From Lactobacillus acetotolerans DSM 20749 = JCM 3825 (GTDB lineage Bacteria; Bacillota; Bacilli; Lactobacillales; Lactobacillaceae), in assembly GCF_001436775.1 (NCBI RefSeq), contig NZ_AYZC01000014.1, positions 1-34,389 of the forward strand: DNA of 34,389 nucleotides, given 5' to 3'. Below are positions 1-34,389 of this stretch, in pieces. The number at the start of each line of letters is the position of its first letter. Positions within the stretch are counted from its first letter, which is position 1. Position numbers and translations under genes: made by a program. Below the pieces are notes generated by a model. That model was not told where the DNA came from. It was given only the letters and a program-made list of their open reading frames with translations, and ran no database searches.

Positions 1-60
1 AACATTGGCTTCATGACCTATTTGAATCAGTGTTGCACTTAATTTGATAATTCAGGGCTT
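1..60 (+). mobile_element. Possible 3' tail of an IS30-type transposase
   Basis: The first bases resemble, from memory only, the 3' end of lactobacillar IS30-family transposase genes, where a short Val-Ala-Leu-type ending runs into a TTTGATAATTCAGG-like segment. No start, catalytic DDE motif or intact inverted repeat is visible because the window begins here. It could equally be unrelated decayed DNA. A nucleotide search against IS collections would settle it. Confidence 0.2.
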
Positions 61-470
61 AAATAAGTTTTTTAATTGAAATGTTATTTACAATATTTAG
101 TTATAGTCTTATTATAATCATGTGTACGTATGTTAAAGATATTTTTAATGCGATTGGACGAACTTAAGTATATTAGTGGGAAAATAATTTTAATGGGAAA
201 TTAAGAAAATTGGAGATGCAGGCTGAGAAGGGTTGCTTCTCTATTCGTAAGTTAATTTTAAATAATATGATTTATCTGCTTCTGTGGATAAAATACTACA
301 ATTATACAGGTGCTAATTTTGATTCTACTGAGAATGAATCAAAGTTCAATCTGAGTATATTACAGGTTTAATTTTATTTTTCCAAGCTAATAAGCCAAAA
401 ATCCAAAACCGGACCAATGATGTAAATGCTGATCAGCAGCAAATAATTGCTGATTACCAACTACTCTACA
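61..470. other. Decayed non-coding stretch
   Basis: No open frame of useful length exists on either strand and stops are frequent in all frames. The only structure I see is short hairpins without T-tracts: TTTGATTC/GAATCAAA at 318-343 and GAGAAG/CTTCTC at 225-241. It lies between a possible transposase tail and a decayed SLAP-domain gene tail, so it probably represents eroded accessory DNA. I see no RNA gene in it. Confidence 0.5.
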
Positions 471-476
471 GAATAA

Positions 477-542
477 ACTGTAGCTGTCTGTGATTTATAG
501 AGTAAAGGTAAATATGTCAAGTTTGCTAACTTTATTAAGTAG
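477..542 (+). pseudogene. Remnant of an S-layer (SLAP) domain protein, C-terminus only
   Basis: The frame ending at the TAG at 540-542 reads TVAVCDL, a stop, then SKGKYVKFANFIK. This is the usual end of a SLAP/SlpA C-terminal domain (compare QFVKVANFR and HYIKKANF at the ends of the two intact genes downstream). In-frame stops at 498-500 and 474-476 and the absence of recognisable upstream sequence mark it as a decayed gene. A rho-independent terminator follows the stop by 18 nt, as expected for a former gene end. The size of the original gene cannot be told. Confidence 0.5.
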
Positions 543-560
543 TTAGTAGAATAAATAGAA

Positions 561-597
561 ATGCCACGAAGAATTTTTTCTTCATGGCATTTTTTTA
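561..597 (+). terminator. Rho-independent terminator after the SLAP remnant
   Basis: ATGCCACGAAGAA pairs with TTCTTCATGGCAT around a short T-rich loop, followed by a run of T. It has outlived the decayed gene it presumably served. Confidence 0.8.
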
Positions 598-715
598 TCT
601 TTAAATTGTAGATTTCTTATAATAGTTTGCTAACAAACTCTACTTATTATTCTAATGATGATATTAATCATTACTAATACTATAGTAGGAGCTGGATGTG
701 ATAGCTATTTATATT

Positions 716-729
716 TGTAAGCGCTTATA
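716..729. promoter_or_regulatory. cre-like palindrome (CcpA site candidate) 1
   Basis: TGTAAGCGCTTATA matches the cre consensus TGWAANCGNTNWCA at 13 of 14 positions and contains the symmetric core AAGCGCTT. It overlaps the -35 area of a possible promoter with extended -10 TGCTAATTA at 741-749, in front of the sigma-factor-like gene at 814. Catabolite control is inferred. Confidence 0.6.
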
Positions 730-771
730 ACTGTTTTTTATGCTAATTAAAATCTTGCTAATCTAATGGTA

Positions 772-785
772 CACAAGCGCTTGTG
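772..785. promoter_or_regulatory. Second AAGCGCTT palindrome in the sigma-gene leader
   Basis: CACAAGCGCTTGTG is a perfect 14-bp palindrome sharing its core with the cre-like site 56 nt upstream, but its flanks (CAC/GTG) depart from cre. It lies just before the ribosome binding site GGAAGG at 801-806. Binding there could block elongation or loop with the first site. It might instead be the operator of another LacI-family regulator. Confidence 0.5.
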
Positions 786-813
786 ACTATATCAAAATAA
801 GGAAGGTCACACA

Positions 814-1305
814 ATGAAGATTAGCCAAAAGAATTTTTTAACAGCATGGGAAAATAGGAAATTAGTTTATGGAGCTATGAAAAAATTACATATTTATAAG
901 GATTATTCAGATTATGAGGATTTATTGCAAGATGGGGTTTGTCTTTATGCACAGATGCTTGAAGAACATCCAGACATGTCTCGTGAAGAAGTGGATAAGT
1001 TGAGTTTTCGTAAAATCATCTGGAACACAACGGATCGGTTACGGAAAATTCAACGCAATGATGAACATCGTTGTAATGTCCTCGAATGTTCGAACTTAGC
1101 AGAAGCGGTTCATTGGGACGATTTGATAGTCCTTAAGGATGAGGTGAATAAAATGTCTAAAATAGAACAAATAATTTTCTTTGAACACTTATTATTCGAA
1201 AACACTTTTAGCTCTTTAGTTATAAAATATGGAATAAATCGAAAACAATTGCAGCGTTTGAAACATAAGCTATTAATTAAGTTACAATGTACACTGAAAG
1301 AATAA
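814..1305 (+). CDS. ComX/SigH-like sigma-70 family protein
   Basis: A 163-residue protein resembling the small alternative sigma factors (ComX/SigH type) of lactobacilli. Residues about 33-80 look like sigma region 2: YEDLLQDG followed by FRKIIWNTTDRLRKIQR, the aromatic/basic -10 recognition helix. Residues about 112-160 resemble a region-4 HTH, with IINRKQLQRLKHK-like spacing (YGINRKQLQRLKHKLL). The start has a good RBS, GGAAGG, 7 nt upstream. It is monocistronic, with a terminator at 1323. Two AAGCGCTT palindromes precede it, suggesting carbon-source control. In related species ComX-like factors are associated with competence or stress genes, but no competence gene lies nearby, so its regulon is unknown. 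Similarity to sigma factors is judged by motif, not by search. Confidence 0.7.
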   Translation: MKISQKNFLTAWENRKLVYGAMKKLHIYKDYSDYEDLLQDGVCLYAQMLEEHPDMSREEVDKLSFRKIIWNTTDRLRKIQRNDEHRCNVLECSNLAEAVHWDDLIVLKDEVNKMSKIEQIIFFEHLLFENTFSSLVIKYGINRKQLQRLKHKLLIKLQCTLKE

Positions 1306-1322
1306 ATGTTTATTTTATTCTT

Positions 1323-1350
1323 AGCTTTTCTAAGTGCTGAAAGCTTTTTG
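1323..1350 (+). terminator. Terminator after the sigma-like gene
   Basis: AGCTTTTC and GAAAGCT form a stem with one bulge and an 8-nt loop, followed by five T. Confidence 0.55.
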
Positions 1351-1401
1351 TAATAAAAATGCGTACAATATTACTTTTTGACTACAAATCCATTTAAGCT
1401 A

Positions 1402-1430
1402 TTGTCTAGACATGGTTTGCTAGATACAAT
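1402..1430 (+). promoter_or_regulatory. Sigma-A promoter of the GH73/amidase operon
   Basis: TTGTCT and TACAAT are separated by 17 nt. Transcription would begin near 1437, giving a leader of about 27 nt before the start at 1464, which has the strong RBS AAGGAGG at 1446-1452. Confidence 0.65.
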
Positions 1431-1463
1431 ATAAGTGTTCATTATAAGGAGGAAATTCAATCC

Positions 1464-2669
1464 ATGAAAAAAAGATTATTCACTGGTTTTGCTGCCGCGG
1501 TTATGTTAACTTCAACTGCTATACCAGTTACCAACAAATTAATTGCAAAGACACCAGTAGGTACAAAGAAGGTATCTGCTGCTAGTACGTCGAGTGCCTT
1601 TTTAGATACTGCTGCTAAGCAAGCACAAAAGGCTTCTAAAAAGTACGGACTTTATCCATCAGTTATGATTGCACAGGCAATCGTAGAATCAAATTGGGGA
1701 CAATCTGGCCTTGCAGTTAATGCTAACAACCTTTTTGGTATGAAGGCTGATGATTCCTGGATGGGTCCTACCTATACTTCAAAGACTAGGGAAGAGACCA
1801 GTGCAGGTAAGAGTTATTATGTTAATGCTAACTTTAGAAAGTATTCATCATATGAAGGTTCATTTGATGATAATGGTAAGAAGTTGCGTGAAGGTGTTTC
1901 ATGGCAACCAACTCGTTATCAAGGTGCTTGGATTGAAAATGCATCTTCATATGCTGCTGCAACTAAAGCTCTGACTGGTACTTACGCCACAGCTCATAAT
2001 TACAATACAATTTTAAATCAAAGAATTACTGCATATGACCTAACACAATATGATCCCAAGGTTTCTAATGCTACAGCCAATTACACAGTAAAGGCTTCTG
2101 GTTCAACTTACGATTGGCCAACTGATCACTCAGTTTCATCCACCTCAGGTTCTGTTTCTAAAGGTGATAATGTAACTGTTGATAAGACCATTACCTATTA
2201 CGATGGTTCGCAAAGAATGCATATTGCAGGCAAAGGTTGGGTCGATGGTACTTCACTTGATACTGGCAGTGCTTTGCCACCAGCATCACAAGCTCCTAAG
2301 GGTGAGAAGAAGATCACCAAGATGCTCATGCATAATGCCTATATTTACAATGCAAAAGGCAAGCGTGTAAAGGGTATTAAAGCTTTAAAGGCTGATAATA
2401 ATATTCCTACTTATGGTACGAAGACTATTAATGGTAAGTCATATTATAGAATTAGTACTAACCAATATATTGCCGCTGGTAATATTGATGGTAAGATGCG
2501 CGCTTTGAAGCATAATGCCTATGTTTACAATGACTATGGCAATCGTGATAATTCGAAGGTTATGAAGAAGAACCAATCAGTTGCTACTTACGGTTCTGCC
2601 GTTACTATTTATAGTAAGAAGTACTACAAGATTGGTACTGGTCATTATATTAAAAAAGCAAACTTTTAA
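1464..2669 (+). CDS. Secreted GH73 N-acetylglucosaminidase with SLAP anchor
   Basis: A 401-residue secreted autolysin. Residues 1 to about 40 form a signal peptide (KKR, hydrophobic stretch, cleavage near VSA-A). Residues about 42-200 are a GH73 (FlgJ/LytG-like) glucosaminidase domain: the catalytic glutamate is E75 in IAQAIVESNWGQS, followed by NANNLFGMK. Residues about 206-266 look like an SH3-type module. Residues about 283-401 form the two-repeat SLAP domain (HNAYIYN and HNAYVYN repeats, each ending in a QYIAAGNI/HYIKKANF-like segment) that binds secondary wall polymer under the S-layer. It cleaves beta-1,4 bonds of peptidoglycan glycan strands, for cell separation or turnover. It is first in an operon with the amidase that starts 39 nt after it. 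Confidence 0.9.
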   Translation: MKKRLFTGFAAAVMLTSTAIPVTNKLIAKTPVGTKKVSAASTSSAFLDTAAKQAQKASKKYGLYPSVMIAQAIVESNWGQSGLAVNANNLFGMKADDSWMGPTYTSKTREETSAGKSYYVNANFRKYSSYEGSFDDNGKKLREGVSWQPTRYQGAWIENASSYAAATKALTGTYATAHNYNTILNQRITAYDLTQYDPKVSNATANYTVKASGSTYDWPTDHSVSSTSGSVSKGDNVTVDKTITYYDGSQRMHIAGKGWVDGTSLDTGSALPPASQAPKGEKKITKMLMHNAYIYNAKGKRVKGIKALKADNNIPTYGTKTINGKSYYRISTNQYIAAGNIDGKMRALKHNAYVYNDYGNRDNSKVMKKNQSVATYGSAVTIYSKKYYKIGTGHYIKKANF

Positions 2670-2708
2670 TTAATTTGCGCTTCTTAATTTAAGGGATGAA
2701 AATATTAA

Positions 2709-3875
2709 ATGAAATTAAAAAGATTAATTACTACTGCTGTTGCAGCATGTAGTTTAGCTGCCGTTGTTCCCTTTGCAGGTGCAACGCAAACTCATGAAGC
2801 CAAGGCTACTACCATTAACAGCATGGCTAAGCAAGACAGTTATAGTGGTGTAACTTATTTATACAAAATGCTTCAAACTGAAGGTATTAAATATAATAAG
2901 TTTTATGGCAATGGTAATACTATTTATTATCGTAATGGTAAGCCGGAAGGTATCGTTATTCACGAAACTGCTACACCAAATGCTACAGCTCATAATGAAG
3001 CAATTTACTTTAACCGTGAATGGATGAATATGTATGCATATGTACATGCCTTTGTTGACCATTCATCTGTCATTCAAATGATGACCCCTAATTATGGTGT
3101 TTGGGGCGCCGGTCCTGTAGCTAACAATCGTTTTATTCAAGTTGAACTTTGTGAAGAGAACAATCGTACTAACTTTGCCAAGGGTGTAAATAATGATGCG
3201 ATTTATGCAGCGAAGATGCTTCACCGTTATAATTTAAAGCCAACCAATGCTACTCACACTGGTAAAGGTACTGTATGGTCTCACCATGCTGTATCTAGAT
3301 TCTTAGGTGGCACTGATCATACTGACCCAGATGGCTACTTTGCAAAGTGGGGTTACTCAATGGATCAATTTGTTCCGTTGATTCAATATTACTATGATTT
3401 ACAAGCCGGTAGTACTGACAAGACACCAAAGGATCCAAGTACTCCAGCTACAAGTAACACCAATCCTAATGCTGATACCGATAATTCAACTTCTTCATCA
3501 AGTCAAGCTCCTGTCGGAAGCAAGAAGACTTTGATGCATGAAGCTTATGTTTACGATGAAAATGGTAAGCGTACTAATTCAGCTATGAAACCTGCTGGTA
3601 CGAAAGTTACTGTTGCTGGTGAAAAGACCATTACTGGTATTAAGTACTTACAAATTGGTAAGAATCAATATGTTGTTGCCGGTAATATCAACGGTTCTAA
3701 CCGGAAATTGACTCACAATGCATATATTTATGACACAGTTGGTATTCGTGTTGGTTCTTCTAAGTTGTACAGAGGTAACTACAGAAGAACTTATGGTGCT
3801 AGAGTGACTATCAATGGTAAGAAGTATTACCACATTAGTCCTAGCCAATTTGTTAAGGTTGCTAACTTTAGATAA
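2709..3875 (+). CDS. Secreted N-acetylmuramoyl-L-alanine amidase with SLAP anchor
   Basis: A 388-residue secreted protein. Residues 1 to about 33 are a signal peptide (KLKR, hydrophobic core, then an Ala-rich cleavage region). Residues about 78-230 are an Amidase_2/PGRP-type zinc amidase: IVIHETA supplies the first Zn histidine (H85), and WSHHAVS plus GGTDHTDP carry the distal histidines including H204. A Ser/Thr/Pro/Asn-rich linker (about 233-268) leads to two SLAP repeats (about 270-388) ending QFVKVANFR. It would cut the bond between MurNAc and the stem peptide. Pairing with the glucosaminidase upstream supplies both glycan and amide cleavage at the S-layer/wall interface. It shares the upstream promoter; a strong terminator follows. 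Confidence 0.88.
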   Translation: MKLKRLITTAVAACSLAAVVPFAGATQTHEAKATTINSMAKQDSYSGVTYLYKMLQTEGIKYNKFYGNGNTIYYRNGKPEGIVIHETATPNATAHNEAIYFNREWMNMYAYVHAFVDHSSVIQMMTPNYGVWGAGPVANNRFIQVELCEENNRTNFAKGVNNDAIYAAKMLHRYNLKPTNATHTGKGTVWSHHAVSRFLGGTDHTDPDGYFAKWGYSMDQFVPLIQYYYDLQAGSTDKTPKDPSTPATSNTNPNADTDNSTSSSSQAPVGSKKTLMHEAYVYDENGKRTNSAMKPAGTKVTVAGEKTITGIKYLQIGKNQYVVAGNINGSNRKLTHNAYIYDTVGIRVGSSKLYRGNYRRTYGARVTINGKKYYHISPSQFVKVANFR

Positions 3876-3898
3876 ATAAAATAATTTATCATTTAATT

Positions 3899-3936
3899 AC
3901 GATCATCAGAAGATATTTTCTGGTGGTCGTTTTTTT
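3899..3936 (+). terminator. Terminator of the autolysin operon
   Basis: A 13-bp stem (ACGATCATCAGAA with TTCTGGTGGTCGT, including G-U pairs) is followed by seven T. It ends just before the promoter region of the toxin-antitoxin operon. Confidence 0.85.
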
Positions 3937-3939
3937 GAT

Positions 3940-3966
3940 ACTATAATTCAAATATGAATTTATAGT
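3940..3966. promoter_or_regulatory. Inverted repeat, probable toxin-antitoxin operator
   Basis: ACTATAATTCA and TGAATTTATAGT are inverted with one bulged base around a 4-nt spacer. It lies in the promoter region 44 nt before the antitoxin start, the place where DinJ/RelB-type antitoxins usually bind to autorepress. Binding is inferred. Confidence 0.5.
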
Positions 3967-4009
3967 AAGTGGATGTCGATCGGTGTACAATATAGATGAG
4001 GTGGTAAAT

Positions 4010-4279
4010 ATGGAAGATGCAAGGATTACGGCTAGGATTAATAGTAATGTAAAAAATAAGGCTGAAGAACAATTAAAAAATCACGGTCTGTCTATATCAG
4101 AATATATGCGTATTGTTGTTACTGAAGTTGCTAATAGTGGATTACCAAAAGATTTTGGTTATCCCAATAAAATGGTTCAAGATTCTTTACTTGAAACTGC
4201 CAATGCCTATGCTGATAATAGTAAACTTCACAAAGCTTCCAATCCAAAAGAATTAGAGAAGTTATTAAATGAAGACTAA
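4010..4279 (+). CDS. RelB/DinJ-family antitoxin
   Basis: The start chosen is ATG 4010 (89 residues), because GAGGTGG at 3998-4004 is well placed for it; an in-frame GTG at 3983 would add nine residues but has no RBS. The N-terminus (MEDARITARINSNVKNKAEE) is the ribbon-helix-helix DNA-binding segment typical of RelB/DinJ, followed by helices ending in the toxin-wrapping C-terminal half. It overlaps the toxin start by 11 nt, the usual antitoxin-first arrangement. It would neutralise the downstream ribonuclease and repress the operon through the inverted repeat at 3940-3966. Confidence 0.8.
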   Translation: MEDARITARINSNVKNKAEEQLKNHGLSISEYMRIVVTEVANSGLPKDFGYPNKMVQDSLLETANAYADNSKLHKASNPKELEKLLNED

Positions 4280-4637
4280 GAATATATTTTTTATAAATAA
4301 ATTTAAAAAACAATATAGAAAAGTAAAGAAAAATTTTGATTGGAACTCCATCTTTACTGGAACAGTGCCATTTGATAATAAAAAAAGATCTCCATGGGAT
4401 TATATTATATATTGTTTGTTTAATAGTATAAAAATACCAAATTATTTTTATCCGCATCACTTAACTTTAACCAATAAATTTTTAAAACAACTTCAAAAAA
4501 GGTTTGGTCCAAATACTAAATTTCAAATTATAGAATTACATTTTGATGGTCATAGTGGAGATCACTTATTGATATATGCTGAGAATGATGAGAATATATT
4601 TTTAATAGCAATTGGATCACATAGTGATTTATTTTAA
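4269..4637 (+). CDS. YafQ/RelE-type mRNA interferase toxin
   Basis: A 122-residue basic protein whose C-terminus (HLLIYAEN...FLIAIGSHSDLF) matches the ending of YafQ-family toxins, and whose N-terminus (FINKFKKQYRKVKKN) matches their first helix. These toxins cleave mRNA at the ribosome. It is longer than YafQ itself (about 92 residues); the extra length is a segment at about residues 24-62 containing a hydrophobic stretch (WDYIIYCLFNSI) between the first helix and the core. Lactobacillus homologues may share this insert, but I cannot check. The gene overlaps the antitoxin and is followed by a small hairpin terminator. Confidence 0.7.
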   Translation: MKTKNIFFINKFKKQYRKVKKNFDWNSIFTGTVPFDNKKRSPWDYIIYCLFNSIKIPNYFYPHHLTLTNKFLKQLQKRFGPNTKFQIIELHFDGHSGDHLLIYAENDENIFLIAIGSHSDLF

Positions 4638-4651
4638 ATAAATTATATTAT

Positions 4652-4680
4652 GGGCAGTCATTAGACTGCTCTTTTATTTT
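4652..4680 (+). terminator. Terminator after the toxin gene
   Basis: GGCAGTC and GACTGCT form a stem around ATTA, followed by a T-rich run interrupted by an A. Confidence 0.6.
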
Positions 4681-4745
4681 ATAATCAAGTAACATTTATA
4701 GTGAATATTTTGTATAATCTTCAATAAATGAAAGAAGGTAACTTT

Positions 4746-6584
4746 TTGGCACAATTATCATTATTTTTAGTTGTTTTGTTAGCGTTAGTCATTCCCATTT
4801 TTATGGCTCGTTTCAAATTTAATGCCGTACCAACAGCTGTTGCTGAGATTATCGCAGGCATTATTATGGGTGCAAGTGGTTTTAACTTAATTACCCCTAT
4901 CCATGATCTATCTTTTCTATCCAACCTAGGTGTGATTATCTTGATGTTCCTGTCGGGGATGGAAATTGACTTTGATTTATTAAAACGAAAGAACAATCCC
5001 AAGGGAAAATCACAAGCTGGTAAGATGGTTGATCCTTTGCCAACAGCTGGATTAGCCTATATTAGCGTAACCATTATGGCAATTATTCTAGCCTTTATCT
5101 TGAAGTGGTTGGGCTTATTCAGCGATGTTATGCTAGCCACAATACTTTTTATGACCATTGCTCTTGGTGTGGTTATTGCCACGTTAAAGGAGAAGGATAT
5201 TCTTAACCGTCCAATTGGTCAAACCATTTTACTCACAGCTGTAATGGGTGAAGTTATACCACTTTTACTTTTGACTATTTATGCCTCAATTAATGGTGGC
5301 AATGCTGAAAAATTGTGGTTGATCATTTTATTGTTTGCTGCGGCGATTTTCTTGCTTTGGCATTTCAAACAACCTTATTTATGGTTTACCAAAGTAACGA
5401 AATCTACAACGCAATTAGATATTCGTCTAGCTTTCTTCCTGATTTTTGCTTTAGTCACCGTTGCTATGCAGGTTGGTGCCGAAAATATTTTAGGTGCTTT
5501 CTTGGCAGGGATGGTCATGAAACTGCTTGAACCAAGCGAGGCCACCAAGGATAAACTGACTTCGATTGGTTATGGTTTCTTTATTCCAATTTTCTTCATT
5601 ATGACTGGGGTAAACTTGAATCTGAAAACATTGTTTGCTCATCCAACATCACTAATGCTTTTACCAGTCGTTGTGCTCTTCTTATTCATAGCAAAATTAC
5701 CGGTTGTGGCAGTGTACATGAGAAAGTTTGATAAGCGCAATGCGTTTGCGGGTGGCTTTTTAACGGCTACAACAATTACGATTGTCTTGCCAACTTTGGA
5801 AGTTGCTCGTAAGCTGCGTGCAATTACTTCAACCCAATCTGATGTGTTCATTTTGGCAGCTGTGATTGTATGTATTGTGTGCCCAATTGTCTTTAATGCA
5901 TCCTTTAAATTGCGACCAGAAGATCGAATTAAGCAGCGTGTGGTTGTTTTAGGAGCCAACGCTCTTACTGTGCCGGTTGCAAACGATCTGCACGATAATT
6001 GGTATTTAGTCAATCTGTTTACTGCTAGTAATGAAAACTACAATACTTACAAAAGTCGGGTACCGAATTTAACTTTATTAAAGGATTTGGATGCTAAAAG
6101 CTTAGAAGATGCCGGTGTTTTTGATGGCGATATTTTTGTAGCAGCTCAACATAGTGATAAAGAAAATATTCGTTTAGCTAAAATGGCAAAGAAGAGTGGT
6201 ATTTTCAAGCGAATTATCGTGTGCCAGAATCAGGCAGATGTAGCAACTGTAAAGGAGTTACATGATAAGGGAATGGAGATCTTTAACTTTAGTACGGTTA
6301 CTTCTTCCTTAATGCGCGCTTTAATTGAATCTCCTGCTGTCTATAAAGTTTTGACAGATACTAAGAATGTCCTTTACTCAGTAGTTGTGCGCAATACCCG
6401 TTATACAGGACGGCAGTTAATGGACTGGGACTTCATTGATCAGATTACCGTTAGTCGTATTCGGCGTGGAAATCAGTGGCTTGCGCCGCATGGTTCAACC
6501 GTAATCGAGCCCGGGGATGAGTTAGTATTCTCAGGTAAGTTTAAGGCTGCTGACCATGTCAGACGGGTCTTAAGTGAAAAATAG
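4746..6584 (+). CDS. CPA2-family monovalent cation/proton antiporter with RCK domain
   Basis: A membrane protein of about 612 residues. The N-terminal two thirds (to about residue 385) contain about a dozen hydrophobic helices of the Na+/H+ exchanger (KefB/NapA-like) fold, including LAFFLIFALVTVAMQVGAENILGAFLAGM. The rest is cytoplasmic: a TrkA-N/RCK Rossmann domain (RVVVLGANALTVPVANDL) and a TrkA-C domain ending in a PGDELVFSG motif. It likely exchanges K+ or Na+ for protons under ligand gating. I prefer TTG 4746 because AAAGAAGG at 4731-4738 is positioned for it. ATG 4728 lies only about 10 nt past a TATAAT at 4713-4718 and has no RBS. Confidence 0.8.
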   Translation: MAQLSLFLVVLLALVIPIFMARFKFNAVPTAVAEIIAGIIMGASGFNLITPIHDLSFLSNLGVIILMFLSGMEIDFDLLKRKNNPKGKSQAGKMVDPLPTAGLAYISVTIMAIILAFILKWLGLFSDVMLATILFMTIALGVVIATLKEKDILNRPIGQTILLTAVMGEVIPLLLLTIYASINGGNAEKLWLIILLFAAAIFLLWHFKQPYLWFTKVTKSTTQLDIRLAFFLIFALVTVAMQVGAENILGAFLAGMVMKLLEPSEATKDKLTSIGYGFFIPIFFIMTGVNLNLKTLFAHPTSLMLLPVVVLFLFIAKLPVVAVYMRKFDKRNAFAGGFLTATTITIVLPTLEVARKLRAITSTQSDVFILAAVIVCIVCPIVFNASFKLRPEDRIKQRVVVLGANALTVPVANDLHDNWYLVNLFTASNENYNTYKSRVPNLTLLKDLDAKSLEDAGVFDGDIFVAAQHSDKENIRLAKMAKKSGIFKRIIVCQNQADVATVKELHDKGMEIFNFSTVTSSLMRALIESPAVYKVLTDTKNVLYSVVVRNTRYTGRQLMDWDFIDQITVSRIRRGNQWLAPHGSTVIEPGDELVFSGKFKAADHVRRVLSEK

Positions 6585-6609
6585 GTATTATTAAATTTGA
6601 TTGTATAAG

Positions 6610-6655
6610 AAAAACTCCTGAATTAGATTTTGTCTAGTTCAGGAGTTTTATTTTT
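6610..6655. terminator. Bidirectional terminator between antiporter and rpiR-like gene
   Basis: AAAACTCCTGAA and TTCAGGAGTTTT form a 12-bp stem with A-rich and T-rich flanks. It can terminate the antiporter transcript on plus and the converging rpiR transcript on minus. Confidence 0.8.
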
Positions 6656-6664
6656 AATTATTTT

Positions 6665-7435
6665 TTACTTGTTATAAATATACTGGTAGAGAATCAATTC
6701 CATAATAATTGCCACAGAAATGCGCGAACTAATATCTACACCATTAACTTTAAGCTCGTCTGTAAATAGGTAAAAGTTTATGTTACTTAGGTTCTGAATG
6801 GTGTTGTTGTCAGCACCGGTGATCGAAACAATCAGAGGCGCCTTATCTTTTTTAATTAATTCACTAATCAGTTGTATGAATTCTTTGTTTTCTCCGTTGT
6901 AACTCATAATAAAAACAATGCTATTTGAGTTTATTTGCTTTTCAGCTATTTTACGGTAATTTTCGTCTCTTGGGAAAAAGACTCTGAAGCCTGCCATTGA
7001 ATAAATAAAATCTAAGTATTCAACTAAATGTTTTGTTGTGTCTTTCGCAAAAAAGTAGATGTCCGGCTTTTTGCGTAAGTCACTTGCTATTAAATTTAAC
7101 TGTTTTTCCTTTAAAACGCGGATTGTTTCTTCTATGTTCTTTAAATAACTTTCCCTATAAGAATTATTTTCAGTGTAAAAAATATTTTTATCGGGGTTCT
7201 CATTCCGATTAATAAGAGTAAATTTGATAACTGTCGCAAATTCACTGTAACCCGAAAAGCCAATTTTACGGACAAATCTGATGAAAGTAGCGGTTGAGAC
7301 GTATGCCATAGATGCAACGTCCCGAATACTTTTACCATTTATTTCTTCCATATTGGAAACAACAAATTCAAAAAGCTTATGTTCGTTTTCAGTTAAATCT
7401 TTTAAGTGCGAACTGGCTATCTCAAAGAAATTCAT
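6665..7435 (-). CDS. MurR/RpiR-family transcriptional regulator
   Basis: A 256-residue regulator with an N-terminal HTH_6 domain (residues about 1-75; KSIRDVASMAYVSTATFIRF followed by KIGFSGYSEF, the RpiR signature) and a C-terminal SIS-type domain (about 105-240). The SIS loop that binds phosphosugars in relatives reads SYNGENKE here rather than the usual Ser-x-Ser-Gly, so the ligand may not be a sugar phosphate. It is transcribed with, and 12 nt after, the agmatine-deiminase-like gene, divergently from the agmatine operon, and is the obvious candidate regulator of both arms. Known enterococcal AgDI loci use a LuxR-type AguR instead. Its operator is plausibly the inverted repeat at 8800-8820. 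Confidence 0.85.
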   Translation of the reverse strand: MNFFEIASSHLKDLTENEHKLFEFVVSNMEEINGKSIRDVASMAYVSTATFIRFVRKIGFSGYSEFATVIKFTLINRNENPDKNIFYTENNSYRESYLKNIEETIRVLKEKQLNLIASDLRKKPDIYFFAKDTTKHLVEYLDFIYSMAGFRVFFPRDENYRKIAEKQINSNSIVFIMSYNGENKEFIQLISELIKKDKAPLIVSITGADNNTIQNLSNINFYLFTDELKVNGVDISSRISVAIIMELILYQYIYNK

Positions 7436-7447
7436 TGTTATATCCTC

Positions 7448-8539
7448 CTAATATCTAGGAATTGCTTTAATAACGGTGTGTAATCCACCGCCCCCGATTA
7501 GTATTTCGCGTACGGGGAATGGAATGATCCTCTTATTTGGATAAATTCTTTGTAAGTGCTTTTTGGTAATTTTATCTTGGGGATCATTAAATTCAGGATA
7601 AATAATAGCTTGGTTCAATGTAATGTAGCTAACATACGTAGCGGTCAAGACCTGACCAACTGCTCGCGACATGAGTCCGTTGATTGAATCAATTCCTTCA
7701 CTCTCTTTTTTGGTTAACCTTTGCGGATGTGGTATTTGAAATTTATGAATTTTAAATTTTCTGCCCTTGACATCTGTAGCTTGGGATAAGATATCGTACG
7801 CTTCTTTGCAGGCAGGGTAGATGTGGCTATTCTTATCATCAGTCCAGGTTAAAGCAATTTCTCCAGGCTTGATAAAAGATACCATGTTGTCAATGTCGCC
7901 ACCCGTTTCATCCAAAAAGTAACCATGTTTGAGCCAAATTATCTTTTTAGCACCTAAATATTCTTTCAATAAAATTGAAATGAATTTCTTGGTAGCACCG
8001 TTGTTTCTGTCTTCTGCTAAAAGAACGTCCTCAGTAGTAATAACAGTTCCTTCACCGTCGGTTATTACTGAGCAGCCTTCAACGATATTTTGGTTAGAGT
8101 AATAGTCTAACCTGAGAAGATCAGCTGTTTTGATTGCTAATTGATTGTCTTTTTTCCAAGGAAAATACAAACCGTCAATTAAACCGCCATAAGCGTTAAA
8201 TTGAAAGTTAACAGCACGCACCTGTCCCAAATTATTTTTTAGGAAAATTGGCAGGGTATCTTGCGCCCATGCATCGTCTGAGGACATTTCGATGACCCTG
8301 GCAAAGTCTCCCACTTTGTTTTTAGCATTTTCGTATTGATCTTCATTGACCAGCATTGTGACTGGTTCAAATTCATTAATTATTTTAGCTAATTTAGTGA
8401 AAGCAATTTGAGCGGGCTTGCCGCCATTACGCCAATTGTCAGAACGTTCCGGCCAAATCATGAAAATCTCTTTTTGGAATGTATAATCTGGCACCATTTG
8501 ATAATTATCATTTTTTGGAGTTGAATTTGTAATTTCCAT
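7448..8539 (-). CDS. Agmatine deiminase paralogue lacking catalytic Cys and His
   Basis: A full-length (363-residue) member of the agmatine deiminase/PPAD family, collinear with the intact enzyme at 13003. Shared landmarks include [14 protein letters not shown] (31-44), [21 protein letters not shown] and EYLGAKKIIWL. Key active-site positions are changed. The C-terminal GGG-N-I-H-C motif reads GGGGLHT, so Thr355 replaces the nucleophilic Cys. DETNGHVDN reads DETGGDIDN, so Asp215 replaces the general-base His. WIRD reads WAQD and EGGSIH reads EGCSVI. No frame damage is present and the reading frame and RBS (AAGGAGATA) are intact, so it looks maintained. It is unlikely to deiminate agmatine and may be a ligand-binding or regulatory pseudoenzyme, or have a new reaction. 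Confidence 0.85.
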   Translation of the reverse strand: MEITNSTPKNDNYQMVPDYTFQKEIFMIWPERSDNWRNGGKPAQIAFTKLAKIINEFEPVTMLVNEDQYENAKNKVGDFARVIEMSSDDAWAQDTLPIFLKNNLGQVRAVNFQFNAYGGLIDGLYFPWKKDNQLAIKTADLLRLDYYSNQNIVEGCSVITDGEGTVITTEDVLLAEDRNNGATKKFISILLKEYLGAKKIIWLKHGYFLDETGGDIDNMVSFIKPGEIALTWTDDKNSHIYPACKEAYDILSQATDVKGRKFKIHKFQIPHPQRLTKKESEGIDSINGLMSRAVGQVLTATYVSYITLNQAIIYPEFNDPQDKITKKHLQRIYPNKRIIPFPVREILIGGGGLHTVIKAIPRY

Positions 8540-8668
8540 AAATTATCTCCTTGTTTTTAATAACTTAACTGCCTTTATTTTGCGCCTTTTTACTTCCCTT
8601 TAACATAAGAATACTAAAGAAAATGAGTAGAGTTAACGAAAATGTAGCTTAATGCACCTACAGTCTTG

Positions 8669-8696
8669 AGTATATTAGGGAGAATGTGAAATGTAA
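8669..8696 (-). promoter_or_regulatory. Minus-strand promoter of the deiminase-paralogue/rpiR operon
   Basis: Read on the minus strand: TTACAT (8696-8691), 16-nt spacer, TATACT (8674-8669). It gives a leader of about 120 nt before the start at 8539. No terminator-like structure is evident in that leader. Confidence 0.5.
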
Positions 8697-8702
8697 TAAA
8701 TT

Positions 8703-8747
8703 ACGGGGTCTTTGAAACAAATAATCACAAAATGATACATAACGGGG
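8703..8747. repeat. ACGGGG direct repeats and TGAAACA half-site
   Basis: TTACGGGGTC begins at 8701 and ATAACGGGGC at 8739, a 38-nt spacing. Between them lie TGAAACA (8713-8719) and TGATACAT (8734-8741), which resemble half of the inverted repeat at 8800-8820. They could be auxiliary regulator contacts in the divergent control region. Confidence 0.35.
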
Positions 8748-8799
8748 CTAATTTATTTTAGAAAAATACCTTCTAATACTGCCATTAATGCATTGTAAA

Positions 8800-8820
8800 A
8801 TGTTTCACTATATGAAACAT
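8800..8820. promoter_or_regulatory. Perfect inverted repeat, candidate RpiR operator
   Basis: ATGTTTCA and TGAAACAT flank a 5-nt spacer. It sits in the middle of the 399-bp divergent region, about 45 nt upstream of the plus-strand -35. TGAAA/TTTCA-type dyads are common operators of RpiR regulators. The regulator gene is in the adjacent minus operon. Assignment is inferred. Confidence 0.5.
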
Positions 8821-8853
8821 GGTTCCTTAGCTTTAACGATTTAGCAGAATACC

Positions 8854-8867
8854 TGGAATCGGTTACA
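8854..8867. promoter_or_regulatory. cre-like site upstream of the agmatine operon
   Basis: TGGAATCGGTTACA matches the cre consensus TGWAANCGNTNWCA at 13 of 14 positions and overlaps the -35 hexamer at 8863-8868. This predicts CcpA repression of agmatine use while preferred sugars are present, as reported for enterococcal and lactococcal AgDI operons. Confidence 0.55.
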
Positions 8868-8890
8868 TTTTTAATAACTCCTTGTAAGAT
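8863..8890 (+). promoter_or_regulatory. Plus-strand promoter of the agmatine operon
   Basis: TTACAT, 16-nt spacer, TAAGAT; transcription would start near 8897, about 42 nt before the ptcA start. The hexamers are only moderate matches, consistent with an activated or repressible promoter. A second -10-like TAAAAT at 8796-8801 abuts the inverted repeat. Confidence 0.45.
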
Positions 8891-8935
8891 AAAAAATGTC
8901 AAGAGGAAATAAAAATTTTCACAAAGGAGTTATTA
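8872..8935 (+). repeat. Inverted repeat covering the ptcA ribosome binding site
   Basis: TAATAACTCCTT (8872-8883) is exactly complementary to AAGGAGTTATTA (8924-8935), which contains the Shine-Dalgarno of ptcA. If transcription starts upstream of 8872 the RNA could fold to hide the RBS. If it starts near 8897 only the right arm is transcribed and the repeat may have a DNA-level role or none. Confidence 0.5.
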
Positions 8936-8938
8936 GTT

Positions 8939-9994
8939 ATGGAAAAAAGAGATTACATCGATACATTTACGTTTTCAAAAGCAGAAATGCAATATATGGT
9001 TGATTTAGGTTTAAAGATCAAAGATTCAATCAAACATGGTTATTACCCACAATTATTGAAGAACAAGAATTTAGGTATGATTTTTGAACAAACTTCCACC
9101 CGTACCCGTAACTCAGCAGAAGCCGCTATGGCAGAACTTGGTGGTCATGCTCTTTACCTTGCACCTGGTCAAATTCAATTAGGCAAGGGCGGTCACGAAA
9201 GTTTAGACGACACCGGTCATGTTTTAGGCCGTTTGCTTGATATCTTAGGTGCCCGCGTTAACCGTCATGAGGAAATTGAAGGCTTAGCCAAGTATTCACA
9301 AGTTCCAGTTGTTAACTTTATGAGTGATAAGAGTCACCCAACCCAAGCTCTTGGTGATTTAACTACTATTGAAGAAAATCTCCCTAAGGGCAAAGAACTT
9401 GAAGACATTAAGTTGGTCTTTGTTGGTGACGCTACCCAAGTGGCAATGTCTACCATGTTCTTCTGTGCCCAAATGGGAATGAAATTTGCTCAATTTGGTC
9501 CTAAGTCAAATCAGATGCCAGCAGATGTTTTGGCACATGCTAAGAAGATTGCTGCAGCAAATGGCGGTTCAATTGAAATTTCTGACGATGAGAAAGTTTT
9601 GCAAGGTGCTGACTTCATCTATACAGATGTTTGGTACGGCTTATACGATAAAGAACTTCAAAAAGATCAATATATGAAGATCTTCTATCCTAAGTACCAA
9701 GTTAGTGATGACTTATTAAAGAAGACCGGTAACCCAGATGTTAAATTTATGCACTGTTTACCAGCTAGCCGTGGTGAAGAAGTTACTGCTTCTGTACTTG
9801 ACGGAAACCATTCAATTGTTTGGGATCAAGCAGAAAACAGAAAGACCGCAATGCGTGCAATCTTTGTTTACTTATTGAATCCTAATATGAAACATGCTTC
9901 TAAAGCTTTAGCTGAAAGATATCAAGGCGAACTTGATGAAATGCTTGCTAAGGAGCCATATCAAGATAACAAGGAATTAGGTATTAAATATTAG
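8939..9994 (+). CDS. ptcA: Putrescine carbamoyltransferase
   Basis: A 351-residue transcarbamoylase. STRTRNS (about residues 54-60) binds carbamoyl phosphate, and HPTQALGDL and HCLPASRGEEVT are the other family motifs. It resembles putrescine transcarbamoylases (YLAPGQIQLG, FVGDATQV, YTDVWYGLYD, MKIFYPKYQV) more than ornithine or aspartate enzymes, and has the long C-terminal helix typical of PTCase. It phosphorolyses N-carbamoylputrescine to putrescine and carbamoyl phosphate in the cytoplasm. It is first in the agmatine operon, with RBS AAAGGAG, and its partners are agmatine deiminase and carbamate kinase downstream. The alternative, ornithine carbamoyltransferase, is disfavoured by motifs and by context. 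Confidence 0.92.
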   Translation: MEKRDYIDTFTFSKAEMQYMVDLGLKIKDSIKHGYYPQLLKNKNLGMIFEQTSTRTRNSAEAAMAELGGHALYLAPGQIQLGKGGHESLDDTGHVLGRLLDILGARVNRHEEIEGLAKYSQVPVVNFMSDKSHPTQALGDLTTIEENLPKGKELEDIKLVFVGDATQVAMSTMFFCAQMGMKFAQFGPKSNQMPADVLAHAKKIAAANGGSIEISDDEKVLQGADFIYTDVWYGLYDKELQKDQYMKIFYPKYQVSDDLLKKTGNPDVKFMHCLPASRGEEVTASVLDGNHSIVWDQAENRKTAMRAIFVYLLNPNMKHASKALAERYQGELDEMLAKEPYQDNKELGIKY

Positions 9995-10021
9995 TCTTTT
10001 ACAAGATTGTAGGTGAGGATT

Positions 10022-11377
10022 ATGAAGTCAGCTACCTCCCAAACGAACGAATTTGAAACAAAGAATGTCAATAAACTCTTTCTTAAGTATGGTTTTGTAA
10101 CGTTAGCTGGGATGCTCGCACAATGTGTGATGGTCATGCTGGAAGCTATTTTTACTGGGAATGGCCTGGGAGCTCTTGGACTAGCTACGGTAAGTATTAT
10201 TATGCCGGTAGAACTACTTAACGATGCGGTTGGTACTGGGTTAGGAATTGGGATTACAACAATTGCAGCCCAATATAAAGGAAAAGGAAATGATGAAAAG
10301 GCTAGGAAAATCTGGAATGATGGTTTCTGGTTTACCTTAATTTTCTCAGTTGCCTTAGCGATTTTAATTGCTGTATTTGCTAACCCAATAGCAAGCATTT
10401 TGGGAGCTAAGGGTCCAATTAAACAAATGACCGTTGAATTTATCCGGGTCTTTATGATTGGTTATCCATTTTGCTTTGTTGGTCAAGTAGGCGTTTCAAT
10501 GCTGCGAGTAGATGAAAAGCCTGGTATGGCAAGTTGGATTACTGCCCTTTCAGCTGTAATTGCCATAGCTGAATTATACTGGGGCATCTTCATTGTTCAC
10601 CTAGGAATTATAGCTTCTGCTATTTATTACGGCTTGAGTCTCGGATTATTCACATTTTCGATTATTCCGTTTCTTAATCCTAAGAATAAATATCATCTTT
10701 CCTTGAATTTAAAATTCAATTGGGCAGATTTGAAGCGTGCTATTGTTTTGTCACTGCCATTTATTTTAATAACCCTATCAAGTGCTATTTATAACTGGTT
10801 AATGAACTTAGTTTTAGGCCATTTTGGTAATAATAATGATATTGCTGCGTTTGGTTTGATTAACGGCTATATCTTCTATGTGTTAAATTTGGTTACTCAA
10901 AGTTTAATGCAAGGGATGCAGCCAATTGCTAGTGATAACTATGGTGCAAAATTACATGGACGTTTAATTCAATTATTGAGGATTAGTATTATTACCAATA
11001 TTATTTCGGTAGCCTTTTTAACCATTATTTTTGCCTTGTTTGCTCACCCCATTGCCGCAATATTTACTTCAAATGCAACGGTAGTAAACATTACTGCCAC
11101 ATCTGGAATTATTGTAGTTGGGTTAACTGCTTTAGGCTCAAGCGTCAACATGATGTCTGGTTACTACCAAGCTATTGGTAAAGCTGGAGCTTCTACCTTC
11201 TTAGGAGTTTTGAAATTCTTAATTTGTGCTAGTCCTTTAGCTTTACTTCTCGCTTATACAGTCGGTATTAAAGGTATTTGGTTTGCACAGCCAGTAGCTG
11301 ATATTATTGCCTTTGCTGTTGCTATGATTTTCTTAGTAAAGGAAATCCGCCTTAATAGGGAAGAGGAATACAAATGA
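10022..11377 (+). CDS. MATE-family efflux transporter in the agmatine operon
   Basis: A membrane protein of about 451 residues with twelve predicted hydrophobic segments in two homologous halves, as in MATE (DinF/NorM-like) cation antiporters. ATG 10022 is preferred, 6 nt after AGGTG; the in-frame GTG at 10013 lies inside that RBS. It occupies the slot where enterococcal AgDI operons carry AguD, an APC-family agmatine/putrescine exchanger; no APC gene is in the window. MATE proteins expel organic cations using Na+ or H+ gradients, so putrescine or agmatine export is chemically plausible but unproven. Its stop overlaps the next start (ATGA), implying translational coupling. Confidence 0.8.
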   Translation: MKSATSQTNEFETKNVNKLFLKYGFVTLAGMLAQCVMVMLEAIFTGNGLGALGLATVSIIMPVELLNDAVGTGLGIGITTIAAQYKGKGNDEKARKIWNDGFWFTLIFSVALAILIAVFANPIASILGAKGPIKQMTVEFIRVFMIGYPFCFVGQVGVSMLRVDEKPGMASWITALSAVIAIAELYWGIFIVHLGIIASAIYYGLSLGLFTFSIIPFLNPKNKYHLSLNLKFNWADLKRAIVLSLPFILITLSSAIYNWLMNLVLGHFGNNNDIAAFGLINGYIFYVLNLVTQSLMQGMQPIASDNYGAKLHGRLIQLLRISIITNIISVAFLTIIFALFAHPIAAIFTSNATVVNITATSGIIVVGLTALGSSVNMMSGYYQAIGKAGASTFLGVLKFLICASPLALLLAYTVGIKGIWFAQPVADIIAFAVAMIFLVKEIRLNREEEYK

Positions 11378-13001
11378 CCCATGCTGATGAAGTTGTAAAG
11401 AGTACGAATATTTGGACCGGAAATTGTGATGAGACTATTTATGGCGGAATTGCTATTAAGAATAATCGGATTATTTACGTAGGATTCCAAGATCTAGATA
11501 AATATGTTGATCCTGACACAAAAGTTTTAGATTATGGTAATCATTTGGTCATTCCGGGTCTTCATGATGGTCATGCTCATATGTTGATGACGGCCTTAAT
11601 GCATTCGGGCAAATGTGCACCCCTTTATAACACCAAGTCTGAAGAAAAATGTGTGGAAATTGTTAAGAAATACGATAAACCTGAAAACTTAATCGGTGGT
11701 TGGCTTATTGGTATGGGCTGGTATCAGCTGCTCTTTGACAACAAGACTTTACCAACTAAGGAGAGTTTAGATAAAGCATTTCCAAATACACCAGTGATTT
11801 TGATGGATTCTAATTGTCATACTGGTTGGGTTAATTCCATAGCCTTAAAGAAACTAGGATGTACGGATGAAAATACTAAAGATAATCCTAATTTTGGTAG
11901 GTTAAAAAATGGTGAGCTCAGCGGTATTTTTGGTGAAGCAACCTTCATGAAGCTATCAACCAAGATTTTGATGGCTGATGAGTCAGCGATGGCTGATTTG
12001 TTAAGTAAAACTACTCACGGAATGAACGCTTTGGGTATGACTCAGTTAGATGATGTGGCTAGTGGTGCTGTTCCCCATTCTGATCAAATTCTGGATAGAA
12101 ACTTGAAGACGAAGGCAAATTAACTGTCCGGGTTAATATGTATCCAACTTTGCTCGACGATTTCACCCGTATTCACCGAATGACTGATGAATGTGGCCGG
12201 GCTAAGGGTGACACTATGCTTGGAGTTGCTGGATTTAAATCATTCTTCGATGGTGTTTCCAGCATGCACACCGCGTTCTTATCGGAACCATATAGTGATG
12301 CTAAGACTCCAAACGACGTCGGGCACTTAACTGTAAAACCGGAAGAAATGCAACGTAGAGCATTAAAGGCCGCTAAAGAAGGTTACAACGTTAAGATTCA
12401 TGCCATTGGTGATGAAGCAGTTACCAAAGCCTTGGATGTCTATGAATATGTTGAAAAGGCTTTAGGCAAGGATATGCCCAAAAATGTTCAATTTAATATT
12501 GAACACCTTGAAAACATCAAAGAAGCAGACATTGAGAGGTTAAGAGATTTACATGTTATTGCTTCAGTTCAGCCTGCACATGCTTTAATTGATCCTCACG
12601 GTGAAGAAAAAGATTTGGGTCAGCACCGAATAAAAATGATGTGGCCATTTAGACATTACCTTGCCCGTGGTGTGAAGATTGCTTTTGGAACCGATACTCC
12701 GGTTGTTGATTATAATCCGTACCAAAATATGTATAATGCGGAAACCAGGAAAGCAATTACCGGTGGAAAAGCTTGGGAACCACAGAACAGTGTTAATATC
12801 CAAGAAGCTTTACGAGCTTATACTTCAGGTTCAGCTTCATGTGCACACCGGCAAAATGAAGTAGGAACTTTGGAAGTTGGGAAATTAGCTGATTTGGCGG
12901 TTTTAAACCAAGACATTTTGAAGGTATCACCTGAGACAATGCTTAACACTAAAGCTGTAATGACAATGGTTAATGGAAAAGTAGTATATAGAGGTAATTA
13001 A
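11374..13001 (+). pseudogene. YtcJ-like amidohydrolase, split by a 1-nt frameshift
   Basis: Two abutting frames together make one amidohydrolase-3 (YtcJ-like) protein of about 542 residues. The first (to 12123) has the metal motif HDGHAHM; the second has IHAIGDEAV, FNIEHLE and FGTDTPV. Frame 1 reads LDRNLKTKAN-stop near 12091-12123, while the other frame there reads KLEDEGKLTVRVNMYPT, the family sequence. Adding one A in the AGAAAC segment at 12097-12102 restores the whole protein. No slippery heptamer is present. The downstream 287 codons are clean, so the lesion is recent or a sequencing error. The substrate is unknown; its place between transporter and aguA suggests a role in agmatine-derived or related amides. 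Confidence 0.85.
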
Positions 13002-13002
13002 G

Positions 13003-14097
13003 ATGAAAACATTAAATTCAAGTCCAAAAAAAGATGGTTTTAGAATGCCGGGTGAGTTTGATGCTCACAAGGGTGTCTATATTCTTTGGCCAGAAAGGCC
13101 AGATAACTGGCGCAATGGTGGTAAGCCTGCTCAAAGAACTTTTGTTAAAGTTGCAGAAGCAATTTCTCAATTTGAACATGTTACTGTCGGGGTCAACGAT
13201 GATCAATATGAAAATGCGGTAACAATGTTACCAGACAATGTTGAAGTAATTGAATTATCCAATAACGATTCCTGGATCCGTGATTGTGGAGCAACTTTTG
13301 TGAAGAATGATAAGGGCAGTATGCGTGCAGTAGACTGGCACTTTAATTCTTGGGGTGGTTTAGTCGATGGCCTTTACTTCCCATGGGATAAGGATGACCG
13401 TGTCGCTCAAAAGATGGCGGAATTAGAACACGTTGATCGCTACCGTTTAGATGACTTTACCTTTGAAGGCGGATCTATCCATGTCGATGGTGAAGGAACA
13501 GTAATTACTACTGAAGAGTGTCTTTTGTCTCAAGGCCGTAACCCACAATTATCGAAGAAACAAATTGAAGAAGTTTTGAAAGAATATTTAGGTGCTGAAA
13601 AGGTAATTTGGTTACCAAAGGGTATTTATCTTGATGAAACTAACGGTCATGTTGATAATATTGCTAACTTTGTATCTCCAGGTCACGTCGTTTTGGCATG
13701 GACTGATGATAAAAATGATCCACAATATGCTGCATCAAAGGCTGATTTAGATGTATTAGAGAATGCGACCGATGCCAAGGGCAGAAAGATTAAGGTAACT
13801 AAATTGTACTTACCAAAGCCAATTAAGATTACCAAAGAGGAATCAGCTGGTGTTGACGCTGTTGATGGTACTTTGCCACGTAAAGAAGGAGATCGTTTGG
13901 CTGCTTCTTACGTAAACTATTACACCGCCAATGGTGGTATTGTTTACCCATTATTTAACGATCCAAATGATAAAAAAGCCAAGGAAACTTTGCAGAAATG
14001 TTATCCTGACCGTAAAATTGTTGGCGTTCCTGCAAGAGAAATTTTGCTTGGCGGTGGCAATATTCACTGTATTACTCAGCAAGTACCTGAAGCCTAA
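13003..14097 (+). CDS. aguA: Agmatine deiminase
   Basis: A 364-residue guanidino-modifying enzyme that hydrolyses agmatine to N-carbamoylputrescine and ammonia. All expected catalytic residues are present: nucleophile C356 in [11 protein letters not shown]216 and D218 in [10 protein letters not shown]155 in FEGGS and D94 in WIRD. It starts one base after the amidohydrolase stop and is followed after 20 nt by carbamate kinase, so it is co-transcribed with the ptcA operon. About half the positions match the inactive-looking paralogue at 7448-8539 by eye. It also helps acid tolerance in other lactic acid bacteria through ammonia release. Confidence 0.93.
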
Positions 14098-14117
14098 TTA
14101 GAGAAGAGGGTGAGCAA

Positions 14118-15065
14118 ATGACGGCCAGAGTTTTAGTTGCATTAGGTGGCAACGCAATTTTATCTAAAGATGCTAGCGCTAGGGCGCAGCAGGCAGCTTT
14201 GAGGGAAACCAGCAAACAATTGGTTAAGTTTGTTAAAAGCGGTGATGAATTAGTCATCGCTCATGGTAACGGACCACAAGTTGGTAACCTGTTATTACAA
14301 CAGGCGGCTGGTTCAAGTGAAGAGAATCCGCCTATGCCAATTGATACTGCTGTAGCAATGACTGAGGGTAGTATCGGTTATTGGTTGCAGAATGCACTAG
14401 GAGAAGAATTAAGCAAAAATAATCTTGCTCAAGAAGTTGCTACCGTAGTAACCCAAGCAATTGTTGATTCAAAGGACCCATCTTTTAAAAATCCTTCAAA
14501 ACCAATTGGTCCGTTCTATAACAAAGAAAAAGCTGAAGAAGTTAAGAAAGAAAATCCTGAATTTACGATGATTGAAGATTCTGGTCGTGGTTATAGAAGG
14601 GTAGTTCCTTCCCCAAAGCCTTTGGCAATTAAAGAAGCCAATACTATCAAAGCAATTATTGATTCTGGTAATATTCCAGTTGCTGTCGGTGGCGGTGGTA
14701 TCCCTGTCGTTCAAGAGGCCAACCGCTTAATTGGCAAAGAAGCAGTCATTGACAAAGATTTAGCTTCTGAAAAATTGGCTGAATTAATAAAAGCTGATGA
14801 GTTAATTATTTTAACCGCTGTTGATAACGTTTATGTTAACTTTAATAAACCGAATCAAAAGAAGTTGGAAGAAGTAACTGTAGCCGATATGAAACGCTTT
14901 ATTGCTGAGAAACAATTTGCTCCAGGCTCAATGCTTCCTAAGGTACAGGCAGCCATCTCCTTTGTTCAGAATAGTAAGAATCCTGATGCGAAGGCAGTGA
15001 TTACCTCACTCGAAAATGTAGAAGATTATCTGAATAATGGTACAGGAACTATAATTAAAAAATAA
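14118..15065 (+). CDS. arcC: Carbamate kinase (agmatine operon)
   Basis: A 315-residue amino-acid-kinase-fold enzyme. VALGGNAIL at the N-terminus, HGNGPQVGNLL (about residues 51-61) and AVGGGGIPV with a following DKDLASEKLA motif are the carbamate kinase signatures. It transfers phosphate from carbamoyl phosphate to ADP, giving ATP, ammonia and CO2, the energy-yielding last step of the agmatine pathway. It is the last gene of the operon, with its own RBS (GAGGGTG) and a terminator 53 nt after the stop. The same protein in agmatine loci is often named AguC; sequence does not separate it from ArcC. Confidence 0.92.
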   Translation: MTARVLVALGGNAILSKDASARAQQAALRETSKQLVKFVKSGDELVIAHGNGPQVGNLLLQQAAGSSEENPPMPIDTAVAMTEGSIGYWLQNALGEELSKNNLAQEVATVVTQAIVDSKDPSFKNPSKPIGPFYNKEKAEEVKKENPEFTMIEDSGRGYRRVVPSPKPLAIKEANTIKAIIDSGNIPVAVGGGGIPVVQEANRLIGKEAVIDKDLASEKLAELIKADELIILTAVDNVYVNFNKPNQKKLEEVTVADMKRFIAEKQFAPGSMLPKVQAAISFVQNSKNPDAKAVITSLENVEDYLNNGTGTIIKK

Positions 15066-15117
15066 TAGTAAAATACCAATTTTGAATTCATTTCATTGAC
15101 TAATAACTATAAAAAAA

Positions 15118-15156
15118 GACTCAATTTCGATAAAAAATCGAAGTTGAGCCTTTTTG
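15118..15156 (+). terminator. Terminator of the agmatine operon
   Basis: GACTCAATTTCGAT and ATCGAAGTTGAGCC form a long stem with an A-rich loop and a five-T tract. Confidence 0.85.
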
Positions 15157-15167
15157 TGCTTTATAAG

Positions 15168-15195
15168 ATTTAATCACAGAATTCTGTGATTAAAT
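15168..15195. promoter_or_regulatory. Perfect 28-bp palindrome, candidate operator of the AbiL-like pair
   Basis: ATTTAATCACAGAA is followed directly by its exact reverse complement (no spacer), centred on GAATTC at 15179-15184. It covers the presumed -35 position of the promoter whose extended -10 TGCTAAAAT is at 15205-15213. No repressor gene is encoded next to it, so self-regulation or a distant repressor is possible. Confidence 0.65.
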
Positions 15196-15204
15196 GGCAA
15201 AATA

Positions 15205-15213
15205 TGCTAAAAT
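15205..15213 (+). promoter_or_regulatory. Extended -10 promoter of the AbiL-like pair
   Basis: TGCTAAAAT fits an extended -10 (TGnTATAAT). The sequence 17 nt upstream (TGTGAT) is a poor -35 and lies inside the palindrome. Transcription would start near 15220, just before the RBS AAAGGGGGG at 15222-15230. Confidence 0.5.
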
Positions 15214-15238
15214 TATGAATAAAAGGGGGGCTTTAATA

Positions 15239-16543
15239 ATGTTAATTGAATTTAAAGTTAAAAACTTTGCCTCTTTTAAAAATGAGACAATTTTATCAGC
15301 TGAAACCGGTGAAAGACTTAGAAAGTATAAGGGTATAAATACTTTTGAAGATGGCCCAGTTTCTCTATTAAAGAATTTATTAATACTTGGGCCTAATGGA
15401 TCAGGTAAAACTGAATTATTAAATGCTCTTCGTACAATGGATAGAATCGTAGAACGCGGGGGAACTGCTTCGGTTACAGATCAACTTCCATATAATCCAT
15501 TTGCTTTTGATCCCGATGAAACAAAAGGAGATACTGGATTCAGTATAATAATTCAAGTTGCTAATAAAATTTATAATTATTCTTTTAAATATAATGCTGA
15601 TGAGATAACTTATGAGAAATTATCTTTACTTTCAGGAGATAAAGAAAAAATTTATTTTGAAAGAAAATTGCAAAGGTTTGTTAAATTACCTAAATCTTTA
15701 GAAGGACTTTCTTCGAAATTAAGAAAAAATGCTCTTTTTTTATTTCTTGCGCAACAAAATAATGACCAAAATTCTGCTAATGTTTATCGTTGGTTCAGAG
15801 AAGATCTTATTTACGTAACTTCTGAGCCAATTGGTATCCCACAATATTTATTGGGATTAATTAAAAATAATGATTTGAAAAATGAATTAGTATCTTTTTT
15901 AGAGTTTGCTGATTTTAATATTATTGATTTAGAAGTAGAAAAAGTTCCGCTTACAATTAATCCTGATATGAAAGATTTTGCCGATAAAATGAATTTACCC
16001 ATGTCGGTAAACTCATTACAGTTGTTCACAGAACATAAAGTATATGATTCAAGTGGAAAAGTAGTTGGAAAACAGAAAATGCCAATATTGGCTGAATCTA
16101 CTGGAACAGCACAAGTATGTCTTATTGCTTTATTAATCATTTGGGCTCAAGTACATAAAAATAATAAAACTATTATTATGGATGAATTTGATAATTCGCT
16201 ACATCATGAATTAGCTAGTGCATTAATTACTATTTTTAATTCAGCAGAAAACAATAATCAATTTATATTAACGACCCATGATTTACAGTTATTAGATAAT
16301 AATCTTAGAACTGATCAAATTTATTTATTAGATAAGGATTTTAAAGGTATCAGTGATCTGAAATCAATTTTCGATTTCAATGATTCTAGAAATATAGGAA
16401 GATCAGATTTATCACTTGCTAAGCGATACTTAAAAGGCAGATATGGTGCAATGCCAGTTATTGATGTTGATGGATTGATGGATGTATTGAAATCTACATA
16501 TCAAAAATTAAATGGAGATACAAATGAGTCGAACAAAGCGTAA
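15239..16543 (+). CDS. OLD-like AAA ATPase, AbiLi/RloA-like defence protein
   Basis: A 434-residue ATPase from ATG 15239, which has RBS AAAGGGGGG; the upstream in-frame ATG at 15194 lies in the palindrome and promoter and is rejected. MLIEFKVKNFASFKNE is the usual start of AAA_21/SMC-like defence ATPases. Walker A is GPNGSGKT (51-58); Walker B is TIIMDEFDNSLH, followed by the switch histidine in FILTTHDLQLLD. It overlaps the RloB-type gene by 20 nt. This pair matches the organisation of lactococcal AbiL (AbiLi/AbiLii) and resembles PARIS-type ATPase plus Toprim systems. The ATPase probably senses phage and controls the effector. The region is visibly more AT-rich than neighbouring housekeeping genes, consistent with transfer. 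Confidence 0.8.
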   Translation: MLIEFKVKNFASFKNETILSAETGERLRKYKGINTFEDGPVSLLKNLLILGPNGSGKTELLNALRTMDRIVERGGTASVTDQLPYNPFAFDPDETKGDTGFSIIIQVANKIYNYSFKYNADEITYEKLSLLSGDKEKIYFERKLQRFVKLPKSLEGLSSKLRKNALFLFLAQQNNDQNSANVYRWFREDLIYVTSEPIGIPQYLLGLIKNNDLKNELVSFLEFADFNIIDLEVEKVPLTINPDMKDFADKMNLPMSVNSLQLFTEHKVYDSSGKVVGKQKMPILAESTGTAQVCLIALLIIWAQVHKNNKTIIMDEFDNSLHHELASALITIFNSAENNNQFILTTHDLQLLDNNLRTDQIYLLDKDFKGISDLKSIFDFNDSRNIGRSDLSLAKRYLKGRYGAMPVIDVDGLMDVLKSTYQKLNGDTNESNKA

Positions 16544-17153
16544 ACATGTTTCTGTTAAGAAAAGTATTTATCTCTTTTGTGAGGGTGAAACCTAAGCAAA
16601 CTATTTCAAAATGTTAAAGCAAAAGTATAGAAGTTTTAGTGTTTCTGTTTTAGATCCATCTAGATCCGGTATAAAGATAAAATCACTGGATCGTTCTGGT
16701 GAAGAATTAATTAATAAGGCGATAAACGATAAAAAGAAAAATAAACAAATAAAAGCTAATGATCCTATCTATGTAGTTTTTGATAGGGATAAACATGATA
16801 AAAAAGAATTATTAAGATGTAAAAAATTAGCACGAGAAAATAATATAACAATATTATTCTCATCTATTTGTTTTGAAATTTGGATTTTAATGCATTTTGA
16901 ACCAGTTTTTAGTAGTTATAGTAGTGATGAACTATTTAAAAAACTTTCTGGTCCTAAGTATTTTGATCAAGATTATAAAGATTTTAAGGGTGTAGATATT
17001 AGAAAATTACGTCCATTTTTATTTGATAATGTTCAATTCGCCAAAGACAATGCTGATAAATTATATAAGATTCATCACGACATGATTAATGATGATCCTT
17101 TTACTAATGTAGGTAATTATTTAAAAGAAATTTTTCAAACAAATGAACTTTGA
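16524..17153 (+). pseudogene. RloB/AbiLii-like Toprim effector with premature stop
   Basis: From ATG 16524 (RBS TGGAG) the frame reads MSRTKRKHVSVKKS then IYLFCEGET, TAA at codon 24 (16593-16595), then ANYFKMLKQKY and an open frame to 17153. RloB proteins have CEGETE at this place; a G-to-T change turns GAA into TAA. The downstream acidic motif VVFDRDKHD is intact. CEGETE plus DRD are the metal-binding acidic motifs of this Toprim-like fold. Reinitiation at M30 (16611) would lack the first motif and probably be inactive. The rest of the gene (180 codons) is undamaged, so the mutation is recent, selected, or a sequencing error. Confidence 0.8.
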
Positions 17154-17177
17154 AAGTTATGTATATTTTTCTGCATG

Positions 17178-17217
17178 CAAAAACCGCTACCTGATTAAAG
17201 ATAACGGTTTTATTTTA
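17178..17217. terminator. Bidirectional terminator after the AbiL-like pair
   Basis: AAAAACCG-TA and TA-CGGTTTTA arms with T-rich and A-rich flanks lie between the converging RloB remnant and the Gfo/Idh gene. Confidence 0.6.
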
Positions 17218-17231
17218 TTCTGATTCACAAT

Positions 17232-18197
17232 TTACATATATGATTTCTTAGCTGCAACCAATACGTCCATCACAGCCATGCTGTGATCAAATAACTTATT
17301 AGCTGTTTTAGTATCATGATGATCAATGATTTGAACAAAGTCATTGAACTCACTTGCCATCCTGTGCGGATACTTGTTGAGTTTATGGTGTTTTACTTCG
17401 CCGTCTTTTGGATCAACGCTGAAGTTAGATAAGACACCAGGTGAACCATCGAAGTAAATAGTTCCCTTTTCACCTTCAATATAAGAACGCTGGTTAGCAT
17501 AGGAATCTTTTGCTGCAACCAGGGATGCCTGCATCCCTGGATAAATCATATTTAAAATGCCCGAAGTATCGATACCCTTTTGCATTACTGGGTAATACTG
17601 TACCTTCTTTGGCTTTCCAAATAAACCAACTGCTAGGTGGATGTTATAAATGTTAATATCCATCAAGGCACCGCCATCTTTCTTAGGATCGAAGACCGGT
17701 TCAATAATACCCTTCAAGAAGTTATCGTAACGGCTTGAATATTGGGTAAAGTTTAAAGATACGATGTGGATAGGAGCAATTTCACTAAGATCTTTTTTCA
17801 TTTGCTTGTAGTTTTCCAAGTGAATGTTGGTGATTGCTTCTACTATGATCCGGTCGTTTTCATCTGCAATCTTTTTAAGTTCTTTAGCCTGGTCAATTGT
17901 TTCAACCAATGGCTTTTCACAGATGACGTTTTTGCCAGCTTCAAGAGCTTTTTTAGCTACATCATAATGCAGAAAGTTGGGAACGCCGACGTAAACTGTG
18001 TCGACGGTTGAATCGTGGTAGAGACGGTCATTATCAGCGTAAGCTTCCTTAATATCATATTTCTTAGCTAGATCTTGCGCTATGCCTTCACTACGTTTAG
18101 TGGTAGAGATGGCAGCAAGCTCTAAATTATCAATTTTGTTTGCAGTTGTTAAAAAATCGTGGACGATCTTTCCACTGCCAACAATTCCTAATTTCAT
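17232..18197 (-). CDS. Gfo/Idh/MocA-family oxidoreductase
   Basis: A 321-residue NAD(P)-dependent dehydrogenase. The N-terminal Rossmann motif is GIVGSGKIVHDF, CEKPL (C93-L97) carries the conserved Lys-Pro, and GGALMDINIYNIHLA holds the substrate-side residues, followed by the C-terminal alpha/beta domain. Members oxidise or epimerise sugars, inositols or related alcohols; the substrate cannot be read from the sequence. It is 13 nt downstream of the lipoprotein gene on the same strand, so the two are probably co-transcribed, which does not clarify function. Confidence 0.85.
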   Translation of the reverse strand: MKLGIVGSGKIVHDFLTTANKIDNLELAAISTTKRSEGIAQDLAKKYDIKEAYADNDRLYHDSTVDTVYVGVPNFLHYDVAKKALEAGKNVICEKPLVETIDQAKELKKIADENDRIIVEAITNIHLENYKQMKKDLSEIAPIHIVSLNFTQYSSRYDNFLKGIIEPVFDPKKDGGALMDINIYNIHLAVGLFGKPKKVQYYPVMQKGIDTSGILNMIYPGMQASLVAAKDSYANQRSYIEGEKGTIYFDGSPGVLSNFSVDPKDGEVKHHKLNKYPHRMASEFNDFVQIIDHHDTKTANKLFDHSMAVMDVLVAAKKSYM

Positions 18198-18210
18198 TGT
18201 TAAGCCTCAC

Positions 18211-19005
18211 TTATTTCTTACTCTTGTTGTTCTTAGGAAGTGGTTTAGCATTCAGTGCAGTTTCAGGTACCCTTAAAAAGTCATGGCTGCCGAAATTACT
18301 ATAAACTTGACCTAAGCGGAGTTTCATTGAATTTCCTATCTTCATATTAACAAAGTACTGGAAATTCGTTAGCTTTTTGTTTTTAACAACCATTTTAACG
18401 GTCATGTTTTTATATTTACCATACTTTTGGATACGCTGGAAGGCTTTTTCCTGCTGTGGGCTTTGACCGGTTGTAGTCCAAATTGGGTCAGCAGCTTTCT
18501 TCATTAAACTCTGGTTGCTAATATTAGCTGTCAGGGTATAAGTGTTTTTATTGCGCTTCATTTTATAAGCGTTGGTCAAGGTGGTAGAAGGATTGAAAAT
18601 CAACTTGTTATTAACCGTTGCATCGACCATATCTGCATAACTGTGACCACTGAAATCATCAAGCTTTGTTCTGTACCAGGTATTTTGCCCGTTTAGATAC
18701 AGATTATTCATATTAACCCATTCTTCAGCGTTCTGAGTCTTACCCTTATTTTGGGTTTGGTAGTTAATGTGGAAGACGGTTGGGGTACCACCAAAACCAG
18801 TATCAGTCGTGATTACCTGTGCGGAAGTATCTGTACCCAAAGTGAGCGACTGTTTTACTTGTCCGCTCTTAAAGCTTTTTTGTGATTTATTAATTACTTG
18901 AGTTTTGGTTAAAATAGGTTGCGCTTTTTTTTGCTGCTTAGAACAACCCGTTACAACCAAAGCTGCTAATACGGTAATTCCAACAATTAATTTCTTAAAT
19001 TTCAT
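18211..19005 (-). CDS. Secreted lipoprotein of unknown function
   Basis: A 264-residue protein with a type II signal peptide: MKFKK, a hydrophobic stretch, and the lipobox VVTGC with lipidated Cys at residue 21. The mature part begins with a Lys/Gln-rich spacer. It then resembles the DUF6612-type lipoproteins of Firmicutes, with repeated beta-strand segments (WVNMNNLYLNGQNTWYRT, YTLTANISNQ, MKIGNSMKLRLGQVYSNFG). No catalytic motif is visible. It would be anchored to the outer face of the membrane. A -10-like TACAAT on the minus strand lies at 19054-19049. Confidence 0.7.
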   Translation of the reverse strand: MKFKKLIVGITVLAALVVTGCSKQQKKAQPILTKTQVINKSQKSFKSGQVKQSLTLGTDTSAQVITTDTGFGGTPTVFHINYQTQNKGKTQNAEEWVNMNNLYLNGQNTWYRTKLDDFSGHSYADMVDATVNNKLIFNPSTTLTNAYKMKRNKNTYTLTANISNQSLMKKAADPIWTTTGQSPQQEKAFQRIQKYGKYKNMTVKMVVKNKKLTNFQYFVNMKIGNSMKLRLGQVYSNFGSHDFLRVPETALNAKPLPKNNKSKK

Positions 19006-19164
19006 AATTAGTAATAAATCTCTTTCCTTATTATTAATAGCAAACTCTATTGTATCGTAAATCTAAACCTTAAAAAATGTTATTTTTTCGTTTACCTCTA
19101 TGAAAAAATTTTTTAAATGTGTAAAATAATAAATGAAGAATTGAATTTTCAAAGGAGATATTTC

Positions 19165-19857
19165 ATGTCGAAATTAGTTTTAATTCGTCACGGTCAAAGT
19201 GCATGGAATCTTGCCAATAGATTTACTGGTTGGATCGACGTTGACCTTTCAGATGAAGGTGTTAAAGAAGCCAAGAATGCTGGTAAGTTAATTAAGGAAC
19301 ATGGCCTTGAATTTGACCAAGCTTATACTTCAGTATTAACTCGTGCTATCAAGACTTTACACTACGTACTTGAAGAAAGTGACCAACTTTGGGTTCCAGA
19401 AATGAAGACCTGGAGACTTAATGAACGTCACTACGGTGGCCTTCAAGGTTTAAACAAGACCAAGACTGCTGAAAAGTATGGTAAGAAGCAAGTTCATATT
19501 TGGCGTCGTTCATACGATGTTTTACCACCAAAAATTGATGATGATTCTAAGTACAGCCAAGTTCATGACCGTCGTTATGCAAACCTTGATCCCCATATCA
19601 TTCCGAGAACAGAAAACTTAAAGGTATGCCTTGCAAGAGTTATGCCATTCTGGGAAGATCACATTGCTCCAGACTTACTTGCTGGTAAGAACGTTGTTAT
19701 TGCCGCTCACGGTAACTCACTTCGTGCATTGACTAAGTACATTGAAAACATTTCTGATGCTGACATCATGAACTTAGAAATGAAGACCGGTGAACCAGTT
19801 GTTTATACATTTGACAAGAAGTTGAACGTTGTTAACAAGGAAAAGTTGGACAAGTAA
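19165..19857 (+). CDS. gpmA: 2,3-bisphosphoglycerate-dependent phosphoglycerate mutase
   Basis: A 230-residue glycolytic enzyme interconverting 3- and 2-phosphoglycerate. [12 protein letters not shown] contains the phosphorylated His (H10), [26 protein letters not shown] and [12 protein letters not shown] are the family signatures. ATG 19165 is chosen because AAAGGAG lies 7 nt upstream; an in-frame start at 19117 adds 16 residues with no family match. It is monocistronic with a strong terminator. Codon use is biased as expected for a highly expressed gene. Confidence 0.95.
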
Positions 19858-19878
19858 TTTATCTAACTAAAATAAAGG

Positions 19879-19908
19879 ATTCCTAACCAAGTGGTTAGGA
19901 ATTTTTTA
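19879..19908 (+). terminator. gpmA terminator
   Basis: ATTCCTAACC and GGTTAGGAAT form a 10-bp stem around AAGT, followed by six T. Confidence 0.9.
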
Positions 19909-20010
19909 TTGGGCAAAAAATAATTATAAGTCATTTGCTAAGTCATTTCCTATTTTTGGGGTTATCATTAATACTGAAGTGTCAACACATTATGAGGGGG
20001 ATGTAGTAAA

Positions 20011-20298
20011 TTGAACCATAAAATCGTAACCTATCCAGCAATTTTTAAACCACTAGAAAATGATGTTTATGTAATCAGTTTTCCAGATGTTAAAGGAGCC
20101 ATTACAGAAGGTCAGGGCCTCAAAGATGCTATGAAGATGGCAGCCGACACACTAGCAAGTCGCCTTTATAATAAAGAGAAGCTGCCTAAGAGCAGTAATC
20201 CCAAGGATATAAAGACTGCGGATGATGGGTCTTTTGTCGCCTCTGTTTCAGCCGATTTAACTGAAGCGTCTCGTGATCGTATCGATTACCAAATTTAA
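20011..20298 (+). CDS. Orphan HicB-like protein
   Basis: A 95-residue protein with TTG start, RBS GAGGGGG 10 nt upstream. IVTYPAIFKPLENDVYVISFPDVKG followed by GAITEGQGLKDAMKMAADTL is the HicB N-terminal (RNase H-like, catalytically dead) fold of HicAB antitoxins. The tail lacks a clear DNA-binding HTH. No HicA-like dsRBD toxin (short, with a conserved His) is present on either side. It therefore appears to be a solitary HicB, common in lactobacilli, with unknown role. A terminator follows. Confidence 0.7.
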   Translation: MNHKIVTYPAIFKPLENDVYVISFPDVKGAITEGQGLKDAMKMAADTLASRLYNKEKLPKSSNPKDIKTADDGSFVASVSADLTEASRDRIDYQI

Positions 20299-20303
20299 AT
20301 AGG

Positions 20304-20331
20304 AAAAACATCCCCATTTGGGATGTTTTTT
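20304..20331 (+). terminator. Terminator after the HicB-like gene
   Basis: AAACATCCC and GGGATGTTT form the stem around CATTT, with a T-run after it. Confidence 0.85.
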
Positions 20332-20408
20332 ATTAACTAGAAATTTTTACCTATTTTTGGTTGATTAATGTAAAAAATGTTTAATGTGATATTGCTCGTA
20401 GATTAATC

Positions 20409-20439
20409 GCTTTCATTAGTCGAGTTGTAGAATGAAAGC
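20409..20439. promoter_or_regulatory. GCTTTCATT/AATGAAAGC inverted repeat
   Basis: Perfect 9-bp arms around a 13-nt spacer, with no T-tract, upstream of the -35-like TTGACA at 20453-20458. This could be an operator for the epimerase-like gene. A second small hairpin (GCACT/AGTGC at 20462-20476) follows. Confidence 0.35.
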
Positions 20440-20510
20440 TCTCTTTCTAAAATTGACAGTCGCACTAGTTAAGTGCTATTTTTTAAAGGAAGAAAGTTTG
20501 GGGGTGAACT

Positions 20511-21077
20511 ATGCAAACAATTGAAAACTCTCTTTTGCACGTCTCTATTGATGAGAATGGCGCACAAATGACGAACTTAATATCTCAGAGCGGTAGTGAT
20601 TATCTTAAAGATGGTAAAACACAAGAGAAGATAACGGTTGCTTTTCCTTCAATGGATGAAGAGAAAAATTGGGCTAAACTTTTACCGTGGACCGTTGTTG
20701 ATAAAGGTGATTCTCGTATCAGCCTTACCCTAATTGATAACGATGAAAGTTATAAAGCCTTTTCTTATCACTTTGAAGTTGTGCTGACTTATGCTCTTGA
20801 AGGTAACCGTATAAACGTAGATTTTTATTTAAAAAATAATTCACACAAAGAGATGCCTTTTTCGCTAGCATTTGTTTTACCAATTATAGAAGGTTGGACT
20901 AGTAAAGAAGCGGTTAACGAAATTGATCTTAATAAAGATAAGAAGCAAGAGGTAAAATTCGCATCAACTAACTTTAATTTGGCCGTTAAGAATAAGCAGA
21001 TAACTGCCGTAATGAACGATTTAAAGTTAGCAGGTGGCAGTGATCAAGATTTTAAATTGACTTTGACATTAAGCTAA
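20511..21077 (+). CDS. Short aldose-1-epimerase-like (LacX/GalM-type) protein
   Basis: A 188-residue protein whose N-terminus (IENSLLHVSIDENGAQMTNLIS) and middle (FEVVLTYALEGNRINVDFYLKNNS, MPFSLAFVLP) resemble the LacX/YihR-type galactose-mutarotase-like fold. Family members are near 290 residues; here the segment between the first strands and the central sheet is largely missing, and the catalytic His region cannot be found (FSLAFVLPIIEG in place of the usual FSxGxHPxF). Frame and RBS (GGGGTG) are intact. It may be a reduced, non-catalytic sugar-binding protein. Confidence in family is moderate, in activity low. Confidence 0.6.
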   Translation: MQTIENSLLHVSIDENGAQMTNLISQSGSDYLKDGKTQEKITVAFPSMDEEKNWAKLLPWTVVDKGDSRISLTLIDNDESYKAFSYHFEVVLTYALEGNRINVDFYLKNNSHKEMPFSLAFVLPIIEGWTSKEAVNEIDLNKDKKQEVKFASTNFNLAVKNKQITAVMNDLKLAGGSDQDFKLTLTLS

Positions 21078-21107
21078 AGAATATAACGATTTTAATAAGA
21101 TATCGAA

Positions 21108-21135
21108 AGCAAATCAGCAGTGGTTTGCTTTTTTT
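21108..21135 (+). terminator. Terminator after the epimerase-like gene
   Basis: AGCAAATC and GGTTTGCT pair (one G-U) around AGCAGT, followed by seven T. Confidence 0.8.
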
Positions 21136-21143
21136 GCTATAAT
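21135..21143 (+). promoter_or_regulatory. Extended -10 promoter of the envelope cluster
   Basis: TGCTATAAT is a perfect extended -10 immediately after the preceding terminator. It would drive the LCP, plsY-like and LTA-synthase-like genes. Confidence 0.6.
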
Positions 21144-21181
21144 AAATTCATTGCTAATTAACAATACAGGTAATTAAAAAT

Positions 21182-22288
21182 ATGAGGAATAATGAAAATC
21201 ATCCTAGTAAAACTAGGGTTGAATTACATTCAAAAGACTATAAGAAAAAGAGTCGTGTTTTAGCCTGGATAATAAGCATTATAGCCATACTTGTAGTGGC
21301 GGCAGCTGCCTATTCGACATATGTTTATTTTAAGACTAAGAATGCAGTTGATCATACTTATGACACTAATAATCGAGTGGAAGTAAAAAATGGCGAATTT
21401 AATGGTAAGAAAAAATTCGCTGTTTTGCTTATGGGCACTGATACCGGTGCATTAGACCGAACTGAGAAAATGGGTAATACGGATACAATTATCTTGGCAG
21501 TCGTTAACCCAGAGAAGAAACGTTACACTTTGATGTCTATTCCACGTGATACCATGGCTCAGATGGTAGGTTCTAACCAATTTCGGGTTGAAAAGATCAA
21601 TGCTGCCTATTCACTTGGTGGTGCCAGAATGTCGATGGCGAGCGTTTCTAAATTAATTAACGTTCCAATTAAGTATTATGCCCTGGTCAACATGGGTGGA
21701 ATTATGAAGATGATCCGGTATGTTGGTGGCATTAATATTCGGCCAACGCTCAGCTTTGAGTATGGAGGCTACATCTTTAAGAAAGATAAATTAACTCATA
21801 TGGGTGGAGCAGGAGCCTTAGCCTATTCCCGTATGCGCTATGATGATCCTCAGGGTGATTATGGACGCCAACAGCGTCAGCGCCAGGTAATCACAACTCT
21901 AATTAAAAAAGCTGTTTCAGTCAGTACCTTGTCTAACTTAGATTCAATTTTGTCATCTATCTCAGGTAATGTTCGTACTAATTTACCCTTTAATGCTTTA
22001 CAGCAGATTGCTGTCAATTATCGTGGAAGTGCTAAGACGGTTAAGAATGATTATCTTCACGGTACTACTGCAGAAATTGATGATGCTTCTTATCAGGTAC
22101 AATCTACCAAAGAATTGCAGCGTGTCTCTGATTATGTTCGTGGAGAGCTGGGACTCGATCCTGAAACGATTAATAATAATGAAACTTACCAAAATGAACG
22201 CAATATTCAGCGTGGTTTTAGTTTCACTAGTTCTAAAACTCAGAATTATAAAATCTATGATGATTATACCGAAGAGGGTGGTAGTTGA
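21182..22288 (+). CDS. LytR-CpsA-Psr (LCP) family wall polymer ligase
   Basis: A 368-residue membrane-anchored protein. A basic cytoplasmic N-terminus is followed by one transmembrane helix (about 26-48) and an extracellular LCP domain (about 78-225): FAVLLMGTDTG, GNTDTIILAVVNP, TLMSIPRDT and DDPQGDYGRQQRQRQ are the conserved segments that bind the polyprenyl-pyrophosphate lipid. LCP proteins attach teichoic acids or capsular polysaccharide to peptidoglycan. Its stop overlaps the plsY-like start (TGATG), so the two are coupled. The next gene is an LTA-synthase-family protein, giving a coherent wall-polymer cluster. Confidence 0.9.
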   Translation: MRNNENHPSKTRVELHSKDYKKKSRVLAWIISIIAILVVAAAAYSTYVYFKTKNAVDHTYDTNNRVEVKNGEFNGKKKFAVLLMGTDTGALDRTEKMGNTDTIILAVVNPEKKRYTLMSIPRDTMAQMVGSNQFRVEKINAAYSLGGARMSMASVSKLINVPIKYYALVNMGGIMKMIRYVGGINIRPTLSFEYGGYIFKKDKLTHMGGAGALAYSRMRYDDPQGDYGRQQRQRQVITTLIKKAVSVSTLSNLDSILSSISGNVRTNLPFNALQQIAVNYRGSAKTVKNDYLHGTTAEIDDASYQVQSTKELQRVSDYVRGELGLDPETINNNETYQNERNIQRGFSFTSSKTQNYKIYDDYTEEGGS

Positions 22289-22893
22289 TGGCGCGTATTT
22301 GGGCTACGCTAATTGGTTATGTGTTTGGTAATATTTTATCTGCAATGCTTGTAGGACGCTTTGCTTTACATGTAGACCCGACTCACTATGGATCGGGTAA
22401 TCCTGGGACAGCAAACATTGGTGTTGTTTTTGGTAAAAAATGGGGTATAATAACCTGCGCGGGTGATTTATTAAAAACGGGAATTGCTTTGCTTATTGTA
22501 CATTTGCTATTTCCCGATAAGATCAATTTAGTTTACGCCGGTTTAGGTTTAATCTTAGGACATTGTTTTCCCATCTTAAATCACTTTGATGGTGGTAAAG
22601 GAGTAGCTATTGCAGCACTTCTTTCTATCATTTATGACTTTCGTGTGGGCTTGATTACCCTGCTCATTGCACTACTATTGACAATAGTAATGCAAAATTT
22701 GACGATTCCGTCATTAATGTTTATTCTTTTGTTTAGTATTTATGAAGTAACTCAAACAAGGGAGGCAGGAATTGTTTTTCTAATCATTACCGCAATTATG
22801 GCCTTTAAGTTTAGGCATGATATCGTTGCTTATTTTACCGGCCATGGTAAAAGGGTTGATATTTTGTATTCAATTAAGAAAAATTGGGTATGA
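22288..22893 (+). CDS. plsY: PlsY-family glycerol-3-phosphate acyltransferase
   Basis: A membrane protein of about 201 residues with five or more hydrophobic helices and all three PlsY motifs: GSGNPGTANIG (substrate loop), GDLLKTGIALL, and GHCFPILNHFDGGKGVA. PlsY transfers acyl from acyl phosphate to glycerol-3-phosphate, the first step of phosphatidate synthesis. ATG 22288 overlaps the LCP stop and has GAGGGTGG upstream; the TTG at 22285 is less likely. The first helix reads GYVFGNILSAMLVG, where housekeeping PlsY usually has GSIPxxxLVG, so it may be a paralogue dedicated to this envelope cluster. Confidence 0.8.
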   Translation: MARIWATLIGYVFGNILSAMLVGRFALHVDPTHYGSGNPGTANIGVVFGKKWGIITCAGDLLKTGIALLIVHLLFPDKINLVYAGLGLILGHCFPILNHFDGGKGVAIAALLSIIYDFRVGLITLLIALLLTIVMQNLTIPSLMFILLFSIYEVTQTREAGIVFLIITAIMAFKFRHDIVAYFTGHGKRVDILYSIKKNWV

Positions 22894-22942
22894 AAGTGCG
22901 GTAATGGAGTATCTGTTTTTTGTAAGGACATAGACTAGAAAC

Positions 22943-25915
22943 ATGAAAAAAAATAAAAAAACATTAAAGGTTGTACAGATTATTTGTTTGCTTGCTGCAG
23001 CCCTCTTCATGCTGATACAGATGTATAGCCTAAAGGCAGCGGCCAATAGGACGCATTACTCATTCTTACGCTTTCTGCCTGGGATGGCACGCAATGCGAC
23101 TATGATGTTAGTGCCGATGGTTTTTGGTGCTGTATTTAGTAAGAAGAAGGTACATCCAAGCGAGAGCTTTAAGTATTGGATTATGGCGATTATCACCTTA
23201 ATCGTTTACTACTTGGCTTTCTTCTTTAAAGACCCAACTCATTTTCTTATGTGGCGATTATGGGGAGTGTTCTTCCCAATCATTGCAAGTACCTCGGTTC
23301 TTTTATCCGGCTTAATTTTTAGTATGCTGGTTCAACCATATTTGTATGATTTGCAACATAAACTATCTGAAAAGCAGAATTTGCTGGTACTTAGTTTCTT
23401 GACATTAATGGGCTTTGCCCTTAGTGCAGGAACTATGCAGTTCTACTATTCTTTTTATGGCTTATACCTTATTTTATTCTTTGCTTGGGGAATGTTTCTT
23501 TCCCACATTCACATTACTAGAAAAGCCTTTTGGCTTTCTGTTTTAGCAGGAATAATTTCTTTCTTCGTTGTATTAATCGGTGTCCCCGGTTTCAATGCTG
23601 TCTACTGGTCACAAGTACTTGGGCATAAAGGTGCTGGTGAGTGGAATAGTCAATTCTTAAATAACCCAACATCACCGTTTATGTTTCTAATGGTACTTGC
23701 AGCTTTTCTCATTTTTAGAAAAGTGATTGTTACCTTTAGTGCACGGCAAATGCGTTATATTATCCCGGTAGTTGTATTCATGGACGCTCCAATTTCATCA
23801 ATGTTCATGAATGGTTTTAGGATTACCAATTCATCTGCTGTTAATAAGATCATCATGATATTTGTCATGTTACTCGTATCTTGTTTAGTTGGTTGGCTGT
23901 ATGATCGCTACCTGTTTAAATTTAAACCATTTGCACGTGCCGTTGATTATCTAAATCAGCATGATAGTTTGCCAGAACTGCTTCAAACAGTTTGGAGTAA
24001 ATTCTCAAGATGGGTTATTAATAATCGGGTCAATATTCTTACTTGGGCCTGGTTCTATGTTTTAAGTTTTGCTTCATTCTTGATTGAATCAGACAAGATG
24101 CGAATCCAAATAAATACTGCGACTGATATTAATGCCGCTGTTTATTTACTTGGAACTAAATTCTTCGCTATTGTTTTGACAACAATTTTCCTTGATGCCT
24201 TATTTACAATTCTTTACTTTATTACTACTCGCTACTGGACTTCTAATATTTTAGTCAGCGTCATTACAATTGGTTGGGCTATTGCCAACAAGATCAAGTT
24301 AAATCTTCGTGGTGAACCAATTTACCCAACTGAAATTAATGAAGTAGTTAACTGGAAGACATTGGTTCCAATGATTGGCAAGACTATGCTGATCGTTATT
24401 GCAGTTGCATTAATCGTTGTAATTGCACTTGATATCTTTCTTGAAGTTAAGTTTCCAATTAAGAAGAAGGGATCATGGAAGAAACGTGGTATCTGGGCAC
24501 TTCTCAGTTTGCTTTTATTCTTAACCCCAATGCGGTTTAACCATGATGGTGGTATGATTTATCACATTAATCATGATTTTGATAATAAGCAATCCTTTAG
24601 GAACCCTGAACGGGATATTCAAGTTAATGGTCCAGTTCTGAACTTTTTGAACTACATTGACTTGCAAGTTATGAATAAACCTGCAAATTATTCTCCTTCA
24701 GCCATTAATCATTTGGATGAGAAGTATAAGAAGGTCGCTGCTGATATCAATAAGGGTAGAAAGAACAACGTTAAGAAACAAACGGTCATCTTTAACTTGA
24801 GTGAAAGTTTTGTTGATCCGTATACCTTCCCAACGGTAAAGATTGATAAATCTGCTCCAAATCCAGTTAAATTTATTCAATCAATGAAGGGCCGCTCTAC
24901 TTACGGTAATATGCTTAGTGCAGGTTACGGTGGTGGTACTGCCAACATGGAATGGGAGACTTTGACAGGACTTAACATGGGAATGTTTAAGTCAACGTTG
25001 ACGCCATATGTTCAAGTTGTACCTAACTATTCATTCTACCCAACTATTGGAATGAACTTTGGTTATAGTTCAGCTGTTCACCCATTCATTGGTACTTATT
25101 ACTCAAGAATTGAAGATTATCATAGATTTAAGTTTAATAAATTTGCTTACTTGGGTTCCAAGTACAAGATTATTGACCAAAAGAAGTTAGGTAAGAGTAC
25201 TTATAATTCTGATTACACAACTTACGATAATGGTATCAAGCAGATCAATGAACGTAAGGGTGGTCAATTTATCAATTTGATTTCAATTCAGAACCACATG
25301 CCTTATAACAACTGGTATCCAAGAAATGAATACATGGGCAGAGTTTCTGGAGACCTCTTCAACACAGCTGCTGTTCGTTCACAGATGGCTACCTATATCA
25401 AAGGTACACAATATACTGATAAGGCTGTAAAAAAGTTTATTGGCCAAATTGATAAGATCCATAAGCCAATTACTTTGGTCTTCTATGGTGACCACTATCC
25501 AAGTGTTCTGTCACAAAGTTTTACCGCTCAATATCCGGTTCAAATGCACTCTACTCGTTACTTCATTTACTCTAACAGGTATGCTCGTGAACACGGTGCT
25601 AAGACGAAGTTACCTACAAGAACTAATAATTATGTCAACACCAGTGACTTCATTGCCATGATGTTGCAACAAACTAATTCTAAGGTAACCCCTTACCAAG
25701 CTTTGCTTACTGAAATTCATAAAGAACTTCCTGCAATCACGATCAACTTTAATGGTGATAAGGGTTATGAATTGATTAATGAACACGGTCATCCAGTTGA
25801 ATATAAGACTTTAACTAAGAAGCAAAAGGCTCTTATTAATGACTACGAAATGATTCAATATGATATGACTGCTGGTAAGGCTTATGGCTTGAAGGCAAAA
25901 GGTTTTTACAAGTAA
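22943..25915 (+). CDS. Large LTA-synthase-family phosphotransferase (sulfatase fold)
   Basis: A 990-residue protein. About the first 540 residues are membrane-spanning, far more than the five helices of LtaS: one block up to about residue 330 and a second around 365-520. The C-terminal extracellular sulfatase-fold domain (about 610-960) has the metal motif VIFNLSESFVDP, the Thr-bearing GGGTANMEWETLTGL, QNHMPYNNWYP and VFYGDHYPS. LtaS enzymes use such a Thr to transfer glycerol phosphate from phosphatidylglycerol. It likely adds glycerol phosphate or a similar group to a wall or membrane glycopolymer. The N-terminal membrane block may be a fused transporter-like or glycolipid-handling module. 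It follows the LCP and plsY-like genes. Confidence 0.8.
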   Translation: MKKNKKTLKVVQIICLLAAALFMLIQMYSLKAAANRTHYSFLRFLPGMARNATMMLVPMVFGAVFSKKKVHPSESFKYWIMAIITLIVYYLAFFFKDPTHFLMWRLWGVFFPIIASTSVLLSGLIFSMLVQPYLYDLQHKLSEKQNLLVLSFLTLMGFALSAGTMQFYYSFYGLYLILFFAWGMFLSHIHITRKAFWLSVLAGIISFFVVLIGVPGFNAVYWSQVLGHKGAGEWNSQFLNNPTSPFMFLMVLAAFLIFRKVIVTFSARQMRYIIPVVVFMDAPISSMFMNGFRITNSSAVNKIIMIFVMLLVSCLVGWLYDRYLFKFKPFARAVDYLNQHDSLPELLQTVWSKFSRWVINNRVNILTWAWFYVLSFASFLIESDKMRIQINTATDINAAVYLLGTKFFAIVLTTIFLDALFTILYFITTRYWTSNILVSVITIGWAIANKIKLNLRGEPIYPTEINEVVNWKTLVPMIGKTMLIVIAVALIVVIALDIFLEVKFPIKKKGSWKKRGIWALLSLLLFLTPMRFNHDGGMIYHINHDFDNKQSFRNPERDIQVNGPVLNFLNYIDLQVMNKPANYSPSAINHLDEKYKKVAADINKGRKNNVKKQTVIFNLSESFVDPYTFPTVKIDKSAPNPVKFIQSMKGRSTYGNMLSAGYGGGTANMEWETLTGLNMGMFKSTLTPYVQVVPNYSFYPTIGMNFGYSSAVHPFIGTYYSRIEDYHRFKFNKFAYLGSKYKIIDQKKLGKSTYNSDYTTYDNGIKQINERKGGQFINLISIQNHMPYNNWYPRNEYMGRVSGDLFNTAAVRSQMATYIKGTQYTDKAVKKFIGQIDKIHKPITLVFYGDHYPSVLSQSFTAQYPVQMHSTRYFIYSNRYAREHGAKTKLPTRTNNYVNTSDFIAMMLQQTNSKVTPYQALLTEIHKELPAITINFNGDKGYELINEHGHPVEYKTLTKKQKALINDYEMIQYDMTAGKAYGLKAKGFYK

Positions 25916-25923
25916 TTCTTTGG

Positions 25924-25952
25924 TTGACTGGTTAAAGAAAAATTAGTAAGAT
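25924..25952 (+). promoter_or_regulatory. Promoter of the tyrS T-box transcript
   Basis: TTGACT, 17-nt spacer, TAAGAT; transcription would start near 25959. Confidence 0.65.
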
Positions 25953-25958
25953 CAATTA

Positions 25959-26166
25959 TAACAAGATTAGGTAGCGTTTCGATTCAGCGTTCAGAGAACT
26001 AGCGGTTAGTGTAAGCTAGGCAGATCGAAATTGTGAATTACTATGGGGTAGTTCCCGTAAAGACTGAAATAAGGCACTTTAATAAGTGCAAACGTGGGTG
26101 GTACCACGGCTAATAAAAATATTTAGTCGTCCCTGGATTCTTTGAAATCTAGGGGCGTTTTTTGTT
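25959..26166 (+). ncRNA. T-box leader (tyrosine) of tyrS
   Basis: The T-box sequence AACGTGGGTGGTACCACGG lies at about 26091-26109, after a long stem I region. A tyrosine codon TAC in the GAATTACTATGG segment (26039-26041) is the likely specifier. The 3' part contains a terminator hairpin (CGTCCCTGGATT with AATCTAGGGGCG, then TTTTTT, 26127-26163), which alternates with the antiterminator formed by the T-box. Uncharged tRNA-Tyr would stabilise antitermination and switch tyrS on. Confidence 0.92.
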
Positions 26167-26178
26167 GGAGGAAAAACG

Positions 26179-27441
26179 ATGGCAAAATTTGATATTTTAG
26201 AAGATTTGAAGTGGCGTGGAGCCATAAATCAGCAAACAGATGAAAAAGGCTTACGTAAGTATTTACAAACCCATGATAATTTGGCTTTGTATTGTGGAAC
26301 TGATCCAACAGGGGATTCGTTACACGTTGGTCACCTTATTCCGTTTATGATTTTAAAGAGGTTTCAAATGGCAGGTTATCACCCAGTTATTTTGATTGGG
26401 GAAGCAACTGGTTCGATTGGGGACCCATCTGGTCGTAATTCTGAACGTGTTCTTCAAAGTGCTGCAACGATTGATAAAAATAAAAAAGCTATAACTAAAC
26501 AAATGAAGAATTTGTTTGGGACTAAAAACTTTGAAATCGTTAATAACATGGATTGGTTAGGCAAGATGAACCTGCTTGATTTCTTACGTGATTACGGTAA
26601 GTTATTCCAAGTAAATAACATGTTGGATAAAGATGTTGTTGCCAGCCGACTTAAGAATGGTATTTCTTTCACTGAATTTTCCTACCAAATCTTGCAAGCA
26701 GTTGACTTCTATCATTTAAATAAATATAACGGTGTTCAATTACAAATTGGTGGTGGTGACCAATGGGGAAATATCACTGCTGGGATTGATTTGATCCACA
26801 AGTTGGAGGGCCCTGATAGACTAGCTTTTGGTTTGACCATTCCTTTGATGGTTAAGGCCGATGGCACTAAATTTGGCAAGTCTGCTGGTAATGCTATTTG
26901 GCTTGATCCGAAAAAGACTAGTCCTTACGAATTTTATCAATTTTGGATTAACCAAGATGACCGCGATGTTGTTAAGTATTTGAAGTACTTTACTTTCTTA
27001 AGCCATGAAGAAATCGATGATTTGGCTGAAAAGACCAAGAAGGAACCTTGGAAGCGTGAAGCTCAAAAAAAGCTGGCTGAAGAGGTTACCAAGTTTGTTC
27101 ATGGTGAAAGTGGCTTGAAAGAAGCACAAATGATTACCGATGCCCTGTTTTCTGGTAATATTAAGAACCTATCGGTTAAACAAATTGAGCAAGGTTTGAA
27201 GAGTGCCCCAGCTGCAGAAGCTGCCGACTCTAAACAAAATATTGTTGATTTCTTGGTTGGTACAAAGATTGAACCTTCTAAGCGGCAAGCACGTGAAGAT
27301 GTAAAGAACGGTGCCATTTATGTTAATGGTGATCGTGAGAAGTCAATTGATTATGATGTTGATCCGTCTAGTGCTTTTGATGGTAAATACGTTATTATCC
27401 GTAAAGGTAAGAGAAAGTACACTTTAGTAAAAATTAAGTAA
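26179..27441 (+). CDS. tyrS: Tyrosyl-tRNA synthetase
   Basis: A 420-residue class I synthetase charging tRNA-Tyr. HIGH motif variant is HVGH (in DSLHVGHLIP), the KMSKS-loop is KFGKS (in DGTKFGKSAGNAIWLD), and YCGTDPTGDSLHVGH and GGDQWGNITAG are tyrosine-binding segments. The last about 70 residues form the S4-like tRNA-binding domain (SKRQAREDVKNGAIYVNG). RBS is GGAGG. Expression is controlled by the T-box leader directly upstream. A terminator follows. Confidence 0.95.
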   Translation: MAKFDILEDLKWRGAINQQTDEKGLRKYLQTHDNLALYCGTDPTGDSLHVGHLIPFMILKRFQMAGYHPVILIGEATGSIGDPSGRNSERVLQSAATIDKNKKAITKQMKNLFGTKNFEIVNNMDWLGKMNLLDFLRDYGKLFQVNNMLDKDVVASRLKNGISFTEFSYQILQAVDFYHLNKYNGVQLQIGGGDQWGNITAGIDLIHKLEGPDRLAFGLTIPLMVKADGTKFGKSAGNAIWLDPKKTSPYEFYQFWINQDDRDVVKYLKYFTFLSHEEIDDLAEKTKKEPWKREAQKKLAEEVTKFVHGESGLKEAQMITDALFSGNIKNLSVKQIEQGLKSAPAAEAADSKQNIVDFLVGTKIEPSKRQAREDVKNGAIYVNGDREKSIDYDVDPSSAFDGKYVIIRKGKRKYTLVKIK

Positions 27442-27460
27442 TTAAATTTTAAGAATGAAG

Positions 27461-27495
27461 AAATCCACTAGGAAGTAAATTCTTAGTGGATTTTT
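27461..27495 (+). terminator. tyrS terminator
   Basis: AAATCCACTA and TAGTGGATTT pair around a 13-nt loop with a T-tract at the end. Confidence 0.8.
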
Positions 27496-27509
27496 GATAC
27501 AATAAGATT

Positions 27510-27582
27510 GCCACTTTAGCTCAGGAGGTAGAGCACCGCCGTGGTAAGGAGGAGGCCCCCAGTTCAAATCTGGGAAGTGGCT
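27510..27582 (+). tRNA. tRNA-Thr (anticodon GGT) with a mismatched anticodon stem
   Basis: A 73-nt cloverleaf: acceptor GCCACTT/AAGTGGC with discriminator T, D arm GCTC/GAGC, T arm CCCAG/CTGGG with TTCAAAT loop, and anticodon loop GTGGTAA (anticodon 27543-27545 GGT). The anticodon stem is CCGCC/GGAGG, leaving G27538 opposite A27550, and base 32 is G instead of a pyrimidine. The usual tRNA-Thr(GGU) has CCGCC-TTGGTAA-GGCGG there. CCA is not encoded. A -10-like TACAAT at 27498-27503 suggests its own promoter; no terminator separates it from the next gene. Confidence 0.85.
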
Positions 27583-27592
27583 TGGTGATAAT

Positions 27593-28174
27593 ATGTTTAG
27601 CAATAAACAAATCAGGAATATTTACAATCAATTATATAAAAAACTTGGCCCGCAACATTGGTGGCCTGCAGATAGTGACGTTGAGATGTTACTGGGCATG
27701 GTATTGGTGCAAAATACTAACTGGAATAATGCTGCGAAGGCATTAAAAAATATTTCAACTGCTACCAACTTTCAGTTAGATAAGATATTGAATCTCTCGG
27801 ATAAAGAATTGGAAAAACTAGTTATGCCGAGCGGTTATTATCACAATAAAGCCAAAACGGTGCGTAATGTGCTTGGCATGTACCAAACTTCTTTTTCTGA
27901 ATTAAAGAAGCTGGATACAGACACACTAAGGGAAAAATTACTTGCAATTAAGGGTGTGGGTGAAGAAACTGCTGACGTAATGCTGCTTTACTTATTTAAC
28001 CGACCAGTTTTTGTTGCTGATAATTATACCCGCAAATTTTTCTCTAAATATTTTAAGCAAAAATTTACCTATGCTTCCTTGCGAAAAAATATAATGAAAA
28101 ACTTTGCTTTTACGGTTAAGGACGCACAGGAATTTCATGCTTTGCTTGATGTTTATGGCAAGCAGAATAAATAA
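27593..28174 (+). CDS. HhH-GPD family DNA glycosylase (MagIII/EndoIII-like, no Fe-S)
   Basis: A 193-residue base-excision-repair protein. The helix-hairpin-helix is LLAIKGVGEETADVMLLY (116-133), and the catalytic Asp is D143 in FVADNYTRK. Endonuclease III has a Lys in the hairpin (GVGRKTA) that forms the Schiff base for AP lyase; here it is Glu (GVGEETA), as in monofunctional glycosylases such as MagIII. The C-terminal four-Cys Fe-S motif is absent. It likely removes alkylated or damaged bases. It starts 10 nt after the tRNA and may be co-transcribed with it. Confidence 0.75.
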   Translation: MFSNKQIRNIYNQLYKKLGPQHWWPADSDVEMLLGMVLVQNTNWNNAAKALKNISTATNFQLDKILNLSDKELEKLVMPSGYYHNKAKTVRNVLGMYQTSFSELKKLDTDTLREKLLAIKGVGEETADVMLLYLFNRPVFVADNYTRKFFSKYFKQKFTYASLRKNIMKNFAFTVKDAQEFHALLDVYGKQNK

Positions 28175-28259
28175 TAGAAGCATTTTGTGAGCTAGGAATG
28201 CACTTTCTCGTGGTATTCTTAATGCACTAATAGAATAAAAAAATGAGAAAGGGTAGATT

Positions 28260-28913
28260 ATGGATCTTACAAGAATTGTTGATTTTGTTCAAAAGCAATT
28301 AGAGGGTGAAAAGACCGGGCATGATTTTTATCATGGTCAGCGTGTGGCTCATTTAGCTAGCAAGATGTATTTAAAAGATCATCCAGATGCACATGAAAAT
28401 AGCCGTGTGGTGGCCATTATTAAAACAGGTGGATACTTACACGACACAATTGATGAAAAGGTCTGTGCAGATCCAGCAGCTGTTGTCGCCAAGATTAAAA
28501 AACTATTACCTGAGGTTGGTTTTGAAGAATTGGAAGTAAAAGATATTTTATTTACAATTCAACACATGTCTTTTTCGCAAAATATTGAACATCATTATGA
28601 ATTGCCCCTGACCGGACAATATGTTCAGGACGCTGACAGAATTGAGAGCTTAGGTGCCATTGGAATTGCCCGTGCTTTTACTTATGGCGGTAAACATGGT
28701 AATGAAATTTATGATCCGAAGATAAAAGCACAAAAATTAGTAAATCATGATCAATATCGGAAGCATACAGAAACAACGATTAACCATTTTCATGAAAAGC
28801 TTTTTACTTTAGAAAAATTAATGAACACGGAAAGCGGCAAAGTTGAGGCTCACAGAAGGACAGATTATATGCGCTACTTTGTTGATGAATTTATGGATGA
28901 GTGGAATGTTTAA
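28260..28913 (+). CDS. HD-domain phosphohydrolase (YpgQ/YedJ-like)
   Basis: A 217-residue metal-dependent hydrolase. HDFYHGQRVAHLA (first His), GGYLHDTIDEK (HD dyad) and VQDADRIESLGAIGIARAFTYGGKHG (distal Asp and the DADRIE... block) define the YpgQ/YedJ subgroup of HD proteins, some of which hydrolyse nucleoside triphosphates. RBS is GAAAGGG. No partner gene indicates the substrate. It seems to be transcribed alone. Confidence 0.75.
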   Translation: MDLTRIVDFVQKQLEGEKTGHDFYHGQRVAHLASKMYLKDHPDAHENSRVVAIIKTGGYLHDTIDEKVCADPAAVVAKIKKLLPEVGFEELEVKDILFTIQHMSFSQNIEHHYELPLTGQYVQDADRIESLGAIGIARAFTYGGKHGNEIYDPKIKAQKLVNHDQYRKHTETTINHFHEKLFTLEKLMNTESGKVEAHRRTDYMRYFVDEFMDEWNV

Positions 28914-28923
28914 AAATTTTCGC

Positions 28924-28952
28924 TTGACCAAGTTTTCAATGGCTAGTAAGGT
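28924..28952 (+). promoter_or_regulatory. Probable guaB promoter
   Basis: TTGACC, 17-nt spacer, TAAGGT. The -10 is a weak match; the leader would be about 40 nt. Confidence 0.4.
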
Positions 28953-28960
28953 TAGATTAA

Positions 28961-30142
<1,182 letters not shown>

Positions 30143-30177
30143 ATTTGGATAATTTTTAATACTTGTAAGTATTAAAC

Positions 30178-30214
30178 AAAAAGAAGGAAGATCATTTTGA
30201 TCTTCCTTCTTTTT
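30178..30214. terminator. Bidirectional terminator between guaB and pepE
   Basis: AAAAAGAAGGAAGATC and its exact complement flank a 5-nt loop; the A- and T-rich ends can terminate both converging transcripts. Confidence 0.9.
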
Positions 30215-30233
30215 GCGTAGTTTAATAACTTAA

Positions 30234-31550
30234 TTAAGCCAATGAATCCCAAGCCGGTAGGTTAGTAACAGGACCTTCGGCGATCTTTTTTTGTTCATCG
30301 GTTAAGTACTTCTTATGGACAACAACTTCGTAAACATAGTCATTGAACCAGTCGTTGTTCATAACAAAGAAGCCCTTTGAGCCAATCTTATTGCCCCAAG
30401 AATTCTCTACTTTCCATTGACGAATATTACCTTTATCTTCATCAACACCTACAAAAGTCATGGCGTGTGAAACTTCGCCGCCCCCAGTTCTTAATCTGTC
30501 AGCTTTAGACATATCGAGGTTAACACCAAATAAATCATTTAGCTTATATAGATTAGTATCTAAATAACCGGTTTTGCGGTTCATTTGCCGTAAAACATCA
30601 TTACCAAACCAAACAGCTTCACCATCTTTTAGTTGGCTAACAGTTGCAGAAGATAAATATTCCATCGGAACGTTTAAAAGCTTAATCTTGTATGAACCTT
30701 CAACATTATCTTCAAATGGCAGACCATATAACTTATTGTATTCATGGTCAGGTGCATTTGTTAAGACAACGTAATCATCAAAGTCAACGTCACCTAAATA
30801 TTTGTGTAAGAATTCCAGTGGGGTTAAATCTTTATCGAGATGATATTTCTTGTCATCATCGCGGTATTCAAGGTCGAACTTCTTAGGTGGTTCACCAACG
30901 GCAATAGCTGTCATACGGTAAACCTCGTTTAAAAACTTTTCCCGGGTCTTTTCGATTTCGTCATCTTTGCCATCTTGTTTTAATTTTCGTAAAACAAGTG
31001 CATCTTTTTTCATTTTGTCGCCCAATGCAGTTGCAAAACCGGTAGTGTTATTTGCATTAAAGCTTTCCGGCATTGCATATGAAGGGATAACACCATATTT
31101 AGCAACTAAAGCAGCAGCCATTTGGAATTGACCACCATCACCACCTGCGTCATCTAAATATGCTTTAACAGTACGTGAATCAATTGGTTGATCAGCAGTA
31201 GCTAAGATATTGTCATAGAAAATATTAGCACGTTCAATTTTATCCCAGAAAAAATTATAAGATTGTGAGAAAGTGAATTTTTTTGCCTTATATTTTTTAC
31301 CAAAAATATGCCGTAAAATGTTTAAAGTTGCAAATTCCCAACAACGGCCAGAATGTTCTTGGTTAGTAACATTATCGGTCTTTAATTCCGTTGAAAATAC
31401 CCGGTTTAAATTACTTTCAACCCGGTCATTATAGGAAGCTTCAAGGACACCGTTATGTTGGGCGGCACGAGCAACGACTTTATTTTGTGGGTTAGAGTTA
31501 AAATTGGCAGAGAACTTTTCCAGTTCCTGCACAGTTAATTTATGAGCCAT
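30234..31550 (-). CDS. pepE: Thiol endopeptidase PepE (C1/bleomycin hydrolase family)
   Basis: A 438-residue cytoplasmic cysteine peptidase. The active-site Cys is in HSGRCWEFATLN, His in GEVSHAMTFVGV, Asn in KVENSWGNKIG. The length and local sequence (N-terminus MAHKLTVQELEKFSANFN, C-terminus LPAWDSLA) correspond, as I recall, to L. helveticus PepE rather than the aminopeptidase PepC (about 449 residues). It would contribute to casein-derived peptide breakdown. The C-terminal tail that lines the active site in the family is the WDSLA end. It is transcribed alone, with RBS AGGAG. PepC/PepG paralogues cannot be excluded by sequence alone. Confidence 0.85.
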   Translation of the reverse strand: MAHKLTVQELEKFSANFNSNPQNKVVARAAQHNGVLEASYNDRVESNLNRVFSTELKTDNVTNQEHSGRCWEFATLNILRHIFGKKYKAKKFTFSQSYNFFWDKIERANIFYDNILATADQPIDSRTVKAYLDDAGGDGGQFQMAAALVAKYGVIPSYAMPESFNANNTTGFATALGDKMKKDALVLRKLKQDGKDDEIEKTREKFLNEVYRMTAIAVGEPPKKFDLEYRDDDKKYHLDKDLTPLEFLHKYLGDVDFDDYVVLTNAPDHEYNKLYGLPFEDNVEGSYKIKLLNVPMEYLSSATVSQLKDGEAVWFGNDVLRQMNRKTGYLDTNLYKLNDLFGVNLDMSKADRLRTGGGEVSHAMTFVGVDEDKGNIRQWKVENSWGNKIGSKGFFVMNNDWFNDYVYEVVVHKKYLTDEQKKIAEGPVTNLPAWDSLA

Positions 31551-31605
31551 TTTTAAAATTCTCCTTTTTTAATCTTTTTTTAAATTACTTACTATTTTAT
31601 TCCAA

Positions 31606-31636
31606 AAGAAAAACGAGTTCAATTACTGAACTCGTC
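31606..31636 (-). terminator. hsp20 terminator
   Basis: On the minus strand ACGAGTTCA and TGAACTCGT form the stem, followed by TTTTTCTTTT. Confidence 0.75.
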
Positions 31637-31695
31637 TTAGAGAATTATTTGTATTGGCAACTTATCTTTGAACTTCTTGCGATTTGTATAATAAG

Positions 31696-32124
31696 TTAAT
31701 CAATTTGAATTGAATTGTCGCCATTACCTGCACTTTGTTTTGGTAAGGTGATAGTCAATACACCATTATCATACTTTGCATGGATGTTACTTGCAACCAC
31801 ATTTGGTAATCTAAAGCTCCGAGAAATGTGACCTTCCATTCTTTCTTTGTGGATAATGCTATTGTCTTTCTTGCTGTTATCCTTGAAGGATTTTCTTGAG
31901 CCTGATATGCTAAGAACACCATCATTGTAGTTTATATTGATCTTGCTCTTGTCCATCCCTGGCATATCAACTTTAACGGTGTATTCCTTGTCATTTTCTG
32001 CAACATCGGATTGCATCATCCTTGACATCTCCCTGTTATCGAAGAAATTTCTTGGAAAATCAAGCCAATCATTCATTGCATCAAAAATATCATTGTTATT
32101 ACGGTTCATCATATCGTTTGCCAT
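31696..32124 (-). CDS. hsp20: Hsp20-family small heat shock protein
   Basis: A 142-residue ATP-independent chaperone. After a short N-terminal arm (DIFDAMNDWLDFPRNFF) comes the alpha-crystallin domain (about 38-130): KEYTVKVDMPGMDKSKININYNDGVLSISG, FRLPNVVASNIHAKYDNGVLTITLPK with the GVL motif. It binds unfolding proteins. On the minus strand TATAAT (32211-32206) fits the -10, and the CIRCE element at 32238-32264 lies just upstream of it, so HrcA control is plausible. Confidence 0.92.
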   Translation of the reverse strand: MANDMMNRNNNDIFDAMNDWLDFPRNFFDNREMSRMMQSDVAENDKEYTVKVDMPGMDKSKININYNDGVLSISGSRKSFKDNSKKDNSIIHKERMEGHISRSFRLPNVVASNIHAKYDNGVLTITLPKQSAGNGDNSIQID

Positions 32125-32237
32125 AATTTAAAGCTTCCCTTCAAAATTTTATTTTATTTAATTTATAAGGAATATTGTTTGTATCTCTTATTCCTTACAC
32201 TTATTATTATAGTACCTTTATAAGGAAAATAAACCAT

Positions 32238-32264
32238 TTAGCACTCAAAAGTGTATAGTGCTAA
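32238..32264. promoter_or_regulatory. CIRCE element (HrcA operator)
   Basis: TTAGCACTC, 9-nt spacer, TAGTGCTAA. The consensus is TTAGCACTC-N9-GAGTGCTAA, so there is a single mismatch (T for G). It stands between divergent hsp20 and greA. It is about 27 nt upstream of the hsp20 -10 and abuts the -35 region of the greA extended -10 promoter. Confidence 0.88.
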
Positions 32265-32281
32265 AAAATGCAGTTAATTAC

Positions 32282-32290
32282 TGCTATAAT
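32282..32290 (+). promoter_or_regulatory. Extended -10 promoter of greA
   Basis: TGCTATAAT is a perfect extended -10, with a GCAGT/ACTGC inverted repeat just upstream (32271-32285). The poor -35 (TAAAAA at 32262-32267) overlaps the CIRCE end. Leader is about 60 nt. Confidence 0.65.
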
Positions 32291-32356
32291 AGCATTTATA
32301 GCTTGTGGATAACTGCAGCGTATAGTTTATTTAGAAGTGAAAGGTGTAAATTTAAG

Positions 32357-32818
32357 ATGGTTTACTTTCAAAAAATGACCCCAGAAGGTTATAAAAAAAT
32401 TGAAGATGAAATTGCTAAGTTAAAAAAGGATCGTCCCCATAGAATTAAAATTTTACAAGAAGCACGATCTATGGGTGATTTGTCAGAAAACACTGAGTAT
32501 ACAACGGCTAAACGTGAATTGGGTCACCTGCAAAGTCGTTTACGTTATTTAGGTAAACAATTAAAGTATGCTCAAATTATTAGGGCTAAAGATGATGGAA
32601 AAGTTAATTTAGGTAAAAAGGTAGTACTTAAATTTGCTGACGACGAAGAAACTGAAAAATATACGGTAGTTGGTCGAATGGAAGCTGATTTGGCACATGG
32701 TAAGATTGCATTTGATTCACCTTTAGGGCAGGCAATTATGAAACAAAAAGCAGGGACGACCGTCGAAGTATCTGCTCCTGCCGGTAATTACAAGGTAAAG
32801 ATCATATCTGTTAAATAA
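32357..32818 (+). CDS. greA: Transcription elongation factor GreA
   Basis: A 153-residue factor that rescues arrested RNA polymerase by stimulating transcript cleavage. The N-terminal coiled coil runs about residues 10-75 and carries SMGDLSENTEYTTAKRELG with the acidic tip; the C-terminal FKBP-like domain ends DSPLGQAIMKQKAGTTVEV. ATG 32357 is chosen because AAGGTG lies 10 nt upstream and it matches the family length (about 158); the longer frame from 32258 would run through the promoter. CIRCE lies upstream. Confidence 0.92.
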   Translation: MVYFQKMTPEGYKKIEDEIAKLKKDRPHRIKILQEARSMGDLSENTEYTTAKRELGHLQSRLRYLGKQLKYAQIIRAKDDGKVNLGKKVVLKFADDEETEKYTVVGRMEADLAHGKIAFDSPLGQAIMKQKAGTTVEVSAPAGNYKVKIISVK

Positions 32819-32898
32819 GTTATATAAGTGGATGCAATTAGCAAATGCTGACAAATACGTAAATTCCTAAAATATCGGTAAGTGCTTTCCCTTGAAAA

Positions 32899-32907
32899 TG
32901 CTATTAT
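32899..32907 (+). promoter_or_regulatory. Extended -10 promoter of the MFS gene
   Basis: TGCTATTAT, 27 nt before the start, fits an extended -10. The RBS is a long G run (GAGGGGGGGC). The -35 is weak. Confidence 0.45.
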
Positions 32908-32933
32908 GGGGTTGAGAAGAGAGGGGGGGCAAT

Positions 32934-34286
32934 ATGTTTAAATGGATTTTAGAACAGCCTGATTCTAAAAAATTAGTTCCTAAAGATAAAATTGCAAGTA
33001 CGTATAAATGGCACCAACTAGGTGTTTTGCTTGCTACTTGTATTGGTTATATTGGTTACTACATTATTCGTTTAGTTTTTACGACTGAGCAAAACGATAT
33101 AATGAAGGATTATCATTTTACTACGGCTGATATTGGTTTAATTCTCTCGTGTTTCGGTATTGGCTATGGTATTGCCAAATTATTTATGGGTGCCTTAGCC
33201 GATAAATGTGATTCCAACCGTTATCTAATGCTGGGATTACTTTTATCCGCTATCTTAAATATTTTCTTAGGTTCAACCCGTAACCTTTACTTAATGATGT
33301 TTCTAATGTTTTTGATTGCTGTTACTCAAGGAATGGGTGCTGCTGCTTGTCAAAGGATGATCCAATTATGGTGGGGCCCAAGAATGCGTGGAACCATGTA
33401 TTCAATTTGGTCATCTGCCCATAATGCTGGTTCTTTCATTTGTGTTGCGGTTGTTCAACTTGCAACTTTCTTGTTCGCTGGCTCTATTTCGGCTGTCTTT
33501 TACACAGCGTCAGTTGTTTCCTTTGTTATTTGTATTTTGATTCTAGTTTTAGGTGCTGATCGACCGAAAGTAGTTGGCCTGCCCGACATTTCCACTTACA
33601 CTGGCGATAAAGTTATTCTGGGAAATGGGAAAACATCAACGTCAGATTCAACTAATTTAAGCATTAGTCAAATTTTTATTAAATATATTTTAAAAAATAA
33701 GTTAGTTTGGGCAGTTACCCTAACATCGATGTCTTTGTACTTGGTTCGTTATGGTATCCAAAGTTGGATTCCGTCATACTTAGTTCAAAATAAAGGCTTT
33801 GATCCTGCTTTTGCTAAGTGGGTAATTGGAATTTTTGAATTAGCTTCAGTACCTGGTGTCATTATCATTGGAGCCATTTCTGATGCCTTAAAGGGTCACA
33901 GAGCTTTGGTATCTATTGCTTGTGTAATTGGTGTATTGATTTGTTTGACCGTTTATTTCTTTACTGATAACCATACTCTAATCATTGCTGCATTAATTAT
34001 TATGGGCAATTTAATCTATGCACCACTTACTCTTGTAGGATTAATGATTAACGAGGTTGTACCTAAGTTTGCGGTAGGTGCTTCAACTGGATTTATGGGC
34101 TTCTTTCAATATATATTTGGGGAGACCCTTGCCACAGCTTTAATTGGTGTTTTGGTTAATAAATTTGGTTGGTTCGCAAGTAATGCTGTCTTATATATTG
34201 CCTCTGGTTTAGCCATTTTATTCCTTATTTATACCGCAATTAGTGAAAATAAGATGCGGAAAGAAGCAATGGCAAAAAATAAATAA
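32934..34286 (+). CDS. MFS transporter, organophosphate antiporter (UhpT/GlpT) type
   Basis: A 450-residue membrane protein with twelve predicted helices. The N-terminal region (WHQLGVLLATCIGYIGYYIIR) followed by FGIGYGIAKLFMGALADK is the GlpT/UhpT signature, and GIQSWIPSYLVQNKGF starts the second half. The family exchanges phosphorylated metabolites (glycerol-3-phosphate, hexose phosphates, phosphoglycerate) for phosphate. The arginine of the YYIIR motif could contact phosphate; other substrate residues cannot be assigned. No glycerol-phosphate or hexose-phosphate metabolic gene is adjacent, so the substrate is open. Confidence 0.8.
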   Translation: MFKWILEQPDSKKLVPKDKIASTYKWHQLGVLLATCIGYIGYYIIRLVFTTEQNDIMKDYHFTTADIGLILSCFGIGYGIAKLFMGALADKCDSNRYLMLGLLLSAILNIFLGSTRNLYLMMFLMFLIAVTQGMGAAACQRMIQLWWGPRMRGTMYSIWSSAHNAGSFICVAVVQLATFLFAGSISAVFYTASVVSFVICILILVLGADRPKVVGLPDISTYTGDKVILGNGKTSTSDSTNLSISQIFIKYILKNKLVWAVTLTSMSLYLVRYGIQSWIPSYLVQNKGFDPAFAKWVIGIFELASVPGVIIIGAISDALKGHRALVSIACVIGVLICLTVYFFTDNHTLIIAALIIMGNLIYAPLTLVGLMINEVVPKFAVGASTGFMGFFQYIFGETLATALIGVLVNKFGWFASNAVLYIASGLAILFLIYTAISENKMRKEAMAKNK

Positions 34287-34333
34287 AAATAGTAATTTAT
34301 GTAGATATATAGATAAGAAGTAGGGTTAATAGC

Positions 34334-34357
34334 CAATGTCATTAAGTTAAGACATTG
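34334..34357. repeat. CAATGTC/GACATTG inverted repeat near window end
   Basis: Perfect 7-bp arms around a 10-nt spacer, 48 nt after the MFS stop. There is no adjacent T-tract, so it is a weak terminator or the operator of a gene starting beyond the window. Confidence 0.3.
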
Positions 34358-34389
34358 ACAAAGCTGATGATACTTTTTAAGACATTTAT

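Follow-up and report, generated by a model that had tools for sequence, protein, structure and literature searches.

A catalytically degenerate agmatine deiminase paralogue paired with an RpiR-type regulator in Lactobacillus acetotolerans and related bacteria

The 34,389-nucleotide contig stretch of Lactobacillus acetotolerans DSM 20749 analysed here (the window) contains the only two agmatine deiminase (AgDI) genes of this genome, aguA and aguA2 (Table 1). The product of aguA2 has lost the catalytic Cys and His of the enzyme. These changes define a clade in which Gly159→Cys came first, all acidic residues of the substrate pocket are kept and the gene for an RpiR-type regulator is the constant partner, features that the first-pass annotation of this DNA had overlooked. 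As judged from the sequences, AguA2 may well be a pseudoenzyme sensor or co-regulator acting with the RpiR-type regulator, in which the agmatine pocket was retained and deimination given up.

Table 1. Features of the agu locus in the window (position 1 is the first nucleotide of the stretch).
Feature	Position	Strand	Basis
rpiR-type regulator gene (HTH_6 + SIS), 12 bp downstream of aguA2	6665..7435	-	Pfam; adjacency in 66/66 loci; SIS motif compared with same-genome paralogues
aguA2, 363-aa agmatine deiminase paralogue with a degenerate catalytic site (pentein fold)	7448..8539	-	intact ORF; PF04371; residue table; member of the AguA2 clade
Probable regulator operator, perfect palindrome TGTTTCACTATATGAAACA in the divergent aguA2/aguB intergenic region	8801..8819	.	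sole perfect TGTTTCA-N5-TGAAACA of the genome; conserved before aguB elsewhere
Putative cre (CcpA) site TGGAATCGGTTACA, matched by eye	8854..8867	+	cre consensus TGNAANCGNTTNCA
aguB, putrescine carbamoyltransferase	8939..9994	+	494 bits to TIGR04384 (cut-off 500)
MATE-family transporter in the usual permease slot of the operon	10013..11377	+	profile match
Amidohydrolase (Amidohydro_3), interrupted near 12100 by a frameshift that leaves two ORFs	11374..13001	+	profile match
aguA, AgDI whose catalytic residues are complete (Cys356, His216)	13003..14097	+	profiles; alignment
aguC/arcC, carbamate kinase	14118..15065	+	profiles

The AguA2 protein of the window is 50% identical to AguA, with no frame damage in the alignment. 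It shows full-length homology to AgDI, matching PF04371 over residues 15–361 (306 bits) and the structures 2ewo and 2jer with 332 and 325 bits, respectively. It passes the cut-off of the NCBIfam agmatine deiminase equivalog TIGR03380 and falls below that of NF010070 (438.6 vs 483). Both catalytic residues characteristic of EC 3.5.3.12 are missing: the nucleophilic Cys356 of AguA is replaced by Thr355 and the catalytic His216 by Asp215. The first-pass annotation had reported these two replacements, together with an intact reading frame and the changes of WIRD to WAQD and EGGSIH to EGCSVI, and the alignment to AguA bears out all of them. The acids that bind the guanidinium and amine groups (D89, D94, E154, E211, and D217) are all present. 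A sequencing error or a one-off pseudogene was considered and ruled out, because orthologues in dozens of species share the same residue changes.

The distribution of such proteins was analysed with one genome per species. Among 75 genomes of the genus only one other carries an aguA/aguA2-like pair, while in the family sample AgDI-like genes occur in 65 of 398 genomes, many with two; loci of related families were added, their assignment to Listeriaceae and Enterococcaceae being read from gene content and from a Listeria record (L100). A search of contigs for related loci elsewhere returned only two Christensenella AguA genes. In a tree of 93 proteins, built with the catalytic columns left out, AguA2 forms one clade of 50 representatives (SH-aLRT 95), found in Lactobacillaceae, Enterococcaceae, and Listeriaceae. 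The window protein belongs to this Listeria-type clade, being placed apart from AguA and having Cys at position 159, where the clade has Cys or Ser (residues of clade members are numbered here and below as in Enterococcus faecalis AgDI). It is the most diverged member, with 11 of the 94 AguA2-invariant columns changed, including W119Y and R299V (next highest 5, median 1), and has the longest terminal branch of the clade (0.78), yet lies within the starred set of 18 AguA2 rows.

The clade preserves a graded series of losses. Position 159 is Cys in 63 and Ser in 5 of the 68 AguA2 proteins, so the Gly is lost in all 68; His218 is lost in 60 (Asp in 56, Ala in 4, His in 8) and Cys357 in 41 (Thr in 26, Ser in 15, Cys in 27). 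The Asp and Thr of the window protein are thus shared by homologues in many other species, a point that the first-pass annotation had proposed to check. Listeriaceae AguA2 and one further protein (L154) keep both His218 and Cys357, so that in Listeria only Gly159 is changed; Enterococcaceae AguA2 have Asp218 and retain Cys357; most Lactobacillaceae AguA2 have lost both, position 218 being Asp (or Ala) and position 357 Thr or Ser. On the tree, the loss of His218 maps to a single event and changes of the nucleophile Cys357 to at least three. Catalysis was lost in steps, the earliest being Gly159→Cys in the common ancestor of AguA2.

The fixed replacement of Gly159, with strong purifying selection on AguA2, could also be taken as a sign of a new reaction, in which, for example, the Cys of the EGC motif (Cys156 in the window protein) acts as a relocated nucleophile. 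This is very unlikely: positions 218 (D/H/A) and 357 (C/T/S) vary, unlike those of a new active site, and the Cys159 change is common to the AguA2 of Listeria, which retains the usual catalytic Cys and His and reportedly has no AgDI activity (PMC7698193).

The substrate pocket has a different history. Five pocket carboxylates (D91, D96, E157, E214, and D220) and the gate-loop R294 are invariant in 68 of 68 AguA2 proteins. By alignment to the Medicago (plant) enzyme, D96 and D220 hold the guanidinium group, and E214 and D91 hold the far amine (PMC6447857). Since none of these six residues ever varies, the substrate pocket has been kept while the chemistry has not. In 10 close cross-species pairs the dN/dS of AguA2 ranges from 0.023 to 0.110 (median 0.054; medians for AguA and the regulator, 0.022 and 0.019), far below the value near 1 that the first-pass annotation had set against a maintained function. 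These figures are those of the clade and not of the window copy, for which no close strain was found and dS has reached saturation even against its nearest relatives.

The progressive loss of catalytic residues would also be expected of a redundant copy decaying without function. AguA2 does evolve faster than AguA (mean distance 0.66 vs 0.23), one aguA2 gene (L084) is frameshifted and the window copy is unusually diverged. Against this stand frames that are intact across many genera, the low dN/dS of close pairs, the invariant pocket acids and the constant adjacency to the regulator gene, and decay is the most improbable of the explanations considered.

The usual gene order across the sampled loci is aguB, transporter, aguA, arcC, aguA2, and rpiR. 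In the window the aguA2–rpiR pair is inverted and divergent from the rest of the operon, as the first-pass annotation had described, and the two genes share a reading frame across a short linker. Sixty-six loci encode AguA, AguA2, and a full-length regulator; in every one of them the regulator gene directly follows aguA2 on the same strand. The gaps range from −194 to +17 bp, frequently with a 4-bp overlap; the large negative values arise from counting the regulator ORF from its first possible start codon. The pair is unbroken in rearranged loci (the window and L040) and on plasmids.

The two proteins also share their pattern of divergence. With the other operon genes controlled for, the partial distance correlation between AguA2 and the regulator is 0.60–0.67 (Mantel, 0 of 2000), compared with −0.20 to 0.06 for AguA and the regulator and −0.20 to 0.05 for AguA2 and ArcC, though arcC is usually the other neighbour of aguA2; these values come from simple pairwise distances, in which the slowly evolving AguA carries less signal. 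Coevolution within a two-gene unit is no proof of contact. An AlphaFold run with four sequences gave pLDDT 50 and pTM 0.55.

Other protein families include inactive paralogues that modulate their active relatives, and AguA2 could likewise join AguA, which has the same fold and half of its residues identical, in mixed oligomers that modulate the enzyme. The partial correlation of AguA with AguA2 is, however, only 0.12–0.21, and the constant neighbour of aguA2 is the regulator gene and not aguA, so that this arrangement appears quite improbable.

The regulator encoded in the window contains the domains of the RpiR family, HTH_6 (57.2 bits) and SIS (40.3 bits). Its SIS motif is SYNGEN instead of the S-x-[ST]-G-x-T of a phosphosugar-binding loop, while two other RpiR paralogues in the same genome show the usual form of the motif, SNSGET and SVTGET, with the Thr kept. 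The last position of this loop is Asp, Asn, or Glu in 74 of 74 regulators; in Streptococcus pneumoniae NanR the equivalent residue, Thr184, binds phosphate (PMC12713135).

Among the sampled Lactobacillaceae genomes, no intact regulator of this type was found without an aguA2 locus. The exceptions carry damaged genes: in L073 a single deletion that starts at arcC codon 33 and ends at regulator codon 161 removes aguA2 and truncates the regulator at its 5′ end, in L158 and L159 the regulator genes are 5′-truncated and agu genes are absent, and in L084 it is aguA2 that is frameshifted. In four Listeriaceae species AguA2 is absent from the entire genome, whereas the regulator, AguA, and the aguB operon are present. 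The regulator can therefore work without AguA2, at least there, and AguA2 is not essential to it in every lineage.

Of 69 regulator-containing loci, 62 have a palindrome TGTTNC-N7-GNAACA with at most one mismatch before aguB, mostly 120–160 bp ahead of the start, as against 21 of 1380 shuffled sequences. It is present, again with at most one mismatch, in three of the four Listeriaceae species that have the regulator and lack AguA2. This conserved palindrome is probably the operator of the RpiR-type regulator.

The persistence of regulator and operator in these species is what would be expected if the regulator were its own sensor of agmatine or of a pathway product, by way of the changed SIS pocket, in which the acidic or amide side chain standing in place of the phosphate-binding hydroxyl would suit a cationic ligand; AguA2 would then be a helper, for instance an agmatine buffer setting the threshold of induction. 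This explanation is rather unlikely, as it does not account for AguA2 tracking the evolutionary rate of the regulator and not that of the enzymes, nor for the lack of intact regulators without an aguA2 locus in the sampled Lactobacillaceae.

The role of AguA2 as a sensor or co-regulator is favoured because it fits several observations: AguA2 has kept its pocket and lost its chemistry, the regulator lacks a phosphate site, and the two genes are paired and share an evolutionary rate. AguA2 would bind agmatine (or N-carbamoylputrescine) and pass the ligand signal, presumably by physical contact, to the product of the adjacent RpiR-type regulator gene. The regulator would bind the TGTTTCA-N5-TGAAACA palindrome and control the aguB–transporter–aguA–arcC operon, probably in the direction of induction by agmatine. 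Retention of His218 and Cys357 in Listeria AguA2 counts against such a role, as do the four Listeriaceae species that have the regulator and lack AguA2 and the strong divergence of the window copy. The first-pass annotation had offered three options for the gene, of which the sensor gains from the invariant acids and from the order and rate shared with the RpiR gene, while the AguA modulator loses from the weak AguA–AguA2 correlation and the new reaction from the lack of a conserved replacement nucleophile or base.

A parallel is provided by yeast Gal3, a paralogue of the enzyme that opens its pathway; Gal3 has no catalytic activity and serves as a ligand sensor controlling transcription of the pathway. 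The likeness is one of analogy only, Gal3 being a eukaryotic protein of unrelated fold that acts on Gal80. By this analogy, AguA2 and the RpiR-type protein might together form a split agmatine sensor, in which the dead enzyme gives the pocket and the regulator without a phosphosugar site gives DNA binding, a bacterial counterpart of Gal3 with the stages of conversion still visible in living species; we put this forward tentatively. If it is true, extant sequences make it possible to trace how an enzyme turned into a regulator.

An inactive second AgDI copy is already known in pieces. AguA2 of Listeria monocytogenes is reported to be non-functional as an agmatine deiminase (Cheng 2013, as cited in PMC7698193 and PMC8811131). 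Like the window gene, L. monocytogenes aguA2 (lmo0040) belongs to the same clade, occupies the same operon position beside the orthologous RpiR gene (lmo0041) and carries Gly159→Cys; unlike the window protein, it has both catalytic residues. The study of Listeria AguA2 reportedly blamed the Gly→Cys change for the inactivity.

Levilactobacillus brevis, like the window, has two AgDI genes, as the first-pass annotation had rightly stated, and a putative regulator; only aguA1, which is agmatine-induced, is described as encoding a catalytically active enzyme (PMC3499163). In the literature searched, the second copy was neither explained by its active site nor given a role in regulation.

In E. faecalis and Streptococcus mutans, agmatine-responsive control of aguBDAC is exerted by AguR (PMC3796520), a regulator of a different type from the RpiR-type protein, and no AguA2 was found among the sampled E. 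faecalis-like AgDI loci. The same paper notes RpiR genes near the agu clusters of L. sakei, P. claussenii, and L. monocytogenes and gives no functional data for them (PMC3796520). The sensor role of AguA2, if true, would explain the agmatine response of agu operons that lack an E. faecalis-type AguR. As far as the literature searched shows, the new elements are the stepwise loss of catalysis throughout a clade that conserves the pocket, a degenerate RpiR regulator with which AguA2 is constantly paired and coevolves, and the probable operator of that regulator. Because TIGR03380 and public records name AguA2 an agmatine deiminase, putrescine-forming enzymes are over-counted in food and beer bacteria.

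The agu locus, including the aguA2–rpiR pair, is located on mobilizable plasmids with transposase genes nearby in the beer-related Secundilactobacillus paracollinoides and Loigolactobacillus backii (L038 and L039). A MATE transporter replaces the common agu-operon permease also in L045, L080, L082, and L084. The split amidohydrolase of the window is either a broken gene or an assembly error; L080, which has a MATE transporter too, encodes an intact 545-aa relative at the same operon position. The window locus may be changing or decaying, as AguA2 is highly diverged, the regulator is among the two most diverged and the amidohydrolase is frameshifted. The aguB product is also unusually diverged (mean distance 0.577 vs 0.345 overall). 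Directly after arcC, genes at 15194–17153 encode an AAA_21 ATPase followed by an RloB-like protein, with matches to AbiLi (247.7 bits) and AbiLii (37.7 bits), and probably represent an AbiL-type anti-phage pair.
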